64,000 nucleotides of DNA from Terriglobia bacterium. GTDB lineage: Bacteria; Acidobacteriota; Terriglobia; Terriglobales; Acidobacteriaceae. The stretch's first letter is position 1. Each line of letters opens with the position of its first letter. The DNA is taken from positions 248,001 to 312,000 of the forward strand of contig JAIQEU010000001.1 in assembly GCA_020073665.1 (NCBI GenBank). The letters are read 5' to 3'. Positions 1 through 64,000 of the stretch are shown here, piece by piece. A program made the position numbers and the translations under genes. The notes below the pieces were generated by a model that saw only the letters and a program-made list of their open reading frames with translations, was not told the origin of the DNA and made no database searches.

Positions 1-240
1 TGTGCCGTCGCCATTTCCCAAGATGATGTCGAGGTTACCTTCATATTTTGGGGATTCGGTATTGGCAACCGCTACGGCGATATCGGGGAAGCCATCGTGA
101 TTAAAGTCCGCTACTATCAGGTCCCAGGCGCTTACGAAGTTCCCGACATATTGGTAAGGCGCGAAGCATTGCCCTACTACAGTGGGCGCGAGGGCAAAGC
201 AGGTAGCAGCAGAGAGTACTGCCGCCAAGAAGGCTTTCAT
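1..240 (-). CDS. FG-GAP/VCBS repeat protein, 5' end only (runs off the left edge)
   Basis: Reading the minus strand from the ATG at 238-240 gives 80 open codons that reach the window edge. The first ~23 residues are a signal peptide (MKAFLAAVL, then a hydrophobic stretch ending near VVGQ). After it comes an FG-GAP/VCBS blade: DFNHDGFPDIAVA followed by a LDIILGNGDGT segment, the calcium-binding DxNxDGxxDI pattern of integrin-like beta-propellers. A strong Shine-Dalgarno AGGAGG sits at 246-251 with a 5-nt spacer, which fixes the start. The product is expected outside the cytoplasm as a propeller-type adhesion or cell-surface protein; no enzymatic role can be read from the part seen. Confidence 0.8.
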   Translation of the reverse strand, partial: MKAFLAAVLSAATCFALAPTVVGQCFAPYQYVGNFVSAWDLIVADFNHDGFPDIAVAVANTESPKYEGNLDIILGNGDGT

Positions 241-393
241 CCCGTCCTCCTACACAAAGATCCTTGCGCCGAACTTGATCCTGCATCGGCTAAGCTATAG
301 TGTCGGGTTTCCCATTCAGAACGCAGGAAGTCTGCTCTGTCCAAGGCGCCCTGTCAAGGTGCAACGCGGCAACTAAAAGGAATAGTTGGCGAT

Positions 394-449
394 AACAGGC
401 GATTACACTTAAAACCCAAGGTCAATGAGTGTAATGGCGATGTTACGCC
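394..449. repeat. interspersed inverted repeat, copy 1
   Basis: Begins AACAGGCG, then TTACACT; closes with AGTGTAATGGCG and GTTACGCC. The TTACACT/AGTGTAA arms can pair. A second copy with the same outer words and a different interior lies at 1890-1957, so both the di-haem gene and the following VWFA gene have one upstream. The rest of 241-568 shows no gene. Confidence 0.6.
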
Positions 450-568
450 CGTTGAGAGACACCTTATCGTTCGGGCGAATCAATATTGCTGCTTCAGGGC
501 GGTTGCGCGAATCATAGGAACCGGTGTAGAGTTGGCGCCGTTTTGCGGTCGGACAGGAGGTCTCCGGT

Positions 569-1834
569 ATGTTCACCCAACGCCACTTCCCTGTTTTTCC
601 AACAATCGTCGCGTTTGCTGTTCTGGCCGTGCTCTGCTGTGGCAGCGCTCAGGCGCAGCAATTAGGCGGACCGCTGCCAAACCTCGATCCGCAAGAGGCC
701 AAGTGGTACACCGCCGGGCAGAAAATGTTTTTCAGGCTGTGGGGCGTGAAGGAGGGACTGGGGCCGGTAACCACCGATGGCGGGTGCGTCCGTTGCCACA
801 AATCACCGGTCATTGGTGGCGGCGCGGCGCGGCTTTCGACTTACTTCGGTCTGACCAATCCTGACGGTTCTTTCGACCAGTCTTATCTGGGTGGCCCGTT
901 CCTGCAACCCTTCGGCACCGTCGTGCCTCCGAGCTGCACGATTCCGGGAGAGATAATCCCGGCGGGGGCGACGGTGGAAAAGCGCTTGACCTCGCCGCTG
1001 TTCGGGTTCGGCCTGATCGATGCTATCGCCGACGCCGACATTCTGAATCAGGTCACATTCGAGCTCAACAACTATCAGGCCGACGGCATTCACGGCATGG
1101 CCAACATGGAACTTGACTACCATTCTCCTCCGCTGCTGCGGCCGGGCCGGTTCGGGAGAAAAGCGCAACAGCCTACACTGTTGCAGCAAGTGTCCAGTAA
1201 CTTCGCGCACGACCTGGGAATTACCAACCCCCTGGTGCCACTCCCGGACTGCTCGCAGGGAAACTGCAGCATTAATGCCAATTGCATGCTTCCGCCTGAT
1301 CCCAACAGCCGTAACACTACCAGCAACGGACCGGGGATTCTCGATCTTTCGCACTACGAACGTTTCCTGGCACCCCCGCCGCCCCCAATTCCGGGACAGC
1401 CGGGACAAGCGATCTTCACCTCGGTCGGCTGCATCGAATGTCATCTGCCGAGTTACCACACTCCCACCCAGGTGTTTTTCGACATTGATTTGAAAGGCAC
1501 CCAGTTTGGGCCCAGTCCATCGTTGAGCAACCAGCCGGTGAATCTGTATTCCGATCTGCTGCTGCACGACATGGGCAAGCTGAACGCCGGGGCGTTCCCT
1601 GCCAACACCCTGATCACTGCCCAAGCTACGCAGCAGATGTGGCGGACGACTCCGCTGTGGGGCACCTCGGTGCGCACCGTGTTCTGGCACGACGGCAAAA
1701 CGAAGGACATACCTTCGGCGATCCTGCAGCACAGCCCCGACGGCACCGGCGAAGCGGCGGCGGTGATTGGGCGGTATAAGGCCTTGTCGCCCAGCGATCA
1801 GGCCGCGCTGATTGCGTTTGTGGCGTCGCTGTAG
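569..1834 (+). CDS. di-haem oxidoreductase family (DUF1111) protein, periplasmic
   Basis: A 421-residue exported protein with an N-terminal signal peptide (hydrophobic core residues 12-24, cleavage after AQA at about 29-30). Two c-type haem motifs are visible, C73-V-R-C76-H77 and C288-I-E-C291-H292, as in the DUF1111 'di-haem oxidoreductase, putative peroxidase' family, which is related to MauG and cytochrome c peroxidases. Length fits the family. Shine-Dalgarno AGGAGG at 555-560 with an 8-nt spacer supports the ATG. It probably moves electrons in the periplasm; the substrate is unknown. It is followed by a VWFA protein in the same direction, but each has its own upstream repeat element, so they may not form one transcript. 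Confidence 0.85.
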   Translation: MFTQRHFPVFPTIVAFAVLAVLCCGSAQAQQLGGPLPNLDPQEAKWYTAGQKMFFRLWGVKEGLGPVTTDGGCVRCHKSPVIGGGAARLSTYFGLTNPDGSFDQSYLGGPFLQPFGTVVPPSCTIPGEIIPAGATVEKRLTSPLFGFGLIDAIADADILNQVTFELNNYQADGIHGMANMELDYHSPPLLRPGRFGRKAQQPTLLQQVSSNFAHDLGITNPLVPLPDCSQGNCSINANCMLPPDPNSRNTTSNGPGILDLSHYERFLAPPPPPIPGQPGQAIFTSVGCIECHLPSYHTPTQVFFDIDLKGTQFGPSPSLSNQPVNLYSDLLLHDMGKLNAGAFPANTLITAQATQQMWRTTPLWGTSVRTVFWHDGKTKDIPSAILQHSPDGTGEAAAVIGRYKALSPSDQAALIAFVASL

Positions 1835-1889
1835 GGTGAGGGCGCTCGTGCAATGGTAGCCTGAACGCTTAGGACGCTCAATTGTTGTA

Positions 1890-1957
1890 AACAGGCGTTT
1901 ACACTCATTGACCCCTGGGCCGGAAGGGGGTTTGGAGTGTAATGGCGACGTTACGCC
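1890..1957. repeat. interspersed inverted repeat, copy 2
   Basis: Same outer words as the element at 394-449 (AACAGGCG, TTTACACTC ... GAGTGTAATGGCG, GTTACGCC), separated by a different GC-rich interior. The left arm here, TTTACACTCATTGACC, is nearly the reverse complement of GGTCAATGAGTGTAA in copy 1, so interiors have been exchanged or inverted between copies. It ends about 30 bp before a TATACT -10-like box (1988-1993) of the VWFA gene. Confidence 0.6.
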
Positions 1958-2017
1958 AGCGCTCGGGCAGAGGGTAACGGAACCTACTATACTGCCCAGA
2001 AGCTAATGGGGAATCCC

Positions 2018-3739
2018 ATGCGGAACTTGGCACCGCTGGCGGTGCTGGTGTGTGTGTCGTCGCTAGTCGTCGCGCAGGAGGCGGTGTCGGATATTCCCGG
2101 TCCGACGATTCGTGCTTCCACCCGCCTGGTTCTGGTGGATGTCCTGGTAACCGACAAGACCGGGCGGCCTGTGACGGACCTTGCCGCGCAGGATTTTGCG
2201 CTGCTGGAAGAGGGTAAGCCTCAGGCGCTAGCCACGTTCGCCCCTGAACGCCCGCAAACCCCCACCCCCCGTAAGAATCTGCCGGCGCTGCCACCGGACG
2301 TTTACACCAATCGGCCCACCTACCGGGCTGGGCCCGGACCTCTGACCATTCTTTTACTGGATGCCCTGAACACGACGGTCGGCGATCAGTCGTACGCACG
2401 GCGTGAGATGCTGGACTATCTGCATACCCAATTGCAACCAGGGAGGCGCATGGCAGTTCTGGCCCTGACCAGTCAGCTGCATTTCCTGCAGGATTTCACG
2501 GGCGATCCGGAATTGCTCCGGCGTGCGGTGGAGGCCTACATCGCGAGTGACTCGCGAAACTTGAGCATCGAAGATGTCGAGAAGCGCCTGCCACCTCCTC
2601 CGAGCGGTGGCGGTGGAGCGACTTACGCCGTGATGATTAACTCCCTGCGCAAAATGCTTCTCGAACAAGCGGTATCGTCAGTAGATGAGCGAGCCGAGAA
2701 GACCTTGCAGGCATTTCGTACCCTGGCTCAGTCGGTGGCCGGGTTGCCTGGACGCAAAAGCCTGATTTGGGTGTCAGGCTCGTTCCCGCTCACCTTCGCG
2801 CCTCAAACCAGGCCGATTTTAGGACCGGGGCAACTGGTAGACTCCCGGAACTACGAACCAGATATCCGCCGCACTGCGCAGATGCTGGCGGACGCCCAAG
2901 TTGCTGTTTATCCGGTAGATGCCCATGGTCTGGGGGGAGCTCCGTTCATGGATGCCAGTCAGCCCCTCAAGAACGACATGGGGCACATCTATGCGGGAGA
3001 CGACTTACGCGAAGATCTGAGCCGCAGCAGCGAGCCGTCCCTTAATGCGCGAGCGGCTATGGAGGAGATTGCCGGCTTGACAGGAGGGTTAGCCTTCGTC
3101 AGCCGGAATGACATCGACAATGCGGTCGCCTCGAGCGTCGCCGATGGGAGTTCCTATTACACACTCGGCTACTACCCCAAGGACAAGAACTGGGACGGGC
3201 AATTCCGCACGGTTCAAGTCAAAGTTGCTCGTTCCGGCTTGCACCTCCGCTACCGCCGCGGCTATTACGCCACCGATTTAGCGTCTCTGCCAGTGCATGC
3301 TGGCTCGAAAGAGGATGCTGAGCTGATGTCGGAGCTGAGGAACGTGGCGTTGCCCGCCAGCCTCGTGGTGTTCGACGCGCGCGTCTCCCCGAGTGCCGCG
3401 GCAGGTGGTAACGAGGTCGCAATCGATTTCCGGGTGGACCTCAACACGCTCTCCTTTGAGCTGATGAGCAACCAGGGCCACCACTACAACGTGGATTTCC
3501 ATGCCGTCGCTTTTACACCTGACGGCCAGATCACAGCCCACAGGGACTCGCGACTGGACGCGCCCGTCGCAGGTCAGCGATACGAACAACTGATTCAGGA
3601 GGGACTGCCTTACCGTACCTCGTTGACCTTGCCGCCAGGACGCTACCAGCTGCGGCTAATGGTGCGTGACAACCGGACTGGTTTTCTAGGAAGCCTCGAT
3701 GTTCCGCTGGTGCTGGAAGAGCCGAAGAAACCCAAATGA
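2018..3739 (+). CDS. VWFA-related domain protein (acidobacterial TIGR03436 type), exported
   Basis: About 573 residues, with a signal peptide (MRNLAPLAVLVCV, cleavage near VVAQ). A beta-rich N-domain (LVDVLVTDKTGRPV and DLAAQDFALLEEGKPQ) precedes the von Willebrand A fold. The metal site reads LLLDALNTTVGDQ, the DxLNT form usual in this family instead of DxSxS. The C-terminal part has the YTLGYYP and LRYRRGYYA signatures shared with the other three VWFA proteins of this window. I chose the second ATG because GGGGA lies just before it; an in-frame ATG 12 bp upstream (2006) is possible. A TATACT box at 1988-1993 would give a very short leader. The partner or ligand is unknown. Confidence 0.85.
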   Translation: MRNLAPLAVLVCVSSLVVAQEAVSDIPGPTIRASTRLVLVDVLVTDKTGRPVTDLAAQDFALLEEGKPQALATFAPERPQTPTPRKNLPALPPDVYTNRPTYRAGPGPLTILLLDALNTTVGDQSYARREMLDYLHTQLQPGRRMAVLALTSQLHFLQDFTGDPELLRRAVEAYIASDSRNLSIEDVEKRLPPPPSGGGGATYAVMINSLRKMLLEQAVSSVDERAEKTLQAFRTLAQSVAGLPGRKSLIWVSGSFPLTFAPQTRPILGPGQLVDSRNYEPDIRRTAQMLADAQVAVYPVDAHGLGGAPFMDASQPLKNDMGHIYAGDDLREDLSRSSEPSLNARAAMEEIAGLTGGLAFVSRNDIDNAVASSVADGSSYYTLGYYPKDKNWDGQFRTVQVKVARSGLHLRYRRGYYATDLASLPVHAGSKEDAELMSELRNVALPASLVVFDARVSPSAAAGGNEVAIDFRVDLNTLSFELMSNQGHHYNVDFHAVAFTPDGQITAHRDSRLDAPVAGQRYEQLIQEGLPYRTSLTLPPGRYQLRLMVRDNRTGFLGSLDVPLVLEEPKKPK

Positions 3740-3812
3740 GCGCAGCGCCAAAGTTCCCAAGCGACGACGGCATGTGGTTGTTCCGAGTTTTTACTCCCGA
3801 CGTCGGGAGAAT

Positions 3813-4205
3813 CTACGACAACTTCGCCTCCTGAATCGCGGCCAACTGCGCCGGTTGTGTCAGGCCGATGTCTACCATCTGGAATGACCTGCACTCCACG
3901 AGCCCCTGTTTCTTAAGCGAATACGGGTCAACAAGAATGAGAATCACACCCCATTCACCAGGCCAACGAATCTCTCCCATGTCGAAGATGACGGACATCT
4001 TGCCGGTCTTTCTATCAACAACCCGCATCAACACAGCCTGCGTCGTTTGTTTACGGCAGGCAGTGCCCCCTTGACGCGTAGTAGTGGTTTGAACCGTTCC
4101 AGCAGTGCCCTGTTTGCGTCCTTGCCGCTGACTTCAACGCAGTAAGAGTCGGCAGCGAGCTCCCAAGATTCCACCTGATACCGCAGAACGGCCTCGTACA
4201 CGTCG
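3813..4205 (-). pseudogene. broken gene of an acidobacterial-type conserved hypothetical family
   Basis: Two minus-strand ORFs (stops at 4028-4030 and 3813-3815) read as one protein if a single G is added to the G5 run at 4066-4070. The joined product runs from VYEAVLRYQ through YCVEVSGKDAN and LLERFKPLL to RVVDRKTGKMSVIFD and EIRWPGEW, which resembles a family of small secreted hypotheticals that I associate with Acidobacteriota (recognition from memory, no search). The 5' end is missing: sequence before residue VYEA is a palindromic repeat element (4206-4336). So the gene is both truncated by a repeat and frameshifted; a base-calling error in the homopolymer could explain the frameshift but not the lost N-terminus. 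Confidence 0.45.
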
Positions 4206-4336
4206 GCGGGTGGCCCACCCTTCGTTCTTCGAAGGGTGGGATTCCACCGCGACCCTGAATCCCCAGAATGCACCGATAATCCCCGTCACCCACCCTTTTC
4301 GCAAAAAAAACACGGAAAGGATGGGGCACCCGGCAT
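4206..4336. repeat. composite palindromic repeat (GGTGCCCCACCC family)
   Basis: Two hairpins flank a spacer. The left one is GGCCCACCCTTCG ... CGAAGGGTGGG; the right one is CACCCTTTTCGC, an A-run, then AAGGATGGGGCACCCGG. The spacer (CCCTGAATCCCCAGAATGC ... ATAATCCC) recurs in diverged form at about 20210-20250. The element abuts the remnant gene at 3813-4205. The remainder up to 4455 holds nothing recognisable. Confidence 0.7.
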
Positions 4337-4455
4337 CTACACCAACTATCGTGGCTTCTATAAACATTGCCCAACGACTTTGTTACTGACGTTTAGCTGT
4401 GTATGGGCCGCATCTCTTTTTTCGCAGCCTGACCAGGCATTCCGTAAGCGCGGCG

Positions 4456-4920
4456 CTATGTGCGAGCGACTTCAGGCGTTGGATTCCTGCTGGCGCGCGC
4501 CCGGGAGGCGAGCAGAGGTCCCTGCTTCATGGTCATGCGCATCCCCGAAATCTCCTCGCTCAGCAACTGCATCACTTGAAACGAAAGGTTGGAATTTTTC
4601 TTCAACAGGTCGAGCACGGCCTCCCTGGGGACAAACCCCAGATGGGAATCTTCCAGCACTTCCGCCGTCAGACTGTAAGGCGCCCCCGACATCGTCGCGG
4701 GCAGGCCCACCAGGGCCCCCACACCCAGGGTCCGGCTGGGACAAACACTTTCATCGCAGCCCAAGCCCAGCTTGACCTTCCCGCTGCGCACCAGAAACAC
4801 CCCGGAGACGTCATCTCCGCGGCGAAACAGCGTGCTGCCCCGGGCCTTGGAAACCTCGGTGGCAATCGCTTCCAGATGACTCTGCAGTTCAGTCGGTGTA
4901 TGCACGGCTCTCAATGGCAT
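4456..4920 (-). CDS. cyclic-nucleotide-binding (Crp/Fnr-like sensor) domain protein without HTH
   Basis: About 154 residues from the ATG preceded by GGGGGGAG. It matches a cNMP-binding beta-barrel: ITEVSKARGSTLFRRGDDV, GVFLVRSGKVKLGL, a phosphate-cassette-like LGVGALVGLPATMSGAPYS, then a C-helix (VLDLLKKNSNLSFQVMQLL). Crp/Fnr regulators normally have ~70 more residues with a winged helix; here the chain ends shortly after the helix, so it cannot bind DNA by itself. An upstream ATG (4992) would add 24 residues but overlaps a TGTGA-N6-TCAC palindrome, so the shorter start is preferred. It may be a sensor subunit or redox/ligand-binding protein; partner unknown. Confidence 0.75.
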   Translation of the reverse strand: MPLRAVHTPTELQSHLEAIATEVSKARGSTLFRRGDDVSGVFLVRSGKVKLGLGCDESVCPSRTLGVGALVGLPATMSGAPYSLTAEVLEDSHLGFVPREAVLDLLKKNSNLSFQVMQLLSEEISGMRMTMKQGPLLASRARASRNPTPEVART

Positions 4921-4977
4921 GGCTCCCCCCATCCTGTGAGCGATGGGCTCTTTATATCCCGCAAATTCCGGACACAC

Positions 4978-4993
4978 TGTGACCATGGTCACG
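4978..4993. promoter_or_regulatory. CRP/FNR-superfamily-like operator
   Basis: TGTGACCATGGTCACG has the TGTGA-N6-TCAC(A) layout of a CRP site and a 14-bp perfect core palindrome. It lies ~58 bp upstream of the start of the HTH-less cNMP-binding protein and ~235 bp upstream of the Nudix gene. Site identity is inferred from consensus knowledge from Proteobacteria. Confidence 0.5.
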
Positions 4994-5227
4994 CTAGCGT
5001 GTGATGGCCCGGGACCGTCCCGGTGGAGAAAAACTGGCCACCTGCCGGGAACCGCTTCGCAAGGCTCGAACCCAGCCCCGCGCTTCAGCGCTGAGTAGGC
5101 CTGAAACTCAAGGTGTAAACTCTCAACCTGTAGGGCTGGCTTCGCTTTCGATTCGGCGCCGCTGGCCTGCCTGCGTTAGCGGCCATAAGTTGATGTCACG
5201 GTGATTCTCCAGCCGAGAGGGCCTCGC

Positions 5228-6232
5228 ATGAGCGTCGACGACGAAAAACTTCTGCTCCAGGAATACGCTCACTTCGGCGATGCCATCTTCAAGAACGAAG
5301 AAATCGGTGAACGTCGTGTCCAATTTTTTGTCACCATCGCCACCGCAGTTCTCGGCGGGGTGGCTCTTCTTTACACCAGCGATCACCCAAAGCTCCCGCC
5401 AGAAACTATTCACAAGATTGCGGTGGCCGCACTGCTCAGCCTGTTCCTCCTCGGACTGGTCACCTTTGCCCGCATCCTCCAACGCGACCACGTGACCGCG
5501 GAGTACAAAGGGATTCAGCGTTATCTGCGAGAGCAGTTGCGAACCCGATCGGCTTCGCTCCAGGAGTACGCGCTGCCTTTCCGGGACCCTCGGCACAAGC
5601 TGTTGCGAGGGGGCATCGCCATCACCACAGCCGTGATCAACAGTTTGGTACTGGCCTTCCTGATCGGGATATGGACCAGGGACAACCCCAAGAGCACGCT
5701 CCTCATAATCGACGGCTTTCTATGGTCATTCGTACTTCATGCCGTCGCCATCGGTGGAAAAACTGTCCCCAGGGAGAGATCGCAGACTTACCGTGCCGGG
5801 GCGGGTGCGGTCATCCTGAATAGCCAGGGCCTGGTCCTGGCGATGAAGCGCAAAAATATTCCCGGCGCCTGGCAACTTCCGCAAGGCGGACTGAAAATCG
5901 GAGAGTCTCCTAGAGAGGCTGCCCTTCGGGAAATCTGTGAAGAGACCGGAATCAGGGAGAAGGATCTGCAGGAGCTGCCTCTCGAGCCAGTTCTCCTGGC
6001 GTATGATCTCCCGCCAGAGTACCGCAGCGAGAAGACGGGACGCGGCCAGGTTCACCACTGGTTCCTGTTCCGCTATACCGGGCCGGATTCGGGCATCTCC
6101 TTGGGCGACGGAAAAGAGTTCGAGGCCCGGAAATGGACATCCCTCCACCAGTTGGCGTCTGAAGTCGTCCCCTTTCGGCAGGAAGTCTATCGCGAACTGC
6201 TTAGGCGATGGTCATCCGAACTGGCTCAGTGA
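5228..6232 (+). CDS. membrane-anchored Nudix hydrolase, RppH-like catalytic domain
   Basis: 334 residues. The N-terminal half has about four predicted membrane segments (near residues 31-50, 62-82, 129-150 and 158-178). The C-terminal half (about 190-330) is a Nudix domain with a complete box: GGLKIGE, seven residues, then REICEETGI (Nudix GX5EX7REUXEEXGU). The preceding words PGAWQLPQGG are like those of RNA pyrophosphohydrolase RppH, so hydrolysis of a nucleoside polyphosphate or 5'-triphosphate RNA at the inner membrane is plausible. A GTG at 5201 would add nine residues; the ATG is preferred because GAGAGGG lies 8 nt before it. Fusion of an RppH-like domain to a four-helix membrane domain is unusual. 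Confidence 0.8.
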   Translation: MSVDDEKLLLQEYAHFGDAIFKNEEIGERRVQFFVTIATAVLGGVALLYTSDHPKLPPETIHKIAVAALLSLFLLGLVTFARILQRDHVTAEYKGIQRYLREQLRTRSASLQEYALPFRDPRHKLLRGGIAITTAVINSLVLAFLIGIWTRDNPKSTLLIIDGFLWSFVLHAVAIGGKTVPRERSQTYRAGAGAVILNSQGLVLAMKRKNIPGAWQLPQGGLKIGESPREAALREICEETGIREKDLQELPLEPVLLAYDLPPEYRSEKTGRGQVHHWFLFRYTGPDSGISLGDGKEFEARKWTSLHQLASEVVPFRQEVYRELLRRWSSELAQ

Positions 6233-6253
6233 GTATCCGCTGAGAGATATTCG

Positions 6254-6297
6254 CCGGGTGCCCCACCCTTCCCCGCTTCTTGGGGAGGGTGGGGATT
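6254..6297. repeat. palindromic repeat (GGTGCCCCACCC family)
   Basis: CGGGTGCCCCACCCTTCCCC, a 7-nt loop, then GGGGAGGGTGGGG. It sits between the convergent 3' ends of the Nudix and AhpD-like genes, where its long stem could stop transcription from either side. Confidence 0.75.
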
Positions 6298-6339
6298 TTG
6301 ACTTCCGGAGGTCAACGGGTGCCCGGTCGCAGAATCCCC

Positions 6340-6819
6340 TCAGGCGCTTTTCTTCACCTCCGCCGCCTTGGCCGGCTGATAGGTGCCGGGAACCAGGCGC
6401 GCCGAGATCGCCAGGCGATTCCACAGGTTGATGGTGGCCACCGCCAGCGTCAAATCCGCCAGTTCCTTCTCGCTGAAATGAGGCCGCACTTGCTCATACA
6501 CTTCATCGGGAACATGGCCTTCGGTGATGCGCGTGACTACTTCGGTCCAGGCCAGCGCAGCACGCTCCCGTTCGCTGTAGTACGGGGACTCTTGCCAGGC
6601 ATCCAGCCCGTACAGGCGCTGTTCGTTTTCGCCGATGGCCCGCAGGTCCTTCCAGTGCATGTCAATGCAATAGGCACAACCGTTGATTTGGGATGCCCGC
6701 AGCTTCAACAAGTGAATCAGGGGGATTTCCAAACCACACTGATGAAGATATTCCTCCAACCCCAGCACTGCCTGGTAAGCGGCAGGGGCTACGCTGCCAA
6801 AGTGAATTCGCTGGCGCAT
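6340..6819 (-). CDS. carboxymuconolactone decarboxylase / AhpD-like peroxidase family protein
   Basis: 159 residues of the AhpD-like alpha-helical fold. The redox motif is C48-A-Y-C51-I-D-M-H55 in the order ExxCxxCxxxH-like, preceded by helix LIHLLKLRASQINGC, as in the alkylhydroperoxidase-core families (TIGR00778-like). The two cysteines are expected to form a reducible disulphide that reduces peroxides. AGGAGGGCCC immediately before the ATG supports the start. The gene is single, convergent with the Nudix gene. Physiological reductant and substrate are not evident from context. Confidence 0.85.
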   Translation of the reverse strand: MRQRIHFGSVAPAAYQAVLGLEEYLHQCGLEIPLIHLLKLRASQINGCAYCIDMHWKDLRAIGENEQRLYGLDAWQESPYYSERERAALAWTEVVTRITEGHVPDEVYEQVRPHFSEKELADLTLAVATINLWNRLAISARLVPGTYQPAKAAEVKKSA

Positions 6820-6904
6820 CGGGCCCTCCTCTAGCTAAGGAATGTTGTTCCTCCTTTAGATTCTCCTCGCCTGGCCCCGGCTGCAGAGATTCAGAATTCT
6901 GATG

Positions 6905-6991
6905 CTCCCCACCTTAGTCAGATAGAAATCTCAAGTGGGAGACAGCTTGGGGAATCTCTCCGTTCATGCAACCAGAGGTGGGGACCCGGCC
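6905..6991. repeat. degenerate palindromic repeat (GGTGCCCCACC family)
   Basis: CTCCCCACCTTAG ... CAAGTGGGAGAC ... GAGGTGGGGACCCGGC: the same words as the other GGTGCCCCACC elements but more diverged. It fills part of the 310-bp spacer between the AhpD-like gene and the HAF-repeat gene; nothing coding is seen there. Confidence 0.45.
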
Positions 6992-7129
6992 GTACCTGCC
7001 TGCAGTGCGTTGGTCTCTCCGGGATGGCCATTCGTCCCTCGCACCTTGTGTGCTCGTCGCCGCTCAAACCACAATGTCTCGCCTCAACCCGGCCCGCCCG
7101 GCTTGAGACCAACATCCACGGAGGCCCAC

Positions 7130-7987
7130 TTGAACTTCATCACCTGGCAAATTTTCCGCAACCTCACGTCCACCCTGCTGCTGGCCGGCATCGCCATATT
7201 GCCGGCATCGGCACAAACCAACCTGGTCACCAGGCTTAATCCTGCCGGATCTTCCTACACCACCGCCAACGGATTGAACAACATCGGCACCGTCGTCGGC
7301 ACGTTCGAGTTCCCCGGACAGCAACTCGAAGCATTCACCTACGTCGCCAGCCAGAACAAGTACCGCACCTTCAAAGCCCCCGGCGCCCTCTACACCATCG
7401 CCCTCGGCGTCAATGACCTCAACACCGTGGTGGGCACGTTCGCGACTCCCGACAATGTAACCCACGGGTTCTTTCTCAACGGGTCAACCTTCACCCAGTA
7501 CGATGTCGCCGGAAGTTCGGGTACCCAGATCGACAGCATCAACGACTCCGGCAACTTCTCCGGCACCGTGGGATCGAACGGCTTCTACCAGGGCTTCGTC
7601 AGCATTGGCGGCACCGTCACCCAATTCACCGCGCACGGCCGCCCCACGATCGCTTACGAGATCAACAGCACCAACAGCGTCGTTGGATTCTTCGTCAATT
7701 CTGCCGCCAACGGCACCCATGGCTTCCTGCGCGGCCCCGGCGGCTTCATCACCCAGATCGACGTCCCCGGCTCAACCTCGACCGCCTGCACCGGCATCAA
7801 CGACGCCGGCGTCATCACCGGTTTCTATAACGACAGCACGGGCGCCAGCCACAGCTTTATCCTGACCAACGGCAAGTTCCACACCACCACCTTCCCTTAC
7901 ATTGCCCAGATCAACAACAGCGGAGCCATCGTCGGCTCCACCGCCAGCAAGGCCGGCCAGACGATCGGATTCCTGGCCCTGCCGTAA
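7130..7987 (+). CDS. HAF-repeat-type exported protein
   Basis: 285 residues from a TTG start preceded by GGAGG (7120-7124) with a 5-nt spacer; the ORF is open further upstream but only this start puts the signal peptide (MNFITWQIFRN, hydrophobic core, cleavage after ASAQ) at the N-terminus. The mature part is made of ~40-residue repeats with the pattern INxxGxxVGxF...xxxHGF (for example NGLNNIGTVVGTFEF, VNDLNTVVGTFAT, INDAGVITGFYND), the 'probable extracellular repeat, HAF family' signature. Such proteins are probably beta-propeller-like and act outside the cell; function unknown. Confidence 0.75.
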   Translation: MNFITWQIFRNLTSTLLLAGIAILPASAQTNLVTRLNPAGSSYTTANGLNNIGTVVGTFEFPGQQLEAFTYVASQNKYRTFKAPGALYTIALGVNDLNTVVGTFATPDNVTHGFFLNGSTFTQYDVAGSSGTQIDSINDSGNFSGTVGSNGFYQGFVSIGGTVTQFTAHGRPTIAYEINSTNSVVGFFVNSAANGTHGFLRGPGGFITQIDVPGSTSTACTGINDAGVITGFYNDSTGASHSFILTNGKFHTTTFPYIAQINNSGAIVGSTASKAGQTIGFLALP

Positions 7988-8056
7988 CCAGGCTCACCCC
8001 GGGACAGCCGCTCGCGGCTGTCCCGCGGCGCCACCGGCGTCCATTTGAACTCTCGG

Positions 8057-8215
8057 GGTGCCCTATCCTTTTCGCGTCTCTTGCGAAAGCGTCGGTGCGG
8101 GGAATCATCGGCGCGCTTCGGGGCAAAGATTCACTCTAGGAGTCGTAGAGAAATCCCAAGCGGGAGATTGCTGTGGAATCCCACCCTTCAAAAAGCGAAG
8201 GGTGGGGTATCGGTC
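8057..8215. repeat. composite palindromic repeat (GGTGCCC / CCCACCCTTC family)
   Basis: A degenerate hairpin (GGGGTGCCCTATCCTTTTCGC ... GCGAAAGCG) is followed by CCAAGCGGGA and a clean hairpin CCCACCCTTC-loop-GAAGGGTGGGG. The order hairpin / CCAAGCGGGAT / hairpin is the same as in the element at 50001-50112. Confidence 0.6.
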
Positions 8216-8258
8216 GGCATTGCTATGACAAGCATCCATGAAGCCACCGGCCAAACTA

Positions 8259-8426
8259 CTACGATTGCCCGGTAGCCTCTCTCACAACTCTGGCCGCAGC
8301 TGGGCTCAACTCCTCGCGCCCGGGCTTGCGCTTCTTGGGCGTCTGCTCGGGACGGGTCTCCGCTCTCTTTTCCGTTCGATCGGCTTGGCGCAGTGCTTTA
8401 TCGAATTTTGTACGCTTCGTTGCCAT
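8259..8426 (-). CDS. small basic hypothetical protein
   Basis: A 55-residue ORF starting MATKRTKFDKALRQ and ending AAARVVREATGQS, very rich in Lys/Arg. The amphipathic pattern and the length suggest a small nucleic-acid-associated protein, but I recognise no family. No clear Shine-Dalgarno lies before the ATG. A longer in-frame ORF extends upstream to 8663, but that part overlaps the terminator and the protease gene end and looks non-coding. It could be spurious. Confidence 0.35.
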   Translation of the reverse strand: MATKRTKFDKALRQADRTEKRAETRPEQTPKKRKPGREELSPAAARVVREATGQS

Positions 8427-8542
8427 GCCTACAGTTTCCCACAGCCCGTCCCGCCCCGCCAGCCCTATGGATTTCATACTGCCGGGAGCTTCACCCTCGT
8501 CGCGTTCTTTGTCTTCAATCTCATGACATCCTTTACAACCTG

Positions 8543-8571
8543 AAAGAGAGGGCGGCTGGTGGGCCGCCCTC
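8543..8571 (-). terminator. intrinsic terminator of the papain-like protease gene
   Basis: GAGGGCGGC (8548-8556) pairs perfectly with GCCGCCCTC (8563-8571) across a 6-nt loop, 29 bp after the protease stop; on the minus strand it is followed by TCTTTC. The T tract is weak. Confidence 0.6.
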
Positions 8572-8599
8572 GGTCTATCCGGTTCAGCGGAAGAGTTCG

Positions 8600-9622
8600 C
8601 TAGGGTGCCGCCTGGAGGCCGAACTGTTTCGTGTCGATCCAGTTCATACCCAGTAACGACCAAAAGTCATCGGCGTACTGCGACAGAATATAGTCATACG
8701 GCAACCACCCATACCCGGCATTGCCCCAGCTGGTGCCCCATGAGTTGCGGATGAGCAGGGCCCCGATGGTGGTCTTCTTCGAGACAAGGTTGGTGATTTT
8801 GATCTTGTCGTCATAACCCACGGCCACTACGGCGTGTCCTGCAAAGGCTCTCTCGCCGGGAGTCGGATACGGGAAAGCTCCTTCCACATCTGCCTGGGTG
8901 TAGGACGGGAAGACGTAGAACCCAAAGACGGCCGGGATGTAGGCCGCCAGGTACGTCTTCACATTGGTTAGCAGGGTTAGCGGCGGGACTGGCGTCCCAA
9001 ACGGGTCATGGCAAACATACTTCACGGTATTGAAGCGAGATGCGAACTGATAAATGAACGCTGTAGGTTCCACATCGAAGGTTCGCTCTCCTGCAACTCC
9101 CGGCTCCTGCCGATCGGTGTAAGGCCAATAGGTCTCAGGCGGCACACCGAACATGGTCAGTGCACCCATCGTGGTACGGATGTAGGCCCCGGTATCGCCC
9201 ACCCAGCCCAACAGGTCACGAGTGGTCTTGTAAACGAATAGCCGGGAGCCATCAATGTACTTGTCGAAAGCACGTCGTTCGAAGTACTCCACCACTCCCA
9301 CCGCGGCGTTCGCCGTGCAGGAGCCCAGCATCTGCTGGTCTTCAATGGGGGAACACCACGGCCGCAGGTCCATCTGCGGGGGGAGGGCGAGTCTGGCTGC
9401 TTTCCTGGCCTTGGTGATGCCCAACTTTTCGATCATATGGACAACTTCGGGATGTTCCTCGGTGTAGTCCCGCGTATCAGGAAGCTCGGGGTGCCATCCT
9501 GTCCCTACCAGTTGCCCGGTTTCTACCAGCCGCACATATCCGTAGGGAGGAATCCTCGGGGGGTGTATCCTCGCTTCCCTCTCTTCAACTACAAGCTTCG
9601 GCATTGGCATTACGGCTGCCAT
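8600..9622 (-). CDS. papain-like (C1A) cysteine protease
   Basis: 340 residues. Catalytic elements are all present: Q97 in IEDQQMLGSC102TAN (oxyanion glutamine and nucleophile Cys102), His263 in AGHAVVAVGYD, and Asn293 in IRNSWGTSWG. An ~85-residue N-terminal region precedes the catalytic domain and may be a propeptide, but there is no signal peptide, so location is uncertain. AAAGGAG shortly before the ATG supports the start. A terminator follows. Similar C1A proteases are scattered singly in soil bacteria; no substrate can be inferred from neighbours. Confidence 0.85.
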   Translation of the reverse strand: MAAVMPMPKLVVEEREARIHPPRIPPYGYVRLVETGQLVGTGWHPELPDTRDYTEEHPEVVHMIEKLGITKARKAARLALPPQMDLRPWCSPIEDQQMLGSCTANAAVGVVEYFERRAFDKYIDGSRLFVYKTTRDLLGWVGDTGAYIRTTMGALTMFGVPPETYWPYTDRQEPGVAGERTFDVEPTAFIYQFASRFNTVKYVCHDPFGTPVPPLTLLTNVKTYLAAYIPAVFGFYVFPSYTQADVEGAFPYPTPGERAFAGHAVVAVGYDDKIKITNLVSKKTTIGALLIRNSWGTSWGNAGYGWLPYDYILSQYADDFWSLLGMNWIDTKQFGLQAAP

Positions 9623-10417
9623 GGAATTGCTCCTTTCCGGGGGAGATGCTCCTCCGGTTGGTCACGGGTTGAGTTTTGTTAAGTGTCGTCTGCGGGCGGA
9701 AAGATAAGCAGGCAAGGGAAACCTCTCTCGTTGTGCCTGCCCCGCTAGTAAGAATAAGAACCGGATTCACCGCCCGCGAGGTAAGTCCTCCGCGTGCGGT
9801 ATCTCGGCTGCGTCTAAGTCCAAGCCCGAGTACGCACAGGATCTGTAGCTTGCCGTCACTCGCTTGCGCGAGCCGTGGTTTTCATTTCCTGTACCGACCC
9901 AGATTCGCGCCGAGCAATGTCCGAGGTCAACACTATTCACTCTGGCTTCAATTTTTTCGAACGCATTCGGTTCCCAATATGGAACCTCGAAGAGCTTCCC
10001 GGCCGGATGCCCCACCTTTCACGGTACCGACGCCCCACCTTTGCAAAAAACGCAAAGGTGGGGCACCCGGCAGGGCTGGCGTAGAATGCTTTCTCTTTCG
10101 CAGTCAAGAGAGGAGATTCCCCGCGAAAGCGGTCACCCAGTTGACGTGGTTGCCGCTAAGAAGATTGAGAGGCTAGCGGGCTGGAACAAAGCGCCCGGGT
10201 TCATTGGCCGGGAAGAGTCAGTGAAGCCGGGTGCCCCACTCCTTCGCGTACTTTGAATCAGTGGGTTTCACGGACGCCTCCCCCATTCCCCTTCCGGGAA
10301 CCCTCCCCCAAAAAGTTCACCCCGCACAGACACCCCACCCGCCCGGTGCTATACAGACCAGTTACCTCCCGTCACCGCTGGACTCACCTTCATCCTTATT
10401 CACAAAGGTGACGTCCC
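9623..10417. other. non-coding stretch with palindromic repeats
   Basis: About 800 bp with no convincing gene. Several ORFs of 60-170 codons overlap here in different frames and directions, none with a Shine-Dalgarno plus protein-like composition. It contains a clean palindrome at 10003-10073, a half element near 10216-10240 (CCGGGTGCCCCAC), and an imperfect stem GCAGGCA ... TGCCTGC near 9711-9741. Confidence 0.5.
10003..10073. repeat. palindromic repeat (GGTGCCCCACC family)
   Basis: GCCCCACCTTTGC (from 10032), an A-rich 7-nt loop, then GCAAAGGTGGGGC, followed by ACCCGGC; a partial copy GGATGCCCCACCTTTC precedes it. Confidence 0.75.
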
Positions 10418-13400
10418 ATGTCGCGCCCTTCGTTTGATTTCTTTATTCCCAAATTCTTCTCCGTGCCTCCGTGCCTCCGTGGCGGATTTTGCTTTTTGCT
10501 CCTGCTCGCCACCGCCCTCGCCCAGGACGCTTCCACCGGAGCCATCCGCGGCATCGTCAACGACTCTGCTGGAGCCCCCATACCTTCCGCCACTGTGGTC
10601 CTGGTGAACATGGCCACCGGGGTTCGTTACTGGGTCTCGACCGGCAATGACGGCCGCTTCGCCGTGGAACTGCTGCCACCGGGGGAATACTCTGCCCGTG
10701 CCGACTTTCTGCGCATGTCGCCGCAAGTTACGCCACGCCTGCAGGTGGACCTAGGCGGCGTCACCCAGTTGACGTTCACCCTGGCCGTCGCCGGCGCCAG
10801 GGAGACGGTCACCGTGTCGGGCGCGCCGCCGCTGGTTGAGACCCAGCCCAGCGCGATTTCCGCGCTCATCGACGAACGCGCCATCAACGACCTCCCGCTT
10901 AACGGACGCCGCTTCACCGACCTCGCGCTGCTCGCCCCCGGCGTCACCACCGATCCGCGCGGGCTTACTTCCTCCGGCAATGGCGACTTGGCGTTCGGCG
11001 GCATTCGCGGATTCCAGTCTTCGTACCTCGTCGATGGCGCCGACAACAACAACGGCTTCTTCAGCCAGGCCCGCGGACGCTATCGCGCCCCCTACCAGTT
11101 CTCCAACGAGGTGGTGCAGGAGTTCCGCGTGTCTTCCAACACCTACGGCGCCGAACTGGGACGCGCCGGCGGAGCCGTCGTCAACGTAGTTACTAAGTCA
11201 GGGTCGAACAGTTTTCATGGAACAAGTTTCTATTACCTCCGCGACAGCGCCTTCAATGCGCGGCATCCGTTTACCGCCGTGAAGCCTGCCGACCGCCAGC
11301 AGCAATTCGGATTTACCGTGGGCGGCCCCATCAAACATAACAAGATCTTTTTCTTTGCCGGGTTCGATCAGCACATCTTCCACGTGCCCAGCGTGGTGAA
11401 TTTTCTCTATGGAGGCCCCGTGCTGGTGCCGCAGAAGGGACAGGAACCACTGCACCACGGCGACTATGAAGACAGCGACAAGGCGATGGTGTTTGCCGCC
11501 GCCGACCAGCTCAACTCCATGGCCGGAACTTACGGCGCGGCGCAGCTGGGTAATGCCGGATTTCTGAAGGCCGATGTGGCGCTTAGTCCGCGCAACTTTC
11601 TTTCGGCACGCATCAACACCTCGCGCTATTACGGATCGAACAACGTGTTTCTCGATCCCGCCAGCCCTATCACCAGTTACATGATGAGCGACAACGGCGA
11701 AGAAGATGTGTCCACCGAAAGCGCGTCAGTCTCGCTGACCAGCAGCTTGTCATTCCGCCTGGTCAGCCATCTGCGGGCGCAGTTCTCGCGCGACCTGCAG
11801 GAATCACGCAGCAACTCTTCCGACTCGTTGACTAAGATCACCGACGTCATCAGCGGCTTTGGGCGATCCACCATTCTGCCGCGCAACACCCGCGAACACC
11901 GTTTGCACCTGACTGAAACTTTCAGCCTGGAAAGCAGACGCCACTCCTGGAAATTCGGCGGCGATGTGCTGCTCACGCGTATTCACAACTACTTCCCATC
12001 GCTGTTTGGTGGCGAGTACATTTTCAGTCCCATCAAAGTCGATCCCTGGACCTTCGAGCCCATGGTCGCTGGAATGCAACTCACTCCCCTGCGGGCCTAC
12101 GCTCACAACGTCCCCCGCTACTACATCCAGAATTTCGGCTCCGCCGTCACCAACCCCGACAGCAACGAGTACGCCGGATTCGTGCAGGACACCATCCGCC
12201 TGACCAATCGTCTCGCCCTTAGCGTTGGCCTGCGTTATGACCTGCAGACTTTCAGCGAGAAAGGACTGGTCTCGAACCCGCTGTGGCCGGATTCCGGCAC
12301 AGTCCCAATCGACACCAACAACTTCGCGCCCCGCGTCGGACTCGCCTACTCCATCGGCAACCAGCGCCCGCTGGTCATCCGCGCCGGATATGGCCTCTTC
12401 TATACTCGCGTTCCCCAGATCTACAACTCGTCAGTCGCCCGCGAAAACGGACTGGCCAGCACCACCCTCTTCCTCGACAACGCCAACTACTACGATCACC
12501 AGATTTTTCCGCAGTATCCCGCCCCGCTGGTGAATTGCCCGCTCAACAGCACGTCCTGCGCGGTGCCCGATAGCCTTAAGGCCTACCTCGAAACCGAAGT
12601 CTCCGCTTTCGCGAACAACTTCCAGACTCCCAAGGTGCAACAAGCCAGCTTGAACTTGGAACGCGAAGTCGCGCACCGGCTCGCCGTGGGCGTCTCTTAT
12701 ATGTATGTCCACGGAGAGAACCTGATCCGCGCCCGCGACGCCAACCTGCCCCCGCCAGTCGATGTGGCCTATCCCGTCTACGACGATAGCGGGACGAATT
12801 TCCTGGGCACCTACTACCACCTCTCTTCGTTCTCCACTTGGCAGTTCACGCGCACTTTGACTTGCCCGTTCCCGCCGTGCATCAATCCCCTGTCCCGTCC
12901 CATTCCACAGCTTGGCGCCATCAATGTTTTTGAGAGTGCGGCCTCCAGTGTCTATCACGGCCTCACCGTCTCGGTGCGGCGCCGGATGACCAGCGGCCTT
13001 TACTTCCGCCTCGCCTACACTTATGCCCACGCCATTGACGATGGGCAGGATGCGCTGGTGGCGGGAAGCCCTGCCCTGGTGCAGAATTCGTATGCCCCGA
13101 GTTCCGAGCGCGGCCCCAGCGTCACCGACCAGCGCCATCGTTTCGCCTTTTCCTGGATCGCCGATCCGCGGCCTTTCCATCGCGGCCACGAGTTGCTGGG
13201 TAAGTTCTTTAACGGTTGGACCCTGTCAGGAGTTGTCACCATCGGCAGCGGCCGCCCGGTGGATGCACGCATTTTTGGCGACGCCAACCAGGACGGCAAC
13301 GATGGCAACGACCGCTTGCCCGGTTTCGGACGCAACGCCTTTCTCGGTCCCGATTACGCCACCACCGACATGCGCCTCACTCGTCGCCTGTTTTCCCACA

Positions 13401-13636
13401 ACAAGGTCAAGCTGGACTTTGTGGCAGAGTCCTTTAACTTGCTGAATCGTGACAACCAGCGGGTGCAGCTTTCCGACGACGGCTTTCTGAATAACTCGGG
13501 CGAGTTCGTCAAGATAGATAACAAGCTTGGAATCAACTACTTCCCGGCTCAATACCGGTACCCCCAGAACTTCATGAAGGCCACCGATGCCTACGCGTCG
13601 CGGCAGTTGCAATTCGCTTTGCGGTTCACTTATTGA
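10418..13636 (+). CDS. Oar-like TonB-dependent receptor-type outer-membrane protein with carboxypeptidase-regulatory domain
   Basis: 1072 residues. A signal peptide is followed by a CarboxypepD_reg (Cna-B-like) domain at about 36-130 (GAIRGIVNDSAGAPIPSA, then FTLAVAGARETVTVSG), a plug-like region (INDLPLNGRRFTDLALLAPG) and a long beta-barrel ending in QLQFALRFTY with a terminal aromatic, as in the acidobacterial Oar-like family. It should sit in the outer membrane; whether it truly couples to TonB is uncertain because no clear TonB box is seen. The signal peptide residues FFSVPPCLRGGF are encoded by an 8-bp repeat (CCGTGCCT units at 10461-10480) found elsewhere as non-coding DNA. The long spacer before it is repeat-rich; it looks monocistronic. 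Confidence 0.9.
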   Translation: MSRPSFDFFIPKFFSVPPCLRGGFCFLLLLATALAQDASTGAIRGIVNDSAGAPIPSATVVLVNMATGVRYWVSTGNDGRFAVELLPPGEYSARADFLRMSPQVTPRLQVDLGGVTQLTFTLAVAGARETVTVSGAPPLVETQPSAISALIDERAINDLPLNGRRFTDLALLAPGVTTDPRGLTSSGNGDLAFGGIRGFQSSYLVDGADNNNGFFSQARGRYRAPYQFSNEVVQEFRVSSNTYGAELGRAGGAVVNVVTKSGSNSFHGTSFYYLRDSAFNARHPFTAVKPADRQQQFGFTVGGPIKHNKIFFFAGFDQHIFHVPSVVNFLYGGPVLVPQKGQEPLHHGDYEDSDKAMVFAAADQLNSMAGTYGAAQLGNAGFLKADVALSPRNFLSARINTSRYYGSNNVFLDPASPITSYMMSDNGEEDVSTESASVSLTSSLSFRLVSHLRAQFSRDLQESRSNSSDSLTKITDVISGFGRSTILPRNTREHRLHLTETFSLESRRHSWKFGGDVLLTRIHNYFPSLFGGEYIFSPIKVDPWTFEPMVAGMQLTPLRAYAHNVPRYYIQNFGSAVTNPDSNEYAGFVQDTIRLTNRLALSVGLRYDLQTFSEKGLVSNPLWPDSGTVPIDTNNFAPRVGLAYSIGNQRPLVIRAGYGLFYTRVPQIYNSSVARENGLASTTLFLDNANYYDHQIFPQYPAPLVNCPLNSTSCAVPDSLKAYLETEVSAFANNFQTPKVQQASLNLEREVAHRLAVGVSYMYVHGENLIRARDANLPPPVDVAYPVYDDSGTNFLGTYYHLSSFSTWQFTRTLTCPFPPCINPLSRPIPQLGAINVFESAASSVYHGLTVSVRRRMTSGLYFRLAYTYAHAIDDGQDALVAGSPALVQNSYAPSSERGPSVTDQRHRFAFSWIADPRPFHRGHELLGKFFNGWTLSGVVTIGSGRPVDARIFGDANQDGNDGNDRLPGFGRNAFLGPDYATTDMRLTRRLFSHNKVKLDFVAESFNLLNRDNQRVQLSDDGFLNNSGEFVKIDNKLGINYFPAQYRYPQNFMKATDAYASRQLQFALRFTY

Positions 13637-13700
13637 GGAAAACCGACTACTCGGTCTGTCCGCAGCCGCATTTTATAAGGTGTAAAGAAACTTTTACCCC

Positions 13701-13729
13701 TTGACTTACAGTCAGAACCTTGCAATAAC
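13701..13729 (+). promoter_or_regulatory. putative sigma70-type promoter of rpsU
   Basis: TTGACT at 13701-13706 with a 17-bp spacer to AATAAC preceded by TGC (extended -10-like). A small inverted repeat GTAAA-GAAAC-TTTTAC lies just upstream at about 13681-13697. Confidence 0.4.
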
Positions 13730-13770
13730 TATCCGCGTCCAAATGGGACGAGTTTGGGGGTGTAGTCAGT

Positions 13771-13968
13771 TTGGCAGAAGTCAGACTCCAAGAGGGTGAA
13801 TCCCTAGAGAATGCTCTGCGTCGCTTTAAGCGTAAGGTGCAGCAGGAAGACATTATCAAGGAGGTCAAGCGTCACTCCTTTTACCTGAAGCCGGGCGAGA
13901 AAAAGCGCGTGAAGGAAGCGCTTGCTCGCAAACGCAGTCGTAAAAAAGCACGCAAAGAACAGGATTAA
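13771..13968 (+). CDS. rpsU: 30S ribosomal protein S21
   Basis: 65 residues, the normal S21 length. It starts at TTG (MAEVRLQEGESLENALRR) with GGGGGTG about 8 nt upstream, and has the family's RRFKRKVQQEDII core, RHSFYLKPGEKKR and a Lys/Arg-rich tail. S21 joins the small ribosomal subunit near the anti-Shine-Dalgarno end of 16S rRNA. The gene stands alone between the Oar-like receptor and the zinc-ribbon protein and is followed directly by a strong hairpin. Confidence 0.95.
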   Translation: MAEVRLQEGESLENALRRFKRKVQQEDIIKEVKRHSFYLKPGEKKRVKEALARKRSRKKARKEQD

Positions 13969-13972
13969 GCTG

Positions 13973-14008
13973 GCAATGGGCCTCCACCCCCCGGTGGTGG
14001 CCCATTGC
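13973..14008 (+). terminator. hairpin terminator after rpsU
   Basis: Five bases after the rpsU stop, GCAATGGGCC pairs with GGCCCATTGC, with inner TCCACC/GGTGGT pairing extending the stem. No long T tract follows (TATATC), so it may be a processing or stability hairpin as much as a terminator. Confidence 0.6.
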
Positions 14009-14228
14009 TATATCTGGCCGCTTCCCGTTTTGGGAACCTGACTTCGGCACCTCGCCGCTCTTCCGTACGACGCTGTATTCCGTGCCAGCTACCGGCACGG
14101 CGGGCCGACCCTGGGGGCAATCGTTTAGCGGGACATTTTGAGGGGGCGTAAGAACCCTGCGCGCTCGTGCGCCACGAAACTTTTTCGCTTGGCGGGCAGC
14201 AGGGATTGGGTTGAAGGGAGCATCCTCA

Positions 14229-14537
14229 ATGGAATTCCAGGACAAGATGTTGAAGTGCGTGGACTGCGGCGCCGACTTCGTCTTCACCGCCGGAGAGCAG
14301 CTGTTCTTTCACGACAAGCAGTTCAAGAACGAACCCAAGCGCTGCAAAGCCTGCAAGGCCAAGCGTGTCTCGGTGTTGGGCGCCGCCCCAAGCGGAAACG
14401 GCCCAGCCAAAGTCGAGACCCGCACCACTTGCTCGCACTGCGGCAAGGAAACGACTGTGCCCTTCAGACCCACCCAGGGACGCCCCGTCTTCTGCCGAGA
14501 ATGTTTCCAGAGTCGGCGGCAGGCGGCTTCGGCGTAG
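14229..14537 (+). CDS. double zinc-ribbon protein (zf_Tbcl-type)
   Basis: 102 residues. The first ribbon reads CVDCGADFVFTAGEQLFF ... PKRCKACKAKR and the second CSHCGKETTVPFRP ... RPVFCRECF, i.e. four CxxC pairs that should bind two zinc ions. This arrangement fits the small 'probable zinc-ribbon domain' proteins that occur widely in bacteria and are thought to bind nucleic acid or ribosomal components; no activity is known to me. The ATG follows GAAGGGAG with a spacer of about 9 nt. The upstream 220 bp show no gene. Confidence 0.8.
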   Translation: MEFQDKMLKCVDCGADFVFTAGEQLFFHDKQFKNEPKRCKACKAKRVSVLGAAPSGNGPAKVETRTTCSHCGKETTVPFRPTQGRPVFCRECFQSRRQAASA

Positions 14538-14567
14538 AACGGAAGCTACCGGGCGGTGGTGAGGAAG

Positions 14568-14975
14568 CTAGCTGACCTTCCTGCCGCCTTCGCGATTCGC
14601 GCGCTTCTGGTCTTCATGGCTCACCAGCAGAGCCTCAATCTGACGCACCAGTTCATGGGTCCCGATCGGCTTGACCAGCAGGGACTGGGCGCCTTCCTGT
14701 TTCCACGAACCGTTCAGCGGAGGGTAGGCTGTCAGCAGGGCCGTGGCAGGATTGTACTTCTGTCGGCGTGCCGCCCGTAGCACCTGGAAGCCGGCATCTT
14801 CGGTTTCCATGCGCGCGTCGGTGATGACGATCTCGTACTCGCCGGACTTCAACTTCTGCAGCGCGTCGGCGGCGGAGTTGGCGGTGTAGACCTCGAACTG
14901 GTTCATCTCCAGCACCGCCTTCAAGGTGAGCAGGACCGCCAGGTCGTCATCCACCAGCAGGACTCGTCGTTTCAT
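14568..14975 (-). CDS. stand-alone response-regulator receiver domain protein
   Basis: 135 residues forming a single CheY-like domain: acidic pocket D9-D10-D11 in LLVDDDLAV, phosphoacceptor Asp53 in VITDARM, Thr in ALLTAYP and Lys in LLVKPIG. No output domain follows, so it must act through protein contacts or as a phosphate sink. The start ATG has GAGGTG upstream; a longer open frame to 15071 would overlap the mtaB start and lacks receiver homology. It is divergent from mtaB with ~90 bp between starts. The cognate kinase is not in the window. Confidence 0.85.
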   Translation of the reverse strand: MKRRVLLVDDDLAVLLTLKAVLEMNQFEVYTANSAADALQKLKSGEYEIVITDARMETEDAGFQVLRAARRQKYNPATALLTAYPPLNGSWKQEGAQSLLVKPIGTHELVRQIEALLVSHEDQKRANREGGRKVS

Positions 14976-15064
14976 GGGGCACCTCGAACACCCGGCGGGA
15001 CCTACGACCCGGCGCGGCCCACGCACAAGCGCTCGTGCAACCAACTCTAAGTTAGTATAGTCCC

Positions 15065-16552
15065 GTGGCAAGTTTCTACGTCGAGAACTTCGGATGCCGG
15101 GCCACCCAGGCCGACGGCGCCGCCATCGAGCGGCAATTCCAGGAGCGCGGGTTGGACCGGGCCGACACTCCGGCCCAGGCCAAGGTGGTCGTGCTGAACA
15201 CCTGCACCGTCACCGCCGCCGCCGACCAGGACGCCCGCGCTGCCATTCGCAGGATTCGCCGTCAGAATCCCGACTGCCAGATCGTGGTGACCGGATGCTA
15301 CGCCCAACGCGCGCCGGAGGAAGTCGCGGCGCTGCCCGGCGTGAGTTGCGTGGTCGGGAATTCTCATAAACATCAGATTGCCGACCTCGGACTGCTGACC
15401 TCAGACCTCGGGCCTCAGGCGGCGAACCTCGAAACTCCGGCGCTTCAGCCAGCTCGGACCTTTGTCCCTCTGTCCAGCCTGACCCCGGCCATGCCGAGCC
15501 CAAGTTCCGAAGTCCAAGGTCTGATGTCCGACGCCCGAGGTCCGATTTTTGTTTCCGACATCTTTGCCCACACCGAACTGCTGGCCGCGCCTGTCTTCGA
15601 CGCGGCCAACCAGCGCACCCGTCCTAATCTCAAGGTGCAGGACGGCTGCGACAATCGCTGCTCGTTCTGCGTGATCCCCTACGTGCGCGGGCAGAGCCGG
15701 TCGTTGCCGCTGGCCCGCGTCCTCGACGAAGTGAACACGCTGGTCGCCGCCGGCTATCGCGAGGTGGTGATTTCGGGAATTAATCTGGGACGGTGGGGAC
15801 GAGAGGCAGTCGTCAGCCAGGGCGTCGGGGCGGCTGACGACGGAAGACTGATGACTGACGACCGTCGACTGACGACTCTCATTCACTCCATCCTCGCCCA
15901 CACCGCCCTCGAGAAGCTTCGCATCAGTTCGGTCGAGCCTATGGACTGGTCGGACGACCTGATTGCGCTGGTGGCCGGCTCGCCGCGCATTGCCAAGCAC
16001 GCGCATGTACCCATGCAGTCGGCGAGCGACCGCGTGTTGCGCGCCATGCATCGCAAGTATCGTCCGTGGCATTACCGGGAGAAGATTGAAAAGATCCGTG
16101 CCGCCATGCCCGCGGCGGCCATCGGCGCCGACGTGATGGTCGGCTTCCCCGGCGAATCCGACGCCGACTTCGAAGCCACTCGCCGCATGGTGGATGAGCT
16201 GCCGTTTACCTACCTGCATGTGTTCACCTACTCGCCGCGTCCCGGGACGCCCGCCGCCGCCCTGCCCGCGCAAGTCCCCGTCGAGCTCGCCCGCCAGCGC
16301 AATCGCGTCCTGCGCGAGTTGGCCGCGGAGAAGAAGCTGGCATTCATGCGGTCGTTTGTCGGCGAGACAGTCGAGGTCATCACGTTGAACCAGTCATCGG
16401 CCGGCTACACCGAGTGTCTCACCGACAACTATCTGAAGCTTCACCTGCGAGGACACCACGAAGCCAACCGCTGGCTGACGGCGCGGGTAGAGAGTGTGGA
16501 AGACGGCGCGATGTTCGGCACCTGCAGCAACCCCGAGGGTGCCCCATCCTAA
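15065..16552 (+). CDS. mtaB: tRNA (N6-L-threonylcarbamoyladenosine(37)-C2)-methylthiotransferase MtaB
   Basis: 495 residues from a GTG start. It has the N-terminal methylthiotransferase domain (ENFGCRATQADG, LNTCTVTAAAD, GCYAQR), the radical-SAM motif C195-DNR-C199-SF-C202 and a C-terminal TRAM-like region. MtaB converts t6A37 to ms2t6A37 in tRNAs reading ANN codons. It is longer than the usual 430-450 residues because of two inserted stretches (about residues 107-160 and 247-275) encoded by arrays of 7-bp repeats at 15383-15417, 15509-15543 and 15846-15880, all kept in frame. The last residues (EGAPS) and the stop lie in the left arm of a palindromic repeat. TATAGT at 15056-15061 just before the GTG suggests a very short leader or a slightly different start. 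Confidence 0.9.
   Translation: MASFYVENFGCRATQADGAAIERQFQERGLDRADTPAQAKVVVLNTCTVTAAADQDARAAIRRIRRQNPDCQIVVTGCYAQRAPEEVAALPGVSCVVGNSHKHQIADLGLLTSDLGPQAANLETPALQPARTFVPLSSLTPAMPSPSSEVQGLMSDARGPIFVSDIFAHTELLAAPVFDAANQRTRPNLKVQDGCDNRCSFCVIPYVRGQSRSLPLARVLDEVNTLVAAGYREVVISGINLGRWGREAVVSQGVGAADDGRLMTDDRRLTTLIHSILAHTALEKLRISSVEPMDWSDDLIALVAGSPRIAKHAHVPMQSASDRVLRAMHRKYRPWHYREKIEKIRAAMPAAAIGADVMVGFPGESDADFEATRRMVDELPFTYLHVFTYSPRPGTPAAALPAQVPVELARQRNRVLRELAAEKKLAFMRSFVGETVEVITLNQSSAGYTECLTDNYLKLHLRGHHEANRWLTARVESVEDGAMFGTCSNPEGAPS
15383..15417. repeat. 7-bp repeat array inside mtaB (GACCTCG type)
   Basis: Five consecutive 7-bp units (GACCTCG, GACTGCT, then variants). Seven is not a multiple of three, yet the reading frame stays open. 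The same type occurs between genes at 20268-20329 and 39868-39895. Confidence 0.75.
15509..15543. repeat. 7-bp repeat array inside mtaB (GAGGTCC type)
   Basis: Five units from GAAGTCC to GAGGTCC. Nearly the same unit order appears as non-coding DNA at 39868-39895 (GAAGTCC, GAGGTCT, GACGCCT, GAGGTCC). Confidence 0.8.
15846..15880. repeat. 7-bp repeat array inside mtaB (GACTGAC type)
   Basis: Five units alternating GACTGAC and GACCGTC-like forms, between the GINLGRWG strand and the LEKLRISSVEP segment of MtaB. Related arrays, in the opposite sense, lie at 52297-52378. Confidence 0.8.
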
Positions 16553-16581
16553 CGTCGTGGTTTTCGACGTTAGGGTGGGGT
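16536..16581. repeat. palindromic repeat overlapping the mtaB stop
   Basis: CCCCATCCTAACGTCG (16542-16557) pairs with CGACGTTAGGGTGGGG (16565-16580): a 16-bp stem preceded by GGGTG. The TAA stop of mtaB (16550-16552) is inside the left arm. Confidence 0.8.
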
Positions 16582-16634
16582 AGTTGACGTTGGTTTTGCA
16601 GTGCCTGTCTGCACCAGGCAGTTTGGAGAACACA

Positions 16635-16901
16635 ATGAAGATCGAGATTATCCACTGCCCCACATGACAGAACAACCAGGCCAAGGTCACGAGTCTCGTG
16701 ACCCTCATCAAGAAGCGCCTCGGCATTGAAGCCGTCCTTACGCCTGGTAAGACCGGCCAGTTCGAGGTGATCGCTGACGGCAAGAAAATTGCCGAGCGCG
16801 GTGGCAACTGGCTCACCCGCAGCTTTGGCGCCGGCTATCCCGACCTCGAGAGCGTGGTCGAGCAGATCGAGAAACACCGTGCCGGTGGCCCAGCGCGCTA
16901 G
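16635..16901 (+). CDS. SelW/Rdx-family selenoprotein (CxxU), UGA at codon 11 read as selenocysteine
   Basis: Read with TGA (16665-16667) as Sec, 88 residues result: MKIEIIHC8-P-T-U11, then a helix (VTSLVTLIKKRLGIE), GKTGQFEVIADGKKIAERGG and AGYPDLESVVEQIEK. This is the Rdx (SelW/SelT/SelH) thioredoxin-like pattern: beta1, CxxU, helix, then G-x-FEV-x-x-DG. After the UGA an 8-bp stem GGTCACGA (16685-16692) / TCGTGACC (16696-16703) with a G-first 3-nt loop sits 25 nt downstream, as expected for a bacterial SECIS. GGAG at 16625-16628 gives a 6-nt spacer to the ATG. Coding-like sequence continues through the UGA to the stop at 16899. The last ~6 residues come from a 50-bp tandem repeat. Role: probable thiol/selenol redox protein; selA/selB are not in the window. 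Confidence 0.85.
16685..16703 (+). promoter_or_regulatory. bacterial SECIS-like hairpin
   Basis: Perfect 8-bp stem, loop GTC, inside the reading frame, 17 nt after the UGA to the stem and 25 nt to the loop. Known bacterial SECIS elements have a short hairpin with a loop G within about 16-37 nt of the UGA, where SelB binds. Confidence 0.75.
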
Positions 16902-16980
16902 GCGCTTTGAAGGGGCACGGCTTCTGCCGCGCCGGTGGCCCACCGCGCTAGGCGCTTTGAAGGGGTGCGGCTTCAGTCGC
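16881..16980. repeat. 50-bp tandem duplication at the 3' end of the selenoprotein gene
   Basis: Two 50-bp copies, each opening GCCGGTGGCCCA and containing GGCGCTTTGAAGGGG; they differ at a few positions. The first copy supplies the last codons and stop of the selenoprotein gene. Confidence 0.8.
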
Positions 16981-17105
16981 GCCGTAGCCATGCAAAATGA
17001 ACGCGGCTTTAGCCGCTGGGGTTCGTCGCTGCCCCAGCATCTGGGCCTCTGGGGCTAAAGCCCAATTCATTATCTGCACTTAACGACGCGTCTAAAGCCG
17101 CGCCC
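16981..17105. repeat. GGCTAAAGCC-type interspersed repeat
   Basis: GAACGCGGCTTTAGCCGC, GGGGCTAAAGCCCAATTC and TCTAAAGCCGCGCCCTTTC words in alternating orientation fill the spacer up to the SRPBCC gene. A similar block (GCGGCTAAAGCC, CACGGCTGAAGCCGTGCCC) lies at 34356-34420. Confidence 0.6.
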
Positions 17106-17113
17106 TTTCAAAG

Positions 17114-17644
17114 CTAGCCCGGGTGTGCCGCCAGCCACTTCCGCAACTCGTCCCAATAATTCTCCTGCCACCCGCTGGCCAGATGCTCCGCCAGTTCCGT
17201 CGGGAACCCAGTGTGGTCCAGGACGACGCGTGTCCCTGCCCCCTTTGGGTTGAGCTCAAACCTCGCAATCGAATAAACCCCCTCCGGCCACGGCACCACG
17301 CGCCACGCCTGGACGATGCGCCGGTTAGCCACCAATTCCAGGTTGCGTCCAATGATGTGCCCCGCGAACAGCGAGAAGGCGGCGCCCACTACCGGGTTGA
17401 TCACGGCCACGCGCCCGCCAGAAAAATCCGTAAACTGCCTGGCGTCCAGCAGCGCTTCGTAGATGCGTTGCGGGCTGGCCGCGAAGTCTACTTCCTGATG
17501 GATGGCATTCACCGTAATGACTTCGCCAGCTTTCGCCGGCTTGTCCTGCGCGGCGGCGCGTCCCGCCAATGCCAGACTCCCAAGCGCCATGGCGCTGCTG
17601 GTGATGGCCTGCCGGCGGGTGAGGGTTGGGTGCGTGGGCGTCAT
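17114..17644 (-). CDS. SRPBCC (START-like / AHSA1-like) domain protein with Tat signal
   Basis: 176 residues. The N-terminus has a twin-arginine signal (LTRRQAI, then a hydrophobic stretch to about residue 33). The rest is an SRPBCC ligand-binding fold: HQEVDFAASPQRIYEALLDA, FSLFAGHIIGRNLEL, RIVQAWRV and the C-terminal helix ELAEHLASGWQ. This is the polyketide-cyclase/AHSA1-like group that binds hydrophobic ligands; the ligand is unknown. Tat export implies folding before secretion to the periplasm. The gene is convergent with the selenoprotein gene across a repeat-filled spacer. Confidence 0.85.
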   Translation of the reverse strand: MTPTHPTLTRRQAITSSAMALGSLALAGRAAAQDKPAKAGEVITVNAIHQEVDFAASPQRIYEALLDARQFTDFSGGRVAVINPVVGAAFSLFAGHIIGRNLELVANRRIVQAWRVVPWPEGVYSIARFELNPKGAGTRVVLDHTGFPTELAEHLASGWQENYWDELRKWLAAHPG

Positions 17645-17708
17645 GGGTGCCTCCGAGTGAGTGGGATTGTACTCCGGTGGGCAGGCCGAGGTTACATCAC
17701 GCCCGACC

Positions 17709-18116
17709 TTATCTGTCCAGAAATTTGCGTAGTCTCATAGCAAGTTTAGCTGTGTTCACGGTTTCACAATCCCAAACTACCAGGACGTGCCAGCCAAGTT
17801 TCCCAAGATTCTTCCGCTGCCTCTTGTCACGTTCAATGTTTGCCTGCAACTTTGGGATCCAGTAAGAGTTCTGCGATTTTGGCATGCGCCCGTCGATGCA
17901 GTTGGCGTGCTGATGCCAAAAACATCCGTGAACAAAGATGACTTTCCGTAAACGGGGGAACACCAGATCCGGTCGGCCGGGCAGTGTATCGCGATGCAAT
18001 CGGAAGCGATAGCCAAGGCGATGGACAAGAGATCGAACAGCAATCTCAGGCTTGGTATCCTTACTTCGGATTCGTCGCATGTTCTCGCTGCGGCGCTTGG
18101 TTGAAATTGTGTCCAC
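17709..18116 (-). CDS. vsr: very-short-patch-repair (Vsr) DNA mismatch endonuclease
   Basis: 135 residues from a GTG start, normal Vsr length. Family signatures are present: RRSENMRRIRSKDTKPE, RFRLHRDTLPGRPDLVF, the zinc/active-site strand FVHGCFWHQHANC, and GWHVLVVWDCE. Vsr nicks next to T:G mismatches that arise by deamination of 5-methylcytosine and is normally linked to a C5 cytosine methyltransferase. None is seen in this window. The start lies 6 bp after the stop of an upstream ORF, so it is probably the last gene of a small operon in a nuclease-rich island. Confidence 0.93.
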   Translation of the reverse strand: MDTISTKRRSENMRRIRSKDTKPEIAVRSLVHRLGYRFRLHRDTLPGRPDLVFPRLRKVIFVHGCFWHQHANCIDGRMPKSQNSYWIPKLQANIERDKRQRKNLGKLGWHVLVVWDCETVNTAKLAMRLRKFLDR

Positions 18117-18122
18117 GTGGAT

Positions 18123-18425
18123 TTATTCCGGAGTGTCGGAGCGCTTCTCCAGAGGGATGTTGATGCATTGCTTCGCATCGATCAGGTAGGCGCGCCTCCG
18201 TGCCTCATCGTTTTCCGCACGGTTCCAGCCGCGTAAAACTAACAAGCCTTCTCTATAGAGCTTGGTTTTGGCGTCCCGAACTCTCGCGCGGACGTCAACC
18301 TGTCTGTCTTTGGTCGCCGCAACTCCTTCAATATCGGAGCGGTGAATGGGAACAGCTTGAATTTGCCGAAAGAGCTCGGTAAATCCCAGTTCAGGGATGA
18401 AAATGCGGAGGGAATTTGCGAGGTC
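18123..18425 (-). pseudogene. ORF immediately upstream of vsr, lacking a normal start
   Basis: An open frame of 100 codons follows an in-frame TGA (18426-18428) and ends at TAA six bases before vsr. It reads as a real protein (RIFIPELGFTELFRQIQ, LVLRGWNRAENDEARR, YLIDAKQCINIPLEKR) but has no ATG/GTG/TTG early on. Upstream coding-like sequence (GEPEKFLNASAASC) lies in another frame, so a frameshift near 18425 would join them. It could be the C-terminal part of a damaged restriction or methylation partner of vsr, but I recognise no family. Confidence 0.4.
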
Positions 18426-18473
18426 TCAGACGACACGACGCCGCCGAAGCGTTAAGGAATTTCTCCGGCTCGC

Positions 18474-18899
18474 CTAAGGCTTCCGCCGGTTGCCGTCGCG
18501 ATAGCGTTTGATACGCTCCTCTAGTGCAACAAGTTCCTCCGTTCCTCCGGGCGGCGCAGACTGAACATATGACCAAAGTGCTTTGACCAGCCCGTCGGCC
18601 TCGCGCTGCCTTCGTGCTTTGCGTTTCCAATTCGCCTCCTCCCATAATCTGATTGGGTCACCAACGGCAGTAAGAACGTACGTTAGTCTCCACTCACTTT
18701 CCGTCAGCGAGCGGATAAACCCCCTTAATGACATTCTCCGAGCGCGTGCGAGGAGCCTGCTACCCGTAGCTAGCCCCAAACCGCAGGTGGGGGCAGGCTC
18801 GCGTTGGGTCCGAGGTTGTGAGTGCGGACCCAGCCGGGCCCAGGCGATGTGCGAGTCTTCTACTACATGTACTGCACATACCAAGCTTGACTTGCTCAT
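18474..18899 (-). CDS. hypothetical protein in the vsr operon
   Basis: 141 residues. The start is well supported: AGGAGG six bases before the ATG. The N-terminal half is rich in Arg/Pro/Gly and looks poorly conserved; the C-terminal half (MSLRGFIRSLTESEWRLTYV ... RLWEEANWKRKARRQRE ... LVALEERIKRYRDG) is helical and charged. No family recognised. It is co-oriented with vsr and the small ORF upstream; the spacing to that ORF is 17 bp, typical of an operon. Confidence 0.5.
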   Translation of the reverse strand: MSKSSLVCAVHVVEDSHIAWARLGPHSQPRTQREPAPTCGLGLATGSRLLARARRMSLRGFIRSLTESEWRLTYVLTAVGDPIRLWEEANWKRKARRQREADGLVKALWSYVQSAPPGGTEELVALEERIKRYRDGNRRKP

Positions 18900-18916
18900 T
18901 GGTTACCTCCTCTCTC

Positions 18917-19102
18917 CTAAGGGATGAGAACCCACAACGTTTTGGTTGAATGCAGCAGGTAACCACTGGTTGCTCCTTCCAGTGGCGGTCGACAAACATA
19001 AATAGCCAACCCCGATATGATTCTTCCAACAAACGCCGCACGGCCCGGTAGATGCAAAATTGCCGATTCCTTTTCTTCGTACCAAGCAAAATCACCTTTC
19101 AC
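18917..19102 (-). CDS. small hypothetical protein, first ORF of the vsr-side operon
   Basis: 61 residues from a GTG start with GGGGG about 5 nt upstream: MKGDFAWYEEKESAILHLPG, then GRIISGLAIYVCR and GYLLHSTKTLWVLIP. Its stop is followed at once by the strong Shine-Dalgarno of the next gene, which supports it over two other open frames covering the same DNA. The palindromic operator at 19119-19135 lies just upstream. Family unknown. Confidence 0.45.
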   Translation of the reverse strand: MKGDFAWYEEKESAILHLPGRAAFVGRIISGLAIYVCRPPLEGATSGYLLHSTKTLWVLIP

Positions 19103-19118
19103 CAGTGCCCCCAATCGA

Positions 19119-19149
19119 TGTTCTAGTTTAGAACACCCCTGGCCTGTTC
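19119..19149. promoter_or_regulatory. palindromic operator between divergent operons
   Basis: TGTTCTA-GTT-TAGAACA (19119-19135) is a perfect 7-bp-arm palindrome; a further TGTTC half-site at 19145-19149 pairs in orientation with the GAACA half-site. Three alternating half-sites between an XRE gene and a divergent operon are what an autoregulatory XRE or restriction controller (C-protein) binds. A LexA-like role is a less likely alternative. Confidence 0.6.
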
Positions 19150-19168
19150 ACAAAGATACCCTCTCCAT

Positions 19169-19417
19169 GTGACCAAAAAGTCCGCGCGGAAAAACATTGT
19201 TGGCAGGCGCGTGGCCGAGGCGCGTCAAGGCTGTGAACCAGCACTAACGCAGGATGCCCTTTCTGGGAGACTGGCTCGGCACGGGGTTCAGATCGACCGC
19301 GCAGCGATTGCCAAAATCGAAAACAACCAACGCTACGTTCTCGACTACGAGCTTAAGGCTCTTGCGAACGTATTGGGCGTGGATGTCAATTGGCTTCTTG
19401 GGGATGAAAAGAAGTGA
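19169..19417 (+). CDS. XRE-family HTH transcriptional regulator
   Basis: 82 residues from a GTG start. The Cro/C1-type HTH reads GRRVAEARQGCEPALTQDALSGRLARHG ... IDRAAIAKIENNQRYVLDYELKALANVLGVDVNWLLG, with the AxIEN recognition-helix pattern. Its length and single-domain form match restriction-modification controller proteins. It overlaps the following HNH gene by 4 bp (GTGA), so the two are translated together. The palindrome at 19119-19135 lies 34 bp upstream and is a likely binding site for this protein. Confidence 0.85.
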   Translation: MTKKSARKNIVGRRVAEARQGCEPALTQDALSGRLARHGVQIDRAAIAKIENNQRYVLDYELKALANVLGVDVNWLLGDEKK

Positions 19418-20067
19418 AAGACCCCATCCTTAAGCTGCGCTCTGCTACGCGTCGAGCCAAGTCGGACGTCGCGAATAAGTTGATCAGCATGTTTCTTCAC
19501 GAACTGAGTCGCAGGGTCAGCCAGAACTGGCCAATTAAAGTTGATGGCGAAGAATATGAAAAGCTTGTCCGCGAGAGGTTTGATAACCGCTGTCCATATT
19601 GCACCTGCGATCTGACCGACATCGAATCCGTGATTGAACATCTCGACGGTATGAACCGCTATCGTGCAGGCTTGCACGTACCTGGAAACGTGCTTGTGGC
19701 GTGTAGGCGATGCAACGGTGAAAAGCGCCGAGACGATTCGCTGAAAATCCTTTCGCTTGCGGAGTCGGGCTGGGAATCGTTCCTATCTCACGACGGTACC
19801 CGTTGCGCTGCGTCCTGCCGCACTTGCCGGTATTGGAGGAGCATCTGGGAGGATGACACGGAACGGACAGTGCGATTGGGCGAAAACTTACAGAGAATTC
19901 GCTCCTTTCGCAGGGCATTTTCACAATTTGAGCAGGCTCTCCCCTCCCTCATGGAGACGCAGCCAGCGTTATTGACGAAACTCTACTCCGACTGCCAAGC
20001 CTTTGCCGAAATGGAAATCAAGACCCTACTGGAGAGATTTGATGCGATCTCGGAAGCCAAGACGTGA
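19414..20067 (+). CDS. HNH-type nuclease domain protein
   Basis: 217 residues. The core is a treble-clef HNH: NRCPYCTCDLTD, then VIEHLDGMNR (His of the motif) and NVLVACRRCNGEKRRD (second CxxC and the Asn/His end). Two further cysteine pairs follow (CAASCRTC). The flanking helices are not recognised. Coupled to an XRE regulator by a 4-bp overlap and lying next to vsr, it looks like the endonuclease of a small restriction-type system, although no methyltransferase is present. It starts at GTG within the XRE stop. Confidence 0.75.
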   Translation: MKDPILKLRSATRRAKSDVANKLISMFLHELSRRVSQNWPIKVDGEEYEKLVRERFDNRCPYCTCDLTDIESVIEHLDGMNRYRAGLHVPGNVLVACRRCNGEKRRDDSLKILSLAESGWESFLSHDGTRCAASCRTCRYWRSIWEDDTERTVRLGENLQRIRSFRRAFSQFEQALPSLMETQPALLTKLYSDCQAFAEMEIKTLLERFDAISEAKT

Positions 20068-20086
20068 CTTGCTTCAGGAGAATCTG

Positions 20087-20250
20087 CCGGGTGCCCCGCC
20101 CTTCGTTTTTTGAAGGGTGGGATTCCACTGCCGGGTGCCCCACCCTTCGTTCTTTGAAGGGTGGGATTCCACTGCTACCTCCCACTTGGGATTTCCCCCC
20201 GACTCCCGCAGTGACCCTAGTCCCAGGATGCGCCGATGATCCCTGTCAAG
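20087..20250. repeat. composite palindromic repeat with a 44-bp tandem duplication
   Basis: Two tandem 44-bp copies (from 20087 and 20131), each CCGGGTGCCCC(A/G)CCCTTCG ... GAAGGGTGGGATTCCACTG, followed by a diverged copy of the spacer seen at 4250-4290 (GTGACCCTAGTCCCAGGATG). It begins 20 bp after the HNH gene and may act as its terminator. Confidence 0.8.
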
Positions 20251-20267
20251 GTGCGGGCCTCGGGGGC

Positions 20268-20329
20268 CAGACCTCGGACCTCGGCTTAAACCCCCTGGTC
20301 CCGAGGTCTCAGGTCCGACGCCCGACGCC
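20268..20329. repeat. 7-bp repeat array (GACCTCG / CGAGGTC type)
   Basis: CAGACCT and CGGACCT units, a gap, then four units from 20302 (CGAGGTC, TCAGGTC, and two CGACGCC). The two parts are inverted relative to each other. It ends at the 3' end of the PDDEXK_5 gene. Confidence 0.7.
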
Positions 20330-20335
20330 CGCCTT

Positions 20336-20965
20336 CTACCGTCGGCTGCGGAGGCGGTCGAAGCAGTTGGTCAGGCGTTCGCGCAGCAGATCGGGATCGA
20401 AGTCGGGGCTGGGGGTGGGTTCGACGGTGCCTCGCATTTCGGCGATTTCGGTGGCGCAGTTGTCAGCGGAAACCAAGCCTGCGTCCCGCCCCGCAGATTC
20501 TTGCGCTGCCTGGGTGGGCTCTGGACTCGCTTGCTCAGGGCGCTTGGCCATCACGTCCAGCATCAGGTGCCAGGCTTCTTTGTAGCGCCCATACTTCTCT
20601 CGCTGGTGCCCAGGCGTCAGCAGCAAATACGCCGCCCCACCCGTCACCACCTCGGCAGGCACGATGTACCAGACATCCTCGGGGATCACGTAGGCAGCGA
20701 AGAAGTCCACCTGTTCTAAGGTATAGCGCTTGGCGCCGGAATGCATGGCCGCGCAAAGGTATCCACCGGCTCGGCGGTGGATGGTGGACTTGACCTGGAC
20801 GCGGACGCAGCGTCCGTGCAATTCGAGGATGAAGTCGTAACGGGCGGAGTCGCCCCAGGGCTTGGTGACGCGGAATCCCTGTTCGGCGGCCCGGGCCATG
20901 AAACGCATTTCAGCCCATTCGCCGCGCTGCTTGTGGTCGTGGATGGAGGCTCCCGCACTGGTCAT
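20336..20965 (-). CDS. PDDEXK_5 (group I intron endonuclease-like) nuclease family protein
   Basis: 209 residues. The N-terminal 120 residues match the PD-(D/E)xK fold of the PDDEXK_5 family: GEWAEMRFMARAAEQGF with Glu16/Glu19, ARYDFILELHG with Asp44, and VRVQVKST with Gln57-x-Lys59. The C-terminal ~90 residues are low-complexity plus a helical end (DPDLLRERLTNCFDRL). It is probably a DNA endonuclease; biological role unknown. A promoter with an extended -10 and an intrinsic-terminator-like hairpin both lie in its short upstream region (20979-21036). Confidence 0.8.
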   Translation of the reverse strand: MTSAGASIHDHKQRGEWAEMRFMARAAEQGFRVTKPWGDSARYDFILELHGRCVRVQVKSTIHRRAGGYLCAAMHSGAKRYTLEQVDFFAAYVIPEDVWYIVPAEVVTGGAAYLLLTPGHQREKYGRYKEAWHLMLDVMAKRPEQASPEPTQAAQESAGRDAGLVSADNCATEIAEMRGTVEPTPSPDFDPDLLRERLTNCFDRLRSRR

Positions 20966-20978
20966 TTTGTTAGTCCAA

Positions 20979-21007
20979 TAAAAAACGCGGCCCTGGAGAG
21001 GCCGCGT
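20979..21007 (-). terminator. terminator-like hairpin in the leader of the PDDEXK_5 gene
   Basis: On the minus strand ACGCGGCC, a 7-nt loop and GGCCGCGT are followed by a run of six T. It sits between a strong -10 box (21028-21036) and the start codon at 20965, so it looks like a leader attenuator unless it ends another transcript. Confidence 0.7.
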
Positions 21008-21027
21008 CCCTTTCTGACTCTATTTCT

Positions 21028-21036
21028 ATTATATCA
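21028..21036 (-). promoter_or_regulatory. extended -10 promoter element
   Basis: Minus-strand TGATATAAT is a perfect TGnTATAAT extended -10. The expected start of transcription (~21021) lies just before the hairpin at 20985-21007. No convincing -35 is visible, as is common with extended -10 promoters. Confidence 0.55.
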
Positions 21037-21173
21037 CGCAGCAATGGGAAACTCCGCCACGTTAGCTTTGATTATTCTGGTATTAGATGCAACGAGATAA
21101 GTGCGATCGTGTAAGTTTTGCCTATTGACAAGCGTTGCAGGCCGAAACGGGAAATGGCATCGAAACGCCCACC

Positions 21174-21214
21174 AGGGTGCCCCGTCCAAGCTCCGCTTGG
21201 GCGGGAGTTTTCTT
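21174..21214. repeat. palindromic repeat (GGTGCCCC family)
   Basis: AGGGTGCCCCGTCCAAGC, loop TCC, GCTTGGGCGGG, then AGTTTTCTT. A short-stem member of the family located upstream of the VOC gene. Confidence 0.6.
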
Positions 21215-21276
21215 GCATCGTGGGAGCGCGCTGGCAATCTAACGCGGGTAAGCCGGCTTAGGCTCGGAGGGGTGCC

Positions 21277-21708
21277 ATGGCTTTCCGGTTGGAGCATGCC
21301 AATATTTCTGTGCGCGACATCGAGGCGATGATTCGCTTCCTGCAGATCGCCTTTCCCGAATTTCGCGTGCGCGGCGAAGGCATCAGCGACTCCGGCTCAC
21401 GCTGGGTCCACATCGGCACCGCGGAAACCTACATTGCTTTGTCGCAATCGAAGCTGGAGCCGGCGCAGCCGTGGACACCGTATCAGGGCCTGCCCGGGGT
21501 GAACCATCTGGCCTATGAAGTGGACGACGTCGAGGCCATGCGCAAGCGCATGATGGCGGCCGGATACCGCGAGTCCACCCCGCCGAACGCGCATCCCCAC
21601 CGCAAGCGGTTGTATTTCTACGATCCTGAGGGCAACGATTGGGAGTTCGTGCAGTATTTGTCCAAGGACCCTGCCGAACGCAACGACTACCGCTTGCCGG
21701 ATCGGTAG
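21277..21708 (+). CDS. VOC (glyoxalase/dioxygenase) superfamily protein
   Basis: 143 residues with two beta-alpha-beta-beta-beta modules: FRLEHANISVRDIEAMIRFL and PGVNHLAYEVDDVEAMRKRM, ending in FYDPEGNDWEFVQY. Putative metal ligands His7, His77 and Glu123 are in the usual places. Members are glyoxalases, dioxygenases or resistance proteins; the substrate cannot be told. GGAGGGG at 21266-21272 supports the ATG. Confidence 0.85.
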   Translation: MAFRLEHANISVRDIEAMIRFLQIAFPEFRVRGEGISDSGSRWVHIGTAETYIALSQSKLEPAQPWTPYQGLPGVNHLAYEVDDVEAMRKRMMAAGYRESTPPNAHPHRKRLYFYDPEGNDWEFVQYLSKDPAERNDYRLPDR

Positions 21709-21848
21709 GAACAGACCTCGGGACGTCAGGCTTCCCCGGTGTTTGGCAACCGGGCACACATCTTCCTTCTTCGTTGACAGGTGCAGGGCGTCGGGATACC
21801 GTTGCGCCAAATCTCACGAACATAACCTGAGAAAAGCGGGAGGCGAGC

Positions 21849-22292
21849 ATGGTCCCCAAACTGTTCTTGGCAGCGGCGTTGGCGTGTGTGGCGGTCGGCA
21901 CGGCTTTGGCCCAGGACCCGACCAAGGTTGAGCCGTCACACTACAAACTGGCTTTCGAAAACGAATCGGTGCAGGTGGTGGACGTCCACTACGGGCCGCA
22001 CGAGAAGTCGGCCATGCACGACCATCCCGGCGGAGTGGTGGTGGTCATTACCGGTGGACATTTGCGTTTCACCGACCAGCACGGCAAGTCGCAAGAGGTC
22101 TACGCCAAGGCGGGCGAGTCGCGCTGGTTTCCTCCCTTCAAACACCGGGTAGAGAACCTCGGCGATACCGCCTATAACGCCGTCTACATCGGGATCAGGA
22201 ACCGGGCGTCGGCCAAGGCGGGCGAGGCCCCGGCGCTGGACGCCGAGTCCCAGAAGATGGTGGCGGCGTTGGTGGCGGCGGCGCGGCAGTAG
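21849..22292 (+). CDS. exported cupin domain protein
   Basis: 147 residues with a signal peptide (cleavage near ALAQ, residue 22). The single cupin barrel contains YGPHEKSAMHDHPGGVVVVI (cupin motif 1 with His residues) and PPFKHRVENLGD (motif 2 His). It probably binds a metal and acts in the periplasm. GGGAGGCGAGC before the ATG serves as ribosome-binding site. Co-oriented with the VOC gene but 140 bp away. Confidence 0.8.
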   Translation: MVPKLFLAAALACVAVGTALAQDPTKVEPSHYKLAFENESVQVVDVHYGPHEKSAMHDHPGGVVVVITGGHLRFTDQHGKSQEVYAKAGESRWFPPFKHRVENLGDTAYNAVYIGIRNRASAKAGEAPALDAESQKMVAALVAAARQ

Positions 22293-22448
22293 AAACTCCT
22301 CAAGCATCCCGTAAACATCCCCTGACGCCCGACACTGTTGCGGGCCCGCCGTGCCAATGGCCGTGAACTTTCCCGCTTGACTTTCGCCTTTTCTTTGCCT
22401 ATAGTCGCTGCCTCGCCTGCGGGCGACAAAGTTCTGGAGGATATCCCT

Positions 22449-22958
22449 ATGACGCTGAGTGAAGCTCTGTTGCCGGAATTTGATCAGGAAATGGCGGGGA
22501 CGCGCAAAACTTTGGAGCGGGTGCCGGAGTCGAAGTTTACCTGGAAGCCGCACGAGAAATCGGGGACCATGCTGTGGCTGGCGCAGCACTTGGCGCAGAT
22601 GCCGTCGTGGGCGGTGATGACCATCAATACGGATAATCTGGACATGGCGCCGAATGGGGTTCCCATGCCGCCGCCGGCGCCGCCAAAGTCGGTGAAAGAA
22701 CTGCTGGCGGGGTTCGATAAAGATGTGGTCGAGGCGCGGGCCGCCATCGCCGGGGCGAGCGACGCTCACCTGGCCAAGCCGTGGTCGCTGCTTAACAACG
22801 GCACCCCCATGCTCACCCTGTCGCGGATTGCATGCCTGCGCACCTGGGTGATGAATCACAACATCCATCACCGGGCGCAGCTGGGGGTGTACCTGCGGCT
22901 GAATAACATTGCCGTGCCCTCGATCTACGGGCCATCTGCCGACGAAGGTCGCATGTAG
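22449..22958 (+). CDS. DinB-family (DinB_2-like) putative metalloenzyme
   Basis: 169 residues, a four-helix-bundle DinB protein: His47 in WLAQHLAQMP and the paired histidines in NHNIHHRAQLGVYLR near residues 136-141 form the expected three-His metal site. Bacterial DinB/YfiT-type proteins include thiol-dependent transferases; many are uncharacterised. GGAGG about 9 nt before the ATG supports the start. A second DinB protein lies at 58257. Confidence 0.85.
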   Translation: MTLSEALLPEFDQEMAGTRKTLERVPESKFTWKPHEKSGTMLWLAQHLAQMPSWAVMTINTDNLDMAPNGVPMPPPAPPKSVKELLAGFDKDVVEARAAIAGASDAHLAKPWSLLNNGTPMLTLSRIACLRTWVMNHNIHHRAQLGVYLRLNNIAVPSIYGPSADEGRM

Positions 22959-22965
22959 GCCTACG

Positions 22966-22974
22966 TGCTATAAT
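22966..22974 (+). promoter_or_regulatory. extended -10 promoter of the infC operon
   Basis: TGCTATAAT (TGnTATAAT) lies eight bases after the DinB stop; transcription from about 22981 would give a ~33-nt leader before infC. Confidence 0.6.
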
Positions 22975-23013
22975 TTTCCATCTCATTCGCTCTGGTGATT
23001 GAGGGAGGACAGT

Positions 23014-23628
23014 ATCGATAAACGCTTTATCCGCACGAACGACCGCATCCGGGCCCGCGAAATCCGCGTAATTGACGATGAAGGCCAGCAGATTGGAATT
23101 CTGCCGCCCTACGAAGCGCTCAAGATGGCCCGCGAAAAAAACCTGGACCTGGTCGAGATTTCGCCCACCGCCACCCCCCCCGTCTGCCGCATCATGGACT
23201 ATGGGAAATTCCTGTACCAGCAGGAGAAGAAGGAGCGCGAGGCCAAGAAGCACCAGAAGACGATCACGGTCAAGGAAGTGAAGTTCCGCATCAACGTGGA
23301 CGATCACGATTACGAAACAAAAAAGAACCACGTGCTGCGCTTTCTGGACGAGGGCGACAAGGTGAAGGCGACCATCTTCTTCCGCGGACGGGAGATGACC
23401 CGCACCAACCTGGGACGGCAAATTCTGGACCGGCTGATCAAGGACGTGGAAGAGAAAGCCATCGTCGAGTTCCGGCCGCGGCAGGAAGGCAACACGCTGC
23501 ACGCCATCCTGGCGCCGAAAAAAGACGCGGTGCAAGCCAAGCCGCACAAGCCCGCGGAACAGAAGCCGAGACAACCGCAGGCCGCGCCGCCACAGGCACC
23601 ACCGCCGCCGCGGGCGAATCAAGCGTAG
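23014..23628 (+). CDS. infC: translation initiation factor IF-3, probable AUC start
   Basis: 204 residues. It matches IF-3 throughout: N-domain (FIRTNDRIRAREIRVIDDEG, YEALKMAREKNLDLVEI), linker, and C-domain (KEVKFRINVDDHDYETK, VKATIFFRGREMT), followed by a ~35-residue Lys/Pro/Gln/Ala tail. IF-3 keeps ribosomal subunits apart and checks the start codon. No ATG lies at the N-terminus. GGGAGG (23002-23007) is correctly placed for ATC at 23014, while the in-frame TTG at 22999 overlaps that Shine-Dalgarno. Rare AUU/AUC starts are the known basis of infC autoregulation in other bacteria. It heads the infC-rpmI-rplT-pheS-pheT cluster. Confidence 0.93.
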   Translation: MDKRFIRTNDRIRAREIRVIDDEGQQIGILPPYEALKMAREKNLDLVEISPTATPPVCRIMDYGKFLYQQEKKEREAKKHQKTITVKEVKFRINVDDHDYETKKNHVLRFLDEGDKVKATIFFRGREMTRTNLGRQILDRLIKDVEEKAIVEFRPRQEGNTLHAILAPKKDAVQAKPHKPAEQKPRQPQAAPPQAPPPPRANQA

Positions 23629-23649
23629 GAAAGCAGCTATCAGCAATTT

Positions 23650-23722
23650 GCTCTTAGCTCTTAGCACTTAGCTGTTTGGTGCCAAATCTGCCGGTGCGCG
23701 AAATGGCTAAATGCTAAGAGCT
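23650..23722. repeat. inverted pair of 7-bp repeat arrays between infC and rpmI
   Basis: GCTCTTA units (23650-23670) face GGCTAAAT and GCTAAGAGCTT (23705-23722), so the two arrays can pair into a hairpin with a ~35-nt loop. Confidence 0.7.
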
Positions 23723-23736
23723 TCTTTTGAGGACTT

Positions 23737-23931
23737 ATGCCGAAACTGAAAACTCATAAAGGCGCTGCCAAGCGCTTCAAGAAGACTGCCAGCGGGAAGG
23801 TGAAGCGTGGACACTCGCATCTGCGTCACATGCTGACCTCGAAACCGCACAAACGCAAGAAGAAGCTGGGACAGTCCGTCCTGGTGAGCGATGCGGATAC
23901 TCCGAAGATCAAGCGGATGATTCCGTACTAA
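23737..23931 (+). CDS. rpmI: 50S ribosomal protein L35
   Basis: 64 residues, typical L35: [20 protein letters not shown], then [20 protein letters not shown] and [15 protein letters not shown]. It belongs to the large subunit. GAGGA before the ATG is the ribosome-binding site. It follows infC, from which it is separated by a repeat hairpin, and precedes rplT, as in most bacteria. Confidence 0.96.
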
Positions 23932-23933
23932 CT

Positions 23934-23961
23934 CAGTACCGGGTACCTGGTACCGAGTACC
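23934..23961. repeat. 7-bp repeat array (GTACC type)
   Basis: Four units: CAGTACC, GGGTACC, TGGTACC, GAGTACC, starting two bases after the rpmI stop. GGTACC is self-complementary, so the array is also palindromic. A two-unit relative (TAGTACC, GGGTACC) lies at about 29663-29678 behind the ZapB-like gene. Confidence 0.75.
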
Positions 23962-24060
23962 GAGCAATCAGCCAGAAGCTCGGGGGCGCGTGAAGAGGTG
24001 ATGCAGACTTCGGTCGCCTACCTCCAGCCGCCGTTAACGAGAAAATAAAAGGAGCAGACC

Positions 24061-24417
24061 ATGCCTCGTGTCAAACGCGGGACCAAACGGCGCGCCAAGC
24101 GGAAAAAGATATTAGAGCGCGCCAGCGGATATTTCCTCACTAAATCAAAACTGTACCGTTCCGCCAAAGAAGCGGTGGAGCGCGGGCTGAAGTTCGCCTA
24201 TTCCGGGCGCAAACAGAAGAAGCGGCAGTACCGCTCGCTGTGGATTGTGCGCATCGGCGCCGCGGCCAAGCTGAACGGGATGAGCTACAACCAGTTCATC
24301 CACGGGCTGAAGACGGCTGGAGTGGAACTGGATCGCAAGATCCTGGCCGACCTGGCGGTGAAGGATCCGGGAGCGTTTAAGAGCCTTGCCGAACAGGCCA
24401 AGAGCGCGATTGGGTAG
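24061..24417 (+). CDS. rplT: 50S ribosomal protein L20
   Basis: 118 residues, standard length: [56 protein letters not shown] and [15 protein letters not shown]20 binds 23S rRNA early in assembly and in several bacteria represses its own operon through a leader structure. AAAAGGAG lies before the ATG. The 130-bp spacer upstream contains the GTACC array. Confidence 0.97.
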
Positions 24418-24420
24418 ACC

Positions 24421-24469
24421 AGCCTTTAGCAATTAGCCTTTAGCAATTAGCCTTTAGCCCTTAGCTTAC
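24421..24469. repeat. 7-bp repeat array between rplT and pheS (AGCCTTT/AGCAATT type)
   Basis: Six full units alternate AGCCTTT and AGCAATT, then AGCCCTT and a partial unit. It begins four bases after the rplT stop. All units face one way, unlike the inverted arrays at 23650 and 25678. Confidence 0.8.
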
Positions 24470-24554
24470 GTTGGTGGAGGACGAGCGTGTGCTCGTCCTA
24501 TCTGCCATTTTTCTGGAATGGATTTCTCGGGGTAGAAACCAGCTATCAGTTGAT

Positions 24555-25676
24555 ATGTATAGCGTTGCTAAATTGACGGACTACTCGGCGGCTGCGTTGG
24601 ATGCGGCTGTGCGAGAACTGCTGTCTGCCTTGGACGCGGAAGCGGCGACAGTGAAGAGCGATGCGGAATGGAAAGCCTTTCGCGATCGCTGGATGGCACG
24701 TAAGAACGGCGTGCTGACGCTGGTCAATGATCTGTGGCTGAAAGCCGCGCCGAAAGATGCCAAGCGCGATATCGGGCAGCGCGTCAACGAACTCAAAACG
24801 CAGGTCGAGCAGACTGTTGAGTCCACGCAGCAACGGATGCAAGGCGGGGCTTCGTCTGCGCGGCTGGCGACCGATCGCGTTGACATCACTCTCCCCGGCA
24901 TTCGCCGTCCGGTTGGGGCTGAGCATCCAGTCATCAAAACTCTGAATGAAATTGTTGGCGTCTTCCGCAACCTAGGATACTCGGTGCAGGAAGGGCCGGT
25001 GATTGAGACCGACTACTACAACTTCGAGGCGCTGAATTTCCCGCCCAACCATCCCGCGCGTGACACGCAGGACACGCTGTTCGTCGCCAAGCAAGGTTCA
25101 AAGCCGGCGCGCGAGCGCCTGCTGCTGCGTACCCACACGTCGCCGGTGCAGGTGCGGACCATGGAAGCGATGAAGCCTCCGCTACGCATCGTGATTCCGG
25201 GCAAGGTGCATCGGAATGACCCTCCGGACGCCAGTCACTCTCCCATGTTTCACCAGGTCGAAGGGCTGGCGGTGGATACCAACATCACGTTTGGCGATTT
25301 GAAGGGTACGCTCGATCACGCCATGAAGGCACTGTTCGGGTCGAGTGTGAAGACGCATTTCCGGCCGTCGTTCTTCCCTTTCACCGAGCCCAGCGCGGAG
25401 ATGATGGTTTCGTGCTTCATCTGCGGCGGCAGCGGGAAGCGCGGGTCGGAGCCGTGCCGCCCGTGCAAAACCACCGGGTGGATTGAAATTCTGGGCTGCG
25501 GCATGGTGGATCCTAACGTGTTCGAGTTCGTCAAAGGCAACGGGTACGATCCCAAGAAAGTTTCGGGATTCGCCTTTGGCATGGGCGCAGACCGGATCGC
25601 GATCTTGAAGTATGGGGTGGATGACATTCAGTTGTTCTTTCAGGGGGATGTGCGGTTTTTGGAGCAGTGGCGTTAG
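24555..25676 (+). CDS. pheS: phenylalanine--tRNA ligase alpha subunit
   Basis: About 373 residues. The N-terminal coiled coil is followed by the class-II core: FHQVEGLAVDTNITFGDLKG (motif 2), FRPSFFPFTEPSAEM, a CFICGGSGKRGSEPCRPCK insertion, GCGMVDPNVF and GFAFGMGADRIAILKYG (motif 3). With PheT it forms the alpha2beta2 enzyme that charges tRNA-Phe. The ATG at 24555 is preferred: the frame is open to a TTG at 24471, but those extra residues start inside the repeat-derived spacer. No good Shine-Dalgarno is visible, so the start is the weak point. Confidence 0.93.
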   Translation: MYSVAKLTDYSAAALDAAVRELLSALDAEAATVKSDAEWKAFRDRWMARKNGVLTLVNDLWLKAAPKDAKRDIGQRVNELKTQVEQTVESTQQRMQGGASSARLATDRVDITLPGIRRPVGAEHPVIKTLNEIVGVFRNLGYSVQEGPVIETDYYNFEALNFPPNHPARDTQDTLFVAKQGSKPARERLLLRTHTSPVQVRTMEAMKPPLRIVIPGKVHRNDPPDASHSPMFHQVEGLAVDTNITFGDLKGTLDHAMKALFGSSVKTHFRPSFFPFTEPSAEMMVSCFICGGSGKRGSEPCRPCKTTGWIEILGCGMVDPNVFEFVKGNGYDPKKVSGFAFGMGADRIAILKYGVDDIQLFFQGDVRFLEQWR

Positions 25677-25677
25677 A

Positions 25678-25748
25678 AGCTCTTAGCTATTAGCTCTTAG
25701 CCTTTAGCCAAATCGGCGAGCTAAGAGCTAGCGGCTAAGAGCTAATAG
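25678..25748. repeat. inverted 7-bp repeat arrays filling the pheS-pheT spacer
   Basis: AGCTCTT-type units (25678-25708) face GAGCTAA-type units (25718-25745), forming a stem of about 16-30 bp. The array occupies the whole gap: pheS stops at 25676 and the first pheT ATG is at 25749. Confidence 0.85.
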
Positions 25749-25754
25749 ATGAAC

Positions 25755-27827
25755 ATGAAACTCTCTCCTACATGGATACGGGACTTTGTGGCGCTGCCGG
25801 TCGATGATCATCGGCTGGCGGAAGATCTCACGTCCATTGGAATTGCGGTGGAGGGGATTTCGGGCGGGGGCGACTCGACGGTCTTCGAGATGGAGATTGG
25901 GACGAACCGTCCGGACGCGATGAACCATTACGGGGTGGCGCGGGAGGCCTCGGCTTTCTACGACGTTCCGCTGAAGCTGATTTCGCCGAAGCTTACCTCA
26001 GCGGCTAAAGCTGCATCCACGGCACGTTCTGGCGGCACGATTGAAGTGGTGCCCTTCCCAATCACAATCGAGGAAGCCAACCTTTGTCCACGGTTCACGG
26101 CTCGGGTGGTGCGTGGCGTCAAGATCAGGCCCTCGCCGGCGAACGTCGTACAGCGGCTTGGATTGCTTGACCAGCGTCCCATCAACAATGCCGTGGACGC
26201 AACCAATTACACGTTGTGGGAGATCGGCAAGCCGACGCATGTGTTCGATCTCGACTTACTCGAGGGCGGGAAGATCATTGTGCGGCGGGCGCGGGATGGC
26301 GAAACCCTCAAGACGCTCGACGGCGTGGAGCGCAAGCTCACGACGGAAGACCTGGTGGTGGCGGATGGGCGCAAGCCGGTGGGACTGGCGGGGGTGATGG
26401 GCGGGTTCGACACCATGATCACCGACAAGACGCGCAACATCCTGATCGAGTCGGCGTGGTGGGACCCGGCGATGGTTCGCAAGATGTCGCGGCGGCACGG
26501 GATACACACCGACGCTTCGCACCGCTTTGAACGCGGCGCGGACTATGAGTCAACCGTTCTTTCGTGTGATCGCGTAGCCGAACTGATTCTGCAGTCGGGC
26601 GGCGGAGAGTTGGTCGGCGACGTCGTGGATGTGGTGGCCAAGCGCATCGACCAGGCTCCGGTGGCGCTGCATCTTGCCGAAGTGCGCCGCATTCTCGGGG
26701 AAGAGCTCGGCACCAACGAAATTCTCGGCATCCTGAAGCGGCTGGGGTTTGAAAGTGTGCCTGAACCAGGGGAAGAAGCGGAGTTCACCGTCCATATTCC
26801 GAGCTGGCGGCTGGACGTGGAGCGCGAGATTGACTTGATCGAAGAGATTGCGCGCCTGCACGGCTACGACAAGTTTGCCAATAAGCTGCCGGCTTTTTCG
26901 GGTGCGGTAATCGATCAGCCTGACCAAGCAAAAGACCAGAAGCTGCGGTCGCTGCTGCTGGCACTGGGCTACAACGAAGCAGTTTCGCTAAGCTTCATTT
27001 CGCACGAAGACGCGGCGAAGTTTTCGCCTATGCCGGCGATCGAGCTGGCGAACCCCATCAGCGACGAAGCTTCGGTGATGCGGAACTCCATCGTTCCAGG
27101 AATTCTGGGCATGGTCGCCTACAATCTGAATCGCGGCAGCGATAACGTGCGGCTGTTCGAGGCCGGCCCGGTGTGGGAAGCGTCGGGACCAAAAGCGATG
27201 GAGTTAAAGCGCGTTTGCATGGGCGCAACCGGCAGTGCAGTCGCCGCGAGCGTGAACCAGGGGGCGCGGCCGCTTTCGTTCTTCGACCTGAAGGGCGATA
27301 TGGAAACCCTGCTCGAAGCGTTCGAGTGCGATGCTTTGTGCTACGACTCGAATGCTGCCGAGTACTACCACCCCGGGCGCTCAGCGCGGGCGGTGATGGA
27401 TGGCGCGACGGTGGCGCAGTTCGGACAGATTGATCCCGAGAAGGCGGCGCGCAAGTTGCGGCAGGATGTGTGGCTCGGCGAAATTTTTCTCGACCGTTTG
27501 TACACCCACAGTTTGCGGCAGGTACGTTACCAGGCGTTGCCGCGGTATCCGGCGGTGGAGCGGGATTTCTCGATGGTGTTTGGGGACGCGGTCGGGTTCG
27601 AGAAAATCCAGCAGGCGGTGATGGGGTTGGGGATCGCGGAGCTACGCAGTTTTGTGCCGGTGGAGATTTTCCGAGGCGGCGCGGTTCCGGCGGGTAAGTA
27701 TTCGATCTTGTTGCGGGCGACGTTACAATCCGGCGAGCGGACTTTGCGCGAGGACGAAGTGGCGCAGTGGTCGGGGAAGATCATCAACGCGCTCGAGGGA
27801 TTGGGCGGGATGTTGCGGGCGTCGTGA
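25755..27827 (+). CDS. pheT: phenylalanine--tRNA ligase beta subunit
   Basis: 690 residues. It begins MKLSPTWIRDFVALPVDDH and lacks the N-terminal EMAP-like tRNA-binding domain that makes the E. coli protein ~795 long; shorter PheT forms occur in several phyla. Recognisable parts are the B3/B4 editing domain (ATNYTLWEIGKPTHVFD), B5 (SWRLDVEREIDLIEEIARLHGYD), the catalytic-like core and the C-terminal FDX-ACB domain (RYPAVERDFSMVF ... FRGGAVPAGKYSILLR). An ATG 6 bp upstream is an alternative start. The spacer from pheS consists only of repeat arrays, so a hairpin lies where its ribosome-binding site should be. Confidence 0.94.
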   Translation: MKLSPTWIRDFVALPVDDHRLAEDLTSIGIAVEGISGGGDSTVFEMEIGTNRPDAMNHYGVAREASAFYDVPLKLISPKLTSAAKAASTARSGGTIEVVPFPITIEEANLCPRFTARVVRGVKIRPSPANVVQRLGLLDQRPINNAVDATNYTLWEIGKPTHVFDLDLLEGGKIIVRRARDGETLKTLDGVERKLTTEDLVVADGRKPVGLAGVMGGFDTMITDKTRNILIESAWWDPAMVRKMSRRHGIHTDASHRFERGADYESTVLSCDRVAELILQSGGGELVGDVVDVVAKRIDQAPVALHLAEVRRILGEELGTNEILGILKRLGFESVPEPGEEAEFTVHIPSWRLDVEREIDLIEEIARLHGYDKFANKLPAFSGAVIDQPDQAKDQKLRSLLLALGYNEAVSLSFISHEDAAKFSPMPAIELANPISDEASVMRNSIVPGILGMVAYNLNRGSDNVRLFEAGPVWEASGPKAMELKRVCMGATGSAVAASVNQGARPLSFFDLKGDMETLLEAFECDALCYDSNAAEYYHPGRSARAVMDGATVAQFGQIDPEKAARKLRQDVWLGEIFLDRLYTHSLRQVRYQALPRYPAVERDFSMVFGDAVGFEKIQQAVMGLGIAELRSFVPVEIFRGGAVPAGKYSILLRATLQSGERTLREDEVAQWSGKIINALEGLGGMLRAS

Positions 27828-27956
27828 GTGTCGTCTGAAGGGACTCGCCTGCTTTCTCCTGCCTACCCGGCAATTACGTGCCGGGCTATCACATGCCAGT
27901 CGCTCCGCGACTGGGACCTTGGTCTACCCAACACTGCGGATCAAGTTCGGTGGTTT

Positions 27957-27984
27957 CTCTGCGCCTCTGTGTCTCTGTGGTGAA
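27957..27984. repeat. 8-bp repeat array (CTCTGTGT type)
   Basis: CTCTGCGC, CTCTGTGT and CTCTGTGG in tandem. Inverse-sense relatives are at 31262-31281 (CCACAGAG units) and, degenerate, at 29258-29288; a coding relative is in the receptor signal peptide at 10461. Confidence 0.7.
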
Positions 27985-28016
27985 CCCGCATTAGCCTGTG
28001 CTACCCTGACCCAACT

Positions 28017-29213
28017 ATGGCGGACGTGGCCTTTCAACCAAAGCACTTCCTGAGCGACAAGGTCGCGCATTTTACGGAATCGGTTATCCGCGAGATGACG
28101 CGGCAGGCGATGCAATATGGCGCCATCAACCTGGCGCAGGGCTTTCCTGATTTTCCGGCCCCGGCGGAGATCAAGCGGGCGGCGCAGGAAGCGATTGAGG
28201 GCGACGTTAACCAGTACGCCATCACCTGGGGTGCGAAGAACCTGCGCAACGCGATTGCGCGGCAGATGCAGGAGTGGCAAGGGATCCACGTAGATCCGGA
28301 GACGCAGGTCACGGTGTGCTGCGGCTCGACCGAGGCGATGATCTCCACGCTGCTGGCGATCTGCAATGCGGGCGATGAAGTCGTCATCTTCGAGCCGTTT
28401 TATGAGAACTACGGGCCGGACTCGGTGCTATCGGGAGCCAAGCCGCGGTTCGTGAAGCTGCGGCCTCCTACAATGCCCGATGGCGAGTGGAGCTTCGACG
28501 AGCGCGAACTGCGGGCGGCATTTCACAATCACACCAAAGCCATCATCCTTAATACTCCGAACAATCCTACGGGGAAAGTTTTCACGCGGGCGGAGCTGGA
28601 GCTGATCCGCAGGCTGTGCATCGAGTTCGACGTGGTGGCGATCACCGACGAAATCTACGAACACATTCTTTACGACGACACCCAGCACATTTCCATTGCC
28701 CGCCTGGATGGCATGGGCGAACGCACCGTCACTATCAATGGACTCTCGAAAAGTTACAGCGTGACTGGATGGCGGGTGGGGTGGGCCGTCGCGCCTCCGG
28801 CGATTACCAATGCCATCCGCAAGGTACACGACTTCATGACAGTGGGCGCTCCCGCGCCGCTGCAGGAGGCGGGAGCGGTGGCGCTGGGTCTGCCCGCGGT
28901 CTACTACCAGGAGCTGGCGACCCGGTACCGGACGCGGCGCGACCACCTGATGCCGGCCCTGACCGAGGCGGGTTTTCGTTGCTTCCGGCCGCGGGGGGCT
29001 TATTACGTGATGACCGATATCTCCGGGTTCGGATATGCCAATGATGTGGCGTTCACGCGATACCTGGTGAAGGAAATCGGGGTGGCGGCGGTGCCAGGGA
29101 CGAGTTTCTACAATGATCCGCGCGACGGAGCGCAGCAGGTTCGGTTCGCATTCTGCAAGCGCCCGGAGACTTTGGACGAGGCGGCGGCGCGGCTCAAGAA
29201 ACTCAGGAAATGA
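28017..29213 (+). CDS. class I/II PLP-dependent aminotransferase
   Basis: 398 residues, fold type I. Signatures: LAQGFPDFPAP, CCGSTEAM, LNTPNNPTGKVF, ITDEIYEHILYDD and the PLP lysine Lys245 in NGLSKSYSVTGWRVGW. The sequence looks closest to the kynurenine/methionine (KAT/YbdL-like) aminotransferase group; the amino donor is not certain. The gene lies 190 bp behind pheT; a CTCTGTG repeat sits between them, so co-transcription is doubtful. Confidence 0.88.
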   Translation: MADVAFQPKHFLSDKVAHFTESVIREMTRQAMQYGAINLAQGFPDFPAPAEIKRAAQEAIEGDVNQYAITWGAKNLRNAIARQMQEWQGIHVDPETQVTVCCGSTEAMISTLLAICNAGDEVVIFEPFYENYGPDSVLSGAKPRFVKLRPPTMPDGEWSFDERELRAAFHNHTKAIILNTPNNPTGKVFTRAELELIRRLCIEFDVVAITDEIYEHILYDDTQHISIARLDGMGERTVTINGLSKSYSVTGWRVGWAVAPPAITNAIRKVHDFMTVGAPAPLQEAGAVALGLPAVYYQELATRYRTRRDHLMPALTEAGFRCFRPRGAYYVMTDISGFGYANDVAFTRYLVKEIGVAAVPGTSFYNDPRDGAQQVRFAFCKRPETLDEAAARLKKLRK

Positions 29214-29365
29214 AAACCGCAAGGGGCGCTGGGGACGCGGAGGACCATAACTTCTTAACCACAGAGGACTCAGAGGACGCGGAGGAAGAAGGGCACAGTA
29301 ATCCACAGCTTTCTGGGTTATACTGCGCCTAAGTTTGAAATTTTCCTGAGGGAATGAGTCCCATC

Positions 29366-29665
29366 ATGTCTGTAAACCTTGCAGAAGACGACGTGCCCAC
29401 CCAGGTACCTGCCGACGAATTCCTGGCGCTCGAAGAGAAGGTTTATCGCACCATAGAACTGTACAAGACGGCCCGCGAGGGGCGGGCAGCGGCTGAGCGC
29501 GATGCCCAGCGCTTGCGCAGCCAGCTCGAGGAGCGGGAAGAAGAGGTGGAAAGCTTGCGCAAGGAGATGGTGAGGTTGCGCAAGGAGCGAGAGACGGTGC
29601 GCGGCCGGGTAGAAAAGATGCTGGCGCAGATCGACCACGTGGTCGAGGAGCAGGCGGCGAGTTAG
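29366..29665 (+). CDS. coiled-coil protein, ZapB-like, upstream of zapA
   Basis: About 99 residues, nearly all one alpha-helical coiled coil: LEEKVYRTIELYKTAREGR, then RLRSQLEEREEEVESLRKEM and VRLRKERETVRGRVEKML. Size, composition and position directly before zapA suggest a ZapB-like division-site protein that bundles FtsZ through ZapA, but coiled coils carry little family signal. The start could be the ATG 12 bp upstream (29354), which directly abuts GAGGGA. A TATACT box lies at 29319-29324. Confidence 0.7.
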   Translation: MSVNLAEDDVPTQVPADEFLALEEKVYRTIELYKTAREGRAAAERDAQRLRSQLEEREEEVESLRKEMVRLRKERETVRGRVEKMLAQIDHVVEEQAAS

Positions 29666-29735
29666 TACCGGGTACCAAGTCTTGGACTGCTGGAGCTCAC
29701 GGCGGCTCATGACGGATTCACGGGAGTGAACATCT

Positions 29736-30071
29736 ATGGCGACTGCCACAAAACAGACTCCGGTCAAAGGCGCGGAAAACAGCAGCGTGCGGGTGGAGAT
29801 TTTCGACCAGGGCTACAACCTGCGCGGGTCGGACCCGGAGTACATCCTGAAGCTGGCGGAGTACGTGGATTCGAAGATGCGCGCGGTGGCCGAGCAGACG
29901 CACACGGTGGACACGGCGCGGCTGGCGGTGCTGGCGGCGCTCAATATCGCAGATGAATATCACCTGGTAAAGCGCAAGCTGGAGAACGGTCCGGTGGATT
30001 ATCTGCAGCGGGCGCACCAGCTTTCGGATGCGCTAGATGAAGTGTTGCAGGAGAAGCGGCGGGCGGGGTAA
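29736..30071 (+). CDS. zapA: cell division protein ZapA
   Basis: 111 residues. The N-domain reads VRVEIFDQGYNLRGSDPEYILKLAEYVDSKM and continues into VDTARLAVLAALNIADEYH, the ZapA signature, followed by a C-terminal coiled coil. ZapA binds and cross-links FtsZ filaments at midcell. It follows the ZapB-like gene and is followed by a 6S RNA candidate, matching the zapA-ssrS order known from many bacteria. Confidence 0.9.
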   Translation: MATATKQTPVKGAENSSVRVEIFDQGYNLRGSDPEYILKLAEYVDSKMRAVAEQTHTVDTARLAVLAALNIADEYHLVKRKLENGPVDYLQRAHQLSDALDEVLQEKRRAG

Positions 30072-30117
30072 CCAAAGTTGCTGGCAAGCCGAGTACCAAC
30101 TTTTTATCGTTCCCCCC

Positions 30118-30146
30118 TTGCGTAACGTCGAAGTTTTCCCTAGCAT
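30118..30146 (+). promoter_or_regulatory. promoter of the 6S RNA candidate
   Basis: TTGCGT (30118-30123), a 17-bp spacer and TAGCAT (30141-30146) predict initiation near 30153-30157, just before the closing stem. Confidence 0.55.
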
Positions 30147-30156
30147 CCAACATTGA

Positions 30157-30348
30157 AAGCCGACCTGCCAAGTTGGTGATGGTGGTAACCGATTTTTGAA
30201 CCAACACCGAATGAACGGGGGCCTGACTCGTAATCGATCCGGTGTGCAGTGCTCCGCCATGCGGAGATGCCTAAAGGGTCGCGGCGGGTTCCCATCGTCT
30301 AACGACGGGTTCATTCTCGGCCTACCACACGGCATAGCGGGTCGGCTT
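30157..30348 (+). ncRNA. ssrS: 6S RNA candidate
   Basis: The ends pair: AAGCCGACCTGC (30157-30168) with GCGGGTCGGCTT (30337-30348), 12 bp with one G-U. Inside, GGTGGT pairs with ACCAC, CCGAATGAAC pairs with GTTCATTC..GG, GATCC with GGGTC, and an apical CTCCGC-CAT-GCGGAG hairpin caps the rod. Length (~190 nt), the long rod with internal loops, the position right behind zapA and an own promoter all match 6S RNA, which mimics an open promoter and sequesters sigma70 RNA polymerase in stationary phase. The open-bubble sequence was not verified against a covariance model. Confidence 0.75.
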
Positions 30349-30448
30349 GTTTTACAGCCCTCCGTCGTCCGGCTTCAGTCGTCAGGTTACACGCCTCCCT
30401 GCTAAACTGATCTGGACCAATTTCGATTGTTCTGCATCTAAACCATCA

Positions 30449-31255
30449 GTGTTTCCGCAACTGTTTCATATCGGACGGTTTTTCCTTCCCACTTACGGGC
30501 TGCTGGTGTCTCTGGGCGTGCTGCTGGGGATGTGGATCAGCGTGCGCAATTCGGAGAAGCAGGGCATTGATCCGGAAAACGCATGGAACCTAGGCATCAT
30601 GGTGGTGCTGTGCGGCATCATCGGGGCGAAGGTGCTGTACATCATTGTTGACTGGGACGCGTACATGGCGCACCCCAGCGAAATTTTCAGCCTGGCGACT
30701 TTGCAGGCGGGGGGCGTGTTCTCGGGCGGGCTGATTGGGGCGTTGTCGGCGGCGGTGTGGTACATCCGCAAACACAAGATGCCGGCGCTGGCGACTTGCG
30801 ATGCGTTTGCGCCGGGACTGGCGATTGGGCACGCGATTGGCCGCGTAGGATGCTTTGCCGCCGGATGCTGCTGGGGCAAGCCGACGAATGCGTTCTGGGG
30901 AGTGACTTTCACCAATCCCATTGCGTACCAGCTGGTGGGAACGCCCTTGAACCAGGCGCTTGAGCCGACGCAGTTGTTCGAATCGGCGGTGGAGCTGGCG
31001 AATTTCTTCATACTGGCGTGGATGCTGAAACGCAAGAAGTTTGATGGGCAGGTGTTCGGGGCGTACCTGATCCTGTATGGCGTGGCACGATACTTCCTGG
31101 AATTTCTGCGTGACGATCCCGGGCGGGGCTCGGTGTTTGGCGGGCTGATGACCGGCACGCAGCTGATCTCGATTTGCCTGGTGATTACCGGCGGGCTGAT
31201 CTGGTGGCTGCGCAGCGGGGTGCCCAAGGGCGTGCCGGTGCAAGCGGCGCGATAA
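30449..31255 (+). CDS. lgt: prolipoprotein diacylglyceryl transferase
   Basis: 268 residues from a GTG start (MFPQLFHIGRFFLPTYG), with about seven membrane segments. The Lgt signature is present as HAIGRVGCFAAGCCWGKPT, plus GGVFSGGLIGAL and YLILYGVARYFLEFLR. Lgt transfers diacylglycerol from phosphatidylglycerol to the lipobox cysteine of prolipoproteins in the inner membrane. Upstream-extended frames run into the 6S RNA region and are not supported. It is followed closely by the RluD-type gene. Confidence 0.93.
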   Translation: MFPQLFHIGRFFLPTYGLLVSLGVLLGMWISVRNSEKQGIDPENAWNLGIMVVLCGIIGAKVLYIIVDWDAYMAHPSEIFSLATLQAGGVFSGGLIGALSAAVWYIRKHKMPALATCDAFAPGLAIGHAIGRVGCFAAGCCWGKPTNAFWGVTFTNPIAYQLVGTPLNQALEPTQLFESAVELANFFILAWMLKRKKFDGQVFGAYLILYGVARYFLEFLRDDPGRGSVFGGLMTGTQLISICLVITGGLIWWLRSGVPKGVPVQAAR

Positions 31256-31338
31256 ACTTCTCACCACAGAGACACAGAGAAAAGCTGGGGTCTGAAAAAA
31301 TCTCTCCACGACTTGCTTCCCAAGTAAACTCTCAGGCA

Positions 31339-32310
31339 GTGGACGACTTTCCCAAACATTTTGTAGCGGCGGAGGAGGCTCGCGGGCAGCGGCTGGACCA
31401 GTTCCTGGTGGCGCAGCTGGCGGAGACCAGCCGGGCGCGCATTCAGTTGCTGATTGCGGAGGAGAAGGTGCGGGTGAATGACGTCCCGGCAAAGGCTTCG
31501 CTGCGGCTGCGGGGAGGAGAGCGGATCGCGGTGTTGGGAGCGGTGGAGCTTCCGCCTTTGCGAGCGATGGCGGAGGAAATTCCGCTCGACATTGTGTACG
31601 AAGATGAGGACCTGGCGGTGGTCAACAAGCCCGCAGGCATGATGGTGCATGCGGGGGCGGGGGCGACCGAAGACCAACGCAATCGCGGGACGCTGGTGAA
31701 CGCGCTGCTGCACCGTTTCGGACAGCTTTCGGGAGTAGGCGGCGAACTGCGGCCGGGGATTGTGCATCGCCTGGACAAGGGGACCAGCGGGCTGGTGGTG
31801 GTGGCCAAGAACGATGAAGCGCACCGTAAGCTGGCGGCGCAGTTTTCGCGGCGCGAGGTGAAGAAGACCTACATTGCGCTGGTCCACGGGTGGTTGAAAC
31901 AGGAGCGGGGCACGATCACCAGCAGCATCAGTCGCGACCGAATACGGCGGACGCGTATGACCACGCGGCGCGAGGGCGGGCGGGAAGCGATTACGCATTA
32001 CACGGTGACCCGGCGGATGGATTCGGAGTTTGGCAAGTTCACCCTGCTCGAGGTGAGGATCGATACCGGGCGGACGCACCAGATCCGAGTACATCTGGCG
32101 TCGCTGGGGCATCCGGTGGTGGGAGACACGCTGTATGGCGCGCCGCGAGAGTTGCGAGGGCCAGCGGGTTTGGCGCTTTCGCGAAATTTTCTACACGCGG
32201 CGGAGTTGAAGTTGCAGCATCCTCGGACCGGGGTGGAGTTGGAATTCTCGCGGACGTTGCCGGCCGAGTTGGAGGAGTTCTTGAGGAGAATCACGGCCTC
32301 GGGCAGATGA
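31339..32310 (+). CDS. RluA/RluD-family pseudouridine synthase
   Basis: 323 residues from a GTG start. An N-terminal S4 RNA-binding domain (RGQRLDQFLVAQL ... EKVRVNDVPAKASLRLRGGERI) precedes the catalytic domain with GIVHRLDKGTSGLVVVAK, where Asp146 is the catalytic aspartate. It isomerises uridines in 23S rRNA or tRNA; RluD-like by the S4 domain, but the exact target cannot be assigned. The frame is open further upstream, but those residues (FSPQRHREKLG) derive from the CCACAGAG repeat, so the start inside MDDFPKHF is preferred. Confidence 0.9.
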   Translation: MDDFPKHFVAAEEARGQRLDQFLVAQLAETSRARIQLLIAEEKVRVNDVPAKASLRLRGGERIAVLGAVELPPLRAMAEEIPLDIVYEDEDLAVVNKPAGMMVHAGAGATEDQRNRGTLVNALLHRFGQLSGVGGELRPGIVHRLDKGTSGLVVVAKNDEAHRKLAAQFSRREVKKTYIALVHGWLKQERGTITSSISRDRIRRTRMTTRREGGREAITHYTVTRRMDSEFGKFTLLEVRIDTGRTHQIRVHLASLGHPVVGDTLYGAPRELRGPAGLALSRNFLHAAELKLQHPRTGVELEFSRTLPAELEEFLRRITASGR

Positions 32311-32641
32311 TAGTCAGCTCCCCAGGACGCGAGATCAACTGACAACGTCAGACGTCTTCATCAGGCCTTGCCAGAGGCAACGTGGATTGAAACTTTCACC
32401 GAAACGAAGGTGAGGAGCAGCGCCAGGGCGGCGGGCACAGATCGTCTCGGGGAGGTTCTCGCCGACGGAAATCGCGATGACTGTGGTCGTCGGGTTGGCC
32501 TCAATCGTGGGAATGGTTAGAGGGGTGAGCATGAAAAGCGGGGTTCGAGCGTGGTCAGCCGCCGCGACGACATTGCTGGTCGCGGGGTTACAAGTGGCCG
32601 CCTTACGAGTGAGTCTTCTGCCCCAAATTGCCTATCGTTAA

Positions 32642-32678
32642 CGCAAACCCCCAGCCCCGGCCCGGGGCTGGGGTTGCG
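32642..32678. terminator. long GC hairpin in the spacer before the third VWFA-type gene
   Basis: CGCAAACCCCCAGCCCCGG pairs with CCGGGGCTGGGGTTGCG. It could end transcription from the pseudouridine-synthase side. Apart from it, 32311-32768 shows no gene. Confidence 0.5.
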
Positions 32679-32751
32679 GGCAGCAGGGTTTTGGAGACGG
32701 GCTCAAGTCGTCGGGATTACTCAAGCGATGCACGCAAACACCGGCAACAGC

Positions 32752-32757
32752 TATAAT
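32752..32757 (+). promoter_or_regulatory. -10 box close to the VWFA start
   Basis: Perfect TATAAT only 11 bp before the ATG at 32769. Transcription would start around 32764, giving an almost leaderless mRNA; no Shine-Dalgarno is visible. No clear -35. Confidence 0.4.
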
Positions 32758-32768
32758 GACAACCACGG

Positions 32769-33914
32769 ATGCGGGCTTCCAGGTTCATTCTGGTCTTGGC
32801 TGGGATTGCACTGCTGCTGCCGGCGGCAGGGGCGCAGACTTCAGGGCAGGAATTTCCCTCCGCTCCATCGGCAACTCAGGCAGAGAAAAAACCTCAGCCG
32901 GTAGAAACGCCGCCTGCGTCCCCAGCGGCTGCGTCCCCGGCGCCTGCGGCCACCTCCACCGCACCAGCCTCGACTGAACCGGCTGCTGCGCCGAAGACGC
33001 AGAGCGATCTACCGAAAGCGACGCCACCGGCCAGTCCCGAATCGCAGCTGCCCCCGCTCGATGAAACCGCCACCACCATCCGCCGGACGGTCAACGAAGT
33101 CAACGTGGTCTTCACCGTCACCGACAAGCATGGCCGATACGTCAAGGATTTGAAGAAAGATGACTTCAGAGTCATCGACGACAACCGTCCAGCGCTGGAG
33201 ATTCGCAGCTTCCACAATGAAACCGACCTGCCCCTGCAAGTGGGCCTGCTGGTGGACGCCAGCAACTCGGTGCGCGACCGCTTCAAGTTCGAGCAGGAGT
33301 CAGCCATCGAGTTCCTGAATCAGACGGTGCGGCGGCAATACGATAAGGCGTTCGTGGTGGGCTTCGATGTGACGCCCGAAGTCACGCAGGACTTCACCGA
33401 CAATACCGAGGAGCTGTCGCGGGGTGTCCGGGCGCTGCGCCCCGGGGGCGGCACCGCCATGTATGACGCCCTGTATTTCGCCTGCCGCGACAAACTGCTG
33501 AAAGCGCAGGAAACCCAGAGCGGGCCGGTACGGCGGGCGATCATCCTGCTGAGCGATGGCGACGACAACCAGAGCCACGTGACCCGCGAAGAGGCGATCG
33601 AGATGGCGCAGCGGGCAGAAGTGATCGTGTACACCATCAGCACCAACGTGACTGGATCGCGACAGCGCGGGGACAAGGTGCTGGAACGGATCGCGGACGC
33701 CACCGGGGGCCGCGCGTTCTTTCCTTTCCAGATCAATGACGTCGCCAACGCTTTCGCGGAAATCCAGGACGAATTGCGCAGCCAGTATGCGCTGTCGTAC
33801 AAACCCGCGGACTTCGCTACCGACGGGCGCTTCCGCACCATCGAGATCCTGGCGCAAAACCACAAGAACCTGCGCGTCCGCAGCCGCCACGGATACTACG
33901 CCCCGGCCAAGTAG
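32769..33914 (+). CDS. VWFA-related domain protein (TIGR03436 type), exported
   Basis: 381 residues: signal peptide (to GAQ, residue 23), a ~70-residue Pro/Ala-rich linker, a beta-domain (VNEVNVVFTVTDKHGRYVKDL, DDFRVIDDNRP) and a VWA domain with an intact MIDAS (LLVDASNSVRDR; GGGTAMYDALYF; IILLSDGDDNQ). It ends RSRHGYYAPAK, the family's C-terminal signature. It should bind a divalent metal and protein ligands in the periplasm. It is followed after six bases by a DUF3052 gene. Confidence 0.88.
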   Translation: MRASRFILVLAGIALLLPAAGAQTSGQEFPSAPSATQAEKKPQPVETPPASPAAASPAPAATSTAPASTEPAAAPKTQSDLPKATPPASPESQLPPLDETATTIRRTVNEVNVVFTVTDKHGRYVKDLKKDDFRVIDDNRPALEIRSFHNETDLPLQVGLLVDASNSVRDRFKFEQESAIEFLNQTVRRQYDKAFVVGFDVTPEVTQDFTDNTEELSRGVRALRPGGGTAMYDALYFACRDKLLKAQETQSGPVRRAIILLSDGDDNQSHVTREEAIEMAQRAEVIVYTISTNVTGSRQRGDKVLERIADATGGRAFFPFQINDVANAFAEIQDELRSQYALSYKPADFATDGRFRTIEILAQNHKNLRVRSRHGYYAPAK

Positions 33915-33920
33915 GCGCGT

Positions 33921-34322
33921 ATGGCGGGATACTCCGGCACCCCCCTTCCCAAAAAACTAGGCATCAAGGAGCAGTTCCGCGTGGCCTTGCTGGCGATGCC
34001 CGTGGAGGTGACGGCTGAGCTGAAAGATGCATTGGCGAACTGTTGTGCGGCGACGAACAATCTTGATTTCGCCATGTTGTTCGTCAAGACCCAGAGCGAG
34101 TTGAAGAAGCAATTTGCCCGGACAGCGAAGCAACTGGTGCCGGCAGGAATGCTCTGGGTCAGTTGGCCCAAGAAAACTTCCGGCGTGGCTTCCGATCTGG
34201 ATGAGAATATGGTGCGCAAGATCGGGTTGGATGCGGGCCTGGTGGACGTCAAAGTGTGCGCGGTGAACGAGGTGTGGTCAGGGCTGAAGTTTGTGAGGAG
34301 GGTGAAGGACCGCACGCCGTGA
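33921..34322 (+). CDS. DUF3052 family protein
   Basis: 133 residues: MAGYSGTPLPKKLGIK, LDFAMLFVKTQSELKKQF, MLWVSWPKKTSGVASDLDE and VKVCAVNEVWSGLKFVRR. This is the DUF3052 pattern (LxxKLGIKxG at the start, WISWPKKxS and VDxKVCAVDExWSGLKFV at the end). Function unknown. It starts six bases after the VWFA gene and is probably co-transcribed with it. Confidence 0.85.
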   Translation: MAGYSGTPLPKKLGIKEQFRVALLAMPVEVTAELKDALANCCAATNNLDFAMLFVKTQSELKKQFARTAKQLVPAGMLWVSWPKKTSGVASDLDENMVRKIGLDAGLVDVKVCAVNEVWSGLKFVRRVKDRTP

Positions 34323-34355
34323 GAGGTGATGGCGAGTCGAGCAAGAAGCTAAACC

Positions 34356-34425
34356 TCAGCGGCTAAAGCCCGATATTCTTCTAGCGACCTACGGCACGGC
34401 TGAAGCCGTGCCCTTCCCAAAACCA
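34356..34425. repeat. GGCTAAAGCC-type interspersed repeat
   Basis: CAGCGGCTAAAGCCCGATATTC followed by TACGGCACGGCTGAAGCCGTGCCCTTCC, the second part a perfect CACGGC-TGAA-GCCGTG hairpin. The rest of 34323-34598 has no gene. Confidence 0.6.
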
Positions 34426-34598
34426 CTTATGCGGCCAGTTCTAGATTGAGTCGGTACCTACACAGGCTGGTCGAGGCTGCTCACGAACCGGTTGCGACGG
34501 CGTCCAACTCCCCGGGTACCGAGCAGAACAACTGCGCCCACTGGTGCTCGATCTGAACAACTGAGAAGATTCTTCCGTATAGACCTTCGGGGGTGGCC

Positions 34599-37136
34599 AT
34601 GCAATTCATGGACGATGTCCGCTACGCGCTGAGGCAGTTTGCAAACGCTCCCGGCTACACAGCCACAGCGGTTTTGACGCTGGCGCTGGGGATTGGGGCA
34701 ACCACGGCCATCTTCTCCCTGGTGCATGCCGTACTGTTGAAGTCCCTGCCGGTGGCCAAACCGAGTGAGCTCTATCGCATCGGTGACGTGGAGAATTGTT
34801 GCGTCAACGGTGGTCTGCAGAATGACTGGTCGATTTTCTCCTATGACAAGTACAAGACCTTCCGCGACGGGACCCCGGGGTTCACCGAACTGGCCGCCTT
34901 CCAAGCGGGGCGCACTCTGATGGGCGTCCGCCGCGTGGGGAGCAACCAGCCCGCGGAGTCGCAAAAGACGCAGTACGTCTCGGGAAACTACTTCCCCATG
35001 TTTGGCATCGGCGCTTACGCGGGACGAGCATTCAGCGCGACGGATGATCGCAAGGGGGCGGAGCCGGTCGTGGTCATGAGTTATTCCACCTGGCAGCAGA
35101 AGTACGGTGGAGATCCGTCGGTGGTTGGGGCGAGTTTCACCCTCAACGGCCAACCCTTCACGGTGGTGGGTGTCATGCCATCCGGCTTCTACGGTGACCG
35201 AGTGGAGAGCGCGCCCGCCTTCTGGATCCCCCTGGCAGACGAACCGTTGATTGACCGCAGGGGCGCCCTGCTGGATTTTCCTACGTCAGACTGGCTGGAC
35301 CTGATCGGCCGGCTGGCGCCGGGCGCTGACCCCAAGAGTATCGAGACCCATCTGCAGTTGGAGTTACAGCAATGGTTGTTGAGCCCGGTCAGCAAGCTCG
35401 AGCCCGGAGAGCAAGCCCTGGTGCCGAAGCAGACCTTGCACCTGTCGCCAGGCGGCGCCGGCGTGCAGATGATGCGCGATCAGTACCAGTCGGGCCTGCA
35501 CCTGCTGATGTGGGTTTCGGGTTTCGTCCTGTTAATCGTGTGCGCCAATGTGGCGAACCTGATGCTGGTGCGCGCTGCGAGTCGTCGGCAGCAAGCTGCC
35601 GTCCGAATGGCCCTGGGCGCACCCCGGTCGCGGCAAATCGTTCAGGTGCTGACCGAGAGTACGGTGCTGTCTCTGTTCGGGGGGATGGTAGGAGTTGCGC
35701 TCGCGTTTTGGGGCACGCGCCTCATTTTGCGCTTGGCATTTCAAACCAACGAGGTCGCAATCAGCCCCATGCCTTCGCTGCCGGTTTTAGGATTCACTTT
35801 TGTGGTTTCGCTGCTGACAGGAATCCTTTTCGGGGTTGCCCCGGCATGGATGACGGCACACACGGATCCGGCCGATGCCTTGCGGGGAGCCTACCGTGCG
35901 ACTCCTCACGGAGGCGGCTGGACGCAAAAATCGCTGGTGGTAACCCAGGCAGCGCTGTCGCTGGTGCTATTGTGCGCCGCGGGATTGCTGACCCAGAGCT
36001 TGCGAAACATGCAGAACCAGCACTTCGGGTTCGAGACCGCGAACCGCTACATCCTGCACATTGACCCACACATGGCGGGATATGCGCCGGAGAGCCTTCC
36101 CGCGTTCTACCGCCAGTTGCATGACACCCTGGCGGCGATTCCGGGGGTGAGCCGCGTGGGTTTTGCGATGTACAGTCCGATGGAAGGAGATAACTGGAGC
36201 GAAGAAGTCTTCGTCGAAGGACAGGCGCCGCCTCCGCCGGGCACTTATCAGAATGCAGCATCGTGGGTCCGGGTCGGTGAAGGCTATTTTGATGCCATCG
36301 GCACGAAGGTGGTGAAGGGGCGCGCGATTTCAGACCAGGACACGGCCAGTTCGCGAAACGTCGCCGTGGTCAACCAGACATTTGCCAGGAAGTTCTTCAA
36401 AGACGAGGATCCGATTGGAAGACACTTCGGGGATATGGACCAGAAGTATGCAGGAGCCTTTGAGATCGTCGGCATCACCGAGGATACCCAGTACCGCGAA
36501 CCCACCAGCAAGATTCCGCCAACCTTCTTCCTGGCGGATACGCAGCGCCTTGAGTATGACACTCCGCGATTGAAGGCGTTCGAGAACGCTTCCCACTACC
36601 TGGGCGCCGTCGTGCTCATGACTCAAGGCAACGTGCCGGGGCTGGAAGCGCAGGTCCGGCACGCGCTCGCGCAAGTGAACCCTGACCTCGCGGTGATTGA
36701 TTTTGGGACCTTCGCCGCCCAGGTGGAGGGGAACTTCGCCCAGCAAGCGATGCTGGCCAAGCTGACATCTTTGTTCGGCATACTAGCGCTGGTGCTGGCG
36801 TCGGTTGGGCTTTATGGCGTAACCGCTTACCAGGTGGAGCGGCGCACCGGCGAGATCGGGATCCGAATGGCACTGGGCGCGGACCGGCTGAATGTCCTGA
36901 AGCTGGTGCTGCGCGGGGCGTTTGCGCAGATTGGGATTGGTTTGGCGATTGGCATTCCGGCGGCCATCCTGGCTGGCCGTGCCATGACGACGCAGTTGTT
37001 TGGAGTGAAGCCTTACGCGCCCGACATTCTGCTGGTCACAACCATGGTGCTGAGCCTGGTGGGGCTGATGGCAACGATCCAGCCGGCGCGCAGGGCAGCG
37101 GCGCTGGAGCCGATTCAGGCGCTGCGGACGGAGTGA
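34599..37136 (+). CDS. ADOP-type MacB/FtsX-like ABC transporter permease
   Basis: About 845 residues, the acidobacterial duplicated orphan permease layout: N-terminal DDVRYALRQFANAPGYTATA, a first membrane helix, a MacB periplasmic core domain (FSLVHAVLLKSLP ... VSGNYFPMFGIGAYAGRAFSA), an FtsX block (LIVCANVANLMLVRAASRRQQ), a second periplasmic domain and a second FtsX block (YQVERRTGEIGIRMALGAD), ending ALEPIQALRTE. No ATPase gene is nearby, as is usual for ADOPs. Starts at 34593 (GTG) or 34608 are also possible. Confidence 0.9.
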   Translation: MQFMDDVRYALRQFANAPGYTATAVLTLALGIGATTAIFSLVHAVLLKSLPVAKPSELYRIGDVENCCVNGGLQNDWSIFSYDKYKTFRDGTPGFTELAAFQAGRTLMGVRRVGSNQPAESQKTQYVSGNYFPMFGIGAYAGRAFSATDDRKGAEPVVVMSYSTWQQKYGGDPSVVGASFTLNGQPFTVVGVMPSGFYGDRVESAPAFWIPLADEPLIDRRGALLDFPTSDWLDLIGRLAPGADPKSIETHLQLELQQWLLSPVSKLEPGEQALVPKQTLHLSPGGAGVQMMRDQYQSGLHLLMWVSGFVLLIVCANVANLMLVRAASRRQQAAVRMALGAPRSRQIVQVLTESTVLSLFGGMVGVALAFWGTRLILRLAFQTNEVAISPMPSLPVLGFTFVVSLLTGILFGVAPAWMTAHTDPADALRGAYRATPHGGGWTQKSLVVTQAALSLVLLCAAGLLTQSLRNMQNQHFGFETANRYILHIDPHMAGYAPESLPAFYRQLHDTLAAIPGVSRVGFAMYSPMEGDNWSEEVFVEGQAPPPPGTYQNAASWVRVGEGYFDAIGTKVVKGRAISDQDTASSRNVAVVNQTFARKFFKDEDPIGRHFGDMDQKYAGAFEIVGITEDTQYREPTSKIPPTFFLADTQRLEYDTPRLKAFENASHYLGAVVLMTQGNVPGLEAQVRHALAQVNPDLAVIDFGTFAAQVEGNFAQQAMLAKLTSLFGILALVLASVGLYGVTAYQVERRTGEIGIRMALGADRLNVLKLVLRGAFAQIGIGLAIGIPAAILAGRAMTTQLFGVKPYAPDILLVTTMVLSLVGLMATIQPARRAAALEPIQALRTE

Positions 37137-37222
37137 GGGCGAGCCAACCTCATAAGAGCCCTAAGAACCCGGCATGCCTGAAGGCATGCCCTGATACGAT
37201 TCGCCATTTGCATGACGTGGCG

Positions 37223-38302
37223 CTAGTCCTTGCGGGCGATGGCGTAGTAGCCGGAGCGGGACTGGATCTTGTAGGTCTTGTCTTTGGCGTGGATCTCCAC
37301 CTTGCGGAAAGTACCGTCTTTGGCGCGGTTGATGGGGGTGTAGCCGATGTTGTACTGGCTGCGCAGCTCGCGGGCGATCTGGTCGAAGGCATCTTTGAGC
37401 TTGTCGAACTTGTTGCCGACTTCAATGACGCGGCCGCCGGTCTCGGAGGTAAGCTTCTTCATTTCGCTGTCGCCGGAGTAGCCCATCCCTCCGTAAAATC
37501 CGCGGTCCGCGATCAGCAGCACGTAGACGATGCTGTCCGCCTTCTGGGCGGCTTCGATGGCATCTTTGTTCTTGAGCTGGCTACCCTGGTCTTCACCGTC
37601 GGTGAGCAGGATCATAGCCTTGCGGCCAACTTCTTTAGCCAGTTCGTCGTGGGAAGCGAGGTACACCGCGTCATAAAGCAGCGTGCCTTTGGGAGAGCCG
37701 GTACAGGGCACGGGGCCGCCGCCAAGGCCAGGCACGCCACCGCAGCTTCCCATCGGAGCATTAATCTTGGCGCTGTTCAGGGCATCCTTCAGACGGCGGG
37801 AAGAGTTCGTGAAGTCCTGCAGCAGGTTGACGTCGACGTCGAAGCTGATGACGAAGGCCTCATCTTTGGGGCGCAGGATTTCGCTGAGGAAGGACCCACC
37901 GACCTCTTTTTCCATCTCCAGGACACGCTGCTGGCTGCCGCTGGCGTCGATCAGAATACCCAGGGTCAAAGGAAGGTTGGACTCGGCGGCAAAGTACTTG
38001 ATGGTTTGGGGCTTGCCATCCTCGAGGACCTCGAAATCATCCTTGGCCAGGCTGGGGATGAGGCCACCCTTCTTGTCCTTGACGTTAAAGAAGAGCTGGA
38101 CCACGTCGACGTTCACCTTCAGGGTTTCGGTGACCTGATCGCGGTCGTTCTGGTCCTGGCTCTGCTCCTGGTCCTGGGGCTGGACCGCTCCGGGACCGGT
38201 GTATACCGGGAGTTGCTGAGCGCTGGAAAAGAAAACGCTTGCCGCCAACCACAAGCACACCCAGGCTGCGCTGCGGATGTGGATAACGTGAACCTTGGGC
38301 AT
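37223..38302 (-). CDS. VWFA-related domain protein (TIGR03436 type), exported
   Basis: 359 residues: signal peptide (to SSAQQ, about 29), a Gln/Asp-rich stretch (QPQDQEQSQDQNDRDQ), a beta-domain (VDVVQLFFNVKDKKGGLI, DDFEVLEDGKPQTI) and a VWA domain with intact MIDAS (ILIDASGSQQR; GTLLYDAVYLA; ILLTDGEDQGS). It ends QSRSGYYAIARKD. It is divergent from the next VWFA gene; only 77 bp separate the starts, so both promoters lie in that gap. Confidence 0.88.
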   Translation of the reverse strand: MPKVHVIHIRSAAWVCLWLAASVFFSSAQQLPVYTGPGAVQPQDQEQSQDQNDRDQVTETLKVNVDVVQLFFNVKDKKGGLIPSLAKDDFEVLEDGKPQTIKYFAAESNLPLTLGILIDASGSQQRVLEMEKEVGGSFLSEILRPKDEAFVISFDVDVNLLQDFTNSSRRLKDALNSAKINAPMGSCGGVPGLGGGPVPCTGSPKGTLLYDAVYLASHDELAKEVGRKAMILLTDGEDQGSQLKNKDAIEAAQKADSIVYVLLIADRGFYGGMGYSGDSEMKKLTSETGGRVIEVGNKFDKLKDAFDQIARELRSQYNIGYTPINRAKDGTFRKVEIHAKDKTYKIQSRSGYYAIARKD

Positions 38303-38379
38303 GGAGTAATCTCGGGTCCTTTTTGTTAGTCTATTCCTAGAGCCTTAGATGCACCAAACAGTGTAGTAACGGCATCCCA

Positions 38380-39732
38380 GTGAGAAGGATTGCCGGCCGC
38401 AAGGCGGAGAGGCTACCGGTGTACGCATTGAGCCGCAGGCAACGCAGGGTTGGCGGGCTGGGGATCGCGCTACTTTTCCTGGCTTCTGGCGTGGGGACAT
38501 GCCAGCAAGCGCCACAAAAACAAGAGATTCCGGACGCTCCATCAACGACGCAGCCGCCCAAGCCGCCGGCCAACCCGCTGCCGAGTCCCCAGGAGGCGCC
38601 GCCGCCGAGCCAGCCTGCGCCTCAGACTGGAACTTCGGCAGCACCTCAACCCGCCGGGGAAACGCCGGCACCGCCCTTCAAAATCACCACGGTCCCCGAG
38701 GGTGGAGCCACGCAGGAGCCGGGTACGCAGGAAGAATTATTCAAGCTCAAGAGCATTGTGAACCAGGTGCTGGTGCCGGTCATGGTGAAAGACGATTCCG
38801 GCCGCCTGGTGAGCGGCCTGCTGCCCAAGGACTTCTCGGTTCTGGAGGACGGGGTGAAGCAGAAGCTGAATTTCTTTACCAGCGATCCCTTCCCCTTGTC
38901 GGCAGCGGTGATCCTGGATACAGGCATGCCCGACGTGGCGCTGCAGAAGGTCAACAAGACGTTTCCTTCGCTGGAAGGGGCGTTCACCCAGTTTGACGAG
39001 GTCGCGGTTTACACCTACAGCGGGACCTTCTCCAAGGTGAAAGACTACTCCGAACTGGGCCAGACGCTGTACGCGACGCTGAACAGCCTGAAGACGGTAA
39101 GCGGCAGCAACAACGGGCCTCCGGTAACCAGTGGGCCACTTGGCCCCCATGGTCCGGTGGTCAATGGCGTACCGGTGGAGTCGCCTGTACCGCCGGTAGT
39201 GACGCCGCCCCGCGAAGCGCACGTGCTGAATGACGTGATTTTGGCGGCGGCCCTCGACCTGGGCAAACGCGACCGGGCGCGGCGCAAAATCATTTTCATC
39301 ATCAGCGATGGGCGGGAGTACGGCAGCGACGCCAGTTACAGCGACGTGCTGAGAGTGCTGCTGTCGAACGGCATCCTGGTGTATGGCATCGGAGTGGAAG
39401 GCGCGGCCATCCCGCTCTACAGCAAGCTGCAGCGCGCGGTACACATCCCCAAGTTCGGATACGCCGACATCCTGCCCAAGTACGCCAACGCCACCGGAGG
39501 CGAGGTGTATAACGAGTTGGGGCAGGCGGCCATCGATAAGACCTACGCCAAGGTGATCGGCGACGCCAGAAACCAGTACACGTTAGGCTACGTGGGCCGC
39601 GCTACTCCGAGCACCGCCTACCGGCAGATTGAAGTCCGGGTAGGCCGTCCGGGGTGCAAGAGTTCCGACCTGCGGCCGTGCGTGAACGTGATCGCCAAGG
39701 ACGGGTACTATCCGTTGCCTCCGGGACGGTAG
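38380..39732 (+). CDS. VWFA-related domain protein with degenerate metal site, exported
   Basis: 450 residues from a GTG; a later GTG (38419) would give a neater signal peptide before VGGLGIALLFLASG. A Pro-rich linker (to ~100) precedes the usual beta-domain (VLVPVMVKDDSGRLVSGL, DFSVLEDGVKQKL). The MIDAS position reads AVILDTGMPDV, i.e. DxGxP instead of DxSxS, while the third motif is weak (IISDGREYGSD). The C-terminus keeps RNQYTLGYVG and KDGYYPLPPG. Metal binding is therefore doubtful. Divergent from the preceding VWFA gene. Confidence 0.85.
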   Translation: MRRIAGRKAERLPVYALSRRQRRVGGLGIALLFLASGVGTCQQAPQKQEIPDAPSTTQPPKPPANPLPSPQEAPPPSQPAPQTGTSAAPQPAGETPAPPFKITTVPEGGATQEPGTQEELFKLKSIVNQVLVPVMVKDDSGRLVSGLLPKDFSVLEDGVKQKLNFFTSDPFPLSAAVILDTGMPDVALQKVNKTFPSLEGAFTQFDEVAVYTYSGTFSKVKDYSELGQTLYATLNSLKTVSGSNNGPPVTSGPLGPHGPVVNGVPVESPVPPVVTPPREAHVLNDVILAAALDLGKRDRARRKIIFIISDGREYGSDASYSDVLRVLLSNGILVYGIGVEGAAIPLYSKLQRAVHIPKFGYADILPKYANATGGEVYNELGQAAIDKTYAKVIGDARNQYTLGYVGRATPSTAYRQIEVRVGRPGCKSSDLRPCVNVIAKDGYYPLPPGR

Positions 39733-39760
39733 TGGCGGGCAGAGTGTGGGGGCAGGACAA

Positions 39761-39852
39761 GCACTCAGCATTCAGCACTCAGCCCTTTAGGAGTACTTCT
39801 CAGGCTTCGGAAACATAGCGTGGCTGAATGCCGAGTGCTGAATGCTGAGTGC
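39761..39852. repeat. inverted 7-bp repeat arrays (GCACTCA / TGAGTGC type)
   Basis: GCACTCA, GCATTCA, GCACTCA (39761-39781) faces four units ending TGAGTGC (39825-39852). The 21-bp arms match at 20 of 21 positions, with a ~50-nt loop. It follows the VWFA gene by ~30 bp. Confidence 0.85.
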
Positions 39853-39867
39853 TGCCATCTGCGACCT

Positions 39868-39895
39868 GAAGTCCGAGGTCTGACGCCTGAGGTCC
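39868..39895. repeat. 7-bp repeat array (GAGGTCC type)
   Basis: Four units: GAAGTCC, GAGGTCT, GACGCCT, GAGGTCC. It is the non-coding counterpart of the array inside mtaB at 15509-15543. Confidence 0.8.
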
Positions 39896-39938
39896 GCTCC
39901 TAGTAACCTCGGTAACCTGCCGGTAACGGCAACGCGTG

Positions 39939-39947
39939 TGGTATAAA
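39939..39947 (+). promoter_or_regulatory. extended -10 promoter of mglA
   Basis: TGGTATAAA (TGnTATAAA), about 80 bp before the mglA start. The leader contains GGACGTCTCC ... GGGGAACGTC, which may fold. Confidence 0.5.
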
Positions 39948-40026
39948 ACCAGCAGCACCAAGCTCAACATTCAGACGGGGACGTCTCCGGCAGGGGAACG
40001 TCTGCCGCAGGTAATTGAGGAAAGTC

Positions 40027-40614
40027 TTGAGTTTCATCAACTTTGCAGCCCGCGAGATCAATTGCAAGATCGTTTACTATGGCGCCGGCCTGGGCGGCAA
40101 AACGACGAACCTGCAGTTCATTTATCAAAAGACCGCGGAGCAGCAAAAAGGCAAGATGATCTCGCTGGCCACGGAGACAGAACGTACCCTGTTCTTCGAC
40201 TTTCTGCCGCTTGACCTGGGTTCGGTGCGCGGCTTCAAGACCCGCATTCACCTTTATACGGTTCCCGGACAGGTGTTCTACGACGCCAGCCGCAAGCTGA
40301 TCCTGCGAGGCGTGGACGGCATCGTGTTCGTGGCCGACTCGCAGCAGGAACGCATGGACGCCAACGTCGAAGCGCTCGACAACCTGATGGCCAACCTGAA
40401 AGAACACGGCTACGACTTCAAAAAGATCCCCTACGTGCTGCAACTCAACAAGCGCGACCTGCCCAACGTGATGCCGGTGGATTCCCTGTCCAAAGAACTG
40501 CGCCGGAAGAACGAGCCCGTCATAGAAGCCATCGCCTTCCAGGGGCAGGGCGTGTTCGACACCCTGAAGGAAATCGCCAAGCAGGTTTTGACGGAGCTGA
40601 AGCAGGGTGGGTAG
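40027..40614 (+). CDS. mglA: MglA-like small GTPase
   Basis: 195 residues from a TTG start ([19 protein letters not shown]), the canonical MglA N-terminus, with GAGGAAAG just upstream. P-loop GAGLGGKT at 19-26, switch-region [13 protein letters not shown], and N141-K-R-D144 for guanine recognition. MglA switches cell polarity and pilus-based motility in myxobacteria and relatives; here it may work with the PilT ATPase and PilZ proteins of this window. A TTG 12 bp upstream is less consistent with family alignments. No MglB partner is adjacent. Confidence 0.92.
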
Positions 40615-40673
40615 GGCCGCTCCGCAGCACGCCAGAAGGTATCTCGCTATCCTCAGGGACGCAATACTAGCTT

Positions 40674-43469
40674 TTAACGGAAGCCGCTGAACAAGACTAC
40701 ATCGGTATCGTTGTAGCGACCGCGGGCGATGGCGAATTTCCTGCCGTCGCGTGACCAGGCATAGGCGTAGACGGCACCTGGCTCAGAATTGAAGTGGGTC
40801 AACTGCACGGCTGCGCCGCCAGCCAACGGCTGCATGTAGACATTCTGAACGCTTCCCGACGTGTTTCGGACATAAGTAAGGGCGCGCCCATCCGGCGCCC
40901 ATCCCAACTCATGGAAGCCTGGAGGCGCGTCGAGCTCCTTCACGGGTGGACCACCTTCCAGCTTCTGGACGACAATCTTCGACTTTGCAGCAGCACCCTG
41001 CCCGTCAATCCTTCCATACGCTACCAATGCGCCATCCGGAGACACAACCGGGGTCAGCACGTTACCGTGAGCCAGTTCCACCGGTGTGCCGCCGTCAATG
41101 GAAACCTTGAAGATGTGCACTACGTTGTCCGTAGCTTGAGGTCCGGAGTACACCACCCATTTGCCGTCGGGCGTGCAGGAACCTTGTTCCTCGTCCGTGC
41201 CAGAAGTGATCTGCTTCAGTTCTCCAGTTTCCAAATCAAGCCGCCACAAATTGGGATAGTTGTTCTCCACAACTCGGCCCACTACAACCACGTTACCCGG
41301 ACCGCAGGCGATTGGGTCGAAGACTAAGTCATCATGCTCCAGCAAGCGCACCCGGCCGCTGCCATCGGCGGCGGTTACATAGTCGTGAAACGACGCATCC
41401 CGCTGCAGGAGCTTCCCCGAAGCAGTCCATGAGATTGCATATCCCGTTGCTTCTTCTGTCGAGACCGGAGCCAGCTTCCAATCGATGGCGGGGTTCAGGA
41501 CCGGCGGCGAATCGCCCACATAAATCCCGACCGTAGGGCGTTCCTGGGTGGTGACGAACGACTTCCCATCCGCGGTAACACTCAGCCAGGAGTATTGGCT
41601 CAAGTCATTGCTGATCTTGAAAAAATCACCGGTTGGATAGGGTTGAAACCAGATCTGCGGCCGCAGGCCAGTCGACTTTTCCGCTCCCACGAAAAACATA
41701 CCGGAGGAATCGGGCAGCCACGCCACCGCACTGACAATCATCGGGAACGGGAAGTCCTTTACCAGCTTGCCTTCCGGCGTAAATATCAGGATGGACGTGA
41801 TGGCGGTCTTCCCCACCTCAAAAGCACCGACCGCGATAAGATTGCCCGCGGCCGCCCAGGAAGGCTCTGTGAGAAAACTAGTATTCTGGATTCCGCGCTG
41901 GGCGATCACTTGCTCGCCGCTGCCGTCAGCGTTTGCAATCAGAAGCTGACTCTCCCCTTTATCTGGAATCATGCGGCGGTACGCCATACGTTTGCCATCG
42001 GGGGAAAATGCCACCGAACTGGCGACATCAGTGACGACTTGTCGTGCTGCTCCACCCAGGGCGGGCACAGAATAGAGATTCGTATCGTTCGGGTTGGCGG
42101 GGTCAGCATGCGCGTAATAGAGATAATTTCCGTCCGGCGTGAAAGCAGCGCCAGTGCCGAACAGACCGGTCTGCGGGGGCACGACCGTGACCTCGCTCCC
42201 GGTGGCGACCTGCTTCACCCTCAAGCTGCGTTCGCCTTCGCGCCTCCCATACGCCACCAAACGGCCGTCTCCTGAGATGCTGGCAAACCCGATGGCCTGT
42301 CCGTGATCGGTGAGCGGACGGATACTGATGTTGCCAGTGTTGATGGCTGGGCCCCCGCGGCCCACGAGTTTGTAGACCCCGAAACCTGCGGCGAGCACCA
42401 GCAAGACCACAACCGCCACGCTGCCTGCGAGCAAGCCTTTGTGGCGCCGGGCCTCGGCCATCAGCACGGAACCGGACGAAACGGAGGCAGAGGACGAGAC
42501 CGGTGTGCCGTCAGATCCGGGGGCGGAAACAGCTGGCCCTGCCGTAGCCGAGGAACCCGCCGCGGACCCGGACCCGGCGACCGCTCTGCCTGATTCTGTT
42601 TCCCGCTTCAGCCGCTTCAGGTCGGCCCGCATTTCGGAAGCGTGCTGGTAACGCAACTCCCGGTCCTTTTCCAGGGCTTTGCTGATGATCCTCTCCAGCT
42701 CAAGGGGAACATCCGGATTGAGACGAACCGTTGCCGTCGGCGCTTTGTGCAGGATCGCATCAAAGATGTCACCCGACGCTTCGCCTCGGAACGGCATCAC
42801 GCCGGTCACCATCTCATACAGAACCGCACCGAAGGAAAACAGGTCAGTGCGCGCATCCAGGTCCTTGCCCCGTACTTGCTCCGGCGACATGTAAGCCACC
42901 GTGCCCATCGTGGCCCCCGGACTGGTCAGCAGCTCCTCACTGATCAAAGTCGTCTCCGGAACGGTTTCTCCCGCAGCGTCGCTAACCCGGCTGCTGCGCA
43001 GGGTTAGCTTGGCCAGACCGAAGTCGAGAATCTTGGCATGTCCGCGCTTGGTCACGAAAAGGTTTGCCGGCTTGATGTCGCGATGGACGATGCCCTCGGC
43101 GTGGGCAGCATCCAGCGCCTCGGCAATCTCGATGGACAAGGCCAACACCATCTCGATGTCCAGAGGCCGCCCCGCAATGCGGTGCCTCAAGGTCACGCCA
43201 TCCAGAAACTCCATGGCGATAAAGGGCTGGCCATGCTGGTCATCAATTTCATAAACCGTACAGATGTTGGGATGGTTCAAAGCAGAAGCGGCCTTGGCTT
43301 CACGCTGGAAGCGGCTCAGAGCCTGCTCATCGTTGACCACTTTATCCGGCAGAAATTTGAGGGCGACAAAGCGGCCGAGTTTGACATCCTCGGCCTTGTA
43401 AACGATGCCCATCCCGCCACCCCCGAGTCGCTCGGTGACGCGGTAGTGGGAAATGGTCTGGCCGATCAT
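40674..43469 (-). CDS. Ser/Thr protein kinase with TolB/PD40 beta-propeller
   Basis: 931 residues. Kinase domain at about 9-275: [13 protein letters not shown], Lys38, [11 protein letters not shown] with catalytic Asp131, DFGLAK at 149-154, and [20 protein letters not shown] Ser/Ala/Gly-rich linker and one membrane helix (~346-367) lead to a C-terminal periplasmic propeller of TolB/PD40-like blades ([36 protein letters not shown]). It is thus a transmembrane receptor kinase of the PknB type; the ligand of the propeller is unknown. It is convergent with mglA. Confidence 0.9.
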
Positions 43470-43565
43470 GCGTGGCGAATCTTACGTCGGCAAAACCAGC
43501 AAGTCAACGAAGCTCAGGGAGTCTGACCGGGATTCCGAACTGCCTGCGACTCCATGCTCCCCACC

Positions 43566-43636
43566 TTCGCGGTGTTCGAAAGACCGACACCCCACCTTTG
43601 CAGAGAACGCAAAGGGGGCACGCGCTCGGGTTCAGA
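43566..43636. repeat. palindromic repeat (CCCACCTTTGC family)
   Basis: CCACCTTCGCGGTGTTCG, then CACCCCACCTTTGC, AGAGAA, CGCAAAGGGGGCACGCGCTCGGG. Same family as 10003-10073. The remaining spacer 43470-43768 shows no gene. Confidence 0.6.
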
Positions 43637-43768
43637 GCACAGAGACTAATATGGGTGCTTCACAACTGCCTGTTTGCGACGGTCACCCCAAGTCCTGATA
43701 CCAGCCACTGAACCTCCGTAATCTTCGCCCACGAAGATCACTGCGCTACCTTGTCCCCTGGTGGGGGG

Positions 43769-44113
43769 ATGATTCTCAAGAGTGAGCCCGTCCAGAACCG
43801 GCGCCGGCGGCAGCGTCAATTGCTGAACGCCTCCGTACAAGTGTTCGCCGGATCTGCGCACGTGGATGCTCTTGGCATCAACCTCAGCGAGGTCGGGATG
43901 TGCCTGTTTGCCATCGCGAATCTGCCGCTAGGTTCGCAAATTCAGGTCGAATTTCTACCACCCCGATGCCAGGAACGGGTTCGCGTGCGTGGAACGGTCC
44001 GCCATCGCGCTCTGTATTTGTACGGAATCGAGTTTCTTGTGGATGCAGATCAACCCTCGGGAAGTTGGGCAGCTGCAGGCGGAATTACCGGCCGCGAGTC
44101 CCTTCGCTCGTAG
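43769..44113 (+). CDS. PilZ domain protein
   Basis: 114 residues from an ATG preceded by GGTGGGGGG. The PilZ pattern is partly visible: the arginine cluster NRRRRQRQLLNASVQV, then ALGINLSEVGMCLF in place of the DxSxxG motif, and VRVRGTVRHRALYLYGIEFL. PilZ proteins bind cyclic di-GMP; here the second motif is INLSEVG, so Asp is replaced by Asn and binding may be altered. It may take part in motility or surface regulation with MglA and PilT. A TTG 18 bp upstream is an alternative start. Confidence 0.8.
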   Translation: MILKSEPVQNRRRRQRQLLNASVQVFAGSAHVDALGINLSEVGMCLFAIANLPLGSQIQVEFLPPRCQERVRVRGTVRHRALYLYGIEFLVDADQPSGSWAAAGGITGRESLRS

Positions 44114-44235
44114 CCGGAGACCCCAGCCTTTCACATTTTTCGCCAAAGCGTGGGGCGGGACCATCTCTCAAGGCCTCGGGTTCGCCGGCTCTCTTCTTAC
44201 AAGAAAAGAAATCCCCAGAGGGATAGGACCGTGGA
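44114..44235. repeat. degenerate composite repeat
   Basis: CCCCAGCCTTTCACATTTTTCGCC ... AAAGCGTGGGGCGGGACC and later CTCTTCTTACAAGAAAAGAAATCCCC with GATAGGACCGTGGAAT resemble the hairpin / GGGACCGTGG spacer of the element at 50001-50112. Confidence 0.45.
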
Positions 44236-44277
44236 ATTGAGCCCTGACACAGAACCACAAAGACGGAGCACCCGGTT

Positions 44278-45219
44278 TCAGGTGAGCCCTACTTGCCTCA
44301 TGGCTAGCAGCACGGTCTGGGCCAGGCGCTCGACCACGGCGACGTCGCCTTCATCAAAAGCAAAGGGATGAGCCGAGAGGACCTCCAGCAATCCCACGAT
44401 TTCGCGCTCGTACTGGATGGGGGCGGCCAGGATGGAGCGGATGCCGAGCCGGCGGCAACTGCCGGCATTCACCCGCTCATCAATTTCGGCATCGTCGCAG
44501 CGCAGGGCTTTACCCCTGCGCACACACTCTCCGGAGAAGCCGGCATTCACGTCCAGCCGAGCACCCAGCGCCGGGGCATTGGCTCCAATACTGGCCCGGC
44601 ACATCATTGACCCGTTGTGGGCAAGCGCGATGGCGGCGCTGTCTCCGCGGGTGAGTGAGCGGGCGCGTTCCCCGATCATCCGCAGGGCTGCGTTCAGGTC
44701 AGAACCGAGCGAGTTGAACTCGTACTGGATCGTGCTCGAAGTTAGCGGAGAACCCTTCTTCTCCGGCATGACCGCGTCCCATTCCAGGCTGATGGCCCGG
44801 GGTCCGGGCATCTCAGTTCCCGCAGGGTTCAGGTGCAGTGCGGCCAAAGCTGGTTCGCCCAGAGTCAGCTTGGGCACCTTGCGGCTGGGCGTGGAAGCGT
44901 TGTGTTCGAGCCACTCATCTAGGCGGATGCGCGCTTCCTCCGGCAGTTCGGAGAAGCGTATGCCGGCGCGGCCCAGGGCGTCGGCCCAGGCGACGTAGCC
45001 AGTGGTCTCCACGCAGGTAGCGGGATCGGACAGGTTCAATTGCAGCCGGATGGGACGGGAGACTTCCAGGGGAGCAGGGGTCTGCATGGAAATGCCTTGC
45101 TCGCTCAGGTCCAGGATCATGCCGCCGGTGACGCCGTCGAAGCTGGCGAAGGCCGGGGCGTGCACCTTGTGCCGCAGCCAGCGGCGCCGGTCCGGAATTG
45201 TCTCCTGGTATCCTCCCAC
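44278..45219 (-). CDS. PilZ-GAF two-domain protein
   Basis: 313 residues. An N-terminal PilZ-like domain (RRRWLRHKVHAPAFASFD, MILDLSEQGISMQT with the DxSxxG motif, YVAWADALGRAGIRF) is followed by a linker and a GAF domain (~170-310: LGSDLNAALRMIGERARSLT, AAIALAHNGSMMCRASIG, RSILAAPIQYEREIVGLLEVLSA, FDEGDVAVVERLAQTV). A c-di-GMP sensor joined to a small-molecule-sensing GAF domain without an enzymatic output suggests a signalling adaptor. Convergent with the small PilZ gene. Confidence 0.82.
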   Translation of the reverse strand: MGGYQETIPDRRRWLRHKVHAPAFASFDGVTGGMILDLSEQGISMQTPAPLEVSRPIRLQLNLSDPATCVETTGYVAWADALGRAGIRFSELPEEARIRLDEWLEHNASTPSRKVPKLTLGEPALAALHLNPAGTEMPGPRAISLEWDAVMPEKKGSPLTSSTIQYEFNSLGSDLNAALRMIGERARSLTRGDSAAIALAHNGSMMCRASIGANAPALGARLDVNAGFSGECVRRGKALRCDDAEIDERVNAGSCRRLGIRSILAAPIQYEREIVGLLEVLSAHPFAFDEGDVAVVERLAQTVLLAMRQVGLT

Positions 45220-45397
45220 AAGTCGCTCACTCCTGCGGCTATCTGCCCGTACCGGGTCGAGACTAACTCCTTCTGCTCACCTCAGCTTGAGACAGACGCC
45301 GACGAACATGATGACAAGGAAAGGCGAGCTAAGAAAGTGCACGTGCGGGTTCCGCCGGGGAATCTGCAGGTTTGTGCGATCTCCGCAACAACAAAAA

Positions 45398-45426
45398 TTG
45401 ACTTGTGTCTCTGACGGCCTTAACAT
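45398..45426 (+). promoter_or_regulatory. putative sigma70 promoter of the M19-like gene
   Basis: TTGACT (45398-45403), 17-bp spacer, TAACAT (45421-45426); start of transcription expected ~45433, giving a ~47-nt leader. Confidence 0.5.
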
Positions 45427-45479
45427 CCGCTGCCACAGGTGCACTCGTGATCGGAGCCGCCATCGTGCGGGAAGCGCTT

Positions 45480-46604
45480 ATGAACCGTCGTGAATTCTCA
45501 CGCATCATGCTTGGCGGTTCCGTCTCCGCCATGCTGTCTTCCTCTCTTCTTGCTCAGCAATTGGCCGGCGACAGTCCGGTTTCGAGCCAGGCCACCGAGT
45601 TGTACAAGCGTTCGCTCATTCTCGACTGCAACTGCGGACCGCCAGCCACAGGCACCTTGCCGCTGCCGCAGGCTGACCTCCACCTGGTACGCAATTCCGG
45701 GGTTCATGTCGTCAAGTGGTCGCTCGGCGGAATTAATGAGGGTTTTGCGGACACCGCGCAGGAGATTGCGTACCTCTACCAGATGATCGAGGTTCATCCT
45801 GCATATTTCCTGCAGGTGCGAGTACCGGCCGACATGGAGCGCAGCCGGCGCGAGGGGAAGCTGGGCATCATCCTTTCCTTTGAGAGCGTGGACATGCTGG
45901 AGGGGAAAATCGACTATCTCGAAGCTTTCCGCAATTTCGGGGTTCGCGTGATGCAGCTTTCCTACAACCGCAAGTCAGCTTTCGGAGCCGGCGTGATGGA
46001 ACCGAACGGAGGAGGGCTGAGCCCGCTTGGGCACGCGGCGGTGAAGAAGATGAACTCTCTTGGCATGACCATCGATCTCAGCCACGCGAACCCGCAAACC
46101 ACGGCCGATGCCATGACGGCCTCATCGAAACCGGTGATCATGTCGCATGCCGGCTGCGTGGCAGTGCACCCGCATCCCCGCAACAAGACCGACGAACAGC
46201 TGCGCGCACTGGCCGACAAGGGTGGGGTGGTGGGCATTTACGATTTACCCTACCTGACGGCCTCACCCAGGCAGCCGACGGTTGACGATTACATGGCGCA
46301 CATGGAGCATGCGCTGAAAGTGGCCGGCGAAGATCATGTGGGCGTGGGCAGCGATGCTTCGCTCGATCCTTTCGACACCAGCCCGAAGGGTATGGCGGAG
46401 TTCAACAAATTCGAAGAACAGCGGCAGAAATCCGGCCTCGCGGCGCCGGAGGAAGACCGGCCGACTTACGTGGTAGGACTGAACATTCCGCGCAGGATCG
46501 AGGTGATCGCCGATCAGTTGCTGAAGCGCGGGTATTCAGCGAGGATCGCCGAGAAGATTGTTGGCGCAAACTTTGCCAGGGTGTTGAGTGAGACCTGGAC
46601 GTAG
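45480..46604 (+). CDS. M19 (membrane dipeptidase)-like protein lacking the HxD metal motif
   Basis: 374 residues. A Tat-type N-terminus (MNRREFSRIM, hydrophobic stretch, LLAQQ) suggests export. The TIM-barrel follows M19: LGIILSFESVDML, VRVMQLSYNRKSAFGAG, GMTIDLSHANPQTT, VIMSHAGCVAVHPHPRN, DHVGVGSDASLD and GLNIPRRIEVIADQLLKRGYS. However, the N-terminal zinc motif, normally DGHxD, reads D49-C-N-C-G, so the His and Asp ligands are missing and two cysteines appear instead. It may bind metal differently or have lost dipeptidase activity. GGGAAGCG precedes the ATG. Confidence 0.85.
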   Translation: MNRREFSRIMLGGSVSAMLSSSLLAQQLAGDSPVSSQATELYKRSLILDCNCGPPATGTLPLPQADLHLVRNSGVHVVKWSLGGINEGFADTAQEIAYLYQMIEVHPAYFLQVRVPADMERSRREGKLGIILSFESVDMLEGKIDYLEAFRNFGVRVMQLSYNRKSAFGAGVMEPNGGGLSPLGHAAVKKMNSLGMTIDLSHANPQTTADAMTASSKPVIMSHAGCVAVHPHPRNKTDEQLRALADKGGVVGIYDLPYLTASPRQPTVDDYMAHMEHALKVAGEDHVGVGSDASLDPFDTSPKGMAEFNKFEEQRQKSGLAAPEEDRPTYVVGLNIPRRIEVIADQLLKRGYSARIAEKIVGANFARVLSETWT

Positions 46605-46639
46605 GTTGTCGGGTAGAAAACCCCGGACGGATGAGGCTG

Positions 46640-46686
46640 CGGAATTCCACTTTTGCAAGAAACGCAAAGGCGGGCCACCCGGCTCG
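46640..46686. repeat. palindromic repeat (CCACTTTTGC family)
   Basis: TTCCACTTTTGC, AAGAAAC, GCAAAGGCGGGCCACCCGGC. It lies between the convergent M19-like and kinase genes. Confidence 0.6.
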
Positions 46687-46718
46687 GTGTACTGCCAGTT
46701 GCACCCGGTCTTCGCGAT

Positions 46719-49445
46719 CTATTTCTTCAAATCCCCCACCCAGTTCGTAACCAGAACCATCGGGATGGAAACGCTTTCGGGATAGGTGGCGAAGATAAAG
46801 TGCTGGCCGTCGGGAGCGACGTCGTACGGTACCCCCACTGGAGCGATGTAATTCACCTGGAACGCGGTGCGTACCGGGTCTAATTCAAACTCTGCGCTCT
46901 TGGTGTTGACCGTGGCGGCGTGCATAAAGCCGTCGAGACCTACGTAGTAGATCTCCTTGCTGTCGCCACGCCAGTTGGGGAAAGTTCCTCCGTCCTGCGA
47001 GACCTGCCACTTGCCCTCGCCGCTGGGGAAGTGGGTCACATAAATCTCTTCCCGTCCTGACTCAGTCGAACTGTAGGCCAGCCAGCGGCCGTCGGGGGAA
47101 AGACAGGACTGAATGATTCGGGCTTGCGGAGACTGGGGCTGAACGATGGGGAACGGTTTCTTGTCGCCGGTCAAGGGCAGGGCCCACACTCCGGAGACGG
47201 TGGGACCGGTCTGTTCCATGTGGACAAGGTAGCGTCCGTCGGGCGACCACTGCGGCTGAAACAGGGTGCGGGCCTGCCCGTTAGTATCGCCCTCCATCAG
47301 GACTTCTTCTTGCCCGCCGCCGTTGGCCAGGCGGGTGCGCAGCGAGGTCCCAGTGACCACCGTGGGCCCACTCTGTCTGACATACACGACCCGCTGGCCG
47401 TCCGCTGACCACGACGGCATCAGGTGGGTGGCGCCGCCGAAAGTGAGGCGGGTAGGCGCTCCGCCACTCAGGTTGAATACCCAGATGTCGGCTTGCGGAT
47501 CTCCCATGGATACGGCCAGGCGTTTGCCGTCCGGAGAAAATCGGCCGCTGCCTTTGTAGAAGGCCCGTTCGCCGACCTTCTTGAGCAATTTGCCGCTGGC
47601 ATCCAGCCAGTAAAGATCCGTCCCCAGCGCTTTCGATCCCGGCTCGTAGACCAGCAAGCCGTTCTGGCTGGCGGCAAATGAGGTGTGCCATGTTCCGGAG
47701 TCGTATTCCACCGAGTTTGCCACCGGCGCCGGATCACCTGACACCGTTCCGCTGGAGGGATCGAACTTCTGCGCCAGCAATGCCTGCTGCAGGTGGTAGA
47801 GCAGATAGCCGGAGGCATATTGAGCGTCGGAATCGGAGTCGATCACGTGCTTGTACGAACCATCCGCGAGCGAACCGAAATAAATTCCCTGCTCCGATCC
47901 TCCGGAGTGATTGGTGGCGAAGAACAGGAAATGCTTGCCGTCGGGCAGGAATTTGGGCCAGCGGTGGGTAGTGTGCTTGCCGCCTTCAAACTTGGTCAGG
48001 CGCGCCGGGGTTCCACCCGAGGCGCTGACTCGCCAGATGGAATCCCGGTAGTCCGGCTCGTAGATGATGACATTGTCCTGGTTCCAGGATCCGCCGCGCG
48101 CATTCGGGGCGTCTGCGAGAACGGTGACTGGACCGCCCGACGCCTGCACTTTCTTGAGATGGCCGTCAGCAAAGAATCCTATGAACTTCCCATCTGCGGA
48201 CCAAAAAGGAAAGAAGGCGCCATCGGTGCCCTCGAGTTTCCGGGGGGTCAGATCGCCGAGAGACTGCACCCAGATCAAGTCCCGGTCCTTCTGGGTGCGG
48301 GCGCAGAACGCCACCGCGGTGCCGTCCGCCGTGATCACCGGCGGCCCGGAAAAGTCGCCGGTGAAGTCGAAGCCCACCTCGGGAGGCGGGGGCAAATACG
48401 ATCGCAAAGTTTGTGTGGGCTGGCTCTGCCGCAAGCTCAACCAGGTAACAACCGCCAGCAGTGCCGCCACCGCCGCGGCCCACAACAGACGTTCGCGCCA
48501 AGGTCGACGCGGACGAACCTCGGGCGCCGGGCTTACTCCCGAAGCGCCGCTCGCAATCCAGCGCAGCTGCCGGGCCAGGTCGCCGGCATTCTGCCAGCGC
48601 GATTGCGGATCCTTCGCTAAACACTCGCTGACGACGTGATCAAGTGCGGGCGGGGCCATGGCCTGAATCTTGGTGATTGGCTCGGGCTCTTTCTCCAGGA
48701 TGGCCGACGCGACCGAGAGCTGGCTCTTGCCCTCGAAGGCGCGCTTGCCGGTAATCATCTCGTAGAGCACGGCGCCGAAGCTGAAGATGTCGCTGCGGGC
48801 ATCCGCTTCCTGACCGTGCAGCAGTTCGGGCGCCATGTACTGGAACGTGCCCACGATGGTGCCCTGCTGCGTAAGCGCGCCCGGCGGCGCACTCAGTGCC
48901 GACAAATTCATAGTCGGCGTGGAGGGCGTCAGGGGCCCTTTATCGCTCAGGGCCTGTGCGCCCAGAATGGCCACTGGTTTGGCCAGGCCGAAGTCGAGCA
49001 GCTTGGCGCCCGCTGGTGTGAGCATGATGTTCCCCGGCTTCAGGTCGCGGTGCACGATGCCGGCACGGTGCGCTTTCTCCAGCGCGTCGCAGATCTGCAC
49101 ACCGCACTCCAAGACCTGCTTGAGGGGCAGCGGTCCTTTTTGCAGCCTTTGCTCCAGGGTCTCACCCTGCACGTACTCCATCACCAGGTACGAAGTTCCA
49201 TCCTGGCTACCCACGTCGTGCAGCACGCAAATATGCGGATGATTCAGCGAAGAAATGACCCGGGCCTCGCGTTCGAAGCGCTGCCTGGCCTCAGGACTGG
49301 AAGAAAGATGCGGGGGCAGGATCTTGACCGCCACGGTGCGATCGAGGCGGGTGTCGCGGGCACGGTACACTTCACCCATTCCGCCAGCCCCCAGCGGAGA
49401 CTGGATCTCATAAGGACCGAGTTTGGTGCCAGAAGTGAGCGCCAT
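46719..49445 (-). CDS. Ser/Thr protein kinase with PD40/TolB beta-propeller
   Basis: About 908 residues from the ATG; a TTG 12 bp upstream is possible. Kinase domain: LGAGGMGEVYRARD, Lys41, HRDLKPGNIML with Asp134, DFGLAK from 151, and FQYMAPELLHGQEADARSD. A membrane helix (~319-338) leads to a large propeller of PD40 blades (FSPDGKRLAVSM, WSADGKFIGFFAD, LSPDGRWLAYSSTESGREEIY). This is the same architecture as the kinase at 40674-43469 and gives a transmembrane sensor kinase. It is followed by an M19-like gene in convergent orientation. Confidence 0.9.
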   Translation of the reverse strand: MALTSGTKLGPYEIQSPLGAGGMGEVYRARDTRLDRTVAVKILPPHLSSSPEARQRFEREARVISSLNHPHICVLHDVGSQDGTSYLVMEYVQGETLEQRLQKGPLPLKQVLECGVQICDALEKAHRAGIVHRDLKPGNIMLTPAGAKLLDFGLAKPVAILGAQALSDKGPLTPSTPTMNLSALSAPPGALTQQGTIVGTFQYMAPELLHGQEADARSDIFSFGAVLYEMITGKRAFEGKSQLSVASAILEKEPEPITKIQAMAPPALDHVVSECLAKDPQSRWQNAGDLARQLRWIASGASGVSPAPEVRPRRPWRERLLWAAAVAALLAVVTWLSLRQSQPTQTLRSYLPPPPEVGFDFTGDFSGPPVITADGTAVAFCARTQKDRDLIWVQSLGDLTPRKLEGTDGAFFPFWSADGKFIGFFADGHLKKVQASGGPVTVLADAPNARGGSWNQDNVIIYEPDYRDSIWRVSASGGTPARLTKFEGGKHTTHRWPKFLPDGKHFLFFATNHSGGSEQGIYFGSLADGSYKHVIDSDSDAQYASGYLLYHLQQALLAQKFDPSSGTVSGDPAPVANSVEYDSGTWHTSFAASQNGLLVYEPGSKALGTDLYWLDASGKLLKKVGERAFYKGSGRFSPDGKRLAVSMGDPQADIWVFNLSGGAPTRLTFGGATHLMPSWSADGQRVVYVRQSGPTVVTGTSLRTRLANGGGQEEVLMEGDTNGQARTLFQPQWSPDGRYLVHMEQTGPTVSGVWALPLTGDKKPFPIVQPQSPQARIIQSCLSPDGRWLAYSSTESGREEIYVTHFPSGEGKWQVSQDGGTFPNWRGDSKEIYYVGLDGFMHAATVNTKSAEFELDPVRTAFQVNYIAPVGVPYDVAPDGQHFIFATYPESVSIPMVLVTNWVGDLKK

Positions 49446-49498
49446 CCGTGCGCGCAATTATAGCCTCAGGGAAGGCTCGGGGGATTGTGATTGCGAAA

Positions 49499-49915
49499 CT
49501 AGTGGCGGAGAAACACGAAGTAGAGCAGCGCGGCCACAGCGATCAACCAGGCAATCATGCGGAACGCCGCACCAGTGTTGCCGGTGGGAACGATTGGCGC
49601 TGCGCCTCCATTCAACTCGATATTCTGGGATGCATTCGACATCTGCGAACCGGTGATTGGCAGGCCGGAGCGAGCCCAGGTAGTGACATTAGAGTTCCGC
49701 TTTACGGTCACATTCACCCCGCCAAACTTGAAGGCCGCGGGAAGCTGCGCGCTAATCATCTCGGTGATCTTGGCCTGGATCTTCTGCTCGACTTCCTCGC
49801 GGGTGGAGCCCTCGAGTGTCTCCATGGCGGGATCGGTCGGGGTAGCAACGAAACCGCCATCGGGCTTGGCTTGAATGTTGTATGAAAACCTGGCCGTCGT
49901 GGTTTTAGTCGTCAT
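49499..49915 (-). CDS. tail-anchored small protein with HicB-like N-terminal segment
   Basis: 138 residues. The N-terminal part (FSYNIQAKPDGGFVATPTD, then STREEVEQKIQAKITEMI) resembles the HicB/UPF0150 fold (strand, GGFVA strand, helix with ExA pattern). A middle Ser/Asn/Gly-rich stretch leads to a single C-terminal membrane helix (MIAWLIAVAALLYFVFL) ending in RH, so the protein is probably anchored by its tail with the N-domain in the cytoplasm. AGGAG six bases before the ATG supports the start. No HicA gene is next to it, so a toxin-antitoxin role is not supported. Confidence 0.6.
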   Translation of the reverse strand: MTTKTTTARFSYNIQAKPDGGFVATPTDPAMETLEGSTREEVEQKIQAKITEMISAQLPAAFKFGGVNVTVKRNSNVTTWARSGLPITGSQMSNASQNIELNGGAAPIVPTGNTGAAFRMIAWLIAVAALLYFVFLRH

Positions 49916-50000
49916 GGGCGGCTCCTGGTCGCGATTTTAACCCGCGAAGGCGGCGTTCCGGCCATGGCCAGGGTTACGGATGTAATAGCCGGTCTCCCGC

Positions 50001-50112
50001 GGGGTGTCCCATCCCCTCACGTTCTTGCGAAAGCATGGGAGTTGCGTCCCCAAGCGGGATGGGACCGTGGCATCCCACCTTTGACAAAGAACGTCGAGGG
50101 TGGGCACCCGGC
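50001..50112. repeat. composite palindromic repeat (GGTGTCCCATCC family)
   Basis: GGGGTGTCCCATCCCCTCACG ... CATGGGAG, then CCAAGCGGGATGGGACCGTGGC, then ATCCCACCTTTGAC ... TCGAGGGTGGGCACCCGGC. It has the same order of parts as 8057-8215. It occupies the middle of the 348-bp spacer 49916-50263, which otherwise shows no gene. Confidence 0.7.
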
Positions 50113-50263
50113 AATTATGTTTCCTGCAAGGGTTTCCCGCTTCCAAAAGCGGCGGACACCCGTCTATCCACAGACACATCTGCCGGGTGTTCGTTACAAT
50201 GGCAGCCGCGACATACGGCCCAAACTCTTAACTAGCGTGATTTTCCCCAGGAGAAAAGTCCTC

Positions 50264-52291
50264 ATGCGAATTCTCAAGACGCTTCTGCTGATCTGCTTGT
50301 CGTCACCGCTGCTGTTCTCCCAGAATGCCCCGCTTCACGGGATTGATTTGACTGATCTCGACCGCAAGGTGGATCCGTGCAATGACTTTTACGAGTTTGC
50401 CAACGGCACCTGGCGGGCAAATAACCCGATTCCGGCCTCGATGACCCGGTGGAGCAAGCGCTGGGCGGCGGGAGAGTCGAGCAAGGACAAGCTGAAGGAC
50501 ATCCTGGAAGAAGCGTCGCAGGTCAAGAACGCGCCCAAGGGCAGCACGGAGCAACTGATTGGCGACTACTACGGCGCGTGCATGGATGAGTCGCGAGTGA
50601 ACGCGCGCGGATTCGAACCGCTGAAGCCGTGGTTCGCCGAAGTCGACGGAATCAAGGATGCTGCCGGCCTGCAACGAGTGATGACGCATCTGCATGACGT
50701 CCTGCTGGTGGTGCCGTTCAGCTTGTCGGGTTCGCAGGACCCGCACAATCCCTCGCAGATCATGGCCGATGTGGCTGCCAGCGGGCTGACCCTGCCCGAC
50801 CGTGACTACTACATCAAGACCGAGCCGCGTTTCGTGGAGACTCGGCAGAAGTACAAAGAGCACATCGCCAAGATGTTCGAGATGGCCGGATCAAGCCCGG
50901 CGGACGCGACGGCTGCGGCGCAGACCGTGCTGGGGATGGAAACCAAACTGGCAGAAGCGTCGTTGGACTCGGTTAGCCTGCGCGATCCGGCGGCCACCGA
51001 CCACAAGTCCAGCTTCGCGCAGTTGCAGACCATGGCGCCACATGTCGACTGGGTGGCGTACTTCCAGCACAAGCAGCTTCCACAGGACGTGGACTTGAAT
51101 ATTCAGGAACCCAAGTTCATGACCGAAGTAGACCGGCAGATGCAGCAGACTTCGCTGGCCGACTGGAAGACCTATTTCAAGTGGCATCTGTTGAACGCGT
51201 TTGGGCCATATCTTTCGACGCCCTTTGTGGACGAAGACTTCGCGTTCAACGACAAGTACATCAGCGGCGCTACCGAGATCAAGCCGCGGTGGAAGCGCTG
51301 CGTGGAATCCAACGACCGCCTGCTGGGCGAGGCGCTGGGCAAGAAGTACGCAGAGAAGTACTTCCCGCCTGAGGCCAAGGCGCGCATGCAGGAGATGGTC
51401 AAGAACCTGCTGGGCGCGATGAAAGACGACATCGTCAGCTTGTCCTGGATGAGCGACGAGACCAAGCAGAAAGCCCTGGCCAAGATTGCGACCTTCTATC
51501 CGAAGATCGGCTATCCCGACAAGTGGAAGGACTACAGTTCGGTCAACATCAGACGCGATGCCTTTTTCGAAGACGTGGTCGAAGGCAGGCGGTTCGTGGT
51601 GGAAGACGACCGCATCACCATCGGCAAGCCGGTGGATCGGACGCGTTGGGGCATCACTCCGCCGACTTCCGACGCCTACTACAACCCGCTGTTGAACGAG
51701 ATTGTTTTCCCCGCCGGCATTCTGCAACCGCCGGCGTTCGACATGAAGGCAGTGGACGCGGTGAATTATGGAGCCATCGGCGTGGTGATCGGACACGAGA
51801 TTTCACATGGGTTCGATGACCAGGGAGCGCAGTTCGCCGCCGACGGAAGCCTGAAGAACTGGTGGACCGCGGAAGACCTGAAAAAATTCCAGGCCCGCGG
51901 GGCTTGCGTAGTGGACCAGTTCGAGAACTACTACATCGAGCCGGGCGTACATCACAACGGCAAACTGGTGCTGGGTGAGAGCATTGGCGACCTGGGCGGG
52001 GCCAGGATTGCCTATATGGCGTACCAGAAGTCCCTGCAAGGCAAGCCGCGTCCGGCGGACATTGACGGGTTCACGCCCGAACAGCAGTTCTTCATCGCCT
52101 GGGGACAGTTCCGCGGCGACGCCATCCGCATCGAGCAGCAGCGCCTGATGATGGAAGCCGACCCGCACCCGGTGGCGAAGTACCGGGTCAATGGGCCGGT
52201 ATCGAACCTGCTGGAATTCCGCAAGGCGTTTGCCTGCAAGGCCGACGCGCCCATGGTGCGGCCGGAGGGAAAGCGGTGTGAAGTGTGGTGA
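50264..52291 (+). CDS. M13 family (neprilysin/PepO-like) metallopeptidase
   Basis: 675 residues with a signal peptide (MRILKTLLLICLSS, cleavage near LLFSQ). N-terminal M13 domain (KVDPCNDFYEFANGTWRANN) and C-terminal catalytic domain with NPLLNEIVFPAGILQPP, the zinc motif H511-E512-I-S-H515 (GVVIGHEISHGFDDQG) and the third ligand Glu572 in GESIGDLGG, with Asp576. It degrades peptides in the periplasm or outside the cell. CAGGAGAA upstream supports the ATG; the open frame extends further but into repeat DNA. Confidence 0.93.
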   Translation: MRILKTLLLICLSSPLLFSQNAPLHGIDLTDLDRKVDPCNDFYEFANGTWRANNPIPASMTRWSKRWAAGESSKDKLKDILEEASQVKNAPKGSTEQLIGDYYGACMDESRVNARGFEPLKPWFAEVDGIKDAAGLQRVMTHLHDVLLVVPFSLSGSQDPHNPSQIMADVAASGLTLPDRDYYIKTEPRFVETRQKYKEHIAKMFEMAGSSPADATAAAQTVLGMETKLAEASLDSVSLRDPAATDHKSSFAQLQTMAPHVDWVAYFQHKQLPQDVDLNIQEPKFMTEVDRQMQQTSLADWKTYFKWHLLNAFGPYLSTPFVDEDFAFNDKYISGATEIKPRWKRCVESNDRLLGEALGKKYAEKYFPPEAKARMQEMVKNLLGAMKDDIVSLSWMSDETKQKALAKIATFYPKIGYPDKWKDYSSVNIRRDAFFEDVVEGRRFVVEDDRITIGKPVDRTRWGITPPTSDAYYNPLLNEIVFPAGILQPPAFDMKAVDAVNYGAIGVVIGHEISHGFDDQGAQFAADGSLKNWWTAEDLKKFQARGACVVDQFENYYIEPGVHHNGKLVLGESIGDLGGARIAYMAYQKSLQGKPRPADIDGFTPEQQFFIAWGQFRGDAIRIEQQRLMMEADPHPVAKYRVNGPVSNLLEFRKAFACKADAPMVRPEGKRCEVW

Positions 52292-52296
52292 AAAAT

Positions 52297-52378
52297 CAGT
52301 CGTCGGTCGTCAGTCTTCCGTCGTCAGGAAACGGTTGTTCTTGGCTGACGACGCAGGACGGATGACGGACGACTGTCT
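52297..52378. repeat. 7-bp repeat arrays (CAGTCGT / ACGGACG types) between M13 and M48 genes
   Basis: Four units from 52297 (CAGTCGT, CGGTCGT, CAGTCTT, CCGTCGT) face five units at 52344-52378 (GCTGACG through ACTGTCT). The two blocks are roughly inverted relative to each other and lie between convergent stops. Confidence 0.75.
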
Positions 52379-53767
52379 TCATTTCACTCGGAGGCTCTTC
52401 AGCATCTGCTCAAACGTGGGTCGCAGCGCGGTGAAGTCCTTGTCGGGTGCGATGAATACCAGGTAGAGCAGGGATCCGTCGCGGCGTTCGGTGGTGACCA
52501 GCCAGTCTCTTTCCCGCGCCGGGCGACCGTTTTCCTGGATTGGTGAGTTGCCGATCAAGTCGACCGACTTGCCGGGGGCGCCGTTTACGCGAATGGTTTC
52601 GTCGCTGCCAATCTCTCGCAGGTCGGGATTGGACTGGCGCAGCGAAGCCAGCAGTTCGTGGGTGTCCTGATCCAGGCTGGCGCTCAGATCCTCGGGCTGG
52701 TAGGCGCTGATCATGACCCCGAAGGCAACGGCATTGTCCGAGACGCCGCTCTGGGGAGCAATGGTCACGGACGAAGTCTGGTCGCCGAAGGTCTGCCAGT
52801 TCTCCGGATAAGAAATCTGGAAGTCGTTGTGGTTCAGAGTCTGCATGCGGGTGCTGGGCGACACGTCGCTGCCGGGCGAAACCTCGGCACTGGCTGGGCC
52901 ACCCTGTTTCTGCTGCGCGGCAATCTGCTGCGCGGTCAGCGGCGTCATGCCTGACACTTCCTGCTTGATCTGGCGAAAGTCGGCGCTGTCGCCCAGGTAG
53001 TGGGATTTGGCGGGCAGGGTGCGCACTTCGGCGGACACGTACTGCACGCGGTTGCCGGGGTCGGGGTGATCGCTGAAGAATTGTGCCGAGCGGGCGCCGC
53101 CCTGTGCCTGAATCTTGGTGAAAAACTGGGCCATGGCATGGGGATCGAAGCCGGTGTCGTACATAATGTCGGCACCGAGCAGGTCCGCTTCCTTTTCGGA
53201 CTGGCGGGAGTTCTTCAAGAAATAGGAATTAGCCCCGAAGGAAATGCCGAGCGACGCCATTTGGGCCAAGGCTCCGCGACCCATGACCCCTCCCAGGATG
53301 GCCAGCGGGAGTTGCGCCGCCATCTGTTTACTGGCAGAGCGAGTGCCGTGGCGCTGCACCACGTGCGAAATCTCGTGCGCAATTACGCCCGCGAGTTCGG
53401 CTTCATTGTCGGCGGCCTGGATGGTGCCCAGATTCACGTACACCGGGCCTCCGGGAAGCGCAAAGGCGTTGATCTCTTTTTGATTCACCACATGAAAACT
53501 GTAAGGCCATTTTTCGCCGGGCGCGTGCGCGGCCAATTGCTTGCCCAGCCGTTGCACGTATTGCGAAATCGGGCTGGAATCAGGTAGCACGGGCAGTTGC
53601 TTGGGTACCTGGGCTGCAGCCTGCTGGCCGGCCTGCACCTCCTCCTGAGCGGAGAAAAGATCGAAACCGTGGGAGGGCTCGACGCGGGCCTGGAGCAATT
53701 GCGGGGCAGCCAGGCAGAAGGCCAGCAGCGCGGCCGGGCAGCGGGTGGCAAGCGTTTGGGATTTCAT
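52379..53767 (-). CDS. M48 family (BepA/YfgC-like) metalloprotease
   Basis: 462 residues with a signal peptide (to about QARVE, 30). The M48 core contains NAFALPGGPVYVNLG, zinc motif H131-E-I-S-H135 (AGVIAHEISHVVQRHG) and third ligand Glu193 in SEKEADLLGADIMY. The C-terminal part (~320-460: FQISYPENWQTFG ... WLVTTERRDGSLLYLVFIAP) looks like a PsbP/DUF1795-type domain rather than the TPR domain of E. coli BepA. It is probably a periplasmic protease for outer-membrane quality control. GAGAGGAG precedes the ATG. Confidence 0.9.
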   Translation of the reverse strand: MKSQTLATRCPAALLAFCLAAPQLLQARVEPSHGFDLFSAQEEVQAGQQAAAQVPKQLPVLPDSSPISQYVQRLGKQLAAHAPGEKWPYSFHVVNQKEINAFALPGGPVYVNLGTIQAADNEAELAGVIAHEISHVVQRHGTRSASKQMAAQLPLAILGGVMGRGALAQMASLGISFGANSYFLKNSRQSEKEADLLGADIMYDTGFDPHAMAQFFTKIQAQGGARSAQFFSDHPDPGNRVQYVSAEVRTLPAKSHYLGDSADFRQIKQEVSGMTPLTAQQIAAQQKQGGPASAEVSPGSDVSPSTRMQTLNHNDFQISYPENWQTFGDQTSSVTIAPQSGVSDNAVAFGVMISAYQPEDLSASLDQDTHELLASLRQSNPDLREIGSDETIRVNGAPGKSVDLIGNSPIQENGRPARERDWLVTTERRDGSLLYLVFIAPDKDFTALRPTFEQMLKSLRVK

Positions 53768-53972
53768 GGCTCCTCTCGATTCTCGCTCTGGAGAGCGGGC
53801 GAAAGCAAATCGCGGGAAACGTTTCTCCCTGCAATATTAGATGCTTGCCGTGGCGTGACCGCAATCGGCGCGTCCCCAGGGGACTTGAACAGCAGTGCGA
53901 AGAAAAGGGTCAGCAAGAAAAAAATCAGGCGCCGTTTGTGGCGCCTGTGGAGAAGGTGTTTGATGCGCGGGC

Positions 53973-55133
<1,161 letters not shown>

Positions 55134-55492
55134 AAGGTCTTTCCAGTCCTGGGTGTTTCCTGGGAGAGCATGCTACCTGCAATCCTGGAAAGCGACAAAT
55201 TTTGTCACTCTCTTGGCGGCAACCACAGTGAAATAGAGCAAACCACTCGCCATCCTCAAGTCCACTACCCAGATCGTCTTCCTATAAGACTTTAGATGCG
55301 TATAGCGGCGAAAGGGAGGCACTTAGCAGTTTGGGGGCGCGGCGCAAGTAAGAAATAGTTTGCGCATCCGGGAAGATTCTTGGCGCATCGTGGGAATTCC
55401 CGCAGCCGCACCCTGTGGCGGTGACCCGACGTAACTGGCAGGTGAAATTCGCCCCGGCTAGCATCAAAAAAATGCCTTTCGGGGAGAAACAC
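55134..55492. other. intergenic region between divergent genes
   Basis: No gene seen in 359 bp. GACAAA-T-TTTGTC (55194-55206) is a near-perfect palindrome ~60 bp upstream of the ATPase start and could be an operator. Nothing else stands out. Confidence 0.4.
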
Positions 55493-56983
55493 GTGCGTCA
55501 TTTAGGCTGGTTTTCACTGGGGAGCGTCCTGTTCCTTTCGTTTGGCCTGGCAGCCTCACGAATGGGGTTTCCGACATTACTGGCGGCACAGACCGGGAAA
55601 CTGGTTCCCGCGTCGAAGACATCGATTCCGACCAATGCCCGGCCTGCGGAAATTCCCGCACCTGTGGTTCCGAATGTTCCCCCTGGCAGCGCTCTTTATG
55701 TCGCCAAGCGAGGAGACAGCGTCGTCTCGGTGGCCCGGCGCTATGTTTCCCAAACCTCGTTCCTGACTTCCAGTGAGTTGGCGGAGGCCATCCGCAAAGC
55801 CAACGGCGATCTGCAGGGTACTTTTCTGAAGTCTGGACAGCCGGTGATTGTTCCCGGCATTCTGGCTGTCCCAATCGTTGAGAAATCGGTCCCGGTGGCC
55901 CGCGACTTTGAAGTGCGCGCCGTGTATTTGACCGGCGTGATGGCCGGAAGCGACCGTGGCCTGAAGATTATCCGCCGCTGGCGTGAACTGGGCGGAAATG
56001 CCGTGGTTTTTGACGTGAAAGACAGCGACGGCATCGTCAATATTCCATTCGATCATCCGCTCGCGAGCGGCGGCCACAAGCCGTATATCCGTGATTTACC
56101 CAAGCTGACCCACTTCCTGCATTCCCAAGGCATGCACGCCATTGCGCGCGTAGCCATATTTAGAGACGAACAGCTGGTGGTAACGCATCCTGAGCTGGCG
56201 GTAAAATCCCACAAGAGCGGCCAGGCCTGGCGCGAAAACGGCAAGCTGGTCTGGACTGACCCCTCGCAGCCCAAGGTGCAAGAGTTTGACATCGCCCTGG
56301 CGAAGAAAGCAGCCGAGTCTGGCGCCGACGAGATCCAGTTTGACTACGTGCGATTCCCTGCCGAAGGCGACCAGAAGGACGCCAGTTTCGTTTTCCAGGC
56401 GGCGCATCCGGAATGGCATCGCGCAGACGTCATTGCGGATTTCCTTAAGCATGCCTACGCCGAACTTCACCCCACGGGCGTGTTGCTCTCGCTCGATGTC
56501 TTTGGAATCATGGCCTGGCAGCGTCCGGTGGACCTGGCGCATACCGGCCAGGACATTGTAAAGATGTCCCAGTATTGTGACGTGCTGTCGCCCATGATCT
56601 ATCCCTCGCACTTCTTTGGTATGGACGGAATCGCCCGCCCCGGCGACGCGCCGGAGCACTTTATCGGAGAGTCGATGGATCGCTTCGAAAAGATCACCAA
56701 GGGCACGGATGTGGTGATCCGGCCATGGCTGCAGGCCTTTGCGTGGCGCACCAAGACCTATTCGCCCAAGTACATTGAGACCCAGGTGCTGACCGCGAAA
56801 AACAAGGGCGGAATCGGTTTCTTGTTCTGGAACGCCAACAACGATTACAGCAAGCCGTACGCGGCCATGCCGGAGATGCGGGCGGCCAAGGGGCAATATT
56901 TCCGCGGGGATGAAGTAGCGGGAAGCGTGCGAGCCGGGTTGACGCCGGAAACCGGCGCGATTACCGGGACTGCAAGCCATTAA
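55493..56983 (+). CDS. exported LysM plus putative glycosyl-hydrolase (DUF4015-type) protein
   Basis: 496 residues from a GTG that has GGGGAG six bases upstream; an ATG 21 bp earlier lacks one. Signal peptide or anchor (FSLGSVLFLSFGLAA), then a LysM-like segment (ALYVAKRGDSVVSVARRYV ... LKSGQPVIVPG), then a TIM-barrel glycosidase-like domain: VRAVYLTGVMAGS, NAVVFDVKDSDG, ADEIQFDYVRFPAEG, LLSLDVFGIMAW, CDVLSPMIYPSHF and GGIGFLFWNANNDY. These are the signatures of the DUF4015 'putative glycosyl hydrolase' family. It probably acts on cell-wall or surface polysaccharide. Confidence 0.82.
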   Translation: MRHLGWFSLGSVLFLSFGLAASRMGFPTLLAAQTGKLVPASKTSIPTNARPAEIPAPVVPNVPPGSALYVAKRGDSVVSVARRYVSQTSFLTSSELAEAIRKANGDLQGTFLKSGQPVIVPGILAVPIVEKSVPVARDFEVRAVYLTGVMAGSDRGLKIIRRWRELGGNAVVFDVKDSDGIVNIPFDHPLASGGHKPYIRDLPKLTHFLHSQGMHAIARVAIFRDEQLVVTHPELAVKSHKSGQAWRENGKLVWTDPSQPKVQEFDIALAKKAAESGADEIQFDYVRFPAEGDQKDASFVFQAAHPEWHRADVIADFLKHAYAELHPTGVLLSLDVFGIMAWQRPVDLAHTGQDIVKMSQYCDVLSPMIYPSHFFGMDGIARPGDAPEHFIGESMDRFEKITKGTDVVIRPWLQAFAWRTKTYSPKYIETQVLTAKNKGGIGFLFWNANNDYSKPYAAMPEMRAAKGQYFRGDEVAGSVRAGLTPETGAITGTASH

Positions 56984-57070
56984 TCGACCCTCGGGAGACC
57001 TCTGAAACATCTCCCCGACGTGCTGTTTCACCGCCCACGTTTTTCCCACAGCCATGGCCCAAAAGGCCCC

Positions 57071-57098
57071 TTGGAGCACCGCCCTCCTCGGTTATAAT
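57071..57098 (+). promoter_or_regulatory. sigma70-type promoter of ilvE
   Basis: TTGGAG (57071-57076), 16-bp spacer, perfect TATAAT (57093-57098); leader of ~100 nt to the ilvE ATG. Confidence 0.55.
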
Positions 57099-57203
57099 TA
57101 CGCCTAATTTGTTGCCGTGCTCTGCCCGCGGCGGCCTTGCACCTGAGCGAAAAAACGCATCCTCCAGCGATAGTGGCGAATCTTTCTGATCTAAGGAGTG
57201 CTC

Positions 57204-58151
57204 ATGGCGATTCAGAAGACGGAAAAGATCTGGCATAACGGCAAACTTATCCCCTGGGACGACGCCCAACTTCATGTGATGTCGCACGTAGTGAACTACG
57301 GTTCGTCCGTGTTCGAGGGGATCCGCTGTTACGCGCTGCCCAAAGGGCCAGCCATTTTCCGCGCCAATGAACACATGCAGCGTCTGCTCGACTCGAGCAA
57401 AATCTATCGCATTGACGTGGACTACACTCGCGACGAACTGGTCGCCGGCATGGTGGACCTGGTAAAGACCAATGGAGTGTCGCCGTGCTACATCCGTCCC
57501 ATCGTGCTGCGCGGCTACGGAGAAGCGGGCGTGAACCCGTTCAATTCGCCGACCGAAGTCTACATCTGCAATTACCCGTGGGGAAAATATCTGGGCACTG
57601 ACGCCGGGCAGGGCGTGGATGTGTGCGTGTCGTCGTGGACGCGGATTGCGCCCAACACGCTCCCGGCCATCGCCAAGTCCGGCGCCAATTACATGAATTC
57701 GCAGCTCATCAAGATGGAAGCCATCCTGAACGGCTACGTGGAAGGCATCGCGCTCGACGCCAACGGCTACGTCAGCGAAGGCTCGGGCGAGAACATCTTC
57801 CTGGTGCGCAACGGCACGCTGCAAACCGCGCCCCTGGGCAATTCGGTGCTGCCGGGCATCACCCGGGACTCGGTGTTACGCATCGCGGGCGAGCTGGGAA
57901 TCCCGGTGGTGGAGCAGGGGATCCCGCGGGAGATGCTGTACATCGCGGAGGAAGCCTTCTTCAGCGGCACGGCGGCGGAGATTACGCCGATCCGGTCGGT
58001 GGACAAGATCAGTGTAGGCAAGGGCGTGATGGGGCCCATCACGCGGGCGATCCAGAAGGAGTTTTATGCCATCGTACGCGGCGAGAAAGATGACCGCTTC
58101 GGCTGGCTGACCCCGGTACCGGTGGGCACCAAGCAGCCGGTCAGCGTGTAA
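57204..58151 (+). CDS. ilvE: branched-chain amino acid aminotransferase
   Basis: 315 residues, fold type IV. IWHNGKLIPWDDAQLHVMSH at the start, YGSSVFEGIRCYAL, PLP lysine Lys158 in AIAKSGANYMNSQLIKMEA, the class-IV signature around IALDANGYVSEGSGENIF, and FFSGTAAEITPIRSVDKI. It performs the last step of Leu/Ile/Val synthesis with glutamate as amino donor. AAGGAG (57193-57198) is the ribosome-binding site; an ATG 6 bp upstream overlaps it. Confidence 0.93.
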   Translation: MAIQKTEKIWHNGKLIPWDDAQLHVMSHVVNYGSSVFEGIRCYALPKGPAIFRANEHMQRLLDSSKIYRIDVDYTRDELVAGMVDLVKTNGVSPCYIRPIVLRGYGEAGVNPFNSPTEVYICNYPWGKYLGTDAGQGVDVCVSSWTRIAPNTLPAIAKSGANYMNSQLIKMEAILNGYVEGIALDANGYVSEGSGENIFLVRNGTLQTAPLGNSVLPGITRDSVLRIAGELGIPVVEQGIPREMLYIAEEAFFSGTAAEITPIRSVDKISVGKGVMGPITRAIQKEFYAIVRGEKDDRFGWLTPVPVGTKQPVSV

Positions 58152-58256
58152 GAACCAATTTTCACCGTCTCGACTGTGGCAGGGGCGCCGCGAGCGCCGC
58201 TTCCGTATTTTTCCGGTTAACCGCAAGATCTAACGCTTCACTATAAGGAGAACACC

Positions 58257-58799
58257 ATGGTAGCACCTCAGCAGGGTCTCACTCCGGAGTTTGCCGCGGG
58301 CTATCGCGAGATGATGCTCCAGGGCCTGGCGCGAGAAACAGAAATCACCAAGAAGGTCCTGGCAGCGGTCCCCGACGCCAAGGCTGATTACCGTCCCGAT
58401 CCCAGCGCCCGCACCGCCTGGGAACTGGCCTGGCACCTGGCCAATACCGATGTGCAATTCCTCAACGGGATTGCCGACCTGAAATTCAATATGGAGAACC
58501 CCGAAACCAAACCGAAGACCATCGCCGAGGTGGTGGCCTGGTACGACAAGAACATTGCCCGCGGCGCCGAACGGGTCCGGGCGCTGACGCCCGAGCAACT
58601 GTGCACGCCCATCGAGTTCTTCGGCGTGTTTAACCTTCCGGCGGTCATGTATCTGGGGTTCCTCAACAACCACTCCATTCATCATCGCGGAGAGCTGGCG
58701 ACCTACCTGCGTCCCATGGGTTCGAAAGTTCCGTCGATTTATGGCGGAAGTTACGACGAGCCCTTCCAGCCGGGCGCACCTGCGGAATCCGCTGCTTAG
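58257..58799 (+). CDS. DinB-family putative metalloenzyme
   Basis: 180 residues, four-helix bundle with the DinB three-histidine site: His60 in WELAWHLANTD and the NNHSIHHRGELATYLRPMG segment. ATAAGGAG precedes the ATG. It shares layout with the DinB protein at 22449 (VPSIYG near the end of both). It ends 24 bp before a strong terminator. Confidence 0.85.
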   Translation: MVAPQQGLTPEFAAGYREMMLQGLARETEITKKVLAAVPDAKADYRPDPSARTAWELAWHLANTDVQFLNGIADLKFNMENPETKPKTIAEVVAWYDKNIARGAERVRALTPEQLCTPIEFFGVFNLPAVMYLGFLNNHSIHHRGELATYLRPMGSKVPSIYGGSYDEPFQPGAPAESAA

Positions 58800-58823
58800 A
58801 GTTTTCGGCAAGAAATGGTGAGA

Positions 58824-58849
58824 AGCCGCCCTGCGGGGCGGCTTTTTTT
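58824..58849 (+). terminator. intrinsic terminator after the DinB gene
   Basis: AGCCGCCC-TGC-GGGGCGGCT followed by seven T. The last T bases overlap the stop codon (58848-58850) of the convergent PIN toxin gene. Confidence 0.9.
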
Positions 58850-59243
58850 ATCGCCCGGCCCAGACAGAAGGCACGTCATATCTTTGAATGTCACGATCCG
58901 CTGTCAAGAGAGTCAAGCCTTCACTACGCGCCTGAGCGACCAACAGACGGTCAAATGGATCACGATGATGGTAGGGCAGATCGAAAACCCCCAAAGCGTG
59001 GCCTTGATTCACAGGAAGAGGCCGAAGCCCGAGACGCGCTGACTCTCGTGGCACAAGCACCCGCGGCGGCCCGGGCAAATTGAGCTTGCCCAGAGCGGAT
59101 TTAATCGCTATCTCCCAGGCGCTCGCTGCCGAGAAATAGAGTTCATGTTGAGGGTCTTCCAGCAGTTCAGTCGCATCCGGATTGAGACGCTGGGTTGCGC
59201 TAACGCTCCATATCCATGTCACGGTATCGACCAGCAGCCTCAC
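58848..59243 (-). CDS. PIN-domain toxin (VapC-like)
   Basis: 131 residues. The four acidic PIN residues are Asp6 (LLVDTVTWIW), Glu44 (SAASAWEIAIKSALGKL), Asp98 (RDPFDRLLVAQA) and Asp116 (LTADRDIQRY). The VapC-like group with this SAxSxWEIAIK segment is an RNase toxin paired with a Phd/YefM antitoxin, here the overlapping upstream gene (4 bp, ATGA). Its stop lies in the T tract of the convergent terminator. Confidence 0.9.
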   Translation of the reverse strand: MRLLVDTVTWIWSVSATQRLNPDATELLEDPQHELYFSAASAWEIAIKSALGKLNLPGPPRVLVPRESARLGLRPLPVNQGHALGVFDLPYHHRDPFDRLLVAQARSEGLTLLTADRDIQRYDVPSVWAGR

Positions 59244-59554
59244 CGCCTTGCCCGCTTCTTTTCGGATTTCCCCGCTTTCACCTGCGATGGCTTCTTTCGT
59301 TTGGCTCCCTCGCCCTTGGGTTCTTCTCCCTCGAATAATGCCAGCAGATCATCAGGCAGCGGTGCGTCAAAGTCATCTGCCATCCAGATTTGCCCCTGGA
59401 GGAAGCCCAGTGGACGACGCCCCTGCTGCACCACAACCGGGATCAATTTCGCCACCGCCACACCCGCACGGGAAATAATAATTTCCTCTCCACCTTCTAC
59501 CCGCCTCAGCAGGCTCGACAGGTGGGTCTTGGCATCGTGAACATTCACTTCCAC
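59240..59554 (-). CDS. Phd/YefM-type antitoxin with a long basic tail
   Basis: 104 residues. N-terminal Phd fold: MEVNVHDAKTHLSSLLRRVE, EEIIISRAGVAVAKLIPV, then the toxin-wrapping segment GFLQGQIWMADDFDAPLPDDLLALFEGEE. The last ~25 residues are an unusual Lys/Arg-rich tail (AKRKKPSQVKAGKSEKKRARR in part). It should neutralise the PIN toxin and repress the operon. Two GGACTAAGTC repeats lie just upstream. Confidence 0.88.
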   Translation of the reverse strand: MEVNVHDAKTHLSSLLRRVEGGEEIIISRAGVAVAKLIPVVVQQGRRPLGFLQGQIWMADDFDAPLPDDLLALFEGEEPKGEGAKRKKPSQVKAGKSEKKRARR

Positions 59555-59566
59555 GGCCCCAGTGTG

Positions 59567-59589
59567 GACTAAGTCCGCGGACTAAGTCA
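59567..59589. promoter_or_regulatory. repeated operator of the toxin-antitoxin operon
   Basis: GGACTAAGTCC at 59567-59577 and GGACTAAGTCA at 59579-59589, each nearly palindromic, 12 bp apart and 13 bp upstream of the antitoxin ATG. This fits cooperative binding of a Phd-type repressor. Confidence 0.6.
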
Positions 59590-59849
59590 AGACCCAAGAT
59601 CCGACATTATGCTACGGACAAAATTGGGAATGCTGCAAACATGACAGCCAGCCGGAGCCCAAGAATCCCACCCAAAACAGCGCTCCAGGAGCACCTATCA
59701 GTAACCATAGGCCGTCCAGCGCCCGCCCATAGCTTAACTATGCCACTCGCGACTCATGGCTTCGTACCGATAGGCCCATTACTTCAGTCATCTTGGGCGC
59801 GGTGACGTTTCGGTTCATCATACGAGTTGGTCTCTGGGGGAAGTGTCGA

Positions 59850-60974
59850 ATGAATATTGATGATCTGCTGCGTATCGCTATGGAGCGGCGCGCCTCTGAC
59901 TTGCACCTGAAGGTGGGAAACTACCCTCACCTGCGCATTGACGGCGAACTGATTCCGCTCACCGACCAGCCCCGCGTCAGCGCCGAAGACATGCTGACCA
60001 TGGCGTTCAGCATGATGTCGGCGCGCCAGAAGCAGAAGTTCAAAGAGACCACCGAAATCGATATGGCGTACGGCGTGGCCGGACTGGGCCGCTTCCGTGT
60101 GAACGTATTCCAGCAGCGCGGCAACGTGGGACTGGTGCTGCGCGTCATTCCCACCAAGATTCGCGCGCTCGATGAACTGTATCTGCCCAAGGTGGTGGAA
60201 CAGGTTTGCGACATGCCGCGCGGCCTGATCCTGGTCACGGGCGTCACCGGTTCCGGTAAATCCACTACCCTGGCTGCCATGGTGGACCGCATCAACTCGA
60301 CCCGGGCCGAACATATCATCACCATTGAGGACCCAATCGAATTCCTGCACCGCGACAAGAAGGGTTACGTGAACCAGCGCGAGGTGGAGGTGGACACGCC
60401 TTCGTTCGGCGCGGCCTTGCGCGCTTCTCTGCGTCAGGATCCCGACGTCATCCTGGTCGGCGAAATGCGCGATCTGGAAACCATCAGCACCGCGCTGCAC
60501 GCCGCCGAAACCGGTCACATGGTGTTCTCCACGTTGCACACGCTGGACGCGGTAGAAACCATCAACCGCATTATCGCCATTTTCCCGCCGCCAGAGCAGA
60601 AACAGATTCGGCTGCAGCTGGCGGCCATCTTGCGCGCGGTTATCAGCCAGCGCCTGGTAAAGCGCTGCGACGGCGATGGCCGTGTGCCGGCCGTCGAAGT
60701 CATGATCAACACCGCCTACATCCGGGAATGCATCCTGGTGCCGGAAAAGACCCGCGCCGTCCGCGACGCGATTTCCGCCGGCACCTCGCAATACGGCATG
60801 CAGACCTTTGACCAGTCGTTGTGGGACTTGTTCCAGGCAGGACTGATCAACTACGAAACCGCGCTGGAGAATGCCTCCAACGCCGACGACTTCAAGCTAC
60901 GCATGCAGGGTATTTCGTCGACCAGCGACGCTTCCCGCAATGCCATGCAGACCGCCGGGTATGGCGGCCGCTGA
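59850..60974 (+). CDS. pilT: type IV pilus retraction ATPase PilT
   Basis: 374 residues. MNIDDLLRIAMERRASDLHLKVG start, Walker A GVTGSGKST at 131-139, ASP box EDPIEFLHRDKKGYVNQREV, Walker B ASLRQDPDVILVGEMRD, HIS box LHTAETGH-like TALHAAETGHMVFSTLHT, and AIFPPPEQKQIRLQLA. PilT hexamers disassemble pili from the inner membrane side; PilU or a paralogue is an alternative. GGGGGAAG before the ATG supports the start. No other pil genes are nearby. Confidence 0.92.
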   Translation: MNIDDLLRIAMERRASDLHLKVGNYPHLRIDGELIPLTDQPRVSAEDMLTMAFSMMSARQKQKFKETTEIDMAYGVAGLGRFRVNVFQQRGNVGLVLRVIPTKIRALDELYLPKVVEQVCDMPRGLILVTGVTGSGKSTTLAAMVDRINSTRAEHIITIEDPIEFLHRDKKGYVNQREVEVDTPSFGAALRASLRQDPDVILVGEMRDLETISTALHAAETGHMVFSTLHTLDAVETINRIIAIFPPPEQKQIRLQLAAILRAVISQRLVKRCDGDGRVPAVEVMINTAYIRECILVPEKTRAVRDAISAGTSQYGMQTFDQSLWDLFQAGLINYETALENASNADDFKLRMQGISSTSDASRNAMQTAGYGGR

Positions 60975-60995
60975 GTTTTTCCTCCGAGAACGTTT

Positions 60996-61025
60996 GGGCG
61001 CGCCCGTAAGCGCGCCCTTTTTTTT
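60996..61025 (+). terminator. intrinsic terminator after pilT
   Basis: GGGCGCG (60996-61002), 8-nt loop, CGCGCCC (61011-61017), then eight T. Confidence 0.92.
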
Positions 61026-61067
61026 GGAGATGAGAGAAGATTTTCCTGGCTTAGCGAAGCGTGTTCG

Positions 61068-61436
61068 CTAGCAGGCTACGTGGTGGACTGGCCACTCGTG
61101 GGTACCGCCCAGAACCACCAGGGCATCGTGCAGGGAGGAAATATCGAAGATATGATCCAACCCCGTGCGCTGCAAGGTCTCGAGCACGAAGTGCGAGGGG
61201 TTCACCAGCTTCAGTTGGATGCCGCGAGCCCGCGTCCAGTGATGCAACGACACGAGGGCGGTTAGGCCGCCGGCGTCAATCGTCTCGACGTCACTTAAGT
61301 CCAGCACCACGATGCGGGTATCCCGCTCGCTCACCACGGCGTTCCGCAACGTGCCCACTGCGTCACCACGCACAATGCGCCCGAAGCACCGCACCACCAC
61401 CACATCGCCCGTTTTTTCGACATCCAGGGTAAGCAT
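61068..61436 (-). CDS. STAS domain (anti-sigma-factor-antagonist-like) protein without phospho-serine
   Basis: 122 residues: MLTLDVEKTGDVVVVRCFGRI, RIVVLDLSDVETIDAGGLTALVSLH and IQLKLVNPSHFVLETLQRTGL are the STAS strands and helices. In SpoIIAA-type proteins the D-S-S-G loop carries the regulated serine; here the loop reads D54-A-G-G, so phosphorylation control at that site is lost. It may be a constitutive antagonist or scaffold. No anti-sigma kinase is adjacent. Confidence 0.85.
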   Translation of the reverse strand: MLTLDVEKTGDVVVVRCFGRIVRGDAVGTLRNAVVSERDTRIVVLDLSDVETIDAGGLTALVSLHHWTRARGIQLKLVNPSHFVLETLQRTGLDHIFDISSLHDALVVLGGTHEWPVHHVAC

Positions 61437-61571
61437 GACTGGTTTCCTTCGCTCTATTTAGTTAGACGAAACACTGTGTTGGACGTTACCAGACCGCCGA
61501 ACAGAAAGTTGTCAACGTATTGCAAAATCTTCCTGCTCAAGCGCTTCCGGCTACAATAGTAGTTACGCAAA

Positions 61572-62117
61572 ATGGCGTTCTCCAGTTCCAGGAAACTGTT
61601 CACCGAAGACGAGCTTTACGCCTACGCCGTCGGCGCCCTGGGCCGGCACATGCGCACGGTGGCGGAGTTGAAACGCCTGCTGCGCCGCCGGGTTGAGGCC
61701 GAAACCGAGATCGGGCAGACCCTGGTGGAGCTGGTCATCCGGCGCCTGAAAGATCATGGCTACCTGAACGACAGCCAGTATGCAGCCGCGTATTCCTCGC
61801 TGCGGCGCGATAACGAGAAATTCGGGCGGCGGCGCGTCATCACCGATCTGAAGGTCAAGGGCGTCCACGGAGAAGTGATTGAAAAGGCGATTGCCTCGGC
61901 CTATGACGAGGTGAACGAGGAGAAGCAGGCGCGCGCCTATCTGAGCCGCAAGCGCTTGCAAAAGCCCAAAGACCAGAAACAGGCCGCGCGTATTTTTCGC
62001 CAACTCACGCGCGCCGGGTTTGGCTCGAAAACCATATTTACCATTTTGAAGAAGTGGGATGTGGACGACGAGATGTTGAGCGCGCTCGAAACCGAAGAAC
62101 CGGGCGACGAGTCTTAA
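61572..62117 (+). CDS. recX: regulatory protein RecX
   Basis: 181 residues with three-helix RecX repeats: LYAYAVGALGRHMRTVAELKRLLRRR, VIRRLKDHGYLNDSQYAAAY, FGRRRVITDLKVKGV and ARIFRQLTRAGFGSKTIFTIL. RecX binds RecA filaments and limits recombination. It lies upstream of alaS, as often, with one small secreted protein between; recA itself is not in the window. Confidence 0.92.
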   Translation: MAFSSSRKLFTEDELYAYAVGALGRHMRTVAELKRLLRRRVEAETEIGQTLVELVIRRLKDHGYLNDSQYAAAYSSLRRDNEKFGRRRVITDLKVKGVHGEVIEKAIASAYDEVNEEKQARAYLSRKRLQKPKDQKQAARIFRQLTRAGFGSKTIFTILKKWDVDDEMLSALETEEPGDES

Positions 62118-62192
62118 ACAACAGGCATTGCGTCTCCGCCGGAAATGCTACATACTTCCCGTCTCATTCCCAACTCAACGCAGGAGGTCAGC

Positions 62193-62582
62193 ATGAGATC
62201 AAGACTGGCAACATTGTTTGTGGCAGTGCTACTTAGCACCGCGGCGTTTGCCTACACCCAGGGCGTGGCCGCGGATGTGGACAAGACGGCCAAAGACACC
62301 GGCGCCGCCACCAAGAAGGCGGCTAAGAAGACCGCTCACGCCACCACCAAGGCCGCCGACAAGACCGAGGACACTACCGAAAACGCGGCCAAGAAAACCG
62401 GCCACGTCACCAAGACCTCGGCGAAAAAGACCGCCGACGCCACCACCAAGGCCGCCGACAAGACCGAGGACACCACCGAGGGCGCGGCCAAGAAAACCGG
62501 CCACGGGATCAAGAAGGGCGTGAAGAGTGTGGGCCACGGGGTGAAGAAGGGCGCCGAGAAAACCGAAGATGCGGTGAAGTAG
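62193..62582 (+). CDS. secreted Lys/Ala/Thr-rich LEA-like repeat protein
   Basis: 129 residues with a signal peptide (MRSRLATLFVAVLLSTAAFA). The mature part is a 33-residue repeat (99 bp at DNA level: second copy starts at 62440, first at 62341) made of ~11-residue LEA-3-like units such as KAADKTEDTTE and AAKKTGH, ending in KKGVKSVGHGVKKGAEKTED. It is extremely hydrophilic and probably disordered or amphipathic-helical. A role in desiccation or envelope stress is a guess. AGGAGG (62182-62187) with a 5-nt spacer supports the start. Confidence 0.75.
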   Translation: MRSRLATLFVAVLLSTAAFAYTQGVAADVDKTAKDTGAATKKAAKKTAHATTKAADKTEDTTENAAKKTGHVTKTSAKKTADATTKAADKTEDTTEGAAKKTGHGIKKGVKSVGHGVKKGAEKTEDAVK

Positions 62583-62636
62583 CTCGAGGCGCTCCACAAG
62601 CGACGTCAGATATCGAGTCCCTGCGGGGCCACCACC

Positions 62637-62724
62637 CGTCCCGTAGGGACACCTGATAGTAGCCCGCCAGTTCACTGGCAGGTACGCGCCAATGTTGGGC
62701 ACCGCGTCCCGTAGGAACACCTGA
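62637..62724. repeat. CGTCCCGTAGG-type repeat pair
   Basis: CGTCCCGTAGGGACACCTGA (62637-62656) and CGTCCCGTAGGAACACCTGA (62705-62724), one mismatch apart, with a CCAGT-TC-ACTGG hairpin between. This is the leader region of alaS; no gene is seen in 62583-62828. Confidence 0.7.
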
Positions 62725-62828
62725 AACCTGCCATCAACTCTCGCCACCTTCTGTGACGGTTGAACATCCGCCTGATGCTAAAATCAGGGTTTGCACCCAC
62801 ATCCGACCTCGGCCCTGTACAGACACGC

Positions 62829-64000
<1,172 letters not shown>

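Follow-up and report, generated by a model that had tools for sequence, protein, structure and literature searches.

The window analysed here is a stretch of 64,000 nucleotides from a Terriglobia bacterium (contig JAIQEU010000001.1), and it holds a short gene on the + strand that is interrupted by an in-frame TGA. The features of this locus, each with the evidence on which it was assigned, are the following:

16625 to 16628, + strand: Shine-Dalgarno-like GGAG, 6 nt upstream of the ATG (read from the sequence)
16635 to 16901, + strand: SelW-like (Rdx) selenoprotein gene, 88 residues, with a predicted selenocysteine (Sec) at residue 11 (translation with TGA as U, Pfam Rdx match, 17-row alignment)
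16656 to 16667, + strand: CPTU redox motif, CxxU (of the 123 phylum matches, 121 have Cys8 and 117 have TGA at position 11)
16665 to 16667, + strand: predicted Sec-encoding UGA codon (present in the window and in all 15 distinct relatives aligned)
16685 to 16703, + strand: predicted bacterial SECIS hairpin of 8 bp with loop GUC at 16693-16695 (fold energy and covariation)

The frame opens with the ATG at 16635, passes through the TGA, continues for 77 more codons and closes with TAG at 16899-16901. With UGA read as U, the product is MKIEIIHCPTUQNNQAKVTSLVTLIKKRLGIEAVLTPGKTGQFEVIADGKKIAERGGNWLTRSFGAGYPDLESVVEQIEKHRAGGPAR, with a calculated mass of about 9.6 kDa. The initial annotation had described a coding sequence that is preceded by a Shine-Dalgarno element, completes a C-P-T-U motif with a UGA at codon 11 and runs through it to a proper stop, and each of these elements was indeed located, with GGAG standing six bases before the start codon and recurring at most 16 nt from the ATG in 9 of the 16 relatives tested. 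It had further expected a fragment starting near 16698, and the mechanical list of open reading frames (ORFs) yields exactly this for the frame, namely only a GTG-started fragment of 67 amino acids at 16698-16901. Since the list gives this 67-codon fragment and the family scores fall below the curated cut-offs (see below), the gene would probably be missed by standard tools. In the alignment of the window protein with 16 relatives (17 rows), the protein is conserved on both sides of the TGA, and M1, C8 and residue 11 are invariant.

The surroundings of the gene were also inspected. Promoter and terminator scans of 16400-17150 gave no result on the + strand. An inverted repeat, CCTAACGTCG / CGACGTTAGG, lies at 16543-16580, at the end of an upstream 495-aa ORF, which we take to be methylthiotransferase-like, and ahead of the selenoprotein gene. 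This repeat might act as a terminator between the two, and was not listed by the terminator scan. At the other end, a 50-bp tandem duplication, 90% identical (16877-16976), overlaps the last codons of the gene, so that the C-terminal tail RAGGPAR comes mostly from its first copy. Inverted repeats with CGCGGCTTTAGCCGC-type arms, downstream of the gene at 16996-17102, look like a small intergenic palindromic element, and a 6S RNA (59.4 bits) is located at 30159-30347 of the window. As for synteny, a search for five neighbouring genes in 49 loci with short flanks (L024-L072) found no conserved neighbour: three of the five match only L044, which is the window's own locus, and the other two lie outside the L044 flank and have no match in the 49 loci. 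Because the flanks are short and two neighbours lie beyond that of L044, this tests synteny at short range only.

We then compared the product with known families. It matched Pfam Rdx (PF10262) with an E-value of 2.6e-4 over positions 1-73 of the 74 in the profile, at 21.6 bits against a cut-off of 22.6, and it scored 19.6 bits on TIGR02174 (cut-off 34.2) and 19.8 bits on NF041051 (cut-off 88). The protein had been called an unrecognised member of the SelW/Rdx family, which is fair in the sense that its scores lie below the family cut-offs. Among the 17 aligned proteins, 12 matched PF10262 at E 0.001 or better, the best at 3.5e-19, and 8 matched TIGR02174.

The structure of the window protein was predicted by AlphaFold2 from its sequence and those of 12 relatives (mean pLDDT 84.4, pTM 0.74). 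In this model, read together with the translation, Cys8 and UGA11 come directly after the strand formed by residues 3-7, and the placement of CxxC/CxxU just after the first strand is a defining trait of the SelW-like/Rdx family. When the model was searched against the PDB with Foldseek, seven entries accounted for all 22 matches with an E-value of 0.001 or better. Of these, 2fa8 and 2p0g bear the title selenoprotein W-related, 2obk is titled as putative Se-binding and 2npb is mouse SelW; the titles of 2oka, 2ojl and 3dex give just a gene name, and these three are presumably Rdx proteins. Thioredoxins rank after these seven, with weaker E-values. The predicted fold is shared with the six SelW-related structures other than the mouse protein at E 9e-5 to 7e-4 and with TM-scores up to 0.72 by query length, whereas the sequence identity to them is 18-24%; it is shared with mouse SelW, which we take to carry CxxU, at E 5.8e-4. 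A sequence profile search recovered the same seven entries, from E 2.1e-4 (2fa8) to 0.87 (2npb), together with MIEN1 (2ljk, listed as C17orf37) at E 6.5e-4, and unrelated chains appeared among its weaker rows. The fold predicted by the model is thus the Rdx thioredoxin-like one, matching SelW-related structures.

The codon at position 11 was followed across relatives at three levels. Of 200 genomes searched at the order level, 8 had a match, counting the genome of the window itself. Seven of these 8 matches carry one TGA at the CxxU site, and the eighth (in genome G173, 31% identity) has Phe there. All 12 named loci from the genome collection, two of which repeat order-level loci, have UGA in CxxU; by their titles, eleven come from the phylum (Acidobacteria, Terriglobia, Thermoanaerobaculia and similar) and one is just "bacterium". 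The phylum search covered 396 genomes, 107 of which had a match, and all 123 matches listed were read. Since its profile carried Cys at the UGA position, the search was not tuned to find UGA. As a result, TGA was found at position 11 in 117 of the 123, a count of sequences and not of independent events because the members are related, and TGC or TGT within CxxC in 4, all of them CTQC proteins (L073-L076). The initial annotation had proposed a comparison with Cys-containing homologues and had named homologues with a stop codon in place of Cys or Sec as evidence against its reading; what these matches show is the TGA itself, conserved within the motif, beside four Cys forms, and the reading is not refuted by them. 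One other match, L152, is cut by a contig end, and another, L162, is a decayed-looking copy with internal TAG and TAA, which aligns with TGC at position 11 and is not counted as a CxxC homologue because it has Phe at position 8. The UGA form occurs in 103 of the 396 sampled phylum genomes, about a quarter, and no plasmid copy of the gene matched at E 1e-3.

We also examined the RNA downstream of the UGA. The sequence GGTCACGA-GTC-TCGTGACC at 16685-16703 forms a stem of 8 Watson-Crick pairs (16685-16692 with 16696-16703), 17 nt separating the UGA from the hairpin and 25 nt separating it from the loop. The perfect 8-bp hairpin with a G-first loop, earlier placed 25 nt past the UGA, is therefore confirmed, the 25 nt being the distance to the loop. 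The bacterial SECIS (bSECIS) model described in PMC13188914 has a loop of 3-9 nt with G in its first two positions, a stem of 4-16 bp, a spacing of 16-37 nt and an energy of -7.5 or lower. The window hairpin agrees with this model, having a 3-nt loop that begins with G followed by U, a stem of 8 bp, a spacing of 25 nt and an energy of -11.1 kcal/mol. The energy of the 19-nt hairpin was equalled by 1 of 200 shuffles, and that of the 39 nt following the UGA (-12.1 kcal/mol) by 4 of 200; the fold of a 66-nt stretch stands out less (z -1.41, a value matched by 15 of 200 shuffles). Synonymous recoding of the same amino acids, with codon frequencies taken from 31 long ORFs that were picked mechanically in the window, produced a stem of at least 8 pairs in 2.7% of trials. 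The single hairpin is therefore moderate evidence, and it is the comparison of relatives, not the lone hairpin, that decides the SECIS question.

For this comparison the window was set beside 15 relatives, which makes 16 distinct sequences in all. The stem cells are paired in 96.9% of cases, with 4 of 128 unpaired, and 4 of the 8 pairs have changed on both sides, in 11 cells, which none of 500 shuffles reached. Four of the five covariation measures gave 0 of 500 in this way, and the fifth, which concerns further pair types, was reached by 83 of 500. As a control, the partners were slid by 1-3 columns, and at most one pair then changed on both sides; the other 4 of the 8 pairs never vary and are uninformative by themselves. 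A chance hairpin was rejected on the covariation of the stem, despite the 2.7% of recodings and the unexceptional 66-nt fold. Third-position conservation is 0.91 in codons 17-23 versus 0.70 in codons 29-81, and residue 20 is Ser in 14 of the 16 sequences, encoded in all of them by AGT, which makes up 9% of the Ser codons in the long ORFs of the window; the other two sequences have Arg.

In the phylum as a whole, a stem of at least 7 pairs (G-U allowed) follows the UGA in 76 of the 117 UGA genes. The next stretch of these genes has such a stem in 13 of 116, and shuffling the codon order yields one in 5.2% of cases. The remaining 41 of 117 gave no 7-pair stem in this simple ungapped scan, and may have shorter or bulged elements that lie outside it. 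The loop is GTC in 57 of the 76 stems. Among the 74 stems whose loop holds GT, its spacing from the UGA is 22 nt in 54, 25 nt in 13 and 21 nt in 7, and the 22-nt and 25-nt spacings, which differ by one codon, go with two subfamilies whose proteins differ correspondingly by one residue.

A Sec pathway in the organism had been implied by the initial annotation, to which the absence of selA, selB, selC and selD would be contrary evidence, and all four are present. The genome of the window (5.42 Mb, 62 contigs, completeness 100) contains one strong tRNA-Sec match of 70.6 bits, which ARAGORN identifies as tRNA-SeC (anticodon TCA); Rfam gave two further matches above its cut-off, a tRNA-Ser and a tRNA-Leu. 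SelA scores 533.2 bits, SelB 383.5 bits and SelD, whose two pieces were summed, 350.1 bits, in each case over the curated cut-off, and the selD gene (L018) has its own in-frame UGA, in the stretch GUASKL, so that the genome holds at least one other predicted selenoprotein gene. The four genes lie on four different contigs, which we counted against the reading. In the order set, selA exceeds the cut-off in 7 of 7 UGA-form genomes versus 88 of 200 overall (Fisher p 0.0028), and in the phylum set, at E 1e-40 or better, in 98 of 103 versus 154 of 293 others (p 2e-17), both p-values ignoring relatedness. The 293 include the four Cys-form genomes, in all of which selA is present. It was not found in five of the 103 UGA-form genomes (G242, G273, G315, G323 and G374), of which three are 64-75% complete and two are 99-100% complete.

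These data bear on three other explanations of the locus. Since TGA is one base from the Cys codons TGC and TGT, the gene might be an ordinary CxxC gene with an acquired nonsense mutation, that is, a pseudogene or a sequencing artefact. However, the same TGA in 117 of 123 phylum matches speaks strongly against this, as do the conservation of the protein on both sides of the TGA and the covarying hairpin behind it, and we regard such an origin as extremely improbable. It is likewise very unlikely that the true gene is the 67-codon ORF from the GTG at 16698, with the UGA undecoded: although this is the ORF that the mechanical list gives, it would leave out the first strand along with the CxxU motif, it begins inside the hairpin, and M1, C8 and residue 11, all upstream of it, are invariant in the 17 aligned rows. 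Finally, the UGA could stand for a different amino acid, through an altered genetic code or unspecific read-through, for which no support was found in these analyses; UGA ends 14 of the 31 long non-overlapping ORFs chosen mechanically in the window, the Sec tRNA and Sec pathway genes are present, and 4 relatives have CxxC instead, which leaves this reading hardly credible.

It is almost certain, in our estimate, that the gene encodes a genuine SelW-like selenoprotein (Rdx, SelT/SelW/SelH), decoded by SelB and Sec-tRNA via a bacterial SECIS. Computation established the gene itself, the conservation of its UGA, the covariation of the hairpin, the presence of the pathway genes and the predicted fold. 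From the known pathway and family we infer Sec insertion, SelB binding and the redox role, as follows: SelA, with selenophosphate from SelD, would make Sec-tRNA(Sec); SelB with Sec-tRNA(Sec) would recognise the hairpin with the GUC loop, which spans nucleotides 18-36 downstream of the UGA; and SelB would deliver Sec at codon 11, giving the C-P-T-U redox site just past the first strand. By analogy with the family, the protein is probably a small thiol/selenol oxidoreductase, with a possible link to glutathione.

The gene very probably belongs to an already known bacterial family of SelW-like selenoproteins (Rdx, PF10262; TIGR02174 CXXU_selWTH), with which it shares the CxxU, the in-frame UGA and the predicted bacterial SECIS after the UGA. 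It differs in that the window protein scores 1 bit under the Pfam cut-off and well under those of NCBIfam, and in that the phylum mostly has the GUC triloop. SelW-like selenoproteins were described in the Sargasso Sea in 2005 (PMC1088965) and in bacterial genomes in 2006 (PMC1794560), and in a GOS table of 2008 they are the family with the most sequences, 427 Sec versus 56 Cys forms (PMC2398784). The earlier description of this protein as unrecognised holds as regards its scores, but a bacterial SelW-like selenoprotein as such is not new. PMC1794560 counts SelW-like proteins among the families for which Sec-containing organisms have hardly any Cys homologues or none, and the scarcity of Cys homologues here is the pattern that it names. 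According to PMC1088965, the function of SelW-like proteins is unclear, CxxU suggests a redox role, and an interaction with glutathione was found; eukaryotic SECIS elements lie in the 3' UTR and not in the coding region, which sets mouse SelW apart from the window gene. For Acidobacteria, 3 families with 4 selenoproteins were counted in 2006 (PMC1794560), and Occallatibacter riparius has 3 known selenoprotein genes (PMC12013277). Full-text literature searches found no explicit report of a SelW-like selenoprotein for the phylum in the text accessible to them, nor, within the same scope, did term searches of PMC1794560, PMC2398784, PMC5029168, PMC12013277 and PMC13188914, so that no priority is claimed here. 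Since the gene is of a known kind, what is added is a well-supported SECIS and a survey of how widely the gene occurs in the phylum.

This gene leaves the broader understanding of selenium biology as it was. What it does suggest is that, within a bacterial phylum, routine gene prediction and family thresholds can overlook a redox selenoprotein even when it is conserved, and the covarying SECIS set could serve to test SelB recognition. We also put forward, tentatively and at somewhat less than even confidence, that SelW in this phylum is an almost purely Sec lineage with a largely uniform SECIS, in which the GUC triloop is kept, the stem covaries and the spacing is specific to the subfamily. 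If this is true, the RNA element and the SelB of the phylum would be tightly co-adapted, and Sec would not be easily replaced by Cys in this phylum.
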